Assembly (NCBI RefSeq): GCF_009795885.1 | Contig: NZ_WTEV01000014.1 | Span: forward strand, 1-64,000 | Reading direction: 5' to 3' | DNA length: 64,000 nucleotides | From: Gilliamella sp. Pas-s25 | Lineage (GTDB): Bacteria > Pseudomonadota > Gammaproteobacteria > Enterobacterales > Orbaceae | In this document: in pieces, positions 1-64,000 of the stretch | Numbering within the stretch: the stretch's first letter is position 1 | How the letters are laid out: every line of letters starts with the position of its first letter | Position numbers and translations under genes: made by a program | The notes under the pieces: generated by a model | Told to the model about the DNA's origin: nothing | Seen by the model: the letters and a program-made list of their open reading frames with translations, nothing else | Database searches by the model: none

Positions 1-2
1 AG

Positions 3-427
3 TATGGTATCACTGGCATTTATGTTGATGTGGCTGCCAATGTATTGTTGAGCAATTTATGTACAGCAAAGATCAACAGCCCCTAGTGATTACTGAAAAA
101 GATATTGCTATGTTTGATGAATTGGCACAGGTTCGTGACATTACATATTACTATAGTCATTGTAAGGAAGTGTTTCCACTATGGGCTCAGTTAATGACTG
201 AAAAAAACAGTAGACGGGTTATTGAACAGGCACTCCTAAAAGGAAAAGAAAAGCAGTTCAAATTAGTTGATACTATTTGACTTTATCCAGATACCATAAT
301 TATGTTAGGTGAACATTTTCAATCAGATGTTCAGTATATCCTATTTCATTATATATTAAGTCAAATCGACGGTAATGAAATGTCGCGAGTCTCACAATTG
401 TATGAACATTTGAATGACTACACATAA
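3..427 (+). pseudogene. Decayed protein gene, edge-truncated, with internal stop
   Basis: The reading frame from ATG 59 gives 73 coding-like residues, stops at TGA 278-280, and then continues open in the same frame for 48 more residues to TAA 425-427. The continuation has normal composition (for example DVQYILFHYILSQID). A second coding-like stretch (YGITGIYVDVAANVLLSN) runs off the left edge in another frame and ends at 86. One gene broken by a frameshift and a nonsense mutation explains all three pieces. I do not recognise the family. The alternative is two short overlapping genes. The position beside an IS481 fragment fits decay. Confidence 0.5.
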
Positions 428-450
428 AAAGTAATCACTTTTTAGGTTGT

Positions 451-516
451 TTTTTGTTAAAAATATTCAGGATTCTATGCCGTTTCGTGATTAGTTGAGA
501 CTTAGCAGTATCTGAT
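451..516 (+). mobile_element. IS481-type transposase fragment (copy 1)
   Basis: About 65 bases match, with scattered changes, the reverse complement of the relic near 55.1 kb. Shared blocks include the stretch around AATATTCAGGA and the following CCGTTTCG. It is an internal piece only, with no ends and no open frame. Confidence 0.6.
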
Positions 517-719
517 TGTGATTTAGTAAAATGGTGGTGATACTTTTTAAAAAAATGAAATGTGAAAAAATTATTAATTCCTACAAATAAATATCTAAAC
601 GATAATAGGTTAGACAGAAAGGGCTGCAATCTAACAAACTAGTTGCTATTTAAGTTTAATTAAATAGCAATTGAAGTCATACAAAATTATCCAAAAACGG
701 GATCTTAAATTTAGAACAT

Positions 720-1514
720 CTAACCACCATTAAAAACGCTGGTAAAGCGTGATAATAACGAACGTTGTTCTTCTTTAGGCATATTTTCAAGATTTGCTAG
801 AATCAACTGTTCGACTTTTTGGGCTTCATCAACTAGGCCTAACTCGTTATAGGCGTTGCGCATTAAAAGCAATGCTTCTTTAGTTGAATCGGTATCTGGA
901 AACGTAACTAGCATTTCTGTCACACGATTAATCACTGCGACATAAGCGCCGCGTTTTGTATAGAACTGCGCAATTTTTAATTGATAGCGAGCCAATCTGT
1001 TTTTCAAAAACACAAGGCGTTTTTGCGCATCGGCGGCATATTGACTGTTTGGAAAGCTTGTCGTTAAATAAGTAAAATCCTTAAACGCTGCTGCGGCATA
1101 ATCAGCATCGCGATCTGAACGATCAACGTTGAACCACCCTTGAATCATATTATCATCTTGCGCCATATTCGAAATACCGCGCATATAAATAACCCAATCA
1201 ATGTTTGGATGCGTTGGATTTAGTTTTAAAAATCGGTCAATTGACGCAACAGCTAGTGTTAAATCACCTGATTTATAGTAAGCATAAATCAAGTCAAGTT
1301 GTACTTGTTGAGAATAGGGACCAAATGGATAATTCTTGTCCAAAGCCTCTAAGACAGTGATACTGGATTTAATATTACCATTCTCGAGATATGATTTCGC
1401 TTTGTTATGTAGTTCAATTTCGGGCATATTTTCAACATCGGACTTGGAAGAAGTACAGCCAATTAACATACCACTTAAAGCGATAGCTAACAAAGAGTGT
1501 AAACGCAATTTCAT
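720..1514 (-). CDS. bamD: Outer membrane protein assembly factor BamD (lipoprotein)
   Basis: BamD is the essential lipoprotein of the BAM complex that inserts beta-barrel proteins into the outer membrane. The 264-residue product begins with a lipoprotein signal (hydrophobic stretch, lipobox LIGC, lipidated Cys20). It continues with TPR-type repeats containing the family-typical blocks YPFGPYSQQVQLDLIYAYY, LNPTHPNIDWV, VDRSDRD and RLVFLKNRLA. The length is close to the roughly 245 residues of the enterobacterial protein. It is transcribed divergently from rluD across a 92-base gap, the arrangement seen in E. coli. Identification is by close family match. Nothing is unusual. Confidence 0.97.
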   Translation of the reverse strand: MKLRLHSLLAIALSGMLIGCTSSKSDVENMPEIELHNKAKSYLENGNIKSSITVLEALDKNYPFGPYSQQVQLDLIYAYYKSGDLTLAVASIDRFLKLNPTHPNIDWVIYMRGISNMAQDDNMIQGWFNVDRSDRDADYAAAAFKDFTYLTTSFPNSQYAADAQKRLVFLKNRLARYQLKIAQFYTKRGAYVAVINRVTEMLVTFPDTDSTKEALLLMRNAYNELGLVDEAQKVEQLILANLENMPKEEQRSLLSRFTSVFNGG

Positions 1515-1539
1515 TCAGTTTTCAATCCAAATATAATTA

Positions 1540-1568
1540 AACATTAAAGGCGATGATTGGTATATAAT
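1540..1568 (+). promoter_or_regulatory. Putative rluD promoter
   Basis: A perfect TATAAT lies at 1563-1568, 38 bases before the rluD start and inside the divergent bamD/rluD gap. The matching -35 region (about 1540) is poor. Confidence 0.4.
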
Positions 1569-1606
1569 ACTCTAAAACAAAACAGCTTAAAATAGATAAA
1601 TTACAC

Positions 1607-2581
1607 ATGCACGAGTTAAAATTATCAACTGAAATAGAACAAACCCAACTAGGAATGCGTTTAGATCAAGCATTATCAGCGCTTTTTCCTGATTATTCAC
1701 GTTCAAGAATAAAAGATTGGATTGTGAATAATAAAGTTACTGTCAACGATGTTATCGTTAATAAACCCAAAGAAAGAGTGCTCGGTGGCGAAAAAATAAT
1801 AATCAATGCTGAAATCGAAGAAGAAACCTATCATCAACCCGAAGATATAAAACTCAATATTGTTTATGAAGATGACGATATTTTAGTGATCAACAAACCT
1901 CGCAATTTAGTCGTGCATCCCGGTGCCGGTAATCCTAATGGTACGGTATTAAATGCCTTATTACACTACTATCCCGACATAGCGCGCGTACCTCGCGCAG
2001 GTATTGTGCATCGTCTAGATAAAGATACAACGGGCTTAATGGTTGTTGCTAAAACCATTATGGCCCAAACACACTTAGTTGAATCACTCCAACTGCGTGA
2101 AATTACGCGTGAATATGAAGCGGTTGTTATGGGTATTATTACTGCAGGTGGCACGGTTGATCAGCCTATTACGCGCCATCCAACCAAACGCACACATATG
2201 GCAGTATTTCCAACGGGAAAACCAGCAGTCACCCATTATCGAGTAATGGAAAAGTACCGTCTACATACACGCTTGCGCTTGCGCTTAGAAACAGGTCGAA
2301 CTCACCAAATTCGTGTGCATATGGCATATATTGCCCACCCATTAATTGGTGATCCACTTTATGGTGGGCGTCCAAGACCGCCGAAAGGCGCAAGCGAATC
2401 ATTTATTCAAACCTTGCGCGATTTTGACCGCCAAGCATTACACGCTACCATGTTACGCTTATATCATCCTATAACAGGCGAGCAAATGGAATGGCATGCG
2501 CCTATTCCTGAAGATATGCAAAATTTAATCCAAGCTTTACAAGAAGATACTGAACAGCATAAAGATGAATTAGATTGGTGA
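1607..2581 (+). CDS. rluD: 23S rRNA pseudouridine synthase RluD
   Basis: RluD isomerises uridines 1911, 1915 and 1917 of helix 69 in 23S rRNA. The 324-residue protein has an N-terminal S4 RNA-binding domain (about residues 18-75, containing SRSRIKDWI). The RluA-type catalytic domain follows, with motif HRLDKDTTGL; Asp138 is the expected nucleophile. Later family blocks such as GRTHQIRVH and HPLIGDPLYG are present. The stop codon lies five bases before the next start, and rluD-pgeF is a conserved pair in enterobacteria, so the two are probably co-transcribed. Confidence 0.97.
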   Translation: MHELKLSTEIEQTQLGMRLDQALSALFPDYSRSRIKDWIVNNKVTVNDVIVNKPKERVLGGEKIIINAEIEEETYHQPEDIKLNIVYEDDDILVINKPRNLVVHPGAGNPNGTVLNALLHYYPDIARVPRAGIVHRLDKDTTGLMVVAKTIMAQTHLVESLQLREITREYEAVVMGIITAGGTVDQPITRHPTKRTHMAVFPTGKPAVTHYRVMEKYRLHTRLRLRLETGRTHQIRVHMAYIAHPLIGDPLYGGRPRPPKGASESFIQTLRDFDRQALHATMLRLYHPITGEQMEWHAPIPEDMQNLIQALQEDTEQHKDELDW

Positions 2582-2586
2582 TAAAT

Positions 2587-3345
2587 ATGATTAAATCGAT
2601 TTACCCATATTGGACAGCACCCAAAAGCATACATGCGTTTACCTCAACACGAACAGGTGGCGTCAGTTTAGCGCCATTTGCGAGTTTAAATATGGGTGAT
2701 CGAACCGGTGATAATCTAGAGCATATTGCTGAAAATCGTCGTCGAATCACTCAAGTCGAACAAATACCAAGCGAACCGTATTGGTTAGTGCAAACCCATA
2801 GCACTATAGCACTAGATATATCACAAATTGCCTTACAAGCACCCAGTAGCAATCAAACTTTTGAAGCTGATGCTTCATATACCAATCAACCAAAGCAAGT
2901 CTGCGTGGTACTAACCGCAGATTGCATGCCAATACTCTTTTGCACAAAAACAGGCGATGAAGTTGCTGCTGCTCATGCCGGTTGGCGAGGATTATGTAAC
3001 GGCATATTAGAAGAAACCATCAAAAAATTTTCAAGCTCACCATCAAATATCATCGCTTGGATGGGGCCGGCAATTAGTGCCAAAAAATTCGAAGTTGGTC
3101 TTGAAGTTAAACAGCAATTTGAAAAAGTCGATCGAAAAGCACAAGAAGCATTTAAATTAATCAATCCAACTGAACAAAAATATCTAGCCAACCTCTATTT
3201 AATTGCTAAACAACGCTTACAAGCGCTGGGAATAACACAGATTTTTGGTGGTGATTATTGTACTTATACTGAACAAGATAAGTTCTTTTCTTATCGGCGC
3301 GAAAAGAGAACCGGCAGAATGGCATCAATGATCTGGTTTGAGTGA
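2587..3345 (+). CDS. pgeF: Laccase-domain protein PgeF/YfiH
   Basis: This is a DUF152/YfiH family protein. Members have been described as multicopper-oxidase-like, as purine nucleoside phosphorylases, and as a peptidoglycan editing factor that removes L-Ser-containing UDP-MurNAc precursors. The 252-residue product carries the metal-site blocks LTADCMPILF and AAAHAGWRGL and ends with FFSYRREKRTGRMAS, all typical. I prefer ATG 2587 because the protein then starts like E. coli YfiH and a GGTGAT ribosome site precedes it. A longer reading from TTG 2575 would overlap rluD. It sits directly behind rluD. Confidence 0.92.
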   Translation: MIKSIYPYWTAPKSIHAFTSTRTGGVSLAPFASLNMGDRTGDNLEHIAENRRRITQVEQIPSEPYWLVQTHSTIALDISQIALQAPSSNQTFEADASYTNQPKQVCVVLTADCMPILFCTKTGDEVAAAHAGWRGLCNGILEETIKKFSSSPSNIIAWMGPAISAKKFEVGLEVKQQFEKVDRKAQEAFKLINPTEQKYLANLYLIAKQRLQALGITQIFGGDYCTYTEQDKFFSYRREKRTGRMASMIWFE

Positions 3346-3579
3346 GTGTAAAAATAAATCAATATGCTACCTGAATATTTTCACACAGAAATATACCGGT
3401 TTTTACCATTCTTAAAGATTAATATTGTCATTTATTCAAGGTCGAACTGTGCCGCCCACCGAGTAAGGTTAGCATGGCAAACATAAAAATTTATCTATAC
3501 TTTGTTCGTAGAGGTGATTTTTTTTGCATCAAAAAGTAAATTGTCAGAAACTACCTCACCCAAAAGCAATAACAAAACA

Positions 3580-4194
3580 TTACTCAATATCCGCAAATTT
3601 ATGGCTTTGTACACTCAAAAGCCATTTATTATCAAAGCGATCTTTGTTGATTTTCCCCAATAGTTCAATGGTTTCAAACATATTAAACGCACCATTTTTT
3701 TCGCACGGTGAAAGGTAATAGCGTTTGGCGTGAATTTGAGTTTCGATATATTGGCAAAAAGGGATAAAATCAGCATGATTTTCGGCAACAATCCGCACTT
3801 CATTGGCAGTAGTTTGTACTATTTCTTGATAGCGTGACCGATAACAAAACTTAGGGCTAAGTGCTATATAATCAATAAGCGGATCAACTTTGCCAAGTCC
3901 ATTACTTTCAATGGCAATAAAATAACCCGCATTTTTTAATGGTACAAGCAATTGAGGTAATGCTTTAACCATAGTGGGTTCGCCGCCAGTAATAATAATG
4001 TTTTTGCTGTTATATTCATTCACTTTAGCAAGCAGCGTATCTAACGTAATCCGGGTAAATTGGCGGAAATTAGTATCACACCAAGCACAATTTAAATTGC
4101 ACCCAGCAAAACGGATAAAAACAGCAGGCATGCCAGTATTATAACCTTCGCCCTGTAAAGATTCGAAGATTTCAACGATGCGAAATTCGATCAT
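3580..4194 (-). CDS. queE: 7-carboxy-7-deazaguanine synthase QueE (radical SAM)
   Basis: QueE converts 6-carboxytetrahydropterin to 7-carboxy-7-deazaguanine in the preQ0/queuosine pathway, using S-adenosylmethionine and a 4Fe-4S cluster. The 204-residue protein begins with the family block IFESLQGEGYNTG, then the cluster motif CNLNCAWC (Cys32, Cys36, Cys39), and later IITGGEPT. Its start overlaps the queD stop by four bases (ATGA), so the two genes are translationally coupled. The pair is controlled by the riboswitch upstream of queD. Confidence 0.95.
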   Translation of the reverse strand: MIEFRIVEIFESLQGEGYNTGMPAVFIRFAGCNLNCAWCDTNFRQFTRITLDTLLAKVNEYNSKNIIITGGEPTMVKALPQLLVPLKNAGYFIAIESNGLGKVDPLIDYIALSPKFCYRSRYQEIVQTTANEVRIVAENHADFIPFCQYIETQIHAKRYYLSPCEKNGAFNMFETIELLGKINKDRFDNKWLLSVQSHKFADIE

Positions 4195-4619
4195 TTTTGG
4201 CTCCGATGATATTCACAATACGAAGTTGGTGTTTCCCATAATTTGATCATCGAAATAGGCAAGTATTGCGACAGGCAATCAAATATGAATTTGCTCATTG
4301 CTTCGGCAGTAGTCCGGCATGGAAAGGCGAAGATTTTGCGATCCATTTCTTGCAGTAATGTGGCTATACGGCACTCATTTGGGTTATTTTGGTTGTAAAG
4401 ATAAGCGTGATCCAGTGGATCGATAATATGCTGTTTAACTATCATTTTTAGATCAGCATAATCCATGACCATGTCTTGACTCGAACCAGTATCGATAAGA
4501 TCACCGCTAATTTCGACTAATAAGCGATAAGTATGACCATGCAGATTGTGACACTTTTTATTGTGCCCATCTAACATATGACAAGCATCAAATTGAAACT
4601 CTTTGGCTATTTTGAACAT
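4191..4619 (-). CDS. queD: 6-carboxytetrahydropterin synthase QueD
   Basis: QueD makes 6-carboxy-5,6,7,8-tetrahydropterin from 7,8-dihydroneopterin triphosphate, the step before QueE. The 142-residue product shows the zinc and catalytic pattern of the PTPS/QueD family: His14 in FDACH, then CHNLHGHTY, giving Cys23, His27 and His29. A DPLDHAYL block follows. The AGGA ribosome site (4627-4630) is the last part of the preQ1-I aptamer, so ligand binding should block initiation. First gene of a queD-queE operon. Confidence 0.96.
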   Translation of the reverse strand: MFKIAKEFQFDACHMLDGHNKKCHNLHGHTYRLLVEISGDLIDTGSSQDMVMDYADLKMIVKQHIIDPLDHAYLYNQNNPNECRIATLLQEMDRKIFAFPCRTTAEAMSKFIFDCLSQYLPISMIKLWETPTSYCEYHRSQK

Positions 4620-4626
4620 TTTATAT

Positions 4627-4663
4627 TCCTAGTTTTTTTACGTGGGATGGATTACGAACCACG
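4627..4663 (-). promoter_or_regulatory. preQ1-I riboswitch upstream of queDE
   Basis: Read on the minus strand, a 5-bp P1 stem (CGTGG at 4659-4663 with CCACG) encloses a loop starting TTCGTAATCC. It is followed directly by the A-rich tail TAAAAAAACTAGGA. This is the preQ1 class I layout. The tail ends in the AGGA ribosome site seven bases before the queD ATG, implying translational control by preQ1. An extra hairpin (GGTT-CGCT-AACC) lies immediately upstream. Confidence 0.9.
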
Positions 4664-4857
4664 GTTAGCGAACCTAACAAAATAAAAGCGCTAATATAAT
4701 AGATAAAAGCTGATTTGTCATCTTGCAAGTTTTATTTAAAACAACATTGAGTGGTAATTGATAGAATTGTGGTGACCTTTATTTTTGACGCTAGTTAAGC
4801 TTTAAATACTTGCTGATCTTGCTGTATAAATTTTATAAAAAATATTGTGGATTTGCT

Positions 4858-4886
4858 CTTGAAATTTAGCTTGCAACACACATTTA
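4858..4886 (+). promoter_or_regulatory. Sigma-32 heat-shock promoter of clpB
   Basis: CTTGAAA (4858-4864) is followed after 13 bases by ACACATTTA (4878-4886), close to the sigma-32 consensus CTTGAAA-N13-15-CCCCATNT. The transcription start would fall near 4893, about 60 bases before the clpB ATG. The promoter therefore rules out translation starts upstream of it. Confidence 0.8.
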
Positions 4887-4954
4887 GATCACATGCAAAT
4901 GGGTTGAATGTGTCAAGCATTGAACCCAAATCTATTGCTCAGGAGATAAATACT

Positions 4955-7525
4955 ATGAGGTTAGATAAACTAACAAACAAGTTTCAACAAGCTTTAGCTG
5001 ATGCGCAGTCAATGGCGTTAGGTAAGGACAATCAATATATAGAGCCTGTGCATGTTCTATCAGCCATGCTTAATCAAGAAGGTAGCAGTGTAACGCCATT
5101 ATTGACTACTGCTGGTGCAAATGTCGCTGTTTTACAACAAGAATTAACACAAGCCGTTGATCGATTACCCCAAGTTCAAGGTGTGGGTGGCGATGTTATG
5201 CCATCGCAAGAGTTTGTTCGTGTATTAAATCTATGCGACAAATTATCCCAAAAAAATGGCGATAGTTATATATCATCAGAACTCTTTATATTAGCTGCTT
5301 TAGAAGACAAAGGTAGCTTAAGTGATATTCTTAAAAGATCAGGCGTCAATAAAGACAAATTTAGCCAAGCAGTCAATCAAGTAAGAGGTAGCGATAACGT
5401 GAACGACCCTAATGCAGAAGATCAACGTGGTGCTCTTAAAAAATATACTATTGATTTAACTCAACGAGCAGAACAAGGTAAGCTTGATCCTGTTATTGGT
5501 CGTGATGAAGAAATTCGCCGAACAATTCAGGTATTACAACGCCGTACTAAAAATAATCCGGTATTAATTGGTGAACCAGGCGTGGGTAAAACCGCTATTG
5601 TAGAAGGTTTAGCTCAACGTATTGTTAACCGCGAAGTGCCTGAAGGATTGCGGAATAAACGCGTTTTATCGCTAGATATGGGCGCATTAATTGCGGGTGC
5701 TAAATATCGTGGTGAATTTGAAGAACGGTTAAAAGCCGTGCTTAAAGACTTAGCAAAAGAAGAAGGTCGCATTATATTGTTCATCGACGAAATCCATACC
5801 ATGGTTGGTGCAGGTAAAAGCGATGGTGCAATGGATGCCGGTAATATGCTAAAACCTGCATTAGCGCGTGGAGAATTGCACTGCGTGGGCGCAACAACGC
5901 TTGATGAATATCGTCAATATATTGAAAAAGATCCGGCGTTAGAACGTCGTTTCCAAAAAGTCTATGTTGCCGAGCCAACAGTTGAAGATACTATTGCCAT
6001 TTTGCGTGGCTTAAAAGAACGTTATGAACTGCATCATCATGTACAAATTACCGATCCGGCAATTGTGGCTGCGGCAACGCTATCGCATCGTTATATTTCA
6101 GATCGCATGTTACCTGACAAAGCAATTGACTTAATTGACGAAGCTGCATCGAGCATTCGTATGCAAATGGATTCCAAACCAGAATCTTTAGATCGACTTG
6201 AAAGGCGCATAATTCAACTTAAACTTGAACAACAAGCACTTAAAAAAGAGTCTGACGATGCCAGTAAAAAACGACTTGAGATGTTAAACGATGAACTTTC
6301 TGAAAAAGAAAAGGAATATGCATCACTTGAAGAAGAATGGAAATCAGAAAAAGCAGCTGTTTCGGGCACGCAAAGCATCAAAGCTGAGCTAGAAAAAGCG
6401 CGTACTGAAATAGAGCAAGCACGTCGAGCTGGCGACTTGAGCAAAATGTCTGAATTACAATACGGCAAAATACCAGAGCTCGAAAAGAAACTTGCTTCAG
6501 CAACTCAGTTAGAAGGCAAAACCATGAAGTTATTGCGTAACAAAGTGACCGATAACGAAATTGCCGAAGTGCTATCTAAAGCGACAGGTATTCCGGTTTC
6601 TAGAATGCTTGAGAGCGAAAAAGACAAATTATTACATATGGAAGATGCTTTACATAAACGTGTCATTGGCCAAAATGAAGCGGTATTAGCGGTTGCTAAT
6701 GCGATTCGCCGTAGCCGAGCTGGGCTTTCAGATCCAAACAGACCAATTGGATCGTTCCTATTCTTAGGACCAACAGGGGTAGGTAAAACCGAGCTTTGCA
6801 AATCACTGGCTAACTTTATGTTTGATAGCGAAGATGCCATGGTGCGTATTGATATGTCAGAGTTTATGGAAAAACACTCTGTTGCTCGCTTAATTGGTGC
6901 ACCTCCGGGTTATGTTGGTTATGAAGAAGGCGGATACTTAACAGAAGCTGTTAGACGTCGACCTTATTCAGTTATTTTACTTGACGAAGTCGAAAAAGCG
7001 CATCCAGATGTCTTTAATATCTTACTGCAAGTTCTGGATGATGGACGCTTAACCGATGGCCAAGGTCGCACGGTTGATTTTCGTAATACTGTCATAATTA
7101 TGACATCAAACTTAGGTTCAGATCTAATTCAAGGTCAAGTTGAGTTAAGTTATGACGAAATGAAAGCGCTAGTGATGACAGTTGTTGCTAAACACTTTAG
7201 ACCAGAATTTATCAATCGTATTGACGAAACAGTGGTCTTCCACCCACTCGGTCAAGAAAACATCAAAGCGATTGCAAAAATTCAATTAGCACATGTTGAA
7301 AAACGGTTAGATGAACGTGGTTATCAATTGGATATCTCGGATGCAGCGTTGGAACAACTTGCTAAAGTCGGCTTTGACCCAATTTATGGGGCAAGACCAC
7401 TAAAACGAGCAATCCAACAAGAGATCGAAAACCCATTGGCACAGCAAATACTGTCTGGCAAATTAGTTCCGGGTAAAACTATTCATCTAGATTTAGTTGG
7501 CGACAACATCGAAGCTAAACAGTAA
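4955..7525 (+). CDS. clpB: ATP-dependent disaggregase ClpB
   Basis: ClpB is the hexameric AAA+ chaperone that, with DnaK, pulls polypeptides out of aggregates after heat shock. From ATG 4955 it has 856 residues, against 857 in E. coli, and starts [11 protein letters not shown] as expected. The domains in order are an N-domain, AAA-1 with Walker A GEPGVGKT and Walker [10 protein letters not shown], a long coiled-coil middle domain (about 400-520), AAA-2 with GPTGVGKT, and a C-terminal domain with [11 protein letters not shown] longer open frame from 4847 would contain the heat-shock promoter. AGGAG lies nine bases before the chosen ATG. Confidence 0.97.
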
Positions 7526-7543
7526 TTAACCATCAAACAACAA

Positions 7544-7568
7544 ACCGGCCTTTATGGTCGGTTTTTTA
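7544..7568 (+). terminator. Rho-independent terminator after clpB
   Basis: ACCGGCC-TTTAT-GGTCGGT hairpin (one G-U pair) followed by a run of six T, 18 bases past the clpB stop. Confidence 0.85.
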
Positions 7569-7822
7569 TATCAGAAATAGACAATCCAGCCTTTGGTTCA
7601 GAATAAAGGGTATATGTAAAAGAATGAGTGTTGACTGAATTTTTAAAGGTAAAATTATTGAACGTGATTTAGTAGTTCAGCATATTTTAAAAAAATATAA
7701 TATTAAATAATTTAATATTATTAATATGAGAAAAAGTAAATAGTGGATTGTTACTATCAATTTATAACATGGTAGATAGCTTTATAAATAAAATAAGCGA
7801 TGTGTAGCAAAACACTGAGTGT

Positions 7823-7940
7823 TTACACTTCATGGTTAAAATAATCCTCTAAAAACTCATAAGGCGTTAATTTTGTTTTTTTATGTATATTCATTACAGT
7901 ATTTACTCTAATTACTGTAAACAACGTGAGGAATTCCTAC
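7823..7940 (-). mobile_element. Internally deleted IS481-type element (copy 2)
   Basis: On the minus strand a 23-codon frame (7894 to 7823) joins an IS481-like transposase start (MNIHKKTKLTP) directly to a transposase-like C-terminus (YEFLEDYFNHEV). The remaining roughly 300 codons are absent. The upstream flank (TTTACAGTAATT...TACTGTAATG) recurs before the relics at 26.5 and 39.05 kb, so it is probably the left end of the element. This is a small-deletion relic rather than an active element. The stretch 7569-7822 holds nothing I can assign. Confidence 0.6.
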
Positions 7941-7993
7941 ACTTAATCGAGTCACACCTAAATAATTTTTACCAAAAAATCCCCCAAAAAAAC

Positions 7994-8022
7994 TAGCCAA
8001 GCTTTTTTTTTATGGTTATACT
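7994..8022 (+). promoter_or_regulatory. Promoter with poly-T spacer (gene 1)
   Basis: -35-like TAGCCA (7994-7999), a 17-base spacer containing nine consecutive T (8003-8011), and -10 TATACT (8017-8022). The same layout is conserved before the second copy, with ten T. Spacer length would change if the T run slipped. Confidence 0.6.
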
Positions 8023-8057
8023 TTCATCAACTTAAAAAAGGATTATTTAATAAGCGA

Positions 8058-9221
8058 ATGAACGCAAAAAGGATAAATAAAACAATAATTTACTTGACAG
8101 GTAAACCGCAATGCATTATCATTTTAAACACCAAACACCAAACACCAAACACCAAACACCAAACATGGCAAACCTATGTCTTAAATTTATCAAATAGACG
8201 CATTAGACGAATTTTTACTCTTGCCTCGTTAATATCCTCGAAGTTATCCCTAAAATTATTATCAAAACTATCCCGAAAAATCCCGTTGGCGTTGGTACTC
8301 CTATCATTATTGTTGTCTTCGTTGAATTCACAAGCATTATCGGGTCAAAATAGTCGAGGCGGTGATCGCAGTGATGCCATAATTCTACCACCAGGACAAT
8401 GGGGAAGAATCAAATCCGCAAAGTCGGAGGGGTTTTATTTTGATCGTGACTACGGCGTTGGTCCATATGCAGGCCCTGCTGAACTATGGGATCCCGATTA
8501 TGGCTTTCTGCTTCAATCAACCAATCCAGCATCATACGCGCTTAATTTTCCAACTACGGGGGCTAATGCATTATATTTTTATATAGTCGTAGAGGGAGAG
8601 GGAGAAGTAGTTCAATTATGGGAGCCAGTCACGCATGAGGGAATTAAAGCAGCTGTAAGACCATGGATACAATGTGGTAGTGAAGAATGCCATACCGAGT
8701 ATCGTGTTACACTAACAGGTCCAGAGGCAGGAAATCAATGGCTTAATCCTTATCCGGGTCCAATTGCTAAGCCAAATTTACCGCAGACCTTTGAGTTAGT
8801 GGGTAAAGATAGTGAGGGTAGTGAGATACTTAAATATGGATTTACATTGCAAAAGTGGTTCGTGGCTCGAGGGCAGTCATTAACAATCCTACCCGAGCAA
8901 CAATCTTGGTGTAATAGTATAGGTTATCGTTTGCCACAGGTCAGGGATCTGACTAATGCTAGAGCAGGACGTTTTGGTGCTACACCATCATCAAGTGGTA
9001 ATCATTACCAGAGACGAATTGGTTCTGGATTATTCACGGAGTGGAGCCCCATGAACCGCTACGATAGAGCGCGCCTTTACTATAGCTACTGGACGAGTGA
9101 TGGTATGCCAGTACCGGATGGTAGTTATCAGCATGGTGATCTCATTGTTGCCTCGTACGATGGCGGCGTCGGCGTCGACATTGTACGAGGTATTCATTAT
9201 GCTATGTGCGTTACACCTTAG
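8058..9221 (+). CDS. Secreted adhesin-like protein, phase-variable family, copy 1
   Basis: The open frame from ATG 8058 encodes 387 residues. It has a long basic N-region, a hydrophobic signal core (KIPLALVLLSLLLSS, cleavage near SQALS), and a mature part with GPAELWDPDYGFLLQST, FPTTGA and LPQTFELVGKD blocks. A C-terminal domain (GYRLPQVRDLTNA ... ATPSSSGNHYQR ... FTEWS ... YWTSD) follows. This resembles the DUF823-type adhesion domain of enterobacterial adhesins; that assignment is from memory of family motifs. ATG 8058 is not conserved in copy 2 and lacks a near ribosome site. ATG 8111, conserved and preceded by AGGTAAACC, reads out of frame after 28 codons because of the heptamer number. 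So the gene is probably OFF, or uses a weaker start. Confidence 0.7.
   Translation: MNAKRINKTIIYLTGKPQCIIILNTKHQTPNTKHQTWQTYVLNLSNRRIRRIFTLASLISSKLSLKLLSKLSRKIPLALVLLSLLLSSLNSQALSGQNSRGGDRSDAIILPPGQWGRIKSAKSEGFYFDRDYGVGPYAGPAELWDPDYGFLLQSTNPASYALNFPTTGANALYFYIVVEGEGEVVQLWEPVTHEGIKAAVRPWIQCGSEECHTEYRVTLTGPEAGNQWLNPYPGPIAKPNLPQTFELVGKDSEGSEILKYGFTLQKWFVARGQSLTILPEQQSWCNSIGYRLPQVRDLTNARAGRFGATPSSSGNHYQRRIGSGLFTEWSPMNRYDRARLYYSYWTSDGMPVPDGSYQHGDLIVASYDGGVGVDIVRGIHYAMCVTP
8126..8165 (+). repeat. Heptanucleotide tandem repeat (AAACACC), 5.7 copies
   Basis: Five exact AAACACC units and a partial sixth begin 12 bases after the A of the conserved ATG 8111 (after ATGCATTATCATTTT). Seven is not a multiple of three, so each gain or loss of a unit shifts the frame. 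From ATG 8111 the downstream gene would be in frame with one unit fewer or two more. Confidence 0.95.
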
Positions 9222-9308
9222 TTTTTAGCGTTTATTTCTTAATTCTTGTGCGCAGGGGGGGCTTATGGTGCAAATAGCGGAGAACATAACAAAGAATGAA
9301 GCCCCCAC
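9219..9308 (+). repeat. Shared 3' flank unit after adhesin-like gene 1
   Basis: The sequence after the stop (TTTTTAGCGTTTATTTCTTAAT, then a G-rich block, ATAACAAAGAATGAAGCCCCC) recurs after copy 2 at 10706 and in part after copy 3 at 38323. The G block GGGGGCTT pairs with AAGCCCCC across a 33-base loop. No T run follows, so it is not a classical terminator. From 9309 to 9435 there is only AT-rich sequence. Confidence 0.7.
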
Positions 9309-9488
9309 CCCACCAAAACAAAAACTCAATATCAGGCAAAAATTTGTATGAATGTATTGATTTTATTTGATTTTTAATTTTATTGCTATTTTAATAAAAT
9401 AACAAATATTTAAATTTTTTTAAAGTTTTTATAAAACTTAATCGAAGTTACATCTAAATAATTTTTACCAAAAATCCCCCAAAAAAAC

Positions 9489-9517
9489 TAGCCAAGTTTT
9501 TTTTTTATGGTTATACT
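9489..9517 (+). promoter_or_regulatory. Promoter with poly-T spacer (gene 2)
   Basis: TAGCCA (9489-9494), a 17-base spacer containing ten T (9497-9506), and TATACT (9512-9517). The spacer total is the same as for gene 1 although the T count differs by one, because a C is replaced. Confidence 0.6.
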
Positions 9518-9621
9518 TTCATCAACTTAAAAAACGGATTATTTAATAAGCGAAAGAACATAAAAAGGATAAATAAAACAACAATTTGCTTGACAGGTGA
9601 ACCATAATGCATTATCATTTT

Positions 9622-9644
9622 AGACACCAGACACCAGACACCAG
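9622..9644 (+). repeat. Heptanucleotide tandem repeat (AGACACC), 3.3 copies
   Basis: Three exact AGACACC units plus AG directly follow ATGCATTATCATTTT (9607-9621). From ATG 9607 the frame stops after 19 codons. Gaining one unit or losing two would join it to the adhesin frame. Confidence 0.92.
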
Positions 9645-9749
9645 CACTGGCAAACCTATGTCTTAAATTTATCAAATAATCCTATTCGACGAGTTTTTAC
9701 ACAAAACTTATTTATATCTTCGAAATTATCTTTCAACTTATTATCGAAA

Positions 9750-10709
9750 TTGTCCCGAAAAAGCTTATTGGTGTTGGGGCTGTTATTGTTGTCATCTTCA
9801 TGGAATTTACAGGCATTGAATGGTAAAATAGCTCGAGCGGATAATCGTAGTGATGCGATAATTTTACCTTCAACGGTAGTTGCAGTTATTGATTATGTAA
9901 GGCCGGCTTTATTTTGGGGTAGCGGCGAATATGCAGGCCCAGTTGACATATGGAATCCTGATAAAGGCTTCTTAGTTCAATCAACCAATCCTGAATCATA
10001 CAACCTAAATTTCCCGACCACGGGTGCGCATAATTTATATTTTGATTTACTCATAACTGGAGATATAGAAGAATTGACATGGGAACCTGTCACGCATGAG
10101 GGAATCACCGCGACAGTGACAAATGTTGTAGCTAATGATATTTGGATTCCTTATGAAGATAGGAGACAAGTTGTAGCTCGTGTTAAGCTAACAGGTCCAG
10201 AGGCAAGCAATCAATGGGATAATCCGAATCCTAGACGAATTACTGTACCAAGGTTACCGCAGACGTTTGAGTTAGTGGGTAGAGATATATATGGCGGTGA
10301 GGTAGTAAAATATGGATTTGTATTAAGGCAGTGGTTCGTCCGTAATGGTCAATTTAGAACTTATAGTAACCAGTTAGCATGGTGTAATAGTTTGGGTTAT
10401 CGAATGCCACGGGTAAGAGATTTAACCAATTCAATCTGTAGTAATTTAGGTGCATGCTCATCCTCTGCTGACTATGGTAATCATTACACGCGTCACATAG
10501 GCGCTGGCTTTTTCACGGAGTGGGGCCACATGAGCCTCTACACTGATGCGGGCTTCCTCGACAACAACGACGCCTTCTGGACGAGCGACGCAGCAGGTGG
10601 CGGCGAGAAGTTCGGTGTCGACGTGAGCCACGGCAACGTCCACTACGTCCGCAACGACGGCGGCCTCATTGCCGACGCCACCCGCCCAGTCCTTTGCACC
10701 GCACCTTAG
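9750..10709 (+). CDS. Secreted adhesin-like protein, phase-variable family, copy 2
   Basis: The open adhesin frame can be read from TTG 9750 (319 residues). Homology to copy 1 extends upstream in the same frame to the heptamer tract (QTYVLNLSNNPIRRVF ...), so the intended start is probably ATG 9607, now out of frame. The mature protein has the blocks GPVDIWNPDKGFLVQST, NFPTTGAHNLYFDL, LPQTFELVGRD, LGYRMPRVRDLTN, GNHYTRHIGAGFFTEWG and FWTSDA. There is no membrane anchor or barrel. The last 65 or so codons are strikingly GC-rich: I count 78 G+C in the 120 bases 10561-10680, in a genome near one-third GC. That suggests the C-terminal cassette was imported or exchanged. Confidence 0.7.
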   Translation: MSRKSLLVLGLLLLSSSWNLQALNGKIARADNRSDAIILPSTVVAVIDYVRPALFWGSGEYAGPVDIWNPDKGFLVQSTNPESYNLNFPTTGAHNLYFDLLITGDIEELTWEPVTHEGITATVTNVVANDIWIPYEDRRQVVARVKLTGPEASNQWDNPNPRRITVPRLPQTFELVGRDIYGGEVVKYGFVLRQWFVRNGQFRTYSNQLAWCNSLGYRMPRVRDLTNSICSNLGACSSSADYGNHYTRHIGAGFFTEWGHMSLYTDAGFLDNNDAFWTSDAAGGGEKFGVDVSHGNVHYVRNDGGLIADATRPVLCTAP

Positions 10710-10898
10710 CTTTTAGCGTTTATTTCTTAATCCTTAGGTCGCGGGGGTGGTTATGGTGCTTGAGAGGATAATATAACAAAGAATAAAGCCCCCGCGTAAG
10801 TTGGGGCGCTGAGCAGGCAAAGCCTGCGAGTCCTGAGTTTTAATGACTGAAAGTCACAAAAACGCTTCTGACCGATGAAGCCAAAGGCATGGTTGACA
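10706..10898 (+). repeat. Shared 3' flank unit after adhesin-like gene 2
   Basis: Begins as after gene 1, then CGCGGGGG pairs with CCCCCGCG across about 40 bases. Small perfect hairpins follow (GCAGGC-AAA-GCCTGC; TGACT-GAA-AGTCA). The end, GAAGCCAAAGGC(A/G)TGGTT, also recurs after gene 3 (38462-38480). On the minus strand the frames around it are partly open, so it may be a remnant of a short convergent gene. Confidence 0.6.
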
Positions 10899-11290
10899 GT
10901 TCAAGCAAGCGAAATCATAAAAAATCACTAATTAAGCGTAACAATAGAAATTGAGCAAAAATGAGCATGAAGTGAAAATCCGATTATATTTTTAAGAGAG
11001 ATTTTTTAAAAGCCTATAATCATTCAATTTATGTTATGAATCAATTGTTAGGATTTAATTTAAAGCCCATAACCAAGCACGTTAAAAAACTTGACACAAA
11101 TCATTGGGTATGGTTTTTTCTGCTAGTGTTATCAATAAACGTGTGAGCTTTACGTTCATTTTTGGGTTTAAAAATTTAGAATAGCGTTGTATGGTTTTTT
11201 AGCTGGTTAATGGGTAAAACAATTAATTTATCTGATGATTTACACATTCTTCTATTTATTCATTATATTATTGTTCAACTGGTTAAAATA
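10899..11290. other. Intergenic stretch without assignable gene
   Basis: About 390 AT-rich bases between the adhesin-like locus and the convergent small membrane protein. No open frame, ribosome site or structured RNA stands out. One TTGACA occurs near 11093, but no matching -10 follows at normal spacing. Confidence 0.6.
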
Positions 11291-11328
11291 AAAAATCCAG
11301 CAATTGCGATAACATTTGCTGGATTTTT
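11291..11328 (-). terminator. Terminator downstream of the small membrane protein gene
   Basis: Eleven-base perfect stem AAATCCAGCAA / TTGCTGGATTT. On the minus strand it is followed by six T. It lies just past the stop of the minus-strand gene at 11355. Confidence 0.85.
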
Positions 11329-11354
11329 AGTGGTTCTATTGATTTGCTAATGTG

Positions 11355-11732
11355 CTAATTAACAGGATAAAACTCGTTTGTTGAGTCGCTGTTGTTATCA
11401 TCATGGTGACTTGAGCCTGGTAACGCTCTAGCTCGTTCAATAGGAACATAACTGCCACTAGGTGTTTCAACTTGACATTCGCCTAAAAAGATAGAATATT
11501 TGGTGTTTGCATGCATACTTTCACCTCTAAAATAGCAATGAGCTGCATTGTATAAATCTCCTCGGCAAAGCAATGCAATAGCTAACCAAACAATGAGTAC
11601 GGCTAAAGTGACCCATTTTAAATACTTCCAAATAAAGGACCAAAATCCTATCCCTCTAAAACGGCAGTATCCATAAATGAGCACTATAACTGCAATAAGC
11701 CCTAAACATTCGTATAACCAAAATAGCCACAT
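11355..11732 (-). CDS. Small inner-membrane protein, unknown function
   Basis: A 125-residue protein with two predicted membrane helices (about residues 2-20 and 38-58) separated by a short basic loop. A hydrophilic, probably periplasmic tail contains CYFRGESMHANTKYSIFLG and ends in a Ser/Asp/Asn-rich region. I chose ATG 11732 because GGGAG lies six bases upstream. A GTG five codons earlier is possible but would overlap that site. I do not recognise a named family. It is followed by its own terminator, and lexA lies about 90 bases upstream on the same strand. Confidence 0.75.
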   Translation of the reverse strand: MWLFWLYECLGLIAVIVLIYGYCRFRGIGFWSFIWKYLKWVTLAVLIVWLAIALLCRGDLYNAAHCYFRGESMHANTKYSIFLGECQVETPSGSYVPIERARALPGSSHHDDNNSDSTNEFYPVN

Positions 11733-11824
11733 AGTCATCTCCCACACGTTAGTTAACTGTTATTTTATACTAACTTTGCCTATACATCTATATGCTTGTA
11801 ATTGTGTATATTTACACCATAAAT

Positions 11825-12451
11825 TTATATCCAAGAACCATTACGAATAACACCAACAGCGAGTCCTTCAATGGCAAAATTTTGTTGTTCTAAATCAACT
11901 TCGATAGGTGAGAATTCTTTGTTTTCGGCAATTAGGTGAACATGCTTGCCTTTGCGTGACAGTCGTTTAACCGTAACTTCGTCATCAATGCGAGCAACCA
12001 CAACTTGACCGTTTTTAACATCTTGGGTTTTATGTACAGCCAATAAGTCACCATCTAATATGCCGATGTCTTTCATTGACATACCGTGCACCCTTAATAA
12101 AAAGTCAGCATGGGGTTTAAACAGTGATGGATCAACTTGGTAATGACTTTCGATATGCTCTTGCGCTAATATTGGCGAACCCGCTGCGACTTGCCCAATA
12201 AGCGGTAATCCCTCTAGTTCATTTTGCTCAACAGGGCTTTCAAGCAAAAGACGAATTCCGCGCGATGAGCCTGCGATCATTTCGATCGCGCCTTTTTTGG
12301 CAAGCGCTTTAAGATGTTCTTCAGCTGCGTTAGCGGAACGAAATCCTAATTTTTGAGCAATTTCGGCACGAGTGGGTGGCATGCCGGTGGTTTGGATGTT
12401 GTCTTTTATTAAATTATAAATTTGTTGTTGACGTTCGGTTAACGGTCTCAT
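11825..12451 (-). CDS. lexA: LexA repressor
   Basis: LexA represses the SOS regulon and self-cleaves when bound to RecA filaments. The 208-residue protein has an N-terminal winged helix ([15 protein letters not shown]; recognition helix near [21 protein letters not shown]). The cleavage site is Ala90-Gly91 (QVAAGSP), and the S24 peptidase catalytic pair is Ser125 (GMSM) and Lys162 (TVKRL). Two SOS boxes lie immediately upstream, so it is autoregulated. Highly typical. Confidence 0.98.
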
Positions 12452-12460
12452 TACTTATTC

Positions 12461-12496
12461 CTGTTTTTATATACAGATATATGTGATTATATACAG
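12461..12496 (-). promoter_or_regulatory. Tandem SOS (LexA) boxes upstream of lexA
   Basis: Box 1 at 12461-12476 is CTGT-N8-ACAG, a full match. Box 2 at 12481-12496 is ATGT-N8-ACAG, one mismatch. They sit 9 and 29 bases from the lexA start. Two boxes at this gene are also found in E. coli. Confidence 0.92.
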
Positions 12497-12705
12497 CTAA
12501 TGATATAAAACAACTATTTTATTTAATTTATTTTTCATTTGACGATAAATTTTTTACATTGTGGTTATTATAGGGTAATTGGGTGAGTAATTTTCCCCAC
12601 TTGATGCGAATTAATAACTAAATTACTGCCAGTATTTTGCATTATTTAATCAACGTACTTATATGCTATAATAACCTAATTTTTTATTAGATTGGAATTT
12701 GCCTT

Positions 12706-13311
12706 ATGCCTTATGTTGTTGCGCTCAGTGGCGGGATTGCCAGCGGTAAAAGCACCATTGCCGATTTGTTTGCCCAATTAGGTGTGCCAGTTATTGATGC
12801 CGACCTTATTGCAAGGCAAGTTGTGCAAGTTGGTAGTGATGCGTTTAATCAAATTGTTAAGCATTTTAGTCAAGAAATTTTGCTTGCTAATGGTGAACTT
12901 GATCGCGGTCAGCTACGTGAAATTATATTTAATAATGACCATGAACGACTTTGGCTTAATCACTTGTTGCATCCTATTATTCAACAAGAAACTCAAAAAC
13001 AAATTGCGATGCAAAGCTCAATCTATGTGATTTGGGTTGTGCCGTTATTGATTGAAAACAATTTGCATACTTTAGCCGATCGGGTGCTGATCATCGATGC
13101 TCCAGAGTCGCTACAATTGGCGCGATTAGTAAAAAGAGATAATATTAGCGAATCATTAGCGAAAAAGATGATATTGTCGCAAGTGTCTTTAAAAAAGCGT
13201 TTATCTTATGCGGATGATATTATTGTCAATGATGACAATTTGGTATCACTAACTGCACAAGTTAATTTATTGCATCAACAATATTTAGATAACTTTAATG
13301 GTAAGATTTAG
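12706..13311 (+). CDS. coaE: Dephospho-CoA kinase
   Basis: CoaE phosphorylates the ribose 3'-hydroxyl of dephospho-CoA, the last step of coenzyme A synthesis. The 201-residue protein opens with the P-loop SGGIASGKST and has the family blocks VIDADLIARQVV, LNHLLHPII and VVPLLIENNL. It is first in the coaE-zapD-yacG cluster conserved in enterobacteria, and zapD starts four bases after its stop. Confidence 0.96.
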   Translation: MPYVVALSGGIASGKSTIADLFAQLGVPVIDADLIARQVVQVGSDAFNQIVKHFSQEILLANGELDRGQLREIIFNNDHERLWLNHLLHPIIQQETQKQIAMQSSIYVIWVVPLLIENNLHTLADRVLIIDAPESLQLARLVKRDNISESLAKKMILSQVSLKKRLSYADDIIVNDDNLVSLTAQVNLLHQQYLDNFNGKI

Positions 13312-13315
13312 ATAG

Positions 13316-14053
13316 ATGAGTAATATTATTTTTGAACATCCATTAAACGAAAAAATGCGCACTTGGCTTCGTATTGAATTTTTATTAAATCAATTACATA
13401 CGCATTGCCATTTAGATCAAAATAATGCGTTGATTTTTTTTCATGCACTGTCCGAGTTGTTAGAAATTATTGAACGTAACGATGTTAAAAGCGATCTGAT
13501 GAAAGAGCTTGAATCACAAAAACAAAAGTTAACCTTGTGGCTAACGTTCACTGGTGTTGACTATGATTTGCTTAACAGTTTGATCCACCAGTTTGATGAG
13601 TTTTTAGCTCAATTTTATGTGACAATGCGCTTAGGACAGCCATTGAAAGAAGACCGTTTTATCACTGCTATTCGTCAACGTTTAACGATCCCTGGTGGAT
13701 GTTGTAGTTTTGATTTGCCGTCGTTCCATTTATGGCTCAAAATCCCGCAAGAAAGACGCAATATTCAAGTTAAAAATTGGTTACAACACCTGTCAATTCT
13801 TGATAAATCTCTAACATGTTATATGCAGTTAATTAGACAAATGGGTGAGTTTAAGCCATTTATTTGTTCTAATAATTTTTTTCAAGAAACGAGTGGTGAT
13901 GTTAATTTGATTCGTATTCGGGTTTCGTTAGATAAAAATGTCTATCCCCAAGTGTCTGGTCATATGTCACGCTATAGCATTCGGTTCTTACCGCTTGATA
14001 CCTGTGATAATGTTAATACCGATGATATTGAATTTGAATTAGCTTGTTGTTAA
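13316..14053 (+). CDS. zapD: Cell division protein ZapD
   Basis: ZapD binds the C-terminal tail of FtsZ and bundles protofilaments at the division ring in the cytoplasm. The 245-residue product matches the family (formerly DUF1342/YacF) throughout. Examples are IIFEHPLNEKMRTWLRIEFLL at the start, CCSFDLPSFHLWL in the middle and DIEFELACC at the end. It has no membrane segment. It lies between coaE and yacG, the normal enterobacterial order. Confidence 0.95.
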   Translation: MSNIIFEHPLNEKMRTWLRIEFLLNQLHTHCHLDQNNALIFFHALSELLEIIERNDVKSDLMKELESQKQKLTLWLTFTGVDYDLLNSLIHQFDEFLAQFYVTMRLGQPLKEDRFITAIRQRLTIPGGCCSFDLPSFHLWLKIPQERRNIQVKNWLQHLSILDKSLTCYMQLIRQMGEFKPFICSNNFFQETSGDVNLIRIRVSLDKNVYPQVSGHMSRYSIRFLPLDTCDNVNTDDIEFELACC

Positions 14054-14092
14054 TGACGTTAAATGCCGATTATTGAAAAAGAAAGAGTTTAA

Positions 14093-14311
14093 ATGAATAA
14101 AAATACAGCCATATTTGTTAATTGTCCAACTTGTCAAAAAAAAGTCGAATGGCGCAAAGAGAGTGCTTATCGTCCATTTTGTAGCAAACGTTGCCAGCTT
14201 ATTGATTTAGGCGCTTGGGCAACTGAGGAACATCGCATTGCCGATAAAGACATCACCGAACAAGATCTTTGGAGTGAAGAAGATCTTACCGATTTTGCAG
14301 GTAAACATTAA
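14093..14311 (+). CDS. yacG: DNA gyrase inhibitor YacG (zinc protein)
   Basis: YacG binds GyrB and blocks DNA binding by gyrase. This 72-residue protein has the four-cysteine zinc site CPTC ... FCSKRCQ followed by [14 protein letters not shown], as in family DUF329. Third gene of the cluster. Its TAA overlaps the tsaD ATG by one base (TAATG), suggesting translational coupling to the tRNA-modification gene, which is not the E. coli arrangement. Confidence 0.95.
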
Positions 14312-15336
14312 TGAAGATTTTAGGTATTGAAACCTCGTGCGACGAAACAGGTATTGCCATTTATGATGATGCCAATGGTTTGCTTGCAAACCAGCTTTAT
14401 TCGCAAATTAAGTTACATGCTGATTATGGCGGTGTAGTGCCCGAGCTTGCATCGCGCGATCATATTCGAAAAACCGTACCCTTAATTCAAGCAGCATTAA
14501 AGGAAGCAAATGTGGTGCCAGCAGATATTGCTGGTGTGGCTTATACTGCAGGTCCAGGCTTAATTGGTGCTTTGATGGTCGGTGCATCAATTGGTCGTTC
14601 GCTGGCTTATGCGTGGAATGTACCTGCTATTGCCGTGCATCATATGGAAGGGCACTTATTGGCGCCAATGTTAGAATCTAATCCACCTGAATTTCCCTTT
14701 GTTGCATTATTAGTTTCGGGGGGGCATACACAGCTTATTAGCGTAACAGGTATTGGTCAATATGAACTTATTGGCGAATCCATTGATGATGCAGCAGGCG
14801 AAGCTTTTGATAAAACTGCTAAATTACTTGGTTTAGATTATCCTGGCGGGGCAAAATTGTCGAAATTAGCGGAGCAGGGTAATGGAGCTAGGTTCCATTT
14901 TCCTCGACCAATGACCGATCGTCCGGGGCTGGATTTTAGTTTTTCAGGTCTTAAAACAGCCGCTGCCAATATCATTCATCAACATAGTGATAATCATATT
15001 ATTGATGCGCAAACTAAAGCTGATATTGCTAGAGCCTTTGAAGATGCCTTGGTTGATACATTAGTAATTAAATCACGGCGAGCGCTTGAGCAAACTGGAT
15101 TTAAAAATTTAGTGATAGCCGGTGGAGTAAGCGCTAATCAAACACTGCGTAATAGGTTAACTGAGTTGATGCATCAACGTAAAGGACAGGTTTATTATCC
15201 ACGACTCGAATTTTGTACCGATAATGGTGCCATGATTGCCTATGCGGGGATGATTCATTTAAAAGCGAGGCAGTATTCAGATTTAGCAATCAATGTTAGA
15301 CCAAGGTGGCCACTTAGCGAGCTTAATGCTAGTTAA
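14311..15336 (+). CDS. tsaD: tRNA threonylcarbamoyladenosine synthase subunit TsaD
   Basis: TsaD transfers the threonylcarbamoyl group to A37 of ANN-decoding tRNAs, together with TsaB and TsaE. The 341-residue ASKHA-fold protein has the N-terminal [15 protein letters not shown] block, the metal-binding HHMEGH motif (about residues 110-115), [17 protein letters not shown] and [10 protein letters not shown]. No parts are missing. It ends the coaE-zapD-yacG-tsaD run, with a strong terminator about 50 bases past its stop. Confidence 0.97.
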
Positions 15337-15383
15337 CCGATTATTTTGATTTAAAAGCATGTAGATTAAAAAAACAAAAAAAT

Positions 15384-15407
15384 GCGGGGATCAGTTCCCG
15401 CTTTTTT
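15384..15407 (+). terminator. Terminator after tsaD
   Basis: GCGGGGA-TCAG-TTCCCGC hairpin with six T downstream and an A-rich run upstream. It may work in both directions. Confidence 0.9.
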
Positions 15408-15423
15408 GCCTATATAGTTGAAT

Positions 15424-15447
15424 CAATACTATTAATTAATAGTATTG
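15424..15447. repeat. Perfect 24-base palindrome
   Basis: CAATACTATTAA and its exact complement meet without a loop. It overlaps the stop of the decayed minus-strand gene and may be its transcription end. Confidence 0.7.
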
Positions 15448-15732
15448 GTGCTAGACGATTCTTCTTGTTTTTCGGAAACTGTTTTTTTAGCTAATTTTTG
15501 AATATTGTGATTAATATTAAATAGCACACAAATCAATACGAGTTGAAATAAAGTCTTTATAGAAAGTGGTGTTAATCACTGGTAAACAGGGGCCTAAATC
15601 CATAGTAAAACTATGAGTCAATACAGCAAAACTACCAAGTAGCATGATCAATGTGCTAATTCCAATAAAAACTAATGCAATGCTATACACGATAGTGATA
15701 AGTATAAAGTGCCTTTTTTTATCAAAGAAAAA
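15432..15732 (-). pseudogene. Decayed small membrane protein gene
   Basis: On the minus strand, two coding-like frames follow each other. The first has a hydrophobic stretch (FILITIVYSIALVFIGISTL ... MDLGPCLPVINTTFYKDFIST). After a one- or two-base frame change near 15540, it continues as LVLICVLFNINHNIQKLAKKT ... ending in an Ser/Thr/Asn-rich tail. No ATG precedes the first part. A frameshifted gene for a protein of about 95 residues with two membrane segments is the simplest reading. Family unknown. The rest of the 15733-15900 gap is AT-rich and empty. Confidence 0.5.
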
Positions 15733-15900
15733 TTATTTAAAAATAATAACGTTAATATTTACTATTGTGTATATTTTATTTTCTTATTTAAGGTGGCTAA
15801 TTTTATTACTTCTATTTTTTTATATTTGCGTATAAAGTGATAAATTCTTAAAAGCGATAAGAATCGAAAATTATAGCGTAAAATTATTTTGAGATTAACT

Positions 15901-17664
15901 ATGAAAACTTATATCCCAGGCAAAGATGCTGCCCTTGAAGATTCCATTAACTATTTTCAGCAACAATTAGCAAAATATGATTTAGAAGTGCAAGAAGCTT
16001 CTTGGCTCAACCCTGTGCCTAATGTGTGGTCAGTGCATATTCAAAATACAAAGTGCCCACTGTGTTTTGCTAATGGTAAAGGTGCAAGCAAAAAAGCGGC
16101 GTTGGCATCAGCATTAGGAGAGTATTTTGAACGATTATCAACCAATTACTTTTTTTCCGATTTTTATTTAGGCAAAAAAGCTGCAAATGCTGACTTTGTG
16201 CATTATCCGACCGAAAAATGGTTCTCTATTCCTGAAGATAATTCCCTCCCTAAAGAGTTATTATCTGAAAAACTACTTAAATTTTATGATCCCGATCATG
16301 AGTTAAGTGCAACTGATTTAATTGATTTACAATCAAGTAATGGCAAGCGAGGCATTTGCGCATTACCATTTGAGCAGCAGTCTGACAAGCAAACGGTCTA
16401 TGTGCCCGTTAATTTAATTGCTAATTTATATGCCTCTAATGGCATGTCAGCAGGAAATACCCGTAATGAAGCGCGCGTGCAAGGGTTATCGGAAATTTTT
16501 GAACGTTATACCAAAAACAAAATTATTGCCGAGGCCATTAGCTTACCGATTATTCCAACCGAAGTTATTAATCGCTATCCCGCTGTTTTAGCTGCCATTG
16601 AGGCGCTTGAAAGCGAGGGATTTCCACTTTATTGTTTTGATGCTTCATTAGGTGGTGAGTTTCCGGTTATTTGTGTGGTGTTATTTAATCCGCAAAATGG
16701 AACATGTTATGCATCGTTTGGTGCACATCCAAATTTTGGCGTTGCACTTGAACGAACTGTGACTGAGCTATTACAAGGGCGTAGTTTAAAAGATCTTGAT
16801 GTATTTTCACCACCAAGTTTTGATAATGATGATATTGCTGATCTTAGCAATTTAGAAACGCATTTTATTGATTCAAGCGGTTTGATTTCATGGGATCTAT
16901 TCAATGAGCAAGCTGATTATGAATTTGTCGATTGGGACTTTTCAGGCACGACCGAGCAAGAATTTGCTAATTTAATGGCTATTTTTACCCGTCACAACAC
17001 CGAAGTGTTAATTATGGACTATGAGCATCTTGGCGTTTATGCTTGTCGAATTTTAGCCGTTGGTATGTCGGAAATCTATCCCCCTGAAGATCTTTTAATT
17101 GCTAATAGCAATATGGCAATTGGTCTGCGTGAGCTTATTTTGTCGTTACCTTATCAAAAACGCACTGCCAAACAGTACCTAGCCATTATTGAACAGCTTG
17201 ATGACGAAGGTCTTGATGATTATGCACGTGTTCGCGAACTACTTGGCATTGCAAGCGGTAACGATAATGCTTGGTTTACACTGCGCGTTGGTGAATTAAA
17301 AGCAATGTTGGCATTGGCAGGTAAAGACCTAGTGCAAGCACAACAATGGATTGATTGGACCGTTGAAATGAATGAGTCTATATTTACTCCAGAGCGCAAT
17401 CATGCTTATCGTTGCTTGCAAACGCTGGTTAACTTTATTTTGCAGCGTGACAAAAAACAGTTTAACAACTATCAAACTGCATTTAATAAAATGTATGGTA
17501 AAGCTTGCGTTGACGATATGTGGCAATACGCCAATGGCGAAAAAACATTTTTTGGCTTGGCTGATTCTGCGACAGCCGATAAAGCGAATAATGATAATTT
17601 AGCGCAATTTGCTATGCATCAAAAATTATTAGCTGTGTATAACAAATTACATCAGGTGATGTGA
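15901..17664 (+). CDS. ycaO: YcaO protein (ribosomal protein S12 methylthiolation factor)
   Basis: YcaO-domain enzymes activate amide bonds with ATP. The E. coli orthologue assists RimO in beta-methylthiolation of S12 Asp88. The 587-residue protein matches that orthologue end to end, including IPGKDAALEDSI, KGASKKAALASALGEYFERLS, GMSAGNTRNEARVQGLSEIFERY and the C-terminal TPR-like region. I use ATG 15901 because this gives the orthologous N-terminus; a TTG four codons upstream is less likely. No azole-peptide partner genes are nearby, so this is the housekeeping type, not a toxin-maturation cyclodehydratase. Confidence 0.95.
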   Translation: MKTYIPGKDAALEDSINYFQQQLAKYDLEVQEASWLNPVPNVWSVHIQNTKCPLCFANGKGASKKAALASALGEYFERLSTNYFFSDFYLGKKAANADFVHYPTEKWFSIPEDNSLPKELLSEKLLKFYDPDHELSATDLIDLQSSNGKRGICALPFEQQSDKQTVYVPVNLIANLYASNGMSAGNTRNEARVQGLSEIFERYTKNKIIAEAISLPIIPTEVINRYPAVLAAIEALESEGFPLYCFDASLGGEFPVICVVLFNPQNGTCYASFGAHPNFGVALERTVTELLQGRSLKDLDVFSPPSFDNDDIADLSNLETHFIDSSGLISWDLFNEQADYEFVDWDFSGTTEQEFANLMAIFTRHNTEVLIMDYEHLGVYACRILAVGMSEIYPPEDLLIANSNMAIGLRELILSLPYQKRTAKQYLAIIEQLDDEGLDDYARVRELLGIASGNDNAWFTLRVGELKAMLALAGKDLVQAQQWIDWTVEMNESIFTPERNHAYRCLQTLVNFILQRDKKQFNNYQTAFNKMYGKACVDDMWQYANGEKTFFGLADSATADKANNDNLAQFAMHQKLLAVYNKLHQVM

Positions 17665-17674
17665 TAACCTATTT

Positions 17675-17713
17675 GTTATTCATTCCACCGATATACTCAG
17701 TGGAATGAATAAC
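17675..17713. terminator. Bidirectional terminator between ycaO and the aroE-like gene
   Basis: Perfect 14-base stem GTTATTCATTCCAC with an 11-base loop. It sits in the 54-base gap between convergent genes. Confidence 0.8.
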
Positions 17714-17718
17714 ACTAT

Positions 17719-18549
17719 TTAGCTTTGCCTTGCAAACGCACCTGCTTGTTTCACCAACTCTTCGCTGGGTGTTACCCCCGTATATAACACAAATTGTTCA
17801 AGAGCTTGAATCACCGCGACATCGGCACCTGAAATAATGGTTTTGTTTAGCTTTTGGGCATATTTTATCATCGGTGTTTCAATGGGTAATGCAACCACAT
17901 CAAACACAATATCGGCATTTTCTATCATGACCGAGGGGAATGCGAGCTCTTCAGATTCAACACCTCCAAGCATACCAATTGGGGTCACATTAATAATCAG
18001 TTTGGCTTGTTTTGGCAATATGTCTTGTTCATTTTTGACCCATTTATAACCGTAGCGTTTGGCTAACGCTTCGCCTTTTGCTTGGTTACGCGCTGCAATA
18101 ATGCCATTTTTAAATCCTGCATCATAAAAAGCACCAATCACCGCATTAGCCATACCGCCGCTGCCTTTTAACACAAATGGTGTAGTATTATCGATTTTAT
18201 TTTCGGTAATGAGCTTGGCAACCGCAATATAATCGGTGTTATATGCTTTTAAATGATGGTTTGTGTTAACAATGGTATTGACCGATTGAATAGATTTTAC
18301 CGAGTCATCTAATTCATCAATAAATTCTATGCAAGCTTCTTTATAAGGCATTGAAATGGCGCAACCTCGAATTGCTAAGGCTTTAATGCCATAAATTGCA
18401 TCTTTTAAATTATTGGTAGTAAAGGCTTTATATAAGTAATTAAGATCGAGTTTTTCATATAAATAATTATGAAAGCGAGTACCGAAATTGCTTGGTCTGG
18501 CTGAAAGGGACATGCAAACAGTCGTGTCTTTATTGATAATTCTTGCCAT
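17719..18549 (-). CDS. Shikimate 5-dehydrogenase-like protein (SDH-L, HI0607 type)
   Basis: Member of the shikimate dehydrogenase superfamily, closest in motifs to the Haemophilus HI0607 (SDH-L) subgroup, whose physiological substrate is unclear. It has 276 residues. The N-terminal substrate domain includes LSARPSNFGTRFHNYLY and GCAISMPYKE. The nucleotide domain has the glycine loop GSGGMANAV. NTDYIAV, INVTPIGM and SGADVAVIQALEQF follow. The second Lys/Asp region differs from true AroE, so I avoid the symbol aroE. AAGGA lies nine bases before the ATG. Stand-alone gene. Confidence 0.85.
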   Translation of the reverse strand: MARIINKDTTVCMSLSARPSNFGTRFHNYLYEKLDLNYLYKAFTTNNLKDAIYGIKALAIRGCAISMPYKEACIEFIDELDDSVKSIQSVNTIVNTNHHLKAYNTDYIAVAKLITENKIDNTTPFVLKGSGGMANAVIGAFYDAGFKNGIIAARNQAKGEALAKRYGYKWVKNEQDILPKQAKLIINVTPIGMLGGVESEELAFPSVMIENADIVFDVVALPIETPMIKYAQKLNKTIISGADVAVIQALEQFVLYTGVTPSEELVKQAGAFARQS

Positions 18550-18619
18550 TACAATAAATCCTTGTAATCATAGTTTGGTGATTTTATTTTACCACTTTCT
18601 TCATTAATGTGTATGTCTT

Positions 18620-18949
18620 ATGGTTGCAAACAATACTGGTCCTAAAATACAGCAAGAAAAATCAACAGTAAGTACGATGATCTTTTTATATTGTCATCAA
18701 ACACATCACACCTCACGTTACCAGTTATGTAATCAATGCAATGATCTATTGCAATATGCTATGCAACGTTTAACAATGTGTCGTTTTGGTGAAGCCAAAA
18801 CAACCTGTGAGCGTTGCCCAAAACATTGTTATCGTAAGGATTATAAACAAAAAATAAAACAAGTTATGCGCTATGCTGGTCCAAGGATGATGATTTACCA
18901 CCCCATTATGGCCTTTAGGCATCTTTATAAGAATTTGGTGAGCAAATAA
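18620..18949 (+). CDS. YgbA-type nitrous-oxide-stimulated promoter family protein
   Basis: Small cysteine-rich protein of the YgbA_NO family, members of which are induced by nitric oxide in enterobacteria. Its 109 residues include CNQCNDLLQYAMQRL, CERCPKHCYR and VMRYAGPRMM, the family signature, with about eight cysteines that could bind metal. No strong ribosome site precedes ATG 18620, so the start is uncertain; Met20 is an alternative. It stands alone between the divergent aroE-like gene and alr. Confidence 0.8.
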   Translation: MVANNTGPKIQQEKSTVSTMIFLYCHQTHHTSRYQLCNQCNDLLQYAMQRLTMCRFGEAKTTCERCPKHCYRKDYKQKIKQVMRYAGPRMMIYHPIMAFRHLYKNLVSK

Positions 18950-19158
18950 CTTATTGTTAACGATTTTTATGTGGCAAAACACAAAATATATGGTTAATTA
19001 TCATAAAGTTGATATTACAATTTAGTCAATTTATTGAATTAAAAGTACTCATGCTTAAAATTGCATCTAATTCCAACCAATTTGTATACTAAGAAAAATT
19101 TGTTATTATTGAAAACAAAATTTACAATAACCATTTGATAAGAGTTTGGATCCAAGAA

Positions 19159-20244
19159 ATGTCTATCGCAGTTGTTGAAGTCAATCGTCAAGCAGTTATT
19201 CATAATCTTGAATACCTCAAAAAAATAGCCCCTGATAGTCAGCTAGTAGCAATTATTAAAGCCAACGCTTATTCGCATGGTATCGAGGGGATTGCACAGT
19301 TGTTAAGCGATAAAGTAGATTATTTTGGTGTATCGCGACTATCCGAGGCAATCTTAGTCCGGAATAAGGGTATTAATACCCCAATTATAGCTTTAGAAGG
19401 ATTTTTTCCGCATGACAAGATAGATAATTTGATTGATTTTAATATTCAGCCCGCCATTCACAGCAAATGGCAAATTGATGCATTGCTATCATTCTCTCTT
19501 GAAGATCAAATGACTATATGGTTTAAACTCGATACCGGTATGCATCGGCTCGGCTTTTGTCTTGATGAAGCCAAAGAAGAATTTTATCGCTTAGCCAGTT
19601 GCTCTGTGGTTCGAAAGCCAATTAATATTATGAGTCATTTTAGTTCGGCTGATGATCTTACTTCTGCTCAAACGTTAAAGCAACTTGAACTGTTTGATCA
19701 GTTTATTGCGTCAATTGATGACAAGTCACTCATTGGCAAATGTTCAATTGCTGCATCGGGAGGTACATTGGCTTGGCCAATGGCTCAGCGTGATGTTGTG
19801 CGTCAGGGAATTGCTTTATATGGCGTTTCGCCTTTTGACTCACCAATTGCCGAGCTACAGCCTGCCATGACATTTAAATCCGAATTAATCGCAGTGCGAA
19901 AGCATAAACAAGGTGAATCGGTTGGCTATGGTCAGACTTGGTGTTGTGAACAAGATACTCAACTCGGCGTAGTTGCGATGGGCTATGGTGACGGCTATCC
20001 ACGCAACATTCCGCAAAATACCCCCGTTTTGATTAATGGACGTAAAGTGCCCATTGTTGGTCGAGTTTCAATGGATATGATTGTGATTGATTTGGGCATA
20101 AACAGCCTTGAAAAACCTGGAGACGAAGTCATATTTTGGGGACCAGAACTCCCCGTTGAAGAAATCGCTAAGCACACTGGTATTAGTGCTTACGAATTAA
20201 TCACGCGCTTAACTTCACGCGCAAAAATCCACTATAGTAGATAA
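19159..20244 (+). CDS. alr: Alanine racemase
   Basis: PLP enzyme interconverting L- and D-alanine for peptidoglycan. The 361-residue protein has the cofactor lysine Lys34 in VAIIKANAYSHG, LDTGMHRLG, SGGTLAW, and the opposing catalytic tyrosine region VGYGQTW ... GYGDGYPR. I use ATG 19159 (MSIAVVEVNR), which matches the usual N-terminus; the frame could be read from TTG 19135. mltG follows seven bases after the stop, so both cell-wall genes are probably co-transcribed. Confidence 0.96.
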   Translation: MSIAVVEVNRQAVIHNLEYLKKIAPDSQLVAIIKANAYSHGIEGIAQLLSDKVDYFGVSRLSEAILVRNKGINTPIIALEGFFPHDKIDNLIDFNIQPAIHSKWQIDALLSFSLEDQMTIWFKLDTGMHRLGFCLDEAKEEFYRLASCSVVRKPINIMSHFSSADDLTSAQTLKQLELFDQFIASIDDKSLIGKCSIAASGGTLAWPMAQRDVVRQGIALYGVSPFDSPIAELQPAMTFKSELIAVRKHKQGESVGYGQTWCCEQDTQLGVVAMGYGDGYPRNIPQNTPVLINGRKVPIVGRVSMDMIVIDLGINSLEKPGDEVIFWGPELPVEEIAKHTGISAYELITRLTSRAKIHYSR

Positions 20245-20251
20245 ATAAATT

Positions 20252-21274
20252 ATGATTAAAAAAATATTTTTATACACTTTACTTACCCTGATATTAATTG
20301 TGGGTGGTTCGCTCAGTATTGGTTATTATTTTTTACAACAGTTTGCGAAACAGCAAATGCAAGTCACCACCGAAAACCAGATGTTTGTTTTGAAAAAAGG
20401 GACATCCATGTACCAGTTAGTTTCGCAAATTAAAGAAAGTCAATTAATGCAAAGTGCTTATTTGCTTCCTTATTTGTGTAAGCTAAATCCTTCATTAAGA
20501 TCCATTAAAGCTGGAACTTACCAATTACACCCGCATATGACAGTTGAAGAATTTTTGCAATTGTTGGTGTCGGGTAAAGAGAGCAATTTTTCAATTCAAT
20601 TTGTTGAAGGTAAGCGAGCCAAAGATTGGTTAAATGTTATTCAAACCACCCCGTATATTCAACAAACCTTAGCTGGCAAAACAGAGGACGAAATTGCTAA
20701 GTTATTAGGTATTGAAGGATCGATTGAAGGGTGGTTATCGCCCGATACTTACCTTTATACCGCAGACACTTTAGATATTAATATCTTAAAGCGTGCACAT
20801 ATGACGATGAAAAGTAATCTACAAAAAATTTGGGATAATCGCGATAGTAATCTTCCTTATCAATCACCTTATGAATTACTAATTATTGCATCAATCATTG
20901 AAAAAGAAACTGGAGTTAGTTCTGAGCGTGCTAATGTAGCTTCGGTATTTGTTAATCGCTTAAATGCCAAAATGAAGTTGCAAACTGATCCAACCATAAT
21001 TTATGGTTTAGGTGATAACTATAAAGGCACGATTAGACGCGTTGATTTAACCGATACTGAAAATCCCTATAATACCTATGTTATTGATGGATTACCGCCA
21101 ACACCCATTGCAATGCCAAGCCTTGCTTCATTAGAGGCAGCCGCGCACCCAGCTAAAACTAATTATCTGTTTTTTGTTGCGAATGGAACTGGTGGGCATA
21201 CCTTTTCAACCACTTATAGCAACCATCAGCAAGCGGTGAATGTATATCGACAGTTATCGAATGGTGGAAATTAG
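20252..21274 (+). CDS. mltG: Endolytic murein transglycosylase MltG
   Basis: MltG is an inner-membrane YceG-domain enzyme that cuts nascent glycan strands and sets chain length. The 340-residue protein has one N-terminal membrane helix (about residues 5-27), a LysM-like region, then the catalytic domain with Glu217 in ASIIEKETG, and the family blocks TDPTIIYGLG, NTYVIDGLPPTPI and HTFSTTYSNH. In E. coli it sits with pabC and tmk; here it follows alr, so two wall-synthesis genes share a transcript. Confidence 0.96.
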   Translation: MIKKIFLYTLLTLILIVGGSLSIGYYFLQQFAKQQMQVTTENQMFVLKKGTSMYQLVSQIKESQLMQSAYLLPYLCKLNPSLRSIKAGTYQLHPHMTVEEFLQLLVSGKESNFSIQFVEGKRAKDWLNVIQTTPYIQQTLAGKTEDEIAKLLGIEGSIEGWLSPDTYLYTADTLDINILKRAHMTMKSNLQKIWDNRDSNLPYQSPYELLIIASIIEKETGVSSERANVASVFVNRLNAKMKLQTDPTIIYGLGDNYKGTIRRVDLTDTENPYNTYVIDGLPPTPIAMPSLASLEAAAHPAKTNYLFFVANGTGGHTFSTTYSNHQQAVNVYRQLSNGGN

Positions 21275-21396
21275 ATTTAAAAAATTCAATAAAATCAATA
21301 GCTTTTCTGACCGATTTTTATTCGATTTTTTCGGCTTTAACCATTATTACACACTAATGTACCGTATATTAATGCGGTACATTTTATCTTGTTAAT

Positions 21397-22248
21397 TTAT
21401 GATAATTCATCAAGCTGTTTAATAAGATTGAGCAGGTGATTAACATCTTGCTCTTGCTCTTTTAACGCTTCCTCAAAATAAGGATGCAGAGCAAATTTGG
21501 GAATATTACCTTTAGCATCAATGAGAGCTTGTATTCGTGGAATAAAAATCCATTGTAACCATTCGTGTGCTTGCATGGTGTCAAGCGCAAAGGGCTCTTG
21601 GCTTAAAAATGCATCAGGTTTTGGTGGTGTGATTTGCCATAAATTGATTTTTTGTAACTCTGCAATAATTTGCTCGATTTGATTGAGTAGCTTTTGTTCT
21701 TGTGATTTTTTCGCTAGCAAACTTTTATAATGGTGCCAATCAAAACAGGGGCCAGGATCTGTTTTACGATCTGGGGCAATATCGCTGTGGCCAGCTATGT
21801 TTTCGATCCCATAAGTTTGTTGTAATAATAGTGTCACGTTCGCTAATTGCTGATATTGTTGTTCAGTAAAACTGTCGCTATCGCATCCTTCTATTTCAAT
21901 ACCAATTGAAAAATCGTTACAATTCTCTTGCCCTGCAAATACGGATTTCCCTGCATGCCAAGCGCGTTTATCAAATGGCACAAATTGAATAATTTCGCCG
22001 TCTCGCCTAATAAATAGATGGCTTGAAACTTCAAGTTGATAAATTGATGCAAAGTAGGGATGCTTGTTAGGATCGAGCTGACCTGTAAATAATTGTTCAA
22101 CATAAGGCCCCCCATATTGATTGGGCGGTAGGCTGATATTATGGATAACAAGTAATGATATCGGTTTATTGGCTGGTCGTTCATTATAAAAAGGTGAAAC
22201 GACGTGTTTTATATCTTGTAACCAACCGTTAACAATTTTTAGGGACAT
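21397..22248 (-). CDS. ampD: AmpD amidase fused to YqcC-like (DUF446) domain
   Basis: Residues 1-180 are AmpD, the cytoplasmic zinc amidase that strips peptides from anhydroMurNAc during wall recycling and so keeps ampC inducers low. Zinc ligands are His36 (VIHN), His154 and Asp164 (GHSDIAPDRKTDPG), and RRDGEIIQFVPFDKRAWHAG is intact. A short linker leads into residues 185-283, which match the free-standing YqcC/DUF446 protein (FALDTMQAHEWLQWIFIPR ... HPYFEEAL). No stop, start or ribosome site separates the two parts. ampD next to the pilin gene is the enterobacterial order; the fusion is not. Confidence 0.9.
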   Translation of the reverse strand: MSLKIVNGWLQDIKHVVSPFYNERPANKPISLLVIHNISLPPNQYGGPYVEQLFTGQLDPNKHPYFASIYQLEVSSHLFIRRDGEIIQFVPFDKRAWHAGKSVFAGQENCNDFSIGIEIEGCDSDSFTEQQYQQLANVTLLLQQTYGIENIAGHSDIAPDRKTDPGPCFDWHHYKSLLAKKSQEQKLLNQIEQIIAELQKINLWQITPPKPDAFLSQEPFALDTMQAHEWLQWIFIPRIQALIDAKGNIPKFALHPYFEEALKEQEQDVNHLLNLIKQLDELS

Positions 22249-22449
22249 ATTGACTCCAACTTATCTAATAAACCGATGTATGGATTTGTTTGTTTTGCGA
22301 TCTGCTTCGCGAAAATTGAGCATACAACGTAATAATGAATTGCGTAATGGATTTTTCTTTCCAAACTTACTACTTCGCTATTATTCCATTTTTTTGTTTT
22401 GTTATAAAGAATCTTCTATTAAATGATTGACTGAAAAATCGAGGTATTT

Positions 22450-22881
22450 ATGTCTAATCAATCGGGGTTTACATTGTTTGAACTTATGATAGCCATTATT
22501 GTTATTGCTATCTTAACGGCTATTGGTGTGCCTGCATATCAAGGATATGTTAAAAAAGCCGCACTGACTGATATGCTGCAAATTATGACATCTTATAAAA
22601 CGGCTGTCGAAATTTGTGCTGTAGAGCAAGGCAGTTTAACCAATTGTAGTAATGGTAATAATGGCGTACCAGCAAGCCGAACGTCTAACTATGTAACTTC
22701 AATCACGGTCAATAATGGCGTTATTACCTTGGTTGGAACTAGTGCCTTAGCGGGGTTAACTACCACACTGACACCAACAATCAATGCCACTCACGGTAAT
22801 TTAGATTGGAATCGCGTTTGCACCACATCGCCAGTCGATGCAAGTTTAACCAGCGCTTGTGAAGATATCTTTAAATTTTAA
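22450..22881 (+). CDS. pilA: Type IV major pilin / prepilin
   Basis: Prepilin of 143 residues. It has a short basic leader (MSNQSG) cut before Phe7, then FTLFELMIAIIVIAILTAIG with Glu5 of the mature chain, as in type IV pilins. A globular part with four cysteines (two near 56-66, two near the C-terminus) can form the usual disulfide-bonded loop. It heads pilA-B-C-D, although a separate ribosome site precedes pilB. It corresponds to ppdD of E. coli. Confidence 0.92.
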   Translation: MSNQSGFTLFELMIAIIVIAILTAIGVPAYQGYVKKAALTDMLQIMTSYKTAVEICAVEQGSLTNCSNGNNGVPASRTSNYVTSITVNNGVITLVGTSALAGLTTTLTPTINATHGNLDWNRVCTTSPVDASLTSACEDIFKF

Positions 22882-22920
22882 TGTTCGTATTTGACGATTA
22901 ATAAATAAGGAAGTGCCTTT

Positions 22921-24030
22921 ATGCAAGAAGAACAGCTAATTGAAAGTATCGACAAATTGTTGCTTGAAGCATTAGAAAAGCGCGCTTCGGATATTCATTT
23001 TGAACCTTACCAACATAGCTATCGTATTCGCATGCGCATTGATGGGGTTTTACATGATATGTTATCACCACAGCTTGCGTTGGCTAAACAGATAACGGCA
23101 AGGCTAAAAATCATGTCTAAGTTAAATATCGCTGAGCATCGATTGCCCCAAGATGGTCAACTTGTGATTGACCGTTACACAATGCGTATAGCCTCTTTAC
23201 CGGTTATGCATGGTGAAAAGATTGTCTTAAGAGTAATGGATAATCATGAATCTGAATTAACAATCAATGACTTGCGGTTAACTGATACTGATCTATTAAC
23301 GTTCAAACAAATTCTAGATTATCCGCAAGGATTGATTTTAGTTACTGGACCAACTGGTAGTGGTAAAACAGTCACATTATATAGTGGATTAAAATGGTTA
23401 AATAAAACCGAACGTAATATTTGCAGTGTTGAAGACCCTATTGAAATTCCTCTTGAGGGCATTAACCAAACTGCTATTAATCTTAAAGCTGGGTTAACCT
23501 TTGCTATGGTCTTACGGGCCTTACTACGGCAAGATCCTGATGTAATGATGATTGGTGAAATTCGCGATCGTGAAACTGCCGAAATTGCTATTCAAGCTGC
23601 GCAAACAGGACATTTAGTCCTCTCAACTTTGCATACTAATTCAAGTGTTGAGGCAATAACCCGCTTAAATCAAATGGGCATTGAAAATTATCTACTTTCA
23701 TCAAGTTTAAAATTAGTCATCGCCCAGCGGCTAGTACGAAAATTGTGTCCTCACTGCAAGGTGGTGGCAAGTGATTTGGTTAGGTTGGGAAATGAACTCG
23801 AGCCACATTATTTGGCCACAGGTTGTCCTAATTGTATTGGCGGTTATAAAGGACGAATTGGACTATACGAACTTTTAGTTATCACCCCCAATATTCAACA
23901 GCAGATATTAGCGAATCAAACTATTTTTCCTTCAAATATGACTTCGCTAAAAATGGCTGGGCAAATATTAGTTAAACAGGGCATTACAACGCTAGCTGAA
24001 TTAAATCGCGTATTGGGTGATACGGTATGA
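22921..24030 (+). CDS. pilB: Type IV pilus assembly ATPase PilB (HofB type)
   Basis: Hexameric cytoplasmic ATPase that powers pilus extension. It has 369 residues, shorter than typical PilB or HofB (about 460-570), because the N-terminal MshEN-like region is missing. The core is complete: RASDIHFEPY, Walker A GPTGSGKT, Asp box, Walker B region LLRQDPDVMMIGEIRD, His box TGHLVLSTLHTN, and a four-cysteine zinc site (CPHC ... CPNC). The start overlaps nothing, but the stop overlaps pilC by four bases. Confidence 0.93.
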   Translation: MQEEQLIESIDKLLLEALEKRASDIHFEPYQHSYRIRMRIDGVLHDMLSPQLALAKQITARLKIMSKLNIAEHRLPQDGQLVIDRYTMRIASLPVMHGEKIVLRVMDNHESELTINDLRLTDTDLLTFKQILDYPQGLILVTGPTGSGKTVTLYSGLKWLNKTERNICSVEDPIEIPLEGINQTAINLKAGLTFAMVLRALLRQDPDVMMIGEIRDRETAEIAIQAAQTGHLVLSTLHTNSSVEAITRLNQMGIENYLLSSSLKLVIAQRLVRKLCPHCKVVASDLVRLGNELEPHYLATGCPNCIGGYKGRIGLYELLVITPNIQQQILANQTIFPSNMTSLKMAGQILVKQGITTLAELNRVLGDTV

Positions 24031-25202
24031 AACGGCTCTATTATTGGTATGATATAGATTTTAATCAACACAAAATCATCGCTAAATCACAACAAGCGGT
24101 TAAACGTCAGTTATTGTTACAAGGTAAAATCGCCATTAAGATCAAAGCAGGTAATATTATTACCGCACGCAGTTTTAATCGTGCTGACCTGCTGATCATT
24201 ACTAAACAATTAGCGACCATGTTAAAGGCGGGGTTATCCATCATTGATACATTACAGTTGCTCGCCCAAGAACAAACCAAACCACACTGGCAATATCTGC
24301 TACTTGATATTAAACAGCAAATTGCTAAAGGGGAATTTTTATCGCAAGTATTACAGCAACATCACGCGGTGTTTTCTGCACTGTATTGCGAAATTATTGC
24401 AACCGGTGAACTCACAGGGCAGCTTGACGAAAGCTTTGAGCAGTTAGCGTTATTACTTGAAAAATCAATCAAATTACAAAAAAAACTCAAAAAGGCAATG
24501 CGTTATCCACTATTTTTATTATTAGTTGCGGTAATTGTAAGTTTAGTGATGTTGTTATTTGTTTTACCAAAATTTTCGGATATTTATCAAGATTTCGATG
24601 CCGAGTTGCCAGCTTTTACACAAGCGATTATCGATTTTTCCAACCATTTACAACAAAGTTGGTTAATTTGGTGCGTGGTCTTTTTTATCAGTTATTTATG
24701 TTATCAACGCTATTTAAAAGTGCGTTATCGCCATAAAATAGAGGCGATGGTAATTAAATTTCCCTTTATCGGTCATGTGATTAAAACCAGTTGCTTAGCC
24801 CAAATTTTTCAAACCATTGCTATCACCCAAAAAGCAGGCATACCATTATTAGCCGGTTTAGCTGCAGCGGCTAATACCACTTATTATGGTCTTTATCGTG
24901 ATAGTCTTTCTCAAATCATTACAGACATTGAACAAGGGTATTCATTTAGCCATGTATTACATCGGCAAGTACACTTTCCCCACTTATGCGCTCAACTCAT
25001 TTTTGTGGGAGAAGAGTCAGGTACGTTAGATTTAATGCTTGATAAGCTAGCAACCTATTATCAAGAGCAAAATCAGACTTTAACTGATAATCTATCACAA
25101 GCGTTTGAGCCATTATTAATGCTTGTATTAGCCTTGATTATTGGTAGTTTAATTGTGGCGATGTATTTACCTATTTTTCAAATGGGCGAGGTGATTCACT
25201 AA
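24027..25202 (+). CDS. pilC: Type II/IV secretion inner-membrane protein PilC
   Basis: Polytopic platform protein that couples the ATPase to pilin insertion. The 391-residue chain has the two GspF domains: one near residues 50-175 (LLIITKQLATMLKAGLSI) ending in a membrane helix, the second near 255-380 (LAQIFQTIAITQKAGIPLL ... FVGEESGTLD) ending in the last helix. It overlaps pilB (ATGA) and pilD (one base, TAATG), so the three are tightly coupled. Confidence 0.93.
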   Translation: MKRLYYWYDIDFNQHKIIAKSQQAVKRQLLLQGKIAIKIKAGNIITARSFNRADLLIITKQLATMLKAGLSIIDTLQLLAQEQTKPHWQYLLLDIKQQIAKGEFLSQVLQQHHAVFSALYCEIIATGELTGQLDESFEQLALLLEKSIKLQKKLKKAMRYPLFLLLVAVIVSLVMLLFVLPKFSDIYQDFDAELPAFTQAIIDFSNHLQQSWLIWCVVFFISYLCYQRYLKVRYRHKIEAMVIKFPFIGHVIKTSCLAQIFQTIAITQKAGIPLLAGLAAAANTTYYGLYRDSLSQIITDIEQGYSFSHVLHRQVHFPHLCAQLIFVGEESGTLDLMLDKLATYYQEQNQTLTDNLSQAFEPLLMLVLALIIGSLIVAMYLPIFQMGEVIH

Positions 25203-25951
25203 TGCTAATGTTTATGATCATCTGTTTGGGGCTTGGCATGGGTAGCTTTGTGCATGTCGCCTATTGTCGCTATTTGCCAACACTGACGCCTTGCCAATAT
25301 TTATACCACATTAGTGTGTACCGATCTGCTTGCCCACATTGTCATCATCGACTCAATGCTTGGCAATTGGTGCCAGTTGTTGCTTGGCTAATACTAAAAG
25401 GGCGCTGTCATTATTGCAAAGCCAAGATTTCATGTCGTTATCTTATTGTTGAATTATTTGTCGCAGCATTATTTGCGATTATCTATTTTGATAAAGGTAT
25501 TAATTTTCAAAGTTGTATTTTAATGCTTCTTGGCTGCTATTTTTTGCTGTTGGCGTTCATTGATTTTAAATACTATTTATTACCTGATCTGTTTACGCAA
25601 CCGTTGATGTGGATAGGTATTATGCTTGCCTATTTTAATATAACAAACATTGGGTTAGCCGATGCTTTACTGGGCATTTTTTTAGGATATCTGTTATTAA
25701 AGATACCCGCCACATTATTTTATTTAATCTCTAAAAAAGAGGGATTAGGGGGTGGGGATATCAAACTACTTGCCGCATTGGGAGCTTGGCTACCTTATAC
25801 ATTATTACCCCTATTATTGTTTTTTTCCTCGTTACTGGGGATTATGTACTATCTTTTTTTGCGATATGCACTCAATCAAAATATTACAAAGATTATTCCA
25901 TTTGGTCCTTTTTTATTAATATCGGGTTATGTGATCTATTATTATTTATAG
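25202..25951 (+). CDS. pilD: Prepilin leader peptidase PilD
   Basis: Inner-membrane aspartyl protease that removes prepilin leaders, and in many homologues also N-methylates the new N-terminus. It has 249 residues with about seven membrane helices, the two CxxC pairs of the cytoplasmic zinc loop (CPHC, CHYC), and the catalytic aspartates in FIDFKYYLLPD and GGGDIKLLAALGAW. Last gene of the pilus cluster. No pilT, pilM-Q or secretin gene is present here, so these must lie elsewhere if the pilus is complete. Confidence 0.92.
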   Translation: MLMFMIICLGLGMGSFVHVAYCRYLPTLTPCQYLYHISVYRSACPHCHHRLNAWQLVPVVAWLILKGRCHYCKAKISCRYLIVELFVAALFAIIYFDKGINFQSCILMLLGCYFLLLAFIDFKYYLLPDLFTQPLMWIGIMLAYFNITNIGLADALLGIFLGYLLLKIPATLFYLISKKEGLGGGDIKLLAALGAWLPYTLLPLLLFFSSLLGIMYYLFLRYALNQNITKIIPFGPFLLISGYVIYYYL

Positions 25952-25974
25952 GGAAGAATCGGCTGGTTTACATT

Positions 25975-26545
25975 TTATGATTAAAATAACCTTCTAAAAT
26001 CTTATAAGGCGCTTTGTCGAAAATCGCTTAACCTTTTGTGTTTTATCTTTTGAATCGCTAACTATGTGCTAATTATGCTATATCGCCATTAAAGTACATA
26101 TCACGCTTTCAGCTTACCCATTGATTTGAAAGTTGGCAGTATTCGTGAATGTTTGATTTATACAATGGTTATCATACGTTATTCAATAAATACTGTGGAG
26201 TCTCAATTAATCACCAAACGGTATAGAATCCTGAATATTTTTTACAAAAAATAGAGCATAACATGTTAATAGTTATGTAAATATCCCATAGCGAGCACAC
26301 TACTCATGTAGAAAATTGGGCAGTCTGTTGTCGTGTTTTATATGCAATTGCGTCAGGCATATTTAATGCCTATGAGGTCTTTCAGTGTTATAAATAAACG
26401 ACCAACATAAAACAGTTAGTCCAATTGGTGACGGTGATTTTACTTTATGTTATAAGGGCTATCTCTTTTGTTTGCGAGGTGGTGTGATGCCTATTCATTA
26501 CAGCAATTTTTTGAATTACTGTAAATAACACGAATAATTCCTGCG
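25975..26545 (-). mobile_element. Decayed IS481-type element (copy 3)
   Basis: About 570 bases, minus-strand orientation. Pieces of an IS481-like transposase can be read in broken frames: a start region (MNRHH...) below a TTTACAGTAATT left flank at 26490-26530, the rve-domain end NHCINQTFTN ... ING-AES near 26100-26170, and a C-terminus APYKILEGYFNH near 25980. Many stops and frameshifts are present. Much of the 25952-26790 gene-free gap is this relic; the remaining 245 bases hold only the upstream region of the next gene. Confidence 0.65.
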
Positions 26546-26790
26546 TATGAGTATTACTTGAAATTGTTGTTAAAAAGTTTCAGGAAACCTTACGTTTCAG
26601 TCAATTTTTGTTAATCAATACTGTGTTAAAAGTGCATAACGTAATCATTCTGTTCAATATATGCAACATATAACCAAAATTGCTATCCATAGTAAAAATA
26701 GTTATTTTTATAAAAATGAAAATCGCGTTATAGTGCTAGCTAAATCAGCGTGTTATGCTGTAAATCAGTTGCTAATTAAGGAATCATATC

Positions 26791-27948
26791 ATGATATCAA
26801 ATAGTATAAATGAACTAAAAAGCGAAATGATTGCGTGGCGCCATCATATTCATGCTCATCCTGAAACTGCTTTCCAAGAAGTCAATACCACCCAATTTAT
26901 CATCGAAAAACTGCAATCATTTGGCATTACCGAGCTATATACTGATTTTGCCCCAACGGGGGTTGTTGGTATTATTAAAGGTAATCAAGAAGGACGGTGG
27001 ATTGCGCTTCGGGCTGATATTGATGCATTAGATATTGTTGAAGAAAATAATATCGATTATTGTTCAACCATGCATGGCAAAATGCATGCATGTGGACATG
27101 ATGGGCACACAGCTATGTTGCTAGGCACCGCCAAATATCTTAGCGAGCACCGTGATTTTGCTGGTACCGTTGTAGTTATTTTTCAACCTGCTGAAGAAAA
27201 CGAGGGCGGGGCACGCGTTATGGTTGAAAATGGTTTATTTGAACAATTCCCGATTGAAGCGGTGTATGGCATTCATAATCAGCCTAATATGGAGTTAAAT
27301 CACTTTTATATCAATCATGGTCCCATGATGGCATCGTATGATGTTTTTGAAATCAAAATCACAGGTGTTGGTGCACATGCCGCTGCTCCTCATTTGGGCA
27401 AAGATACGATACTAACTGCCACACAAATCGTTAATGGTTTACAAAGTATTGTCAGTCGTAATGCCGATCCTTTAAGTTCGTTGGTGGTTAGCGTAACGCA
27501 AATTCATAGCGGTGATACTTGGAATGTGTTACCGCAAGAAGCGGTGATTCGAGGCACTGTTAGGACTTTTAGTGCCCAAGTGCAAGATATGGCTGAAAGC
27601 CGTATTAAGCAAATAGCAACAGGTATTGCAACAACTTTTGAAGCCAAGGCTGAAGTGGATTATCAACGCCGTTACCCAGCGACGATTAATTATGCCAAAC
27701 AAGCCGATATTGCTATTGTTGCTGCTAAAAAAGCCGTCGGGCAAGACAACTTAATTATTGATCCTCTTCCTTCAATGGGCTCAGAAGATTTTGCTTTTAT
27801 GTTGCAAAAAATACCAGGAGTATATGTTTGGCTAGGTGCTGGTAAAGGTGCTAACTTACATAATCCAGCCTTTAACTTTAATGATGAAGTGTTAACAACT
27901 GGCGTACGCTATTTTATTGAAATTGTTAACCAAGAACTTGCGAACTAA
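26791..27948 (+). CDS. M20-family amidohydrolase (hippurate/N-acyl-amino-acid hydrolase type)
   Basis: Two-metal peptidase-fold amidohydrolase of 385 residues that cleaves N-acyl amino acids; the exact substrate cannot be told from sequence. Metal-ligand and catalytic blocks are HAHPETAFQE, HACGHDGHTAMLLG, FQPAEENEGGA, GIHNQP and the C-terminal MGSEDFAFM. A dimerisation domain lies between about residues 185 and 300. AAGGA precedes ATG 26791. No signal peptide, so cytoplasmic. It stands alone between the IS relic and ygfZ (convergent). Confidence 0.88.
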   Translation: MISNSINELKSEMIAWRHHIHAHPETAFQEVNTTQFIIEKLQSFGITELYTDFAPTGVVGIIKGNQEGRWIALRADIDALDIVEENNIDYCSTMHGKMHACGHDGHTAMLLGTAKYLSEHRDFAGTVVVIFQPAEENEGGARVMVENGLFEQFPIEAVYGIHNQPNMELNHFYINHGPMMASYDVFEIKITGVGAHAAAPHLGKDTILTATQIVNGLQSIVSRNADPLSSLVVSVTQIHSGDTWNVLPQEAVIRGTVRTFSAQVQDMAESRIKQIATGIATTFEAKAEVDYQRRYPATINYAKQADIAIVAAKKAVGQDNLIIDPLPSMGSEDFAFMLQKIPGVYVWLGAGKGANLHNPAFNFNDEVLTTGVRYFIEIVNQELAN

Positions 27949-27971
27949 GTTAAAACGATAGGCACAAAGAC

Positions 27972-28001
27972 AGCTGGAATAAACGTGATGTTATTCCAGC
28001 T
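27972..28001. terminator. Bidirectional terminator between amidohydrolase and ygfZ
   Basis: Perfect 11-base stem AGCTGGAATAA with an 8-base loop in the 70-base gap between convergent genes. Confidence 0.75.
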
Positions 28002-28018
28002 TGTTGGTCAAAAAACAA

Positions 28019-28894
28019 TTAAAACGTCATTCGACTATTATCGTTTCCACAAACTCTAAATGGCGTATTTAAATCAATTCCATTATTCAATACGACTTGA
28101 ACACAAACGCCGTCTTTGTCATCAAGTTTGGCTGCGGCTAATACTAGTCCACCTTCTCGCCAACTACCAGCAAGCTTATATTCGAGCGTATTGCCAATTT
28201 TAGGAAGAACATCACTGGTGCCTTTTATTACATACATTCCACGAGTATTAGCACCGCGAAACTGTGCTCTAGCGACCATTTCTTGACCACAGTAGCAACC
28301 TTTTTCAAAGCTAATTGCATCATAAGATTGTAAATTACAGGCTTGCGGTAATAAAATTGCCATATTGCTATCATCAATAATAGGATAACCCGCTTGCAAA
28401 TCAAGTTTTAACCACTCACTGCATGGATTTAAATCATCAGCAATAGGTTCTGGCGTGACCATAATAACGCGCATTTCTGGTAAAGGTACTTTGATATAGG
28501 TGATGTTATTTTCAGTTAAGCAGCTTATATCACTTAGTTTTTCAGCGATTGCTGTGGGAATCGCATCACCGACCAAACCGATCATATTTAAATCTTGGAC
28601 TGGCTCGATAGTCACTTTTGAAAAAACAGCATATTTTGCAAGTTCGGCAACTTGTTTTTTTACAACGCTTTTACGCTCAATATAGTAAATATCGTTACCG
28701 CGTTGAAATAACAATAAAGTACTCCACATTTTGCCTTTATTGTCGCAATGAGCGGCATAGAGCGTTGATTGTTCTGAAAGTCGGTTAATGTCATTGGTTA
28801 TTTGCCCTTGCAGAAAAATACGGTTATCCTCGCCAGTAACTTTAACTAATTGCCAGTCCGCAAGTGAGGTTGGTTTAGATGAAATATTGCTCAT
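28019..28894 (-). CDS. ygfZ: Folate-binding Fe-S cluster repair protein YgfZ
   Basis: YgfZ/IBA57-type protein that uses folate to help make or repair certain 4Fe-4S enzymes such as MiaB. Its 291 residues have the aminomethyltransferase-like fold with FLQGQITNDIN near the N-terminus and the family signature KGCYCGQEMVARAQFRG, whose second half includes the conserved cysteine. AAAGGT lies seven bases before the ATG. Single gene. Upstream, about 280 bases separate it from divergent ilvI. Confidence 0.94.
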   Translation of the reverse strand: MSNISSKPTSLADWQLVKVTGEDNRIFLQGQITNDINRLSEQSTLYAAHCDNKGKMWSTLLLFQRGNDIYYIERKSVVKKQVAELAKYAVFSKVTIEPVQDLNMIGLVGDAIPTAIAEKLSDISCLTENNITYIKVPLPEMRVIMVTPEPIADDLNPCSEWLKLDLQAGYPIIDDSNMAILLPQACNLQSYDAISFEKGCYCGQEMVARAQFRGANTRGMYVIKGTSDVLPKIGNTLEYKLAGSWREGGLVLAAAKLDDKDGVCVQVVLNNGIDLNTPFRVCGNDNSRMTF

Positions 28895-29174
28895 ATTGGT
28901 ACCTTTGGGTAATGAAGAATTCTAGTACTGTTATGACTAGAAATACAGGTTCTGAGTGTATATAAAAAATAAAAAAATAACAATAAATCAATCGGCAATA
29001 TTTAAATAAAATTGATAGGCTATGGATATTATTCATAATATTTCAAAAATTAATATTGTGAGTGCTCAATTTTATTTGTAATGAACTTAGCTAATTGACT
29101 TTATTGATTTTGCTTACAAGTTGATGCAAAATGATTCATAAAATGACAAATCAGTTACATTGGAGGCAACAACC

Positions 29175-30893
29175 ATGGCAAAACTGTCAGGCGCAGAGAT
29201 GGTTATTCAATCTTTGATTGACCAAGGAGTAAAACAGATATTTGGTTATCCCGGTGGTAGTGTTCTTGATATTTATGATGCTATTCACACGATAGGTGGC
29301 ATTGAACATATTTTGGTGCGACATGAACAAGCCGCGGTACATATGGCTGATGGTTATGCAAGGGCAACGGGCGATGTTGGCGTTGTGTTAGTGACGTCAG
29401 GCCCTGGGGCAACAAATACCATTACCGGCATTGCAACGGCATACATGGATTCTGTACCACTAGTAATATTGTCTGGGCAGGTTGCGAGTAATTTGATTGG
29501 TAACGATGCATTCCAAGAATGTGATATGGTTGGAATTTCACGCCCCATTGTGAAACACAGTTTTTTAATTAAAGATAGTAAAGATATCCCTGAAACGATC
29601 AAAAAAGCGTTTTATATCGCATCGACAGGTAGGCCAGGGCCAGTGGTGATTGATTTGCCAAAAGATGTGGTTAATCCTGCCAATAAGTATAACTATCATT
29701 ATCCAAAATCTGTCACCATGCGTTCTTACAACCCAACGATACAAGGTCACAAAGGACAAATTAAAAAAGCGTTAACGACTTTGCTAGCAGCTAAAAAACC
29801 CGTTTTATTTATTGGTGGTGGCGTAATTGCAGCCAATGCGAGTGATGCGATCAAAACGCTTGCTAAAAAACTAAATTTACCAGTTGCTTTAACATTAATG
29901 GGTATTAGCGCCTTTCCTGGTACAGACAAACATAACCTTGGCATGATTGGTATGCACGGTGTTTATGAAGCGAATATGGCTATGCATAATGCCGATGTCA
30001 TTTTGGCTATAGGCGCACGGTTTGATGATAGAACAACAAATAATGTTGAAAAATATTGCCCAAAAGCCAAAATTATCCATATTGATATTGACCCAACCTC
30101 AATATCAAAAACCATTATGGCAAGTATACCGGTTGTGGGTGATGCAAAAATGGTGGTTGAAACAATGTTATCTCAAATCGATGAGCTAAATGTAGACCGT
30201 GATTTGGATGCATTAGTCGATTGGTGGAAGCAAATCGAACATTGGCGAGCTCGTCACTGTTTGGCTTATCGTCATGACGGTGAAAGCATCAAACCGCAGG
30301 AAGCCATTGAAGTATTATACAAATTGACCAAAGGGGATGCCTTTGTGGCAACCGATGTGGGTCAACATCAAATGTTTACAGCACTTTATTACCCATTTGA
30401 CAAACCGCGTCACTTTATTACATCGGGTGGACTTGGCACCATGGGATTTGGCTTGCCAGCAGCTTTAGGGGTTAAATTGGCATTCCCTAAAAAAACCGTT
30501 GTCTGCGTAACTGGCGACGGTAGTATTCAAATGAATATTCAAGAGCTATCAACCGCATTGCAATATGGATTACCTGTACTGGTTTTAAATTTAAATAACC
30601 GTTTTTTAGGCATGGTTAAGCAGTGGCAAGATATGATTTATGCTGGACGGCATTCCAGTTCTTATATGGAATCTTTACCTGATTTTGCCAAAATTGCAGA
30701 AGCCTATGGCCATGTTGGAATGGTTATAACCAAACGTGAAGAGCTTGAACCTAAACTGAAACAAGCGTTAGCAATTAAAAACCGGTTGGTTTTTGTTGAT
30801 GTCATGACCGATGCCACTGAACATGTGTATCCAATGCAAGTGCGAGGTGGGGCAATGAACGAAATGTGGCTTAGTAAAACGGAGAGAACCTAA
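29175..30893 (+). CDS. ilvI: Acetolactate synthase III large subunit
   Basis: ThDP enzyme making acetolactate and acetohydroxybutyrate for branched-chain amino acid synthesis. The 572-residue protein has the catalytic glutamate in [14 protein letters not shown], an FAD-binding middle domain and the ThDP motif [29 protein letters not shown]. The C-terminus [10 protein letters not shown] is identical to that of IlvI proteins. ATG 29175 is chosen since GGAGG sits nine bases upstream; a TTG five codons earlier lies at that site. The stop overlaps ilvH by one base. Confidence 0.96.
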
Positions 30894-31387
30894 TGCGTTA
30901 TATCTTATCAATTTTAACCGAAAACGAACCCGGCGCATTATCAAGAATAATTGGCTTATTTTCACAACGTGGTTTTAACATTGAAACAATTACTACCGCG
31001 CAAACTGAAGACCCAACTATGCATCGTATGACGATTCAAACAACGGGGGATGAGCATGTTCTTGAACAGATCCAAAAACAGTTGCATAAATTAGTTAATG
31101 TTTATCGTGTGCATGATTTAACCGAAGGGCCACATGTAGAGCGTGAGATCATGCTAGTCAAAGTTGCTGCAAAAGGTTCTGATGCGCGTGACGAGGTAAA
31201 ACGTTGTGCCGATATTTTTAGAGGATCGATTGTCGATGTGACTGCAACTCATTACATCGTACAATTATCGGGCACAAGTGAAAAGCTAGACTCATTCTTA
31301 GCTTCAATTCGCGAAACTTGTAATATTGTCGAAACTGTACGCTCTGGGATTATTGGCTTATCGCGCAGTGAAAAAACAGTTAAATAG
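30893..31387 (+). CDS. ilvH: Acetolactate synthase III regulatory subunit
   Basis: Small subunit that activates IlvI and gives valine feedback inhibition. It has 164 residues with an N-terminal ACT domain (LSILTENEPGALSRIIGLFSQRGFNIETI) containing the valine-site region, and a C-terminal regulatory domain. Coupled to ilvI by a TAATG overlap. The inverted repeat at 31412 may end the transcript. Confidence 0.97.
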   Translation: MRYILSILTENEPGALSRIIGLFSQRGFNIETITTAQTEDPTMHRMTIQTTGDEHVLEQIQKQLHKLVNVYRVHDLTEGPHVEREIMLVKVAAKGSDARDEVKRCADIFRGSIVDVTATHYIVQLSGTSEKLDSFLASIRETCNIVETVRSGIIGLSRSEKTVK

Positions 31388-31411
31388 CTATATTTATTGT
31401 TAACATATTTA

Positions 31412-31436
31412 ATTAAGGCGCATTGTGCGCCTTAAT
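31412..31436 (+). terminator. Possible terminator after ilvIH
   Basis: Perfect 11-base stem ATTAAGGCGCA with a TTG loop, 24 bases past the ilvH stop. Only a weak T-rich tail follows. Confidence 0.6.
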
Positions 31437-31489
31437 GTTATTAAAAATATTAGAATAAAAAAATAATATAATATAAGGAAAATAGTGAA

Positions 31490-33673
31490 ATGGAGTTTTA
31501 TTGGTTAATTAAGATTTTTTTAATAGGTCTTGCTATATTTTCTTGGATTAATTATAGCTCAAAAAGACATACAAATAAGCAAAATTTAAAGGATGTCATT
31601 AAAGATCGCATATCAATAAGAAAATTAACCGAAAACGAATTTGAACTTTTAGAACCTTATCTGAATAATAAATGGTTAGTGTTTCCGTATAAATATCAAT
31701 CATCATTAATTGATTTAGAAGTATCAAAGATAGCAGGAAATTGTGTCCGTCATAGTTTATATACGAATACTGAAGAAACATCTTTTTATTATGAGATTGA
31801 TGGGATTGAACTCTTTTTCCCTTATAACATGTACCTCCATATTTCAGATTTTAACGTTGCTGAAGTCGTTTTTACCGAGAAATATGCATTTGTGGTTAAA
31901 ATCAATGATTATGATCTAAAAACTGCCGCAGAATCTCAAGGCGGAATCATATGCTCAGAATTAGATGAACCTTGGATGTATGAGCAATCTTTTGATTCTA
32001 AAATGCCAGAAGATGAACAAACAAGTAATGATACTGTTGTGAGCGTAAAACCGAACCCTGACAAAAAAATAGATTTTGTAAAATTGTTGGAACGTGAAGA
32101 AACTCCATTAGAATTAAGAAATAGAAATAAAAAAGGTAACGGTCTATTATCAGCTATTTTTTTAACTTTGATGACTGTGTTTTTCCTTATCTATTGGTAT
32201 TCCAATAATTCTACCATCCTTATTTTAGTTATTTTTAGTACGATACTTTCCGTTATTTTTTATTGGTATCAGCCTAGATCTAAATACGATTTAAACAACG
32301 TAATTTGCGTTAAGGGCTTAATTAAAAATAAAAACGTTTCTAAAAAAGAAGTTATCATTGGTGAAGATTATATTTTAAACATTCCCCACCATTGGCTGCC
32401 TTTTCTTCCTGAGAAGTCGTTTTTGCCTGCAAACATGGACATATCAGTGAGTGATAGAAAGCTAATTCGTTATGAAAATACACTTTCAATTAGCCAAGAA
32501 ATCGAACAATTTGGAGCACCAAAATTTGCTAGGCGTAATTTGATACTCTTAATTACTGGAATTATTTTATCTGCTGTTGTCTATTTTCAAACAAGTTTAG
32601 CTGTTAATGCAATATTAGCTTATCAATTTTTCAACAGCGATATAACCACTAGAAATTTACAGGATGAATCAACCTTAAAAAATAGTCCAATTCAAAAAGG
32701 TGATTTAGTCAATATAAAAATAAGTGGTGCATCATGCGATGTAAATGAAAATAGGTGTCATACATTATTCATCAATAATCAACCTATTGATATCGAAACG
32801 AATTACATAGCATCAATAGCTGAACCAATGAAAAATTTATTTAAAGATAATTTTATAAATACTCGTGTTGATCAAGATGTTATTGCAGTCCAGCAATATC
32901 AAGACCGATTGATTGAATTGTATAAATCCTTTGATAGGATATCATCTCAATATCAACGATATATCAAAGAATCATTTACAAAACTAATAGATATTGGAAA
33001 AATCGTAATTACTGTGAATAAAGTTTGTAAAGTTTCTGAAATCGATTGTCTTAGCGTCAAGAAAGAGTTGACTGCCTTGTTTGATATACAGGTTTCAGAT
33101 GATTTATCTGATTGGGAAAAATTTGTTAATGAATCTGAAATTAATCCAAATCATGATGAGATTGTTTCCGTCAGAAATGTTTCTAAGCTTGATAATTCAA
33201 TCTCAAGATTGAAGGCAGATGTAATCGCAAGATTAAAGAGTACTGTTTCAGATTATCAGCATGATAAATCAAGTTTTAGGGTTGATTTATCCGAAAATAG
33301 TTACTTAGAAATGGGCAAACTAGAACATATAAATAATGACAAATCAGGACCTGTTTCATTATTAACAGTAGAGCACTATTATGATGTGCTATTTGCAAAA
33401 GCGGGGAATATTGACGTTGTTGGACGGGTTAGCGATATTTATTATCGAGATGATAATTCAATATCGGGTTTGAAGATTAACGCAAACTCTCATTACAGTA
33501 CGAATTTAGATGAACTATTTTCATTCGTATCCCCAATTTTTGTTAGTCTTGCTGTTTTTATGATTACGGCTTTAGTTTCGATTTTAAATGGCGTTGCAAT
33601 TTGTTACAAATTGTTGGCTAATCATCGACGCAAGAATAAAATTTTAGCTATATATAAAGAGCGAATAATATAA
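31490..33673 (+). CDS. IgaA/UmoB/YrfF-family membrane protein, copy 1
   Basis: IgaA proteins restrain the RcsCDB envelope-stress phosphorelay from the inner membrane. The 727-residue product has the same architecture: an N-terminal helix (4-22), a cytoplasmic domain (about 45-150, KLTENEFELLEPYL ... VFTEKYAFVVK), two helices (about 205-250), a second cytoplasmic segment with HHWLPFLP and LSISQEIEQFG, a helix near 345, a large periplasmic domain opening GDLVNIKISGASCDV, and a last helix near 690. The comparable IgaA block is GDTLRISGTGMC. Identity is low, so this is a family-level call. A close paralogue follows 114 bases downstream. Confidence 0.7.
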   Translation: MEFYWLIKIFLIGLAIFSWINYSSKRHTNKQNLKDVIKDRISIRKLTENEFELLEPYLNNKWLVFPYKYQSSLIDLEVSKIAGNCVRHSLYTNTEETSFYYEIDGIELFFPYNMYLHISDFNVAEVVFTEKYAFVVKINDYDLKTAAESQGGIICSELDEPWMYEQSFDSKMPEDEQTSNDTVVSVKPNPDKKIDFVKLLEREETPLELRNRNKKGNGLLSAIFLTLMTVFFLIYWYSNNSTILILVIFSTILSVIFYWYQPRSKYDLNNVICVKGLIKNKNVSKKEVIIGEDYILNIPHHWLPFLPEKSFLPANMDISVSDRKLIRYENTLSISQEIEQFGAPKFARRNLILLITGIILSAVVYFQTSLAVNAILAYQFFNSDITTRNLQDESTLKNSPIQKGDLVNIKISGASCDVNENRCHTLFINNQPIDIETNYIASIAEPMKNLFKDNFINTRVDQDVIAVQQYQDRLIELYKSFDRISSQYQRYIKESFTKLIDIGKIVITVNKVCKVSEIDCLSVKKELTALFDIQVSDDLSDWEKFVNESEINPNHDEIVSVRNVSKLDNSISRLKADVIARLKSTVSDYQHDKSSFRVDLSENSYLEMGKLEHINNDKSGPVSLLTVEHYYDVLFAKAGNIDVVGRVSDIYYRDDNSISGLKINANSHYSTNLDELFSFVSPIFVSLAVFMITALVSILNGVAICYKLLANHRRKNKILAIYKERII

Positions 33674-33787
33674 TTATTATGTAACATATTGTTATATAGA
33701 AAATTAAATGTAATCGCATTTGGTTTTCTACATTGTTAAACATAAAAAAATAGAAATACAATGAAATAAAAAGGAAAACGCCAAAAA

Positions 33788-36352
33788 ATGGATACTATTT
33801 TTACTTTAAAAATCATTTTGCTCCTAATTATGTTATTTATTACCTTAATCGGATTTGCGAAGTGGTGTGATTTTAAATCTGAACGTCGACAAAACAGAAG
33901 AAACCTAGAAGAGCGTATAAATAATTGTAAAACAATAAGAAGGTTAACATCAGAAGAACTTGAGCTGATAACCCCTTATCTCACCGATAAAAAATTGGTA
34001 AAACCTTATAAATTGCAATCTTCATTAGTGAATTCTGAAGTATCTATTATTGAGGGCGCCTGTGTTCGTCATAGTTTTTATACCGATTCAAAAGAAACTG
34101 AATTTTATTACAAAATCGATGGTATCGAAGTCCTATTCCCTTATAATTTACAACTATTTGCTTTAGATTATAATATTGTGGAAGTTGTTTTCACATCGCG
34201 CTATGCGATTGCCGTTAGTTTTAATGGCTATGGTTTTGATACGTTAGCAGATTTTAGTGATAATTCCAATGATGAAAATAACAAATATGGTTTATCATTT
34301 TTCTCTAACTTAAGTCGAACAATAAAAGAAGAAGAATACCAACTACTTGAACCTTATCTTAACGACCCATCTATGGTAGGGCCTTATGAACATGGGCCTT
34401 CATTAGTTAGTCCAACTGTTTCAGTTATCGTTGGCTCTTGTATTGCTATTAACCAGTCTAATAAGCGTAATGATCCTATCTATACTTATCGAATTGGTGA
34501 TACCGTTGTCTTTTTTCCTTATGACATGGAACAATACGTTGAAGACATCAATATCGTACAAGTCGTATTTACTGAACGCTATGCATTAGTGGTCAAACTC
34601 AATCAATATGACCTAAAAACAGCACAACAAAATCAAAAACAACCAAACAAAAAACCGCATTTTGTCAAGCCTTGGGAAAGCAAAAAAACACAAGCTGAAC
34701 TCGAAATTGAACAAAACCTAACTGACGCAAATGACAGCATAATTAAAATTGATAAAAATATTGAATTAAAAAGCAAATTTAGTTGTGAAATAGTCGAACA
34801 ACGTGAAGAAACACCTCTAGAATCGGCGATTCGAAGTAAAAAAAATACTGGCATATTTGCTGCCGTTTTTTTAGTGGTAGCTGCTATGTTATTTGTTAAG
34901 TACTGGCACTCTTTTGATCGTTTTTTACCTGTACTTATCATGCTTAGTTTATCTGCTACTGTTTTCTTTTACTTGCGTAAAGCTGAATCTTACACATTAG
35001 ATGTTAACCGCATAAAAGCGAAAATTCGACACAAAGACGACATAAAAAACCAAATGGTAGTTGGTGATAATCTCACTTTAAAATACCCTGCTTATTGGAT
35101 TCCATTTCTGCCTGATAAAACGAATGAAAATATCGACATGGATATCGTTGCAAATAGCAAAAAACTGCTTCGTTATGGCAATTCATTATCCATCAGTCGT
35201 GAAATAGAAGAATTTGGGCCGCCAAAATTTATAATGCGCAATCTAATACTATTTGTTACAGCGCTTATTTTATCTATTAGCATCTTTAAATTAGTTAATA
35301 TCTCCGATAATTTGCCACTGGCTAGTTATCCTTTTAATGACCATGTCAGTATTTGGAACATTAAAGATGCTAAATCTTTAAAAAACAGCCCAATCAAAAA
35401 GGGCGACTTGGTTAATATAAAACTCAACGGCGCATCATGTAATGCGCAAAGCAACATATATTTAGAACATTGCGATAAAGTGTTTATTAACGAGCAAACC
35501 GCAAACAATGCCGAAGATGCCTCATTTGAGAACGATTTGTTAAACGCGTTTTTTGGCAATAACTTAATTAAAACAGTACGAGATAATGACGTAACAGAGC
35601 TTGAAAACCAGCTAAACAACAGAAAAAACACAGACTACAACGCGGATTACCAATCGGGCGTAATATTAACCAAACTATTACATATTGATCGCTTAATTCT
35701 AACTATCGACGAAAGCTGCCAATTGTTAGAAGAGGACAAATGTAGACGAGCCAAGCAGATTTTAATCCAAACCATTAAACCAACCGCCAGCACACTCGAC
35801 CAATGGCCTCAACTTGTCGAATATAGCAAACAGCACCCAAACTACGAAAAGATTATCGTTGCTGGCATGCTCGAACACCTAGAACCACAAATCAATAACT
35901 TAAAAAGAAGTGTGTTATCTTACTACCTAGAAAAAGCAAACACAGCGCTAACTGATTATCAACAATCAGCACAAAGTGTCGGCTTAGCATTAGCAAATAC
36001 ACAAGAGATAAAAATCAGTTATCCCGATGACGAAGATATAAGCTTGACAGAAACATACTATAATGCGTTATTAGGAAAGGGCGGAAAGGTGAAAGTTTCA
36101 GGACTAGTGACGGGGGTAAATTATCAAAGTGATAACACAATTTTAGATCTAACTATTAATAATGATTTTTTATATAGGTTTCATCAAGAACAGTTATTGT
36201 CATTCACCTCGCCAATATTTATCGGCATTTCTATTTTTATTATCACTGCCTTAATAGCGTTGTTTCATGGCATAACCATTTGCTATAAATTAATTGCGAA
36301 TCGACAGAGAAAAAATAAAATCATTAAATCATATGAAAATAAAATAATATAA
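33788..36352 (+). CDS. IgaA/UmoB/YrfF-family membrane protein, copy 2, with duplicated N-domain
   Basis: Paralogue of the preceding gene with 854 residues. The extra length is an internal duplication: residues about 51-152 (LTSEELELITPYLTDKK ... VVFTSRYAIAVSFNGY) and about 176-279 (IKEEEYQLLEPYLNDP ... VVFTERYALVVKLNQY) are two versions of the single N-terminal cytoplasmic domain of copy 1. The second repeat is closer to copy 1 in its ending (YDLKTA). The rest is collinear: a helix pair near 355-400, a helix near 485, periplasmic domain GDLVNIKLNGASCN, and a last helix near 810. Own ribosome site (AAGG). Possibly one operon with copy 1. Confidence 0.7.
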   Translation: MDTIFTLKIILLLIMLFITLIGFAKWCDFKSERRQNRRNLEERINNCKTIRRLTSEELELITPYLTDKKLVKPYKLQSSLVNSEVSIIEGACVRHSFYTDSKETEFYYKIDGIEVLFPYNLQLFALDYNIVEVVFTSRYAIAVSFNGYGFDTLADFSDNSNDENNKYGLSFFSNLSRTIKEEEYQLLEPYLNDPSMVGPYEHGPSLVSPTVSVIVGSCIAINQSNKRNDPIYTYRIGDTVVFFPYDMEQYVEDINIVQVVFTERYALVVKLNQYDLKTAQQNQKQPNKKPHFVKPWESKKTQAELEIEQNLTDANDSIIKIDKNIELKSKFSCEIVEQREETPLESAIRSKKNTGIFAAVFLVVAAMLFVKYWHSFDRFLPVLIMLSLSATVFFYLRKAESYTLDVNRIKAKIRHKDDIKNQMVVGDNLTLKYPAYWIPFLPDKTNENIDMDIVANSKKLLRYGNSLSISREIEEFGPPKFIMRNLILFVTALILSISIFKLVNISDNLPLASYPFNDHVSIWNIKDAKSLKNSPIKKGDLVNIKLNGASCNAQSNIYLEHCDKVFINEQTANNAEDASFENDLLNAFFGNNLIKTVRDNDVTELENQLNNRKNTDYNADYQSGVILTKLLHIDRLILTIDESCQLLEEDKCRRAKQILIQTIKPTASTLDQWPQLVEYSKQHPNYEKIIVAGMLEHLEPQINNLKRSVLSYYLEKANTALTDYQQSAQSVGLALANTQEIKISYPDDEDISLTETYYNALLGKGGKVKVSGLVTGVNYQSDNTILDLTINNDFLYRFHQEQLLSFTSPIFIGISIFIITALIALFHGITICYKLIANRQRKNKIIKSYENKII

Positions 36353-36673
36353 TGACTATTTATAACTGATTTACAGCAAAAATGAAGGCTTTATCGAAAA
36401 ACGATAACTAAACCATTTGTATAGGAATGATTTAGGCTATGTTATTTGATAGAGCCTTCAGACTTTTGGTTTTTATATTCTATTTATTGCTTTTAGTGCA
36501 TAAGCAATTGGGTTATAGAAACAAATTTATATCCCAAAATGGTTATAATAATTTGATTTTATTGTTTTTTTGTTTGATGTTTTTTTTAAGCGCCAGACAA
36601 ATCATTCTCCAAAATTCACCAACAAAAACTTAACCTCCACTCTGAAAAAATTTACATATTTTTAACAAAAAAC
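36353..36673. other. AT-rich gap before the third adhesin-like gene
   Basis: About 320 bases with only a short hydrophobic open frame (36439-36633) lacking a ribosome site. I see no supported gene. Confidence 0.6.
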
Positions 36674-36702
36674 TAGCACATTGTTTTTCAATAGATTATA
36701 AT
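36674..36702 (+). promoter_or_regulatory. Promoter of adhesin-like gene 3
   Basis: TAGCAC (36674-36679), a 17-base spacer, then a perfect TATAAT (36697-36702). It matches genes 1 and 2 in layout, including the preceding AAAAAACTAGC, but the spacer has only five T in a row, so this copy is not a slippage promoter. Confidence 0.6.
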
Positions 36703-36783
36703 TTAACCTTTTTTAAATTAGATTAATGCTCATTAGTTGAGCGGTCATTATAAAAAATACAAATTAAACAAAAGGTTGATAGG

Positions 36784-38325
36784 ATGATCGAAGTGCGTTA
36801 CCATTTTCAATACCTCTATAGTCTAAAACAGACTCCATTTTTATTATCGAAATCATTGAGCTTGGCGTCATCGAGGTCGAGTTGTAAGCTTTTATCCTCC
36901 TTATCAAAGTCTTCATTGGCTTTTGTGTCATTGTTGTTACTGTCGTGTTCGTTTGGTACACAAGCGTTATCTGTTTATATGTCAAGTACATCAAAAGTTA
37001 TTGAAGGTAGAGAGCCGTATTTAACGTTTGATGGGGGGCGAACTAAGGAGTTTTCAGCGAAGACTTTATTAGCTATCACGTTGCCGGACGGTCGAATCAT
37101 TAAACCAACGTTTAATACATCAAATGCCATGAATCCAATAAGATTACCTTATGCAGGGATTACATTGGGGGATATAGGCACGTTGATACCACCACCAGCT
37201 GATTCAGTAAGTTTAAATGATTTAGTGAACACCTATCATTATTGGGGAGATGATGACGGAGATGGTCAGGGTACTGATGGTGTTACTGTGACGGGTAGTA
37301 TCTCGGTGAATTTTACTGATAAGGATGGTAATACGGTAGGTCGTAATGATACATTAGATCCCTGTAAGGCCCCATATAAGATGACATTAAGTAGTACAGA
37401 TGGAAGTTTAACTACACAGTACGGAATCCCTAATACAAGCCATTTCGATGGTTACTCAGTGTCGTATTATATCAATCCGTATGACTCTAGTATTTGTTAT
37501 ATAAGGCCGAATCTCAATAATGGCTTACATGATTTTAGAGGCCCTGCTAACATATGGGATCCCGACAACGGTTTTTTAGTTCAGTCAACCAGTCCGTTAT
37601 CTTACGGTAATAATTTTCCTACTACGGGTGCTCATGGTTTGTATTTTGATTTAATTGTCCGTGGCGGAGATGGAAATGGGTTGACGTGGTCAACTGTCAA
37701 CTTGGGCGGGAGCGGGATAACTGCTACAGTCACATGGGTAAGACCAAACAGAAGTGATGATTGGATTTTTAATAGAACCCGTGTAGCTCGGGTAACATTA
37801 ACGGGGCCTAGGGCGACTCCTAGTCAGGTGGCTTCTGATAATCCTAGTCCGCTTACTCCGTTGCTATCTTTGCCGCAGACATTTGAGTTAGTGGGTAAGG
37901 ACAGTAGTGGTAATGTGGTACTCAAGTATGGGTTTATGTTGAAGCAGTGGTTTGTCAATCGGGGGTATGAGTTCTTTGATATTGACACTCAAACAGCTTG
38001 GTGTCATAGTTTGGGGTATCGAATGCCGCATATAAGGGATTTAACTAACGCGAAGTGTGGTATACATTATAGTTTTCCATGTGTAAACGGGATCGATGGC
38101 GCAACACCGTCATCATCTTATAATGTTTACCAACGACAAATAGGTGCAGGATTTTTCACTGAGTGGGGGCCGGTGATAAGTTACAGCGGTCCGGGCTTTG
38201 GTCGCTACCAAAACTGGACGAGCGACGCGTCAGGTAGTAAGTGGTTTTCTGTCAGCCCGATTGACGGCAAGGTCCTTCTCGACTTTCCACAGTTCCGCAA
38301 TAATGTTGTTTGCACCGTACCTTAG
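36784..38325 (+). CDS. Secreted adhesin-like protein, copy 3 (long form, not repeat-controlled)
   Basis: A 513-residue member of the family at 8.1 and 9.8 kb. It has a long N-region, a signal core (SSLAFVSLLLLSC, cleavage near TQALS), an extra N-terminal domain of about 200 residues (PYLTFDGGRTKEF ... YHYWGDDDGDGQGTDGVTVTG), then the shared part GPANIWDPDNGFLVQST, NFPTTGAHGLYFDL, LPQTFELVGKD, LGYRMPHIRDLTNAK and a C-terminal domain with FFTEWGP and NWTSDASG. The extra part and the C-terminus both resemble DUF823-type adhesion regions of enterobacterial adhesins. No heptamer tract follows the ATG, so expression should be steady. No anchor or barrel is seen. Confidence 0.7.
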   Translation: MIEVRYHFQYLYSLKQTPFLLSKSLSLASSRSSCKLLSSLSKSSLAFVSLLLLSCSFGTQALSVYMSSTSKVIEGREPYLTFDGGRTKEFSAKTLLAITLPDGRIIKPTFNTSNAMNPIRLPYAGITLGDIGTLIPPPADSVSLNDLVNTYHYWGDDDGDGQGTDGVTVTGSISVNFTDKDGNTVGRNDTLDPCKAPYKMTLSSTDGSLTTQYGIPNTSHFDGYSVSYYINPYDSSICYIRPNLNNGLHDFRGPANIWDPDNGFLVQSTSPLSYGNNFPTTGAHGLYFDLIVRGGDGNGLTWSTVNLGGSGITATVTWVRPNRSDDWIFNRTRVARVTLTGPRATPSQVASDNPSPLTPLLSLPQTFELVGKDSSGNVVLKYGFMLKQWFVNRGYEFFDIDTQTAWCHSLGYRMPHIRDLTNAKCGIHYSFPCVNGIDGATPSSSYNVYQRQIGAGFFTEWGPVISYSGPGFGRYQNWTSDASGSKWFSVSPIDGKVLLDFPQFRNNVVCTVP

Positions 38326-38484
38326 TTTTTAGTCCTTAATCCTTAGGCCGCGGGGGGGATAGTGCCAACAAGAAGGCAATATAACAACCAATAGCGCCCA
38401 GAAGTAGTTGGGGTGCCTTATTGTGGTTGCGCTGTTTGCGGTGTCCCCCCCCGCCTCCAGACGAAGCCAAAGGCGTGGTTAGCT
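38323..38484 (+). repeat. Shared 3' flank unit after adhesin-like gene 3
   Basis: Opens like the flanks of genes 1 and 2 (TTTTTAG ... CCTTAGG(C/T)CGCGGGGG ... ATATAACAA) and ends with the GAAGCCAAAGGCGTGGTT block also found after gene 2. The minus strand is open across the unit (LTTPLASSGGGGG ... PPRPKD), so a short convergent gene or its remnant is possible. The rest of the 38485-38999 gap has no supported gene. Confidence 0.55.
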
Positions 38485-38999
38485 ATTCATGGATTATACG
38501 CTATTGCGATTTTAAACTCGTGGTCATAGTAGCTATTTTGAACACTAAACTACAAACGTCTGAAACCACTGTATCCAATCCATTCCAATCACAAAACAAA
38601 AAAACTTTTTTGCAAAAAAAATATCAGAAAAATTATTGATTTTATATAATTTTTTACTAAAAACACACCAATTTGTTTGAGCTAACTGTAGCTACATTAT
38701 CATCAAAGTAAAACGTCCAAAAATCACCACACCTAATTTAATTCATCCAACGACTTAGTCATCAAACAATTTTATAAAAATGTGGCATAGAACATGGGCT
38801 TCGGACTTATGCCCTAGTAAAAATAGAAAAATCATTACTATAAGTATTGTCAATTCTTCAATTGCTTAGGAAATATTATGACAGAGTATGTTAATGCAAA
38901 GAAAAATGATTTTGCTCAAATAGTATCATGCTTGACGACCCTTTGAGAGCACAATTTATTGCCGATTGGTGAGAGTATTTTTTCTTTATGATATAGGTG

Positions 39000-39100
39000 T
39001 TGTTTCTCTTGCCTGTTATAAGGTATATCCCTATCCATTACCGTTGTTGCTTAATTTACTGTAAATGGTGCGAGTTTTTCACGTAATATGGATAAAAAAT
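39000..39100 (-). mobile_element. IS481-type left-end fragment (copy 4)
   Basis: Carries the same left-flank pattern (TTTACAGTAAATT, then a minus-strand ATG) as the relics at 7.9 and 26.5 kb. The following frame is degenerate. It is the weakest of the five copies. Confidence 0.4.
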
Positions 39101-39118
39101 ATAATATAAGTTGATCAT

Positions 39119-39137
39119 GAAAATGATAATCATTATC
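39119..39137 (+). promoter_or_regulatory. Fur box upstream of the TonB receptor
   Basis: Eighteen of 19 positions match the Fur consensus GATAATGATAATCATTATC (third base A instead of T), 64 bases before the start codon. This implies iron repression. Confidence 0.92.
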
Positions 39138-39200
39138 ATAATATTGTTATTCTAGTTTTAAGTAATAAAGTAAAATCATAAACGATAGGACGGACAAACA

Positions 39201-41318
39201 ATGAAGTTAGTTAATCAATTAGCAATATTCAGCTTATTGGGTACCACGTCTGTTATTGTTGGTGCACAAGAAAAATTTAATGATGATACTAATATCGAGA
39301 CAATGAAGGTTTTTGCTAATATTAAGGATAATAATGATCAGCGGATAAAAAAATCATCAACAGCAACAAAAATGCCTTTTGATATCAAAGATATTCCTCA
39401 AACAATTAATGCTGTTAACCTTGAGCAACAAAAAATTTATGGGCAAAATGATCTCAATGTGATAGTCAATAAATTGCCAGGGGTTGATACAACCTATGAC
39501 ATGCGGGATGAAGGTATAAAAATTCGAGGTTTTTCGGCAAGTTCTGGTGATATTTATCGCGATGGTATTCGTGCTAGTGGGCAGGTTAGGCAAAGTACTG
39601 CAAACATAGAGCGGATTGAAGTGTTAAAAGGTCCTGCATCTGTGCTTTATGGACGTGGATCAGGTGGTGGAATCATTAATATGATTAGTAAACAAGCTAA
39701 TTTTGATTCACCTTCGATCTTAAGTTTACGTAGTGGTTCATGGGATAAGTATGGTGGTATGGTGGATATCAATCAGGTTTTATATGATAAACTTGCCATA
39801 CGAATGACTGTCGATCATCAATCAGACAGAAGTTTTCGTAAAGGAATTAAGCAAAGAGATACAATGGTATCGCCAAGTATACTCTATGACAACTTAGATG
39901 GATTTAATTGGTTAGTTCAATATACTTATGATAATTTATGGCGTAAGCCAGATAGGGCGCCGGCTTATTATGATTTACCTAAAGGCGTATCGATTAAAAC
40001 GGCCTATGCACACCCGGATGATTATGTGAAAGATAATTATCGTTCATTACGTTCTGTCATGGGATTTGAACTCAACCCTGACTGGTCTATTAAATTAACT
40101 AATTTATACCGTCAAGCCTCTCAAAACTTCGATCATATTTATGCAGGTAATTATTGTCATTTAAATGGCAAACTGAATAATGGTAAAGATTGTCATTATC
40201 AAGGTAAATTGCAATTTCGCCGAGCTTGGCAAGAAACCGCTAATAAGACATACAGTAATACTGCCGATTTAATGGGTAAATTTAATACAGCAAGTATTGT
40301 GCATGATATGCTTATTGGTATTGAATATAACATTGAAAAACGTCAGCCAAGATTAGCCCTAACCAGCGCTTATCCAGAAGTGGTTGATCCATTTCATCCG
40401 CATTGGTATTCCAAAAAGCCTCATTATAGTAAATTGAATACCAAAACCAATCATAAAGCCACATCGAAAGGATTTTATTGGCAAGACTTGATTAGTTTGA
40501 CAGCACAATGGAAATTATTAGCAGGACTACGTTACGATAATTATAATTTTGCATCAAATGATAAATTAAAACACCAAAACCGTTCGTATGACGGTCACTC
40601 ATTAAGTCCTCGAGTTGGTATAATTTGGCAGCCTATAGAATCGCAGAGTTTTTATGCTTCTTATAGTAAAAATTTTGCACCTTATGGCGGGCGAGGTCTT
40701 ATTACAATTTCGACCGACTCAAAAACAGTTTATGATGATAAACCCCAATATTCGCGTCAATATGAGGTTGGAATTAAAAGTGACTGGCTAGATGATAAGC
40801 TTTCCTCTCAAATTGCCATTTATGATCTTGAACTATATAATGTTCGTTATCAGCCTGATGCTGTTAATGACCCTTATAATTGGCAGGTTAAAGGGAGTGA
40901 TCGTAGCCAAGGTTTTGAACTAAGTGTTATTGGTCAGCTGGCAACAAAATGGTACGTTAATAGTGGTATTGGCTATCAACAAGCTAAAGTTCATAAAGAT
41001 AAAAAAACGCCAGCCAATCGGGACAAATATTTGCCTAATACGGCTAAGCATAGTGGTTATTTAAGCGTTCGTTATTTACCTTACGATAATTGGTTTACAG
41101 AAGTGGAACTCAATTATAAAGGCTCGATGTATAACGATAATAAGAATCAATTCAAACGCCCAGGTTATACCGTATGGAATACAGCAGTTGGTTATCAATC
41201 TCGGCGTTTTGACGTGACTTTAGCATTAACTAATTTATTAGGTAAAGAGTATTGGCGTTCAAGTAGTATGCCTGGTACACCGAGAGCCTTTTTGCTGACT
41301 GCAACTTATAAGCTGTAG
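39201..41318 (+). CDS. TonB-dependent siderophore receptor
   Basis: Outer-membrane gated barrel for iron-siderophore uptake. The 705-residue precursor has a signal peptide (cleavage near VGAQE), a TonB-box-like ETMKVFA (about 33-39), a plug domain (DIPQTINAVN ... LPGVDTTYDMRDEGIKIRGF ... RIEVLKGPASVLYGRGSGGGIINMISK) and a barrel of about 22 strands ending in FLLTATYKL. Motifs fit hydroxamate/catecholate receptors of the TIGR01783 type; the ligand cannot be named. A Fur box lies upstream. No transporter genes adjoin, although an ABC-ATPase relic is found at 51.4 kb. Confidence 0.92.
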   Translation: MKLVNQLAIFSLLGTTSVIVGAQEKFNDDTNIETMKVFANIKDNNDQRIKKSSTATKMPFDIKDIPQTINAVNLEQQKIYGQNDLNVIVNKLPGVDTTYDMRDEGIKIRGFSASSGDIYRDGIRASGQVRQSTANIERIEVLKGPASVLYGRGSGGGIINMISKQANFDSPSILSLRSGSWDKYGGMVDINQVLYDKLAIRMTVDHQSDRSFRKGIKQRDTMVSPSILYDNLDGFNWLVQYTYDNLWRKPDRAPAYYDLPKGVSIKTAYAHPDDYVKDNYRSLRSVMGFELNPDWSIKLTNLYRQASQNFDHIYAGNYCHLNGKLNNGKDCHYQGKLQFRRAWQETANKTYSNTADLMGKFNTASIVHDMLIGIEYNIEKRQPRLALTSAYPEVVDPFHPHWYSKKPHYSKLNTKTNHKATSKGFYWQDLISLTAQWKLLAGLRYDNYNFASNDKLKHQNRSYDGHSLSPRVGIIWQPIESQSFYASYSKNFAPYGGRGLITISTDSKTVYDDKPQYSRQYEVGIKSDWLDDKLSSQIAIYDLELYNVRYQPDAVNDPYNWQVKGSDRSQGFELSVIGQLATKWYVNSGIGYQQAKVHKDKKTPANRDKYLPNTAKHSGYLSVRYLPYDNWFTEVELNYKGSMYNDNKNQFKRPGYTVWNTAVGYQSRRFDVTLALTNLLGKEYWRSSSMPGTPRAFLLTATYKL

Positions 41319-41326
41319 CGTAATTT

Positions 41327-41407
41327 AAAAATGCTGAATTGATTGAGGATTAAAAATGAGTTAAGTAATTATTAGTAAGATAACTCAACCTATTTATTCA
41401 GCATTTT
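41327..41407 (+). terminator. Nested hairpins after the TonB receptor
   Basis: Outer 12-base stem AAAATGCTGAAT/ATTCAGCATTTT encloses an inner GAGTTA/TAACTC pair. Large loop, short T run; it may end the receptor transcript. Confidence 0.45.
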
Positions 41408-41482
41408 GTTAATAAATTGAGGTATGTTAGTACTAAACATAAGTTTATCAACTCTTTTTTAATTAGTGGAGAGAGTGATAAT

Positions 41483-41693
41483 TTAAGATTGAATATTGGC
41501 GGCGATAACTAAGTCATTAAATTGCAATTTAAATGATTTGAGTGAGTTCAACATAGCATTTGATACCAATTCTATTTTTCCTTCTGTCAATACAGTTTTA
41601 GCAATAAACCATTATCTAATGGCGCATTTAATATTAAAGTAAACGGTCTTTTGGGATCACATAAAACATTAAAAAATGATAAAAGGGTGTGTT
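41483..41693 (-). pseudogene. Decayed gene fragment of unknown family
   Basis: Minus-strand coding-like stretch LLSFFNVLCDPKRPFTLILNAPLDNGLLLKL, then a frame change, then TVLTEGKIELVSNAMLNSLKSF ... AANIQS and a stop. The two halves read as one small broken protein. No start is visible upstream, and the family is unknown. The remainder of the 41408-41874 gap is empty. Confidence 0.35.
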
Positions 41694-41874
41694 GACGCTA
41701 ACTAAAAAGCATAACAAGCTGTCACCGATATAATTAGCAAGGCTAATTAAAAAAATAACTCGATCTAGATGAGGGTAATAAAATTCTTTATGCATTATTA
41801 AAGGTACTAACCCAAATAGGAGTAAATTTGGCTAATGCCCCTTTTAAAAGAATTAGTTAAAACTCATTATTCAA

Positions 41875-41903
41875 TTGTGAGGTAAGGCGGATTCTGTTAT
41901 ACT
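41875..41903 (+). promoter_or_regulatory. pyrG promoter
   Basis: TTGTGA (41875-41880), 17-base spacer, TATACT (41898-41903), leaving a leader of about 85 bases. Confidence 0.6.
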
Positions 41904-41975
41904 GCATTCCCGTCTGATTCTTGTATGTTGTATTGGTTTTGATGTCTAAAAATCGATGCAATATTGTTCTAATAA

Positions 41976-43634
<1,659 letters not shown>

Positions 43635-43654
43635 TTTTGAATTAACATTTGTAA

Positions 43655-44983
<1,329 letters not shown>

Positions 44984-45012
44984 TTAGTTTTTTATAAACT
45001 AAATTATCACTT

Positions 45013-45045
45013 AAAAAAACGGTGACTAGTTCACCGTTTTTTATT
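45013..45045 (+). terminator. Terminator after eno
   Basis: AAACGGTGA / TCACCGTTT hairpin with a CTAGT loop and a T-rich tail. Confidence 0.9.
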
Positions 45046-45156
45046 TTCATATAATTTAAACCTGCTTTATGTAGGAATAGTTGCACCGACTAAAGTTGTG
45101 TTGTACTCTTATTATTTGATTTTTTTATGACTTATTAATAACTAATGTGTATTGAT

Positions 45157-45176
45157 TAATTTAGTCGCCCTATAAT
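45157..45176 (+). promoter_or_regulatory. Promoter motif shared with 58677
   Basis: TAATTTAGTCGCCCTATAAT, identical in 19 of 20 positions to the site upstream of a small gene at 58.7 kb. It ends in a -10-like TATAAT and suggests a common regulator. Confidence 0.5.
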
Positions 45177-45211
45177 TGTTAAAATAACTAACTCGATTTA
45201 AAGTTCTACTT

Positions 45212-46156
45212 ATGAATAATATTACGAATATGTCTCAGCCAAAAAGCAAATGGCAACTCTTTAACTGGCTCTATACCGGTAAATTACCGCTAAACGAATT
45301 ATGGCTTAACCCGACCTATCGTTATAAGTTTTTTTTAAGAACCTTGTTCTTAAGCCCAATTACTTTCAAATGGCTTGATAAATTAAGACAGTATCCATTG
45401 CTTGGCTATTATTTTTCCTGCCAAACTAATTTACCATGTAAATTACAGCGACCGTATTTGGCATCTTGTTTGAGCCAAAAAGAACGTTATGATGCATTGG
45501 TCTATCATTATGACTTTTTAGCAAAACAACCCGATAGCGTAACTAAAGCTTTTTATAATCCGCAATCATCTTTTGTATTGGCGAATGTTGCTGTTAAAAA
45601 TGAAACAAATATCCAAATAGCCATTCAAGCTCGTAACAAATTTGCCAGAGAAGGCGAAGTGAGCCTTTATTTTTATGATAGCGATGGGATAGATTTAGCT
45701 ACATTAACGTTTTCAATTGTTGAATATCAAGGCAAACCAACACTCTTTATTGCTGGATTACAAGGCACAGGACACGATGACGCACGTACTCGTGTACAAA
45801 AAGCAACTAAAGCCTGCTATGGGTTATTTCCTAAACGTGTTGCAGTTGAAGCCGCATTAACTGTTGCCCGTTACTATCAATTAACGCAAATTGTTGCTGT
45901 TGGTAACAAAACTCATATCTATAACAATTGGCGCTATAACAGCCGTCAAGAACGCATTTTGTCTGATTATGACGATTTTTGGTTAACCCTTGATGGAAAA
46001 CAAGATACTAATGGTTTATTTATACTACCAAACCAAATTAACCGAAAATCAATTGAAGAAATTGCCAGTAAAAAACGTTCAGAATACCGTAACCGTTATG
46101 CGTTGTTGGATCAGCTTCAACTTAATATTGAGCAAACGTTAGCATCATTAACCTAA
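45212..46156 (+). CDS. VirK/YbjX family protein (DUF535)
   Basis: DUF535 proteins include VirK and YbjX, PhoP-controlled in Salmonella and linked to envelope integrity and resistance to antimicrobial peptides; the biochemical role is unknown. Its 314 residues match over the whole length, including LPCKLQRPYLASCLS, LANVAVKNETNIQIAI, EGEVSLYFYDSDG, IAGLQGTGHDDAR and GLFPKRVAVEA. No signal peptide or membrane helix. No convincing ribosome site, so Met7 is a possible start. lysO follows 80 bases downstream; ybjX and ybjE (lysO) are near neighbours in E. coli as well. Confidence 0.9.
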   Translation: MNNITNMSQPKSKWQLFNWLYTGKLPLNELWLNPTYRYKFFLRTLFLSPITFKWLDKLRQYPLLGYYFSCQTNLPCKLQRPYLASCLSQKERYDALVYHYDFLAKQPDSVTKAFYNPQSSFVLANVAVKNETNIQIAIQARNKFAREGEVSLYFYDSDGIDLATLTFSIVEYQGKPTLFIAGLQGTGHDDARTRVQKATKACYGLFPKRVAVEAALTVARYYQLTQIVAVGNKTHIYNNWRYNSRQERILSDYDDFWLTLDGKQDTNGLFILPNQINRKSIEEIASKKRSEYRNRYALLDQLQLNIEQTLASLT

Positions 46157-46236
46157 TGATTAGTAGTAATAGATTAAAACATATACGTTACCCCATAATT
46201 TAACAATGTAAGCAAGGAATAGTTAAGGAATAAAAT

Positions 46237-47145
46237 ATGTATTTTGGTATTTTGATTGCGCTAGTACCGTTGGGTTTAGGCTATTTAATTAAAATTAAAA
46301 ACAACAGCTGGATGACCAAAATTAACCAAACGTTGAGTTGGATGGTTTACCTTATTTTATTCATTATGGGCACTGAGCTTGCTCATTTAGATAATTTAAC
46401 CACTAATTTGCAAATTATTTTATATTATGCAATTGTTCTTTTTATTTGTACATTTGGTGGGAATTTTATTGTTTTAATTATTTTTGATTACATTTTCCCT
46501 CGCAAGGCAGATAAAACAGATCATACTTATGCTTCACGTTTTAAAATGATTATTGAGTCATTACGTGTCTGTATTGCATTAATTATTGGGTTTATTTGTG
46601 GATTATTGCCATTATTTATTTGGCAATATGCTGAAAATGTTACTCAAATTGTATTGGTTCTTTTATTATTCTTAATCGGAATTCAACTACGTAGTAATAA
46701 TATTTCAATAAAGCAAATTCTACTCAACAAAATAGGTATAGCGACAACACTATTGGTTGTGATAAGTGCTTTCCTTGGAGGCGTTATCGGCTCATTTATT
46801 TTAAACTTGCCTGTTCGCGTTGGTCTTGCCATGTCTTCTGGTTTTGGATGGTATTCATTATCTGGTATTTTAATGACAGAAGCCCATGGTCCAATTATTG
46901 GTAGTGCCACATTTTTAAATGATATATTACGAGAATTGTGTGCGATTATTTTAATTCCTACATTGATTAAGCGTTATCAATTAACAACATTAGGGCTATG
47001 TGGTGCAACATCAATGGACTTTACTCTACCCATGCTACAAAAAGGTGGGGGGATAGCCATTGTACCGGCAGCTATTGCTCAAGGTTTTTTATTGACACTT
47101 ATAATGCCGATATTTATCACGCTATTTAACTATGGTGGATTTTAG
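46237..47145 (+). CDS. lysO: Lysine exporter LysO
   Basis: Inner-membrane L-lysine exporter (YbjE, DUF340 family). The 302-residue protein has about eight to nine helices and family blocks LSWMVYLILFIMG, LLLFLIGIQLR, SGFGWYSLSGILMTEAHGP and LGLCGATSMDFTLPMLQK, the last of which is highly conserved. AAGGA lies before the ATG. Probably read on its own or with the DUF535 gene. Confidence 0.93.
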   Translation: MYFGILIALVPLGLGYLIKIKNNSWMTKINQTLSWMVYLILFIMGTELAHLDNLTTNLQIILYYAIVLFICTFGGNFIVLIIFDYIFPRKADKTDHTYASRFKMIIESLRVCIALIIGFICGLLPLFIWQYAENVTQIVLVLLLFLIGIQLRSNNISIKQILLNKIGIATTLLVVISAFLGGVIGSFILNLPVRVGLAMSSGFGWYSLSGILMTEAHGPIIGSATFLNDILRELCAIILIPTLIKRYQLTTLGLCGATSMDFTLPMLQKGGGIAIVPAAIAQGFLLTLIMPIFITLFNYGGF

Positions 47146-47285
47146 CTTAAAGAAAGCAAAGCTAACATAATACTGAAAGACCACATGAGGCACTAAATAA
47201 TATGACGCCCATTGAATTTAAAATATAAAAACAAGCAGCATGATTTTCTACGTCTGTTTTGTACTAACTATGGGGTATTTACATT

Positions 47286-48566
47286 TTATTTGCTAAGGTG
47301 ATCAAGTAATTCTTTTCTTTTTTTATCGGCCAAATCAAAAATTTTTTCCATTTTATGCTGAAATTCACTATCTTTATTATTGGAGTGCATCCAGCCAAGT
47401 CTTCTTTCTCTTGACTCTGGAGAAAAACAGTGATATAGCTTTGCCAGTTTTTTACTACCTATTTTTTGTTCTAACCATTGTTGAGGATCGTGTTCCATGA
47501 AAGGGATAACAAGGCTAGATTTGGTATGCAATGCAATACCTTTTAAGGATGATAGTTTGGCTATCCCCCATATATCTCTATCACAAGCGACTAAATGTGA
47601 AATATAAAAATCTGGCTTCTTAGGTCCAGTATATGCATTACTCAAATCATCCATCAATCGAAAAATAAAAAGATCCCATGCACAGTTTTGAATGAATTTA
47701 ATAGGATCTTGCTTTTGATGCAATCCATTGAGCTTTTGTGTTAATGAAGAAAAATTATCATGGAACAAAATATCTGCACAGCATGCTAGCTCTCGAATCA
47801 TGAGTATTTCCAAGTCGTTATCCATGAAGTGAAAGAGTTGTTCTAATTTATTCTCAGGTGATGTACGAGAAGATATCTCAAGAATTTTAGTCTGAGTCAA
47901 TAAAAGTTCAATTAATGCGCACTGAAAATTAATAGCCTCACTGAATCCATTTTTTAGATTATTCAGAAAACCATTGAATATTGGCTCAATCTCAAGTTCA
48001 GATTGCTCACGAAAATAGGTCTGATATATACGTGACCACTCTTCATTCAAAGGGACATTAATTTTTTTTAAAGCATTTATGGCTGCAAATGTTTTTTTAC
48101 TATATTCGATAGTTTCAGGGTTAGATTGATAATGCCGTTGTGCTTCATAAAGATAAAAATAAGGATTTACATTACTGTAATCAATCTTTAGGTCTTGAAT
48201 TTGCTTCAATCTCTTTTTTAATTGTTCTGTATGATGATTTTTATAGGCAAGAGAATAAATATAACTGGCAGTATTAGAATCGAAATAAGTACCCAAACCA
48301 CATAAATATGGGACTGTATTATTGTGACCAATCATATTAGAATCAATAATAAATAATGAGTTGCCTTTATAAATTGATTGGATACCTACTGTTTCATCAA
48401 TAATAGTATTTTTTAATTTGAATGTTCCTTGATTGTTATCAGATGCATAAATATAACGCCAATGTTTTAATATTTCGTAGTTGTCTTTATAAAATTTAAT
48501 TGCATCAATTGGTGTCGCTTGTTGAGAAAGGTTAAACAAAGCTTCTTGTGTTTTGATATCATTCAT
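47286..48566 (-). CDS. Uncharacterised cytoplasmic protein, possibly PIN-like
   Basis: A 426-residue protein with no signal or membrane segment; I do not recognise the family. It is hydrophilic and mostly alpha-helical in appearance. Two acidic hydrophobic blocks, SLFIIDSNMIG (early) and HLVACDRDIWGIAKL (late), resemble the first and last aspartate motifs of PIN-type nucleases, with YFDSNTASYI in between; this is only a suggestion. ATG 48566 is preferred over GTG 48575 because GGTG lies at ribosome-site distance. It is AT-rich and sits beside an IS3 relic and toxin/immunity remnants, so it is probably accessory. Confidence 0.65.
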   Translation of the reverse strand: MNDIKTQEALFNLSQQATPIDAIKFYKDNYEILKHWRYIYASDNNQGTFKLKNTIIDETVGIQSIYKGNSLFIIDSNMIGHNNTVPYLCGLGTYFDSNTASYIYSLAYKNHHTEQLKKRLKQIQDLKIDYSNVNPYFYLYEAQRHYQSNPETIEYSKKTFAAINALKKINVPLNEEWSRIYQTYFREQSELEIEPIFNGFLNNLKNGFSEAINFQCALIELLLTQTKILEISSRTSPENKLEQLFHFMDNDLEILMIRELACCADILFHDNFSSLTQKLNGLHQKQDPIKFIQNCAWDLFIFRLMDDLSNAYTGPKKPDFYISHLVACDRDIWGIAKLSSLKGIALHTKSSLVIPFMEHDPQQWLEQKIGSKKLAKLYHCFSPESRERRLGWMHSNNKDSEFQHKMEKIFDLADKKRKELLDHLSK

Positions 48567-48647
48567 GATTTTCACCTATCTAGTATTAAATATTTTTATT
48601 AGTTACAGTTAACTAAAATAAAAAGATTAATAATCTACAGTATATAC

Positions 48648-49318
48648 TGATCCTCGCCAAAAAAGTGGACAAAAGCCACCTCTATGATATAAACAAAAAT
48701 CATAGGAGACAAATATCATGGTCAAAAAATTTAGTATCGAATTCAAACAACAATCAATGGATTATGCGTTATCTAATGCACACCTTTCTATCAGCGAACT
48801 TGCCAACCATCTAGGTGTGGGTAAATCAACCCTAGATAAATGGATTAGGCAACTTTCCCCGAATAAAACTAGCCGTCGAGAGTTAACAGCTGAGCAACAG
48901 CGGATTATGGCGTTAGAAAAAGAGATTAAAGAACTCAGTCGCTACATAGACCGTCATTTTAGTATGTAATACATTAAAGCTAGCTTTGTTTCTGCATTAG
49001 TTTTCTAAATATGTGCTCATTCACAGTGACCGAGGAAGCCAATATCGCAGTGCTGATTTCAAGCATTCATTGTTACAATATGGACTAAGGCAAAGCATGA
49101 GTCGAAGAGGGAACTGCTTTGATAATGCGGTTATTGAAAGTTTTTTCATACACTCAAAATCCATATTATTCATCACTGTTACTACAAAACGAGGAAGCTG
49201 GCTAATCAAGCACTATTTGTATATATTGAAATCTATTATAATCGTATATGCCGTCATTCAGCCAACGGCTAGGTATCGCCTGAACAACAATATTACCGAA
49301 ACGACAAACAGAAATATT
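48648..49318 (+). mobile_element. IS3-family element, broken
   Basis: The left end is present (TGATCCTCGCCAAAAAAGTGG from 48648). OrfA (48718-48969) starts normally (MVKKFSIEFKQQSMDYALS ... helix-turn-helix ... LTAEQQRIMALEKEIKEL) but is cut short after 79 codons. The DDE end of OrfB follows ([19 protein letters not shown] ... [15 protein letters not shown]), then a frameshift and the typical [15 protein letters not shown] with an internal stop. No right end is visible. Internal deletion and decay make it inactive. Confidence 0.85.
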
Positions 49319-49579
49319 TGGGAATATAGAGCAATTAAACCCTGTCCATTAAAAGATGATTTAGCTGGAACGTTTGCTGGAGGTAGATATAAAGAAATTG
49401 TATTTGAACAAAATACAGTTTTATTTCGTGCAGGAATGGTGAACGGTGGATAAGCCTTTCGGTCAATTTTTCAGTGTAGAATCTTCCCCCAAGGCATTTT
49501 ACGGGATCTAACAAAATGATCTGGAGGCGGAACACAAGCAATCGTTGTACCTAAATCATGGGTAATAAAGGGAACATAA
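49319..49579 (+). pseudogene. Broken polymorphic-toxin C-terminal domain
   Basis: Directly after the IS relic, the frame reads [39 protein letters not shown], then shifts to [14 protein letters not shown], a stop, and, in another frame, GGGTQAIVVPKSWVIKG to the stop at 49577. These pieces match, in order, a C-terminal toxin domain I recall from Rhs/hemagglutinin-type proteins (AIKPGPLPDD ... GGRY ... TVLYRAG ... GQFFS ... GG-TQ-I). The N-terminal carrier part is gone. Recognition is by motif memory only. Confidence 0.55.
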
Positions 49580-49601
49580 ATTATGAAGATAAGCCATTAA
49601 A

Positions 49602-49880
49602 ATGAATAATCATATAAAAAAAATAAAATTAATTCTTATTAAAATATCAATATTATTGAAAGAAGGGAATTATCCTGACTGGGGAAATAGTTTTATGAAA
49701 TTTAGTGAAGACATAGAAATTAATTTTGAAGCTGTAAAAAATCAAATATTAATACTATATGGGGGTATGGGCTCTTTTAATGATATAGTGTTGCATAGAA
49801 ATAAAAAACCATTAATTAATGAAAATAACAGATTGGATGATTTAAGAACTCAACTGTATAAATTACTTACAAATAATTAG
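49602..49880 (+). CDS. Putative immunity protein (DUF6966-like)
   Basis: A 92-residue cytoplasmic protein with the pattern ILIKISILLKEGNYPDWGNSF ... ILILYGGMGSFNDIVLHRNKKPLINENNRLDDLRTQLYKL. The GGMGSFNDIVL core and the LDDLR-LY end fit a family of small immunity-like proteins found behind polymorphic-toxin genes. It lies 22 bases after the broken toxin domain and has its own terminator. The frame is intact while the toxin is not, so it is an orphan immunity gene that may still protect against kin strains. Ribosome site weak. Confidence 0.6.
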   Translation: MNNHIKKIKLILIKISILLKEGNYPDWGNSFMKFSEDIEINFEAVKNQILILYGGMGSFNDIVLHRNKKPLINENNRLDDLRTQLYKLLTNN

Positions 49881-49896
49881 TTTATCAGATAAAATT

Positions 49897-49925
49897 CCCT
49901 CTAAGTCAGAGGAGGGTTTTATTTT
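49897..49925 (+). terminator. Terminator after the immunity gene
   Basis: CCTCT-AAGTC-AGAGG hairpin followed by AGGGTTTTATTTT. Confidence 0.65.
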
Positions 49926-50375
49926 ACTTTTTGTGGTTGCTTGGGTTTAATTTAACTGGCAAGACAGGTTGAAGGAAATATCACGTTTTCCTATCAGCTG
50001 ATCACTAATTGGATAGCGATATAAAAACCTCCTATTTATTACTCGGTTTGTTAATTTTGGCTTGAATTAATGCCATATAATCACCTTGATTTATTAAATA
50101 ATAGTTGTTATATTGAAAAGCATTGATAGGGCGTCACTGTCAAATTTGAACTACTTTAGAATGCTGGTGAGCTAATCAAAAGTAGCAGAATTAAAATGAA
50201 TATTTTGAACTTCATGCTAATTCTTCTTAAACCCTTGTTTTAGTTTTGGTGATTACTTTATCGATTCCCTCATTTAATAGCTGACGTTGTAAGTTATCTT
50301 ATATTAAAGGTCAATGTTTTTTATATAAAAATATTAATATTTTTATATGTTTTGGAGTTGTTTTTAAAAGGATTT
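49926..50375. other. Gap between the toxin remnant and endA
   Basis: About 450 AT-rich bases. Only very short minus-strand frames (for example MALIQAKINKPSNK near 50030-50075) are seen, with no family match. No supported gene. Confidence 0.5.
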
Positions 50376-51143
50376 ATGAAAAAGCTATTCATCGCATTAT
50401 TTATCTTCTCGTGCTTTAATCTTAGTTATGCTGATACCATGGGTGTTTATGTTGTAAATTCACGTGATGGTTCAATTTCATTGGTACAAGTTGAGCAACC
50501 AGCCGTTAACAGCAAGCAAAATTTTAATTGGGCAAAAAACCAGTTAGTTAAAATCTATAACGAAAACCCTGAACAAACAGAATTTTATTGCGGATGTGAA
50601 TTCAGTTTTAACAATAAAAAAGGGACTGTTGACTTCACAAAATGCGGTTACATGCCAAGAAAAAATCCAACAAGAGCAGAACGCATTGAGTGGGAACATG
50701 TTATGCCAGCCGAAAATTTTGGACGTCACTTGCAGTGCTGGCGTGATGGTGGACGTAAAGCGTGTAAAAAAGATGTTACGTTCAACTTCATGGAGGGGGA
50801 TATGCACAATCTACAGCCCGCTATCGGTGAAGTAAACGGTGACAGGTCAAATTATCGCTATTCGCAATTCACAAAAGAATTTAATCAATATGGGCAATGC
50901 CAATCAGCTGTTGATTTTAAAGGAAGAAAGTTTCAACCGCGCGATGAGATTCGAGGAACGATAGCACGAACCTATTTTTATATGTCGAATAAATACAATA
51001 TCAACCTGTCGGATTCTGAACATAAGTTAATGACCGAGTGGAACAAAATGTATCCGCCTGAACAATGGGAATGCAAGCGCAATCAACGAATTAAACAAAT
51101 TCAGGGTAACGATAATAAACTTATTACTGCACAATGTAACTAA
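50376..51143 (+). CDS. endA: Periplasmic endonuclease I
   Basis: EndA is a periplasmic nuclease that cuts double-stranded DNA non-specifically. The 255-residue precursor has a signal peptide (KKLFIALFIFSCFNLSYA, cleavage before Asp-Thr) and the Endonuclease_1 domain with the active-site block RIEWEHVMPAENFGRHLQCW, DMHNLQPAIGEVNGDRSN and IARTYFYM, and four or more disulfide-type cysteine pairs. AAGGA precedes ATG 50376; the frame could be read from 50352, but that would spoil the signal peptide. Confidence 0.94.
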   Translation: MKKLFIALFIFSCFNLSYADTMGVYVVNSRDGSISLVQVEQPAVNSKQNFNWAKNQLVKIYNENPEQTEFYCGCEFSFNNKKGTVDFTKCGYMPRKNPTRAERIEWEHVMPAENFGRHLQCWRDGGRKACKKDVTFNFMEGDMHNLQPAIGEVNGDRSNYRYSQFTKEFNQYGQCQSAVDFKGRKFQPRDEIRGTIARTYFYMSNKYNINLSDSEHKLMTEWNKMYPPEQWECKRNQRIKQIQGNDNKLITAQCN

Positions 51144-51153
51144 CCAAATTAAG

Positions 51154-51173
51154 CCGACCAAAGTCGGTTTTTT
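51154..51173 (+). terminator. Terminator after endA
   Basis: CCGAC-CAAA-GTCGG with six T. Confidence 0.9.
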
Positions 51174-51421
51174 ATACAAACGTTTAAATACATCTCTTAA
51201 ATATTATCTCCATTTAGAGGATATTAAGCCTACCAAAGCCCTCTAGTCCTCAAACGAAAAAGATTGGTGTACGATCCAATAAAATGATGAAAACCGAATG
51301 TTATGACATAAAGTGCTAGTTAAGCAAAGCAACTAGAGAATTTTTTCACTTTATTGGTTTATCATTATGCTAACATGAATTCCGCTGAATAATTAGCAAG
51401 TGTCAGATTAAATATAATCTA

Positions 51422-51686
51422 CCTCACCAACAACAGACCTTAAGATTATTAAAACAACTTGCTCATAAGCAGAAATTGGCGGTATGTTGTGTCTTGCATG
51501 ATCCCAATTTAGCGGCATTATATACTGATAAAATCTTATTAATTAATCAGGGTTAAATTGTTGAACAAGGGGCACCGAAAGACATTTTAACTGTAAGACA
51601 ATATTAATCGCTGGTATGGAGTAGAATTAGGCGTTTATTATCATCCAAATAATTGTTGTGTACCACAAATCTATCTAATGCTTTAA
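51422..51686 (+). pseudogene. Remnant of an iron/heme ABC transporter ATPase (FecE/HmuV type)
   Basis: The frame reads [44 protein letters not shown], a stop where Lys or Glu is expected, then IVEQGAPKDILT, and in a shifted frame NRWYGVELGVYYHP to a stop at 51684. This is the last third of a siderophore/heme-uptake ATPase, with the switch histidine region CVLHDPNLA. The Walker A and signature parts are missing. No partner permease is left nearby. Confidence 0.8.
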
Positions 51687-51773
51687 GCAAAATAAATAAA
51701 CGTTAATAGATAACTCCATTTTAATCTAAATTCAGTATATAATTTGAAAAAACAATAATAAATGGGGCTAGTA

Positions 51774-52775
51774 ATGACGAACCAAGATAGTGAAAGTGTG
51801 ATTTTTGTTTCTCATCTTTTAGATGCTCAACCTGCTTTTGTCTGTCAATTAGACGGTAAAGGCAAAGCAATGCCACTCAATGAACAGAGTAAGCCTTCCG
51901 TTTCGCAGCCATTTTGGATCCATCTAGATTTTGCTAAGCAAGAAACTATCGATTGGATAAATGCCACAAATCTTGTGCCTGATTTGATCAAAAACGAATT
52001 GGTAAAACCAAACCAAATACCTAAAGAAATCCGTTTCGAATCGGGGGTTTTAGTCGTGTTAAAAGGCGTTAACTTTATTCCTAATGAACTGCCTGATCCT
52101 ATTGTTACTTTTCGTTTTTTTATTACCGATAACATGATCATTTCAACTCGGCATCAAGAAATTGCAGCTATTGCTGAATTAAAAGATCGTTTAGAAAAAG
52201 GTATTGGACCGGTTGATGTGGCAGATTGGTTGATTCAAATGTCAGATTTAATTAGTGATCAAGTTAATTTATCTTTTGATAGTGTTCACAATAAAATCAT
52301 TAAGTTAGAAGAATCTGTATTAAATCAACGTATTTTTTCTTATAAAGAAATAGGTCGAGTCCGTAAACAATTGATCGTCTTACGTCGATTATTATCGCCA
52401 CAACGTGATATTTTTGTGAAGATTTCAACAGAACGAATATCATGGATTGACGATAACGATCGTCAGCGATTACACGATATTTCTTATCAACAAAACCATT
52501 ATGTGTCTGATATTGATAGCTGTTTATTACGAATAGCCTCAATCATGGAGCAGATTAATAGTTTCTTGGCTGAATCGACCAATAAACGAATTTACTTAAT
52601 GTCGCTATTTACTATTATCTTTACGCCGATTACTTTTTTAACCAGTTTGCTGGGGGTCAATTTAGCCGGTATTCCCTTTAGTCAACAAGAATGGTCTTTT
52701 ACTGGGTTAATATTATTGCTTGTTGTCATTTGTATTGTTTCAGTCATTTGGCTTAAATATAAAAAGTGGTGGTAA
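51774..52775 (+). CDS. zntB: CorA-type zinc transporter ZntB
   Basis: Pentameric inner-membrane transporter of the CorA superfamily that moves zinc. It has 333 residues from ATG 51774 (four fewer than from ATG 51762, which lacks a ribosome site): a large N-terminal cytoplasmic domain, a long helix, and two C-terminal helices with the selectivity motif GVN in LLGVNLAGIPF. The C-terminus ends WLKYKKWW, basic as expected. Single gene. Confidence 0.9.
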   Translation: MTNQDSESVIFVSHLLDAQPAFVCQLDGKGKAMPLNEQSKPSVSQPFWIHLDFAKQETIDWINATNLVPDLIKNELVKPNQIPKEIRFESGVLVVLKGVNFIPNELPDPIVTFRFFITDNMIISTRHQEIAAIAELKDRLEKGIGPVDVADWLIQMSDLISDQVNLSFDSVHNKIIKLEESVLNQRIFSYKEIGRVRKQLIVLRRLLSPQRDIFVKISTERISWIDDNDRQRLHDISYQQNHYVSDIDSCLLRIASIMEQINSFLAESTNKRIYLMSLFTIIFTPITFLTSLLGVNLAGIPFSQQEWSFTGLILLLVVICIVSVIWLKYKKWW

Positions 52776-52846
52776 TTAGACTCATCTTTTTATAAAAATA
52801 AACAATAGCTTATACCTTTTGGAATTTTTAATGAACAATTATTGTT

Positions 52847-54739
52847 ATGCAATCTAAACACTCTTATCGTTTATTTATTGCCGAAAAACCTAGCTTAGCT
52901 CGGGCTATTGCTGATGTCTTACCTAAACCTCATCAAAAAGGCAATGGCTTTATTAAAGCAAGTAATGGCGATGTTGTGAGCTGGTGTATTGGGCATCTAT
53001 TAGAGCAAGCAACACCCGAAGTCTATGATCCTCGTTATAAAAAATGGGCGATTAACGATTTACCCATCGTGCCCCAGCAATGGATATTAATGCCAAAAGA
53101 CAATACCAAAAAGCAATTTAATATTTTAGTGGATCTGATTAAATCAGCCGATCAAATTGTGCACGCAGGTGACCCAGATAGAGAAGGGCAGTTATTGGTT
53201 GATGAAGTCTTAAATTATTGTCAATTACCACCACATAAACGCAAAGCAATACAGCGGTGTTTAATCAGTGATTTGAATGCCAGCGCTGTTGAAAAATCCT
53301 TACAACAATTACGTAGTAATCAAGATTTTATCCCTTTATCTACTTCTGCATTAGCAAGAGCTCGAGCCGATTGGCTTTATGGTATTAATATGAGCCGGCT
53401 TTGTACTATTGTTGGGCAAAAAAACGGTTATCGAGGCGTATTATCAATAGGGCGAGTGCAAACGCCTATTTTAGGATTGGTGGTTAGACGAGATTTAGAG
53501 ATAACGCAATTTGTACCTAAACCATTTTATGAAGTTTTTGCTGTGCTGCAAACCAAAGATAATGAAATATTCAAAGCGAAATGGCAACCCAGCGAAGCCT
53601 GCGCGCCTTATCAGGATGAAGAAGGGCGTGTATTAGTCAAAAAATTAGCCGAAAATGTTTGTCAACGCATTAATAATCAATCTGGAAAAATTGATAAAGT
53701 CAGTAATAAAAAGAAAGAACTAGCGCCACCCATGCCATTTAATTTATCGGCATTGCAAATTGAAATGGCCAAAAAAAATGGATTGAGCGCTCAAGATGTG
53801 CTCGACATTTGCCAATCGTTATATGAAAAACACAAATTAATCACCTATCCAAGGTCGGATTGTCGCTTTCTACCCGAAGAACATTTAAAACAAATTACAG
53901 GCATAAAGTCCGCCATTGAAAATAATTGCCCTGAACTACAAACCGCTATTAGTGATGCTAATTTTGCATTACGTTCCAAGGCTTGGAATGATAAAAAAGT
54001 TGAAGCACATCACGCTATTATTCCAACTTTGCGCAAAGCTAGAATGGAAAGCTTAACTGATAACGAAAAAGCAGTGTATCAAGTTGTGGCAACGCAATAT
54101 TTAGCTCAATTTTACCCAGCTTATAAATATGCAGAATTGCAAATTGATGTTGACATTCAAGGGGGAAAATTTATTTCTAAAGCCAACCAGATGCTTGACG
54201 AAGGTTGGAAAGTTTTATTTAGAAGTAAAAACTACCAAGCTGACACCGAGACAAATGACAATGAAAGTAATGGTTTATTAACTAAATTAGTTAAAAAGGG
54301 CGAAACTGTGCAATGTATTGATACCGAGCTGGTTAGTAAAGAAACCCAACCGCCAAGACCTTTTACTGATGCAACATTATTGTCTGCTATGACAGGAATT
54401 GCCCGATTTGTTAAAGATCCTGAAATCAAAAAAATACTGCGTGAAACCGATGGTTTAGGTACCGAAGCAACAAGGGCCGGCATTATTGAATTGTTATTTA
54501 AACGCCAATTTTTAACTCGTCAAGGTAAAGCGATTCGCTCAACTGACGTGGGTAAAAATCTGATTTTATCTCTACCCGATATCATGTCGATGCCTGACAT
54601 GACTGCACATTGGGAATTACAATTGGACGAAATTAGTAAGAAAGCCTTTACATACCAGCAGTTTATGCATCAGCTCAATACATCACTACTAGAGCTGGTT
54701 AATCAGTTAAAAAATACCAGACTCAATATTCGGGCTTGA
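52847..54739 (+). CDS. topB: DNA topoisomerase III
   Basis: Type IA topoisomerase that decatenates replicating DNA. The 630-residue protein has the TOPRIM domain (FIAEKPSLARAIADVL ... HAGDPDREGQLLVDEVL), the active-site tyrosine in LITYPRSDCRFLPE, and the remaining IA domains ending at TGLGTEATRAGIIELLFKR-type sequence. It is slightly shorter than the E. coli enzyme (653) at the C-terminus. Own promoter region of about 70 bases after zntB. Confidence 0.95.
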   Translation: MQSKHSYRLFIAEKPSLARAIADVLPKPHQKGNGFIKASNGDVVSWCIGHLLEQATPEVYDPRYKKWAINDLPIVPQQWILMPKDNTKKQFNILVDLIKSADQIVHAGDPDREGQLLVDEVLNYCQLPPHKRKAIQRCLISDLNASAVEKSLQQLRSNQDFIPLSTSALARARADWLYGINMSRLCTIVGQKNGYRGVLSIGRVQTPILGLVVRRDLEITQFVPKPFYEVFAVLQTKDNEIFKAKWQPSEACAPYQDEEGRVLVKKLAENVCQRINNQSGKIDKVSNKKKELAPPMPFNLSALQIEMAKKNGLSAQDVLDICQSLYEKHKLITYPRSDCRFLPEEHLKQITGIKSAIENNCPELQTAISDANFALRSKAWNDKKVEAHHAIIPTLRKARMESLTDNEKAVYQVVATQYLAQFYPAYKYAELQIDVDIQGGKFISKANQMLDEGWKVLFRSKNYQADTETNDNESNGLLTKLVKKGETVQCIDTELVSKETQPPRPFTDATLLSAMTGIARFVKDPEIKKILRETDGLGTEATRAGIIELLFKRQFLTRQGKAIRSTDVGKNLILSLPDIMSMPDMTAHWELQLDEISKKAFTYQQFMHQLNTSLLELVNQLKNTRLNIRA

Positions 54740-54755
54740 TTTGATATAAACGAAA

Positions 54756-54795
54756 AACAGGATAACATTTAACAAAAACGTTTCATCCTGTTTAT
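54756..54795 (+). terminator. Terminator after topB
   Basis: AACAGGAT / ATCCTGTT stem with a 21-base loop and a short T-rich tail, just past the topB stop. Confidence 0.6.
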
Positions 54796-54826
54796 TAAAA
54801 TAGTCATATTGACTGACTATTTTAAT
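54794..54826. repeat. Perfect 13-base inverted repeat
   Basis: ATTAAAATAGTCA and its complement around a 7-base loop. It directly follows the topB terminator and precedes the IS481 relic, and may be a second terminator for either strand. Confidence 0.7.
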
Positions 54827-54857
54827 CTCGTCACTGAATTTGTTATTTTTCTTATTT

Positions 54858-55245
54858 GGTCATTTCTTCTAAATTACCTGAAATCGCATTATGTGGTTTA
54901 ACCGTATTATAGCTTAACCTTTGATTTTCTTTCTTTTGAATGGCTAACTATTGTTGATCAGGTTACTGCTTGATAAATTTTCGTATCAGACTTTCGGCTT
55001 TGCTATTCGTTCGTGGGTAGGCAGGTTTAGTGAATTTTTGATTGATACAATGGTTATCACATGTTTTAACGAACAGATACTGCAAAGTCTCAATTAATCG
55101 CGAAACGGTATAGACTCCTGAATATTTTTTACAAAAATCACAGCCTAAAAAGTGAATAGTTAAATAAATACCTCATAGTGAGTACGCAATTCATGTAAAA
55201 TATTCCTGTTAATTAATTGTAAAGTGATGGCATCTTATATTAGGT
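54858..55245 (-). mobile_element. Decayed IS481-type element (copy 5)
   Basis: The minus strand shows the end of an rve-type transposase in broken frames: AINTLQYLFVKTCDNHCINQKFTKPAYPRTNSKAES, then YNTVKPHNAISGNL. The PxTPRTNGKAE-like motif and the YN-HRPH-like tail are IS481 hallmarks. Several stops interrupt it. It aligns with the relic at 26.1 kb and the fragment at 451-516. Confidence 0.7.
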
Positions 55246-55335
55246 AATTTGGGTATAAATTCGATATAAAATGAAGATAAAAACGGCGATAAATGCTGTT
55301 TTCCAACAATTATCACTCTTTTAAGGCTGTATGGG

Positions 55336-55364
55336 TTGACTTCTGTTTCGGAAAGGCGTATAAA
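55336..55364 (+). promoter_or_regulatory. Strong promoter in the gap upstream of mgtA
   Basis: TTGACT (55336-55341), exactly 17 bases, then TATAAA (55359-55364). This is one of the best sigma-70 matches in the window. The nearest full gene downstream is mgtA, 540 bases away. Confidence 0.65.
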
Positions 55365-55472
55365 ATGCCCGCCTTTAAAGCTTTTCTTCCTTTTTTAGCT
55401 ATTATGGAAGTTAAAAATGAGGGTGAAGGGAAGTTGAAATACAAAGTGAAGAGTTCAATTTACAGGAGAAAT

Positions 55473-55538
55473 ATGGACACTCAATCGGGTCACCCCAAAA
55501 TGTGGGGAGATAATTTTAAACACATCATTATCGGTTAA
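55473..55538 (+). CDS. Possible 21-residue leader peptide or truncated gene start
   Basis: ATG 55473 with AGGAG close before it, opening a 21-codon frame (MDTQSGHPKMWGDNFKHIIIG) to TAA. It lies about 105 bases below a strong promoter and contains a small CCCCA/TGGGG hairpin. The good promoter and ribosome site but short frame fit either a leader peptide or the surviving start of a deleted gene. I do not recognise the sequence. An upstream in-frame extension to 55293 overlaps the promoter and is unlikely. Confidence 0.4.
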   Translation: MDTQSGHPKMWGDNFKHIIIG

Positions 55539-55595
55539 TGAACCTGTCTAAATCACCATTTTTTCAGTTCACAAGCCGAAATTGATAAAACGGTA

Positions 55596-55721
55596 ATGGT
55601 GAACGATATGCATTTTTTTACACGCTATCACACAAATTCAAAACATCAATGCGCACAAAGCTTAATGTTGCGTGTTTTACATCTTTCAGAAAAACATTTA
55701 GAACCACCGAGTTGTATCTAA
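55596..55721 (+). CDS. Short open frame in the mgtA upstream region
   Basis: A 41-codon frame (MVNDMHFFTRYHTNSKHQ ... HLEPPSCI) with coding-like composition. It is open further upstream in the same frame (SSQAEIDKTV), as if it were the end of a decayed gene rather than a complete one. No family recognised. The remaining 180 bases before mgtA form several weak hairpins, for example ACTAGC/GCTAGT near 55766-55800, and may hold a leader. Confidence 0.3.
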   Translation: MVNDMHFFTRYHTNSKHQCAQSLMLRVLHLSEKHLEPPSCI

Positions 55722-55903
55722 ATTCTTAATTAATTCTATTTGCTAATTAAATTTAATGCTCAGCACTAGCTATACAAAATAGCTTTATGGGCTAGTTTTG
55801 CTATGCACTAAAAATTTTAGCTCATCTCAAAATTTAATGACTTATCGTTACTTGGTAACAATGAGTTGGCATGCTTTTGCCAAAATTATGAATATAGGTA
55901 CTC

Positions 55904-58615
55904 ATGATGACAAAAAACACATCAAAAACCAAAACACAAAATAGTGTAGATATCAAGGCTATCAACGAAGCACAAAACAGCCTAGATAGCATTTTATCTA
56001 AATTTCAATCCAGCCTTTCAGGATTAACACAAGAAAGTGTCAAATCGAGAATTGAACAATATGGTAAAAACGAAGTCGCACGAGAAAAAGCGCCATCAGT
56101 GATAGTGCAACTATTAATGGCATTTAATAACCCATTTATATTTGTATTATTAGCATTGGCTAGTGTCAGTTTTGTGACCGATTATTGGTTGCCTTTGCAA
56201 AATGGTGAAGAAACTGATTTAACAGGAATTATTATTATCCTAACCATGGTATCGCTCAGTGGGATATTGCGTTTTTGGCAAGAGTTTAGATCAAACAAAG
56301 CGGCCGAAGCGCTAAAATCAATGATTCGCACAACCGCAACTGTGCTAAGACGTGCCCATAAAGATATGACCCCAGAACGCATTGAAATTCCATTAAGTGA
56401 AATTGTTCCAGGAGATATTGTTTATTTATCAGCAGGTGACATGATCCCTGCTGATATCCGATTAATCGAATCTCGTGACTTATTTGTTAGTCAAGCTGTA
56501 CTCACTGGCGAATCGATTCCGGTTGAAAAATACGACACATTAGGCGCGGTAACACAAAAAAATACCGATAATATCGAAGCATCAGATATTAATAAAAATA
56601 ATTTACTTGATGTTAATAACATCTGTTTTATGGGCACTAATGTTGTTAGTGGCACCGCAACTGCCATTGTGGTTGCAACCGGTGCTGATACGCATTTTGG
56701 CTCATTAGCAAAATCAATTGTTGGATCGCGTGCTGAAACTTCATTTGATCGTGGTGTTAACAGTGTTAGTTGGTTGCTTATTCGCTTTATGTTAATCATG
56801 GTGCCAATTGTCTTTTTTATTAATGGCTTTTCAAAAAACGATTGGGGCGATGCGGCACTCTTTGCATTAGCCGTTGCGGTTGGTTTAACGCCTGAAATGT
56901 TACCAATGATCGTCAGTGCTAACCTAGCTAAAGGTGCCGTTGGTATGGCAAAACGTAAAGTTGTAGTTAAACGACTTAACGCTATCCAAAATTTTGGCGC
57001 GATGGACATTTTATGTACCGATAAAACAGGCACCTTAACGCAAGATAAAATCATTTTAGAACATCATCTTGATATAAAGGGGCAAGTTGACTCTTCTGTT
57101 TTAGAACTCGCTTGGCTTAACAGCTATTATCAAAGTGGTATGAAAAACTTAATGGATAAAGCTATCATCCGTTTCACCGAAGAAAAAACCAATATGAAAA
57201 AGGTGGGTGTTGGTTTATACAAAAAAATTGATGAGTTACCGTTTGATTTTGTCCGTCGTCGTTTATCGGTGGTTGTGCAAAATGGCAGTGATAACCATTT
57301 GATGATTTGCAAAGGCGCAGTTGAAGAAATGCTATCTATTGCTAGTCATGTTTATGAAAATGGAGAATACTTACCGCTCGACGATAAACGCAAACAAGCG
57401 TTAATTGCACTTGCACATGACTACAACAAAGATGGTTTTAGAGTATTAGCGGTTGGCATAAAAGACATTCCAGCTAGCGAAACAAAAGAACAATACACGG
57501 TACAAGACGAAACAGCGCTTGCTATTCGTGGCTTTTTAACCTTTTTAGATCCACCAAAAGAAAGTGCGTTCGAGGCAATTTCAGCATTGAATGAACATGG
57601 TGTCGGCGTTAAAGTCTTAACTGGTGATAACGAAATTATCACCATCAAAGTGTGTCGAGAAGTCGGTTTAGAGCCAGGTATTCCATTACTTGGTACTGAA
57701 ATTGAAAAAATGGATGATGCTGAACTCAAAATACAAATCGAACAACGCACTATTTTTGCTAAATTAACACCGTTGCAAAAATCGCGAATTATCCGATTAT
57801 TACAAGATAACGGTCATACTGTTGGTTTTTTAGGAGACGGTATAAACGATGCGCCGGCACTGCGCGATGCTGATGTAGGAATTTCGGTTGATACTGCAAC
57901 GGATATTGCCAAAGAATCTGCCGATATTATTCTGCTTGAAAAAAGCCTAATGGTATTGGAAGAAGGTGTAATATGCGGTCGCGAAACTTTTGGTAATATT
58001 ATGAAATATCTAAATATGACTGCAAGTTCGAATTTTGGTAATATTTTTTCAGTATTAGTGGCTAGTGCGTTTCTGCCATTTTTGCCTATGCTAGCAATCC
58101 ATTTACTTATTCAAAACTTACTGTATGATATTTCTCAACTCTCATTACCATGGGACAAAATGGATGATGAGTTTTTACAAAAACCGCGCAAATGGGATGC
58201 GCTAAATATTAGACGCTTTATGATTTGGATTGGACCAACATCGTCTATTTTTGATATCACAACCTATGCACTAATGTGGTTTGTATTTAGTGCAAACAGT
58301 GTTGAAGCGCAATCGCTGTTTCATTCAGGGTGGTTTATTGAGGGATTATTGTCACAAACTTTAGTTGTGCATATGCTTAGAACACAAAAAATTCCATTTG
58401 TGCAAAGCACCGCGGCATTTCCTGTTATTGTGATGACATTGTTAATTATGGCTGTAGGTATTTATATTCCGTTTTCTCCACTGGGTGGATTAATCGGTTT
58501 GCAACCATTACCTTGGTCATACTTTCCATGGCTTTTAGCAACCCTGTTTAGCTATTGCTGTGTTGCACAATTGATGAAACGCATTTATATCAAACGCTTT
58601 GGTCAATGGTTTTAA
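55904..58615 (+). CDS. mgtA: Magnesium-transporting P-type ATPase MgtA
   Basis: P3B-type ATPase importing magnesium across the inner membrane. The 903-residue protein has an N-terminal cytoplasmic region, actuator motif LTGESIPV, the phosphorylation site DKTGTLT (Asp373), KGAVEEML, the hinge GDGINDAPALRDADVGISV and about ten helices. Family match is end to end. The start may be either of two adjacent ATGs. In enterobacteria mgtA is controlled by PhoP and a magnesium-sensing leader; I see no clear PhoP box here, but the 360-base upstream region is gene-poor and could hold a leader. Confidence 0.95.
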   Translation: MMTKNTSKTKTQNSVDIKAINEAQNSLDSILSKFQSSLSGLTQESVKSRIEQYGKNEVAREKAPSVIVQLLMAFNNPFIFVLLALASVSFVTDYWLPLQNGEETDLTGIIIILTMVSLSGILRFWQEFRSNKAAEALKSMIRTTATVLRRAHKDMTPERIEIPLSEIVPGDIVYLSAGDMIPADIRLIESRDLFVSQAVLTGESIPVEKYDTLGAVTQKNTDNIEASDINKNNLLDVNNICFMGTNVVSGTATAIVVATGADTHFGSLAKSIVGSRAETSFDRGVNSVSWLLIRFMLIMVPIVFFINGFSKNDWGDAALFALAVAVGLTPEMLPMIVSANLAKGAVGMAKRKVVVKRLNAIQNFGAMDILCTDKTGTLTQDKIILEHHLDIKGQVDSSVLELAWLNSYYQSGMKNLMDKAIIRFTEEKTNMKKVGVGLYKKIDELPFDFVRRRLSVVVQNGSDNHLMICKGAVEEMLSIASHVYENGEYLPLDDKRKQALIALAHDYNKDGFRVLAVGIKDIPASETKEQYTVQDETALAIRGFLTFLDPPKESAFEAISALNEHGVGVKVLTGDNEIITIKVCREVGLEPGIPLLGTEIEKMDDAELKIQIEQRTIFAKLTPLQKSRIIRLLQDNGHTVGFLGDGINDAPALRDADVGISVDTATDIAKESADIILLEKSLMVLEEGVICGRETFGNIMKYLNMTASSNFGNIFSVLVASAFLPFLPMLAIHLLIQNLLYDISQLSLPWDKMDDEFLQKPRKWDALNIRRFMIWIGPTSSIFDITTYALMWFVFSANSVEAQSLFHSGWFIEGLLSQTLVVHMLRTQKIPFVQSTAAFPVIVMTLLIMAVGIYIPFSPLGGLIGLQPLPWSYFPWLLATLFSYCCVAQLMKRIYIKRFGQWF

Positions 58616-58676
58616 TTGACTAATAATAGCTAAGCGATATTAACGTAGCTTAGCTATTTTAAAATTTATAAAAAAC

Positions 58677-58696
58677 TAATTTAGTTGCCCTATAAT
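58677..58696 (+). promoter_or_regulatory. Promoter motif shared with 45157
   Basis: TAATTTAGTTGCCCTATAAT, 19 of 20 identical to the site before the VirK/YbjX gene. It ends 22 bases before a small open frame. Confidence 0.5.
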
Positions 58697-58718
58697 AATA
58701 ACTAGAAGGAAATAATCT

Positions 58719-58811
58719 ATGAAAACACCACATAAAAATTTAATTATGCTAATCAAAACTCGAAAACAAAAAAAAGCTCAAGAACCAATTAAGCAATTAA
58801 ATAAAAAGTAG
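58719..58811 (+). CDS. Small basic protein, 30 residues
   Basis: ATG 58719 follows AGAAGGA by eight bases and a TATAAT by 22. The frame (MKTPHKNLIMLIKTRKQKK ...) ends at TAG 58809, and a strong terminator lies 35 bases later. A complete promoter-ribosome site-stop-terminator set around 30 Lys-rich codons supports a real small gene. It has about ten lysines or arginines and no membrane helix. No family known to me. A shared promoter motif links it to the DUF535 gene. Confidence 0.5.
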   Translation: MKTPHKNLIMLIKTRKQKKAQEPIKQLNKK

Positions 58812-58845
58812 TTAGCATAATAATGTTAAGTTAACACATAATAAC

Positions 58846-58873
58846 AAAACCCCAATAATTGGGGTTTTTTATT
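58846..58873 (+). terminator. Terminator after the small basic protein gene
   Basis: AAAACCCCAATAATTGGGGTTTTTT hairpin (CCCC/GGGG plus flanking A/T pairs). Symmetric, so it also serves ydcH on the other strand. Confidence 0.9.
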
Positions 58874-58928
58874 TGATCTTTTTTAATATTAAAAACTATT
58901 AATTAAAATAATTACAGGTTGCAGTTGA

Positions 58929-59159
58929 TTATAAGTTTAGATGCGTTTGAGATGCTTTTCTTAAAATTTCGTAAATTTCGTCTTTAATTTTAAGTTTTTG
59001 TTTTTTTAATGCCTCTATTGTGTCGGTCGTATTGACAATAATGCCTGATTCAATGTTTTTAATCTTTTGATCAAGCTCATTATGTTGATCGAACAATTTT
59101 TGAAAACGTAAATCGGTATTCTTTAATTTAGAAATGATTTCTCGATATTCTGGAAACAT
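58929..59159 (-). CDS. YdcH family protein (DUF465)
   Basis: Small coiled-coil protein of 76 residues. It begins MFPEYREIISKLK ... FQKLFDQHNELDQKI and ends LKKQKLKIKDEIYEIL, matching YdcH-type DUF465 proteins; the function is unknown. A GGAGG-type ribosome site (AAGGAGGCGC) immediately precedes the ATG. Monocistronic, divergent from the yjgR-type gene. Confidence 0.92.
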   Translation of the reverse strand: MFPEYREIISKLKNTDLRFQKLFDQHNELDQKIKNIESGIIVNTTDTIEALKKQKLKIKDEIYEILRKASQTHLNL

Positions 59160-59318
59160 AGCGCCTCCTTATATAGGCTAAATAGAATAATAACAATAGC
59201 AGCTATTGCCAATTCAGAATACAATATTATTTGTCGCATTAATAGAAAATTGTTTTAATAGCAAAATTATTTTTATAACAAAACTGTTTTAATCACAAAT
59301 TTTATAAGGGGTTAATCC

Positions 59319-60821
59319 ATGAGTGAATCGATTGTAATTGCCAAAAGCCATGACAAAGATTTATCTATTATAGCTTCATTAGCTAATCGTCATGGTTTAA
59401 TTACTGGGGCAACGGGTACCGGCAAGACTGTCACATTACAAAAAATGGCTGAAGGTTTTTCAAAAATAGGCGTACCTGTTTTTCTTGCTGATGTTAAAGG
59501 TGATCTAACAGGAATTGGTGAAAAGGGCATATTATCTGAAAAACTACAAGCTCGCTTAGCTAACATTGGAGTCGATAACTGGCAACCAGATTCGTCACCC
59601 ATTGAATTATGGGATGTCTTTGCTGAAAAAGGCATACCTGTTCGCAGTACCGTGTCAGATATAGGACCGATTTTACTTGGTCGATTACTTGATTTAAATG
59701 ACGTTCAAGCAGGCGTGTTACAGTTAGCATTTAAAATTGCGGATGATAACAGCTTATTATTAATTGATTTCAAAGATCTTCGAGCATTAATTCAATTTGT
59801 GGGTGATAATGCTAAAAAATTCACCACACAATACGGAAACATTTCGCTATCGTCAATTGGTGCAATCCAACGCGGATTACTAACGCTCGAGCAACAAGGT
59901 GCCGATTTTTTTCTTGGCGAACCGATGCTCGATATTCAAGATTTGATGCAAGTTAATCCTGACGGTCATGGCATAGTTAACATATTATTGGCCGACAAAT
60001 TATATAACTCGCCTAAATTATATTCAGTCTTTTTATTATGGCTATTATCAGAACTTTTTGAACATTTGCCAGAAGTTGGTGACCTCGATAAACCTAAACT
60101 TGTCTTCTTTTTTGACGAGGCTCACTTACTTTTTAATGACATTTCGCCTGCATTATTAGAAAAAATAGAGCAAGTGGTGCGCTTAATTCGCTCTAAGGGG
60201 ATTGGGATTTATTTTGCCTCGCAAAACCCAAGCGATATTCCTGATACAGTTTTAGGGCAATTAGGTAATCGTGTGCAGCATGCTTTACGTGCATTTACCC
60301 CTAAAGACCAAAAAGCGGTAAAAACAGCCGCCCAAACCATGCGCGCAAATCCAAGTTTTGACACTGAAAAAGCAATCATGGAACTTGGTGTTGGTGAAGC
60401 ACTCATTTCGTTTTTAGATGAAAAGGGTCGCCCAAACATGGTTGAGCGTGGTTATATTATTGCGCCAGGTTCAAAAATGGGATCAATGTCGCCAGACAAT
60501 CAATCATCTATTATTCATCAATCCCATTTTTACAATAAATATGCGCAAATCTTAGATCGTCAATCTGCTTATGAAATATTGAAAAATGGATTTTCATTAG
60601 ATAACTTATCTAACCAAAACATGGATAACGATGTAAGCAATAAACAAAATAATGGTGGATTGCTTAATTTTTTAAGCACTGTCCTTTTTGGTAAAAAAGG
60701 ACCAAAAGGAGGTCAACATGATGGTATTACTCAACAAATAGCCAAAAGTGCAACAAGGCAAGTTGTTAATCAAATTGGTAAACAGATCACCCGTGGCATA
60801 TTAGGTGGTTTTAAAAAATAA
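59319..60821 (+). CDS. HerA-like ATPase YjgR (DUF853)
   Basis: Predicted P-loop ATPase of the FtsK/HerA superclass; the cellular role of YjgR is unknown. The 500-residue product has the same length as the E. coli protein: Walker [13 protein letters not shown] (about residues 29-40), [10 protein letters not shown], Walker [12 protein letters not shown], a sensor region [13 protein letters not shown] and arginine-rich [25 protein letters not shown]. The C-terminus ends in a Gly/Lys-rich segment. GGGGTT precedes the ATG. perM follows after 48 bases. Confidence 0.92.
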
Positions 60822-60869
60822 TAAAACTGAGCTTATTATCCCAAAAGTTAGCAAAATAGGAGTATTTTA

Positions 60870-61952
60870 ATGTTAAAAATGTTTATGGAATGGTATAAAA
60901 AGCGTTTTAGCGATCCGCATGTTGTATCGCTAATGGCTGTTATTGTTGGCTTATTTATTATCATCTATTTTTTTAATAAAATTTTACTGCCTGTTTTAAT
61001 TGCTATTGTGCTTGCTTATTTACTGGATAGACCAGTTAACTTTTTACATAAAAAAAATATTCCAAGAACTCTTGCTGTTGTGATGGTATTACTACTTTTT
61101 TTAATGGTGGTATTGGTTGGATTTATGATTTTATTACCATTAATTTGGCAACAAAGTGTTAGCTTAATTACCAATATCCCAAACATGCTCAATTTTGCTA
61201 ACAATTTTTTAACCACATTGCCTGAACACTATCCCGAATTAATCGATGTCGGTTTATTCGATTCGGTGCTTCAAGGTATTACTGAAAAAGTTGTACAAAC
61301 GGGTAATTCATTACTGCAATTTTCAATTGTCTCTTTATTGGGATTGGTATCTGTTGCGATTAATGCGGTATTAGTGCCAATAATGATGTTCTTTTTACTA
61401 AAAGATAAAGCAAAGATATGGGGATACTGCTCCAAAATCTTACCCAAAAACCGCACAATTTTAAACAAAGTTGCCGCTGAAATGGATATGCAAATATCCA
61501 ATTATATTGTTGGCAATGTACTACATATTATTATTTTAACGATTTGTGTTTATATTCCATTTTGGTATTTTGGCTTAGATTATGGACTCTTATTAGCTGT
61601 GCTTGTCGGATTATCTGTTTTAGTGCCCTATGTTGGCATTATTATTTCAACGATTCCCGTTGTATTAATTGCACTATTTCAATGGGGGTTAACCGCGCAA
61701 TTTGGTTATTTATTATTTTTCTATATTCTGATTCAAACATTAGACGGCAACTTACTCGTACCTTGTTTATTTTCTGAAAAGCTCAATTTACATCCACTTG
61801 TTATTATTTTAGCGGTGATTGTCTTTGGTGGTCTATGGGGATTTTGGGGGATATTTTTTGCAATACCTTTGGCTACATTGGTCAAAGCAATTATAAATGC
61901 TTGGCCAAAAACAGATGAGTTAAATAATAATAGTGAAGTAAAAGCAGATTAA
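60870..61952 (+). CDS. perM: AI-2E transporter family protein PerM
   Basis: Inner-membrane protein of the AI-2E family (PerM subgroup, putative permease; substrate unproved). It has 360 residues and about seven to eight helices, starting MFMEWYKKRFSDPHVVSL and containing LAYLLDRPV, PIMMFFLLKDK, LDGNLLVPCLFSEKLNLHPLVIILAV and GGLWGFWGIFFAIPLATL. It is convergent with bcp, its usual neighbour in E. coli. The stop codon lies inside a terminator stem. Confidence 0.93.
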   Translation: MLKMFMEWYKKRFSDPHVVSLMAVIVGLFIIIYFFNKILLPVLIAIVLAYLLDRPVNFLHKKNIPRTLAVVMVLLLFLMVVLVGFMILLPLIWQQSVSLITNIPNMLNFANNFLTTLPEHYPELIDVGLFDSVLQGITEKVVQTGNSLLQFSIVSLLGLVSVAINAVLVPIMMFFLLKDKAKIWGYCSKILPKNRTILNKVAAEMDMQISNYIVGNVLHIIILTICVYIPFWYFGLDYGLLLAVLVGLSVLVPYVGIIISTIPVVLIALFQWGLTAQFGYLLFFYILIQTLDGNLLVPCLFSEKLNLHPLVIILAVIVFGGLWGFWGIFFAIPLATLVKAIINAWPKTDELNNNSEVKAD

Positions 61953-61967
61953 TGGTTAATCTGCTTT
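61943..61967. terminator. Terminator between perM and bcp
   Basis: Perfect 10-base stem AGCAGATTAA with a TGG loop. It includes the perM stop codon and lies in the 23-base gap. Confidence 0.8.
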
Positions 61968-61975
61968 CGTATAAA

Positions 61976-62452
61976 TTATTTACAGTGGGTTTTTAGATAA
62001 TCTAAAATTACTTCGTGGTGATTGGATGTTTTAAAATCATTAAACACTTTTTCGATTGTACCGTCTTTGCTAATTAAAAAGCTAATACGGTGAATCCCAT
62101 CATAGGTTTTCCCCATAAACTCTTTTTTGCCCCAAGTACCAAACGCTTGGGCAACTTCATGATTCTCATCAGAAAGCAACGTGAAATTTAATAACTCTTT
62201 TTCAACAAATCGAGATAACTTTTCTGGCTTATCGGTACTAATTCCAAGGATTGCCACATTGCATTTTTTAAACTCATCAGAACAATCGCGCAAATTACAT
62301 GCTTGCACAGTGCAACCTGGTGTCATTGCTTTTGGGTAAAAATAAATTAAAACACGTTGACCTTTAAAGTCATTCAAGCCTACAAGCTCTCCATCTTGGT
62401 CTGGCAACGAAAACTGTGGTGCTTTTTCACCTTCTTTAAGTGGATTAACCAT
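61976..62452 (-). CDS. bcp: Thiol peroxidase Bcp (peroxiredoxin Q)
   Basis: Reduces hydroperoxides with thioredoxin as donor. The 158-residue protein has the peroxidatic Cys47 and resolving Cys52 in TPGCTVQACNLRD, followed by GISTDKPEKLSRF and FLISKDGTIEKVF. This is an atypical two-cysteine peroxiredoxin, complete. bcp-perM is a conserved pair. Confidence 0.96.
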   Translation of the reverse strand: MVNPLKEGEKAPQFSLPDQDGELVGLNDFKGQRVLIYFYPKAMTPGCTVQACNLRDCSDEFKKCNVAILGISTDKPEKLSRFVEKELLNFTLLSDENHEVAQAFGTWGKKEFMGKTYDGIHRISFLISKDGTIEKVFNDFKTSNHHEVILDYLKTHCK

Positions 62453-62520
62453 ATAATTATTACCTATTTTAATAGTTTAAATTTGATCTGTTTAGGTATA
62501 TTAAAAGTATTGTCATACTT

Positions 62521-63813
62521 TTAAATTAAGTTACTAAAAAAACGATTTGCTGCATCAATGGTGTGATTGATCTCTTTATCTGTGTGCTTAAGTGACATGA
62601 AACCAGCTTCAAAAGCTGACGGTGCAAAATAAACACCTTCAGTTAGCATATGATGATAGAATTTTTTGAATAATTCAATATCACACTGCATAACATCTTG
62701 ATAACTGGTTACTTCAGAAGCAGCTGTAAAAAACAACCCAAACATTGCACCTACATAATTCACCACTAATGGCACATTATGTTTTTTAGCAACCGATAAT
62801 AATCCATCAGCAAGCGATGCAGTTTTATCTGCTAACTCTTGATAGATCCCAACTTCCATTAGCTTGGTTAAAGTTGTATAACCTGCTGCCATTGCAACGG
62901 GATTACCTGAAAGGGTTCCAGCTTGGTATATTGGACCCGTTGGTGCTAATTGCATCATAATATCAGCACGACCACCAAAAGCTCCAACAGGCATACCACC
63001 ACCAATAATCTTGCCTAAACAAGTCAAATCGGGCACCACATCATAATAATCTTGAGCACCACCAAGCGCCACTCTAAAACCCGTCATCACTTCGTCAATA
63101 ATCAATAACGCACCGTATTGATCACAAAGTTCACGCAATCCTTGTAAAAACTCTTTTTTCGCTGGAACACAATTCATATTGCCAGCAACAGGCTCAATAA
63201 TAATGGCAGCTATTTCGTTAGGATATTGCTGAAATTGCTTTTTGACTGACTCTAAATTATTATAATCACAAACTAATGTATGCTTCACGAAATCATTAGG
63301 TACACCGGGCGAAGTAGGATGTCCAAAAGTAAGCGCACCAGAACCAGCTTTAACTAACAAATAATCAGCATGCCCGTGATAACAACCTTCAAACTTAATA
63401 ATTTTATCTCTGCCAGTAAAACCACGTGCAACACGAATGGCGCTCATGGTTGCCTCAGTTCCCGAATTCACCATTCGCACCATTTCAATAGAAGGCATTA
63501 ATTGCGTCACTAAATTGGCAACTTTGGTTTCAATTTCGGTTGGTGCACCAAAACTTAAACCATTATGCACCGCATTAATTACCGCATTGGCTACATCAGG
63601 ATCATTATGCCCAAGGATCATTGGTCCCCAAGAACCGACATAATCGATATAGGCCTTGTCGTCTACATCATAAATATATGCCCCATTTGCGCGTTCAATA
63701 AATAAAGGTGTGCCACCCACACCATTAAAAGCGCGGACCGGTGAATTAACACCGCCAGGCATAATGGACAAGGCCTGATGATAAAGCTTTTCTGATTTAA
63801 ATGTATTTCGCAT
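62521..63813 (-). CDS. hemL: Glutamate-1-semialdehyde 2,1-aminomutase
   Basis: PLP enzyme making 5-aminolevulinate for heme from glutamate-1-semialdehyde. The 430-residue protein has [23 protein letters not shown], the cofactor lysine Lys268 in [17 protein letters not shown], and [13 protein letters not shown]. It is divergent from erpA, as in enterobacteria where hemL and erpA are close. Complete and typical. Confidence 0.97.
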
Positions 63814-63936
63814 AATTGAGATGCTCTCTATAAGATTTTGTGGTATTTATTCATAAAATCAAAATAAATTCAAGCTAGCTATTAGAAATTTATTTAATAG
63901 AAGTTTTCTATTTTGTATTTTCATTTAGCAAGGGTA

Positions 63937-63942
63937 TATAAT
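63937..63942 (+). promoter_or_regulatory. Putative erpA -10 element
   Basis: TATAAT inside GGTATATAATGC, 29 bases before the erpA ATG. No good -35 is visible. Confidence 0.45.
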
Positions 63943-63970
63943 GCTAAGATAAATATATTAGGAGAAGAAT

Positions 63971-64000
63971 ATGAGCGATGCTTTACCAATCAACTTTACT
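63971..64000 (+). CDS. erpA: Iron-sulfur insertion protein ErpA (first 10 codons)
   Basis: ATG 63971 with GGAG six bases upstream starts MSDALPINFT, close to the N-terminus of ErpA, the A-type carrier that delivers Fe-S clusters to IspG and others. Position next to divergent hemL supports it. The gene runs off the right edge. Confidence 0.75.
   Translation, partial: MSDALPINFT

Follow-up and report, generated by a model that had tools for sequence, protein, structure and literature searches.

Heptamer tracts behind the start codon of predicted invasin-tip-like genes: a probable, mostly OFF phase-variable repertoire in Gilliamella

Phase-variable gene repertoires are known mainly from mammalian pathogens such as Neisseria. 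The described systems closest to the locus reported here are genes with short tandem repeats near the start of the coding sequence. In neuO of Escherichia coli K1, an acetyltransferase gene of the CUS-3 prophage, an AAGACTC tract lies in the 5' coding region and its repeat count sets the reading frame (PMC13001214). That account gives a range of 3-53 repeats with 20 the commonest, a full-length product from counts divisible by three, and an OFF state in 42 of 64 complete genomes (PMC13001214). Similarly, Neisseria pglE is listed with a genic heptamer, CAAACAC, in 5-34 units (PMC5953494), and its phase variation is known (PMC5953494, PMC7157529). The opa genes of Neisseria are described as a multi-copy surface protein family in which each copy has its own coding repeat (CTTCT) and near-identical copies are hard to assemble (PMC5953494). 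Furthermore, a survey of Haemophilus influenzae, in which heptamers were counted from three units up, includes the adhesin genes hmw1A and hmw2A with heptamer repeats (PMC2651432). A full-text search of the open-licence PMC literature returned no report of phase variation in Gilliamella, and none of Gilliamella tandem-repeat adhesins or diversity-generating retroelements.

The window, i.e. the whole stretch of DNA that was analyzed, comprises the first 64,000 nt of contig C17 in a 2.81-Mb, 109-contig Gilliamella genome (G000, the source genome). Two members of one gene family, copy 1 and copy 2, sit on the + strand; a clpB-like gene (4847-7525) flanks them on one side and a lexA-like gene (11825-12451) on the other, both named by eye, and a small minus-strand ORF separates copy 2 from the lexA-like gene. 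The family members of the window and their tracts are as follows.

8058-9221, + strand: copy 1 ORF from an upstream in-frame ATG at 8058 (ORF list)
8111-8165, + strand: start of copy 1 (ATG 8111) with the AAACACC x5.7 tract at 8126-8165, out of phase (TRF, frame check)
9607-9666, + strand: start of copy 2 and its closed frame of 19 codons, ending in TAA 9664-9666 (sequence check)
9622-9644, + strand: copy 2 heptamer tract, AGACACC x3.3 (TRF, 100% match)
9624-10709, + strand: copy 2 main open frame, 361 codons plus stop, covering leader, signal-like segment and adhesin-like domain
36784-38325, + strand: third family member, long form (513 aa), heptamer tract absent

Starting 15 nt past the A of ATG 9607, the copy 2 tract is within the 5' coding region, and the length of its unit is not a multiple of three. 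From this ATG the frame reads MHYHFRHQTPDTSTGKPMS and, by direct check, ends at the TAA after 19 codons, while the main frame, which stops at 10707-10709 and is open back to 9624, lies in a different phase. The sequence-only reading of this DNA had described copy 2 as 3.3 copies of AGACACC with a frame stopping after 19 codons, in agreement with the sequence check and TRF; it also held that both copies begin ATG-CAT-TAT-CAT-TTT, as the sequence confirms, that both are out of phase, which is so when copy 1 is judged from ATG 8111, and that gaining one unit or losing two restores copy 2, as arithmetic bears out. From ATG 8111 the frame of copy 1 ends after 28 codons, and one unit fewer or two more would be needed. 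ATG 8058 is in frame with the copy 1 ORF, and a well-placed ribosome site is absent there by eye. The finding exceeds chance expectation: exact three-unit heptamer arrays were found in 0 of 100 mononucleotide-shuffled windows, in a scan that left out two-letter units and was hence blind to the copy 1 tract. In the window itself, the tracts of copies 1 and 2 were the only heptamer arrays reported by TRF with a 100% match and at least three copies.

Two further observations concern the surroundings. In G. bombicola (L218, NZ_FMAQ01000013.1), a clpB segment 98.4% identical to that of the window over 897 nt lies next to a different family member with a TGGCATC-type tract; the clpB-adjacent site looks like a place of gene exchange. 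Elsewhere in the window (31490-36352), two adjoining large paralogous membrane-like proteins (727 and 854 aa) have motifs in common by eye.

With copy 2 as the query, tblastn yielded 42 matches in the source genome at E <= 0.001. These were merged into 38 rows for the reading of unit and phase: 15 had three units and a closed frame, one had five units and a closed frame (copy 1), three had one unit and an open frame, one had a TTG start and a closed frame, and 18 were of other kinds, including a one-unit leader on C43 whose frame closes after 100 residues. The units seen were AGACACC, AAACACC and AGGCACA. Full-length frames of 349-419 codons were present in 14 of the 16 closed tract copies, L023 and L025 being the shortened ones. 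Unit number, by phase counts, separates a full-length from a truncated frame in copy 2 and its relatives. Of the switch that the sequence-only reading had proposed, the part that stands is that the tract sets the phase of an intact gene and that relatives differ by whole units; the local pair does not stand beside 42 matches, and the claim of four states from one locus is too small because 16 such tracts are out of phase in the source genome. That reading had also raised the possibility that copy 2 is a fixed pseudogene; with its full-length frame, copy 2 is not a decayed one. The largest tract of the source genome belongs to a long-form member (L034, G000:C95:3000-5800), in which 12 and 25 CAGCACA units flank an assembly gap.

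The family was present in 34 of 35 Gilliamella genomes, with a maximum of 44 matches per genome. An order-wide survey, scoring at most five candidates per genome, found matches in 35 of 394 genomes: 26 belong to Gilliamella, five to two further genera of its family, and four, with weak matches, to other families. The 18 family ORFs from these two further genera, with L418 and L419 left out as Gilliamella, showed no heptamer tract at the 5' end; one of them, L410, has a 15-nt TAA array. No phage relatives were detected by tblastn at E 0.01 in 50,697 records.

Among 244 deduplicated Gilliamella members with 5' sequence, which are mutually related top hits and not a random sample, 110 had a heptamer tract, six an octamer, four a tetramer, six another period (only three of these, with periods 6 and 9, being multiples of three) and 118 none. 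This census applied a looser threshold to heptamers than to other periods, missed copy 1 of the window, and called L312 closed through a wrong ATG, L312 being actually open with 14 units. Heptamers were still foremost (125 of 141 tracts, not fully deduplicated) when at least three copies were required of every period of at least 6. Directly after the start codon, 19 cyclically distinct heptamers were found in Gilliamella. All 19 are stop-free in three frames, compared to 58% of random heptamers with the family composition and 93% of those with the units' own composition. In some members, i.e. L297, L298 and L304 (G016), L306, L309, L311 and L315 (G027), and L334 and L337 (G026), the heptamers are replaced by tetramer (AGCC-type x20-26) or octamer (AACCACGC-type x14-17) 5' repeats, which are also frame-shifting.

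The product of the main frame was examined by structure prediction. Two segments of it are listed below.

9750-9815, + strand: signal-peptide-like segment MSRKSLLVLGLLLLSSSWNLQA (by eye)
9816-10706, + strand: predicted mature protein with Ig-like and C-type-lectin-like fold (AlphaFold2 pLDDT 88.3; invasin 1cwv Z 17.4)

No Pfam or NCBIfam family was found for either window protein at E 10, and a sequence search of the PDB gave one insignificant match only. Weak Pfam matches occurred among 57 members, to Invasin_D4 in six (best E 0.0094) and to Intimin_C in one. AlphaFold2 modelling of the 297-residue mature form with 57 sequences reached a pLDDT of 88.3 and a pTM of 0.86, and a Foldseek search with the predicted structure retrieved invasin 1cwv (E 8e-8) and intimin 1f00 (E 2.7e-5). 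VIA-align superposed the model on residues 794-985 of invasin 1cwv with a Z of 17.4 over 186 residues (rmsd 2.7) and on intimin 1f00 with a Z of 13.9, compared to about 7.7 and lower for other C-type lectins; identity to invasin and intimin in the VIA alignments was 16-18%. The C-terminal Ig-like and C-type-lectin-like module of inverse autotransporters (type Ve) is thus present in the predicted structure, and the product is predicted to be a free-standing invasin/intimin tip. The copy 2 frame of 361 codons, 297 of them taken up by the modelled two-domain tip, leaves no room for an N-terminal outer-membrane beta-barrel; an adhesive tip without a barrel is therefore not an inverse autotransporter of the intimin/invasin type (type Ve). 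The predicted Ig-like and lectin-like fold is not the beta-barrel of an Opa-like outer-membrane protein family. The family proteins would be secreted and would have an adhesive role.

These results are probably best explained by translational phase variation of the neuO/pglE kind at the scale of a repertoire that is mostly OFF. Ribosomes would start at ATG 9607, and the tract directly after the ATG (7 mod 3 = 1) would set the phase for leader, signal peptide and adhesin-like domain, such that the whole protein would be made with 1, 4 or 7 units and a peptide of about 20-30 residues with any other count. In the sequenced cell copy 2, with its three units, would be OFF, and so would copy 1, with five, when read from ATG 8111; both would be part of a Gilliamella-wide repertoire in which most tract-bearing copies would be OFF. 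Repeat slippage would be the cause of the changes in unit number, and the changes would be reversible.

Comparison of close relatives provided the evidence for length change. Among 49 close pairs, with at least 88% DNA identity over most of the gene, nine differed in the tract by exactly 7 or 14 nt with leaders otherwise matching, the pairs comparing paralogues or species; eight of the nine consisted of one open and one closed member. Three versus one unit was seen in L168/L182, in L039, L046 and L186 each against L056 (so that three of the nine pairs have L056 in common), and in copy 2 of the window (L042) against the open L053 at 88.7% DNA identity. Four versus three units was seen in L202/L205 and in L291, both within its own cluster and against L249, and L216/L211 were 14 nt apart and both closed. 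Furthermore, adjacent copies in G016 with near-identical leaders had 4 units (open) and 3 units (closed). The units themselves were replaced between L181 and L183, which are 97% identical and have different heptamers of three units each, and L174 and L173 (96.8%) had 2.3 and 10.7 copies, a difference that is not of whole units alone. Arrays thus arise, grow, shrink and turn over between paralogues or species.

For closed-closed pairs (n = 98) the median dN/dS was 0.48, with a range of 0.17-1.48, and for copy 2 against its nearest paralogue, L052, it was 0.81. These values are consistent with moderate constraint on the closed copies, some pairs being near or above 1. Changes by codon position numbered 3423, 3063 and 4840 in 25,306 codons of the body, and 125, 166 and 179 in 2026 codons within the 33-codon stretch behind the tract. 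The weak post-tract bias and low divergence do not establish constraint on the leader peptide; leaders may be homogenised by gene conversion.

The distribution of unit numbers across the genus was distinctly uneven. Of 124 leader-type members, 100 had a period-7 array of at least 14 nt, 22 had no tandem unit and two had N in the leader. Among the 100 arrays, 84 were closed in phase 2, 10 were closed in phase 1 and six were open, i.e. 94 out of frame. Of 108 tracts with the leader ATG, 82, spanning 14 unit types, had three units in phase 2; the rest include six with four units (open), five with two units in phase 1, and 11 with seven or more (7-16 units). The open fraction of 6/100, under the one third expected from free flipping, suggests that OFF is the usual state, and the three-unit clustering, which free slippage does not predict, is more in keeping with an OFF state that changes slowly than with rapid flipping. 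The sequence-only reading may thus overstate the speed of the switch, three units in one closed phase being the commonest state in the genus. Both features count against the switch model, as do the shortness of three units next to the 5-34 given for pglE and the commonest count of 20 given for neuO, the closed-closed dN/dS values of up to 1.48, the weak post-tract bias and the other in-frame ATG of copy 1.

The same clustering, in 14 unit types, speaks for a different explanation, namely that the tracts are frozen or slow, with three-unit copies stably silent and serving as a store of sequence that can recombine with open copies, and with counts changing over evolutionary time. Leaders less diverged than bodies, as expected from gene conversion, and near-identical bodies with different leaders (L054, L024) agree with it. 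The full-length frames kept in 14 of the 16 closed copies speak against it, as do the turnover of unit sequences between L181 and L183, the tracts of 7-16 units and the five units of copy 1, and we consider it unlikely. As the reason for three units we favour a mix, in which slippage at three units would be slow and three (OFF) and four (ON) units would form the shortest reversible pair; the switching rate is probably low at three units.

The three-unit state could also be an assembly artefact, short-read assembly having collapsed longer tracts of a multi-copy leader to about three units. Consistent with this, the short tracts in draft contigs are almost all 21-28 nt long, and runs of N occur within G017 leaders and within the long CAGCACA tract of L034. 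However, drafts also contain 2, 4, 5 and 10-15 units, and one-contig genomes agree with the drafts, closed three-unit copies numbering 15 in G004 and six in G016. The same pattern in one-contig genomes means that assembly collapse is not the whole reason for three units; as the sole cause it is weakened, and overall we regard it as very improbable.

The region around the start codon contains three further elements in copy 2.

9489-9517, + strand: upstream promoter-like element, TAGCCA, 17-nt spacer with T10 (9497-9506), TATACT at 9512-9517 (by eye)
9590-9618, + strand: consensus-like promoter straddling the ATG, TTGACA (9590-9595), 17 nt, TATCAT (9613-9618) (leader survey)
9595-9600, + strand: ribosome-binding site AGGTGA, 6 nt before ATG 9607 (by eye)

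Of 98 tract leaders, 93 have an SD-like site before the ATG. The TATAcT motif and T-rich spacer are kept in the consensus of the 98 leaders, and this upstream TATACT element could drive a transcript that includes the ATG. Runs of T, 10 in copy 2 (9497-9506) and nine in copy 1 (8003-8011), lie within the 17-nt spacer of the upstream promoter-like element and are a possible second length-variable element. A pair of TTGACA-like and TATAAT-like hexamers was present in 94 of the 98 tract leaders, 93 of them with a spacing of 17 or 18 nt, compared to 81 of 1960 shuffles, and this promoter across the ATG counts against the switch model. Of the 22 leaders that lack a tandem unit, 19 have the ATG in frame (18 open, one stopping early); of the three out of frame, one has a 13-nt array and two look like wrong ATG picks. 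The leader ATG is thus kept in frame as would not be expected of an unused start codon. The hexamer pair is the ground for the weakest alternative, a transcriptional one in which TTGACA-N17-TATCAT acts as the promoter, the RNA begins within the tract, ATG 9607 goes untranslated and the units alter only the 5' end of the RNA, which is set aside as the least probable explanation on account of the in-frame ATG of the no-tandem genes, the SD-like sites, the main frame of copy 2, in which ATG, GTG and TTG are all absent between 9624 and 9749 and the first start listed, TTG 9750, lacks a ribosome site by eye, and the distant members in G026 and G027, which by eye place the tract right behind an SD-ATG with the promoter absent.

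A second kind of variation was found at the other end of the gene.

10521-10682, + strand: GC-rich hypervariable C-terminal tail of copy 2 (tail GC 0.64, body 0.40)

The tail, some 55 codons at the end of the gene, is made up of NNC codons in a subset of members; GC-rich NNC tails occur also in relatives L053, L129, L226, L229, L233 and L234. For 11 pairs in which both members have more than half C-ending tail codons, differences by codon position numbered 200, 177 and 53 in 574 tail codons and 361, 334 and 451 in 3358 body codons. Among codons changed at both position 1 and position 2, position 3 had changed too in 10 of 114 in the tail versus 71 of 137 in the body (Fisher p 5e-14, the pairs being non-independent and the selection of C-ending tails itself lowering position-3 change). 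Across all 76 pairs the contrast was much weaker (174/457 in the tail versus 386/799 in the body), with tail differences of 966, 764 and 753 by position in 4037 codons. The tails of wkB178 (G010) show fixed NNC and NNT columns by eye. Such columns are a mark of adenine-directed retroelement mutagenesis. The source genome has three RVT_1 matches, group II intron-like by eye, and G010 has none. Searches for a template repeat with the tail DNA in the source genome retrieved, besides family genes and 3' ends of these, only a 61-nt scrap in C37, and a deduced 35-mer with 3 mismatches retrieved only a family gene in 35 genomes. A diversity-generating retroelement is accordingly not claimed as the source of the tail, because neither a reverse transcriptase of that type nor a template was found in these searches. 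In a tentative extension of the translational switch, an extension that we judge possible though rather doubtful, diversification may have two layers: the heptamer switch, its units turning over and returning to the closed three-unit phase, would select the one expressed out of dozens of adhesin-like genes, and the receptor-binding tail would be diversified by changes to codon positions 1 and 2 that leave position 3 alone, in a manner like that of diversity-generating retroelements, no such retroelement having been found in the genomes showing it.

A repertoire of such size in a core bee gut symbiont would give a tractable system in which the adhesin-like gene that is ON could be tied to strain coexistence, host specificity, phage pressure or bee immunity. 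It makes two questions testable, i.e. why tracts rest at three units in one phase whatever the unit sequence, and what gives rise to a retroelement-like tail where no retroelement is visible.

In comparison with the known systems, the Gilliamella genes are like neuO in that a heptamer tract in the 5' coding region sets the frame; neuO is described as a single gene with one unit sequence, whereas Gilliamella has dozens of paralogues that are adhesin-like, with 19 units and mostly three unit copies. The AAACACC unit of copy 1 is a rotation of the CAAACAC given for pglE, which is a single glycosyltransferase gene. In organisation the family resembles opa as described, with many copies each having a coding repeat, but opa has a pentamer in 4-12 copies and encodes outer-membrane proteins, as opposed to heptamers and an invasin-tip fold. 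In hmw1A and hmw2A the repeats lie mostly in the promoter and modulate transcription. The predicted fold is like that of invasin and intimin, the Gilliamella mature form being the tip only, with barrel and long shaft absent. The mechanism is thus one already known, and it is the scale, the many unit sequences, the three-unit resting state and the host that look new.
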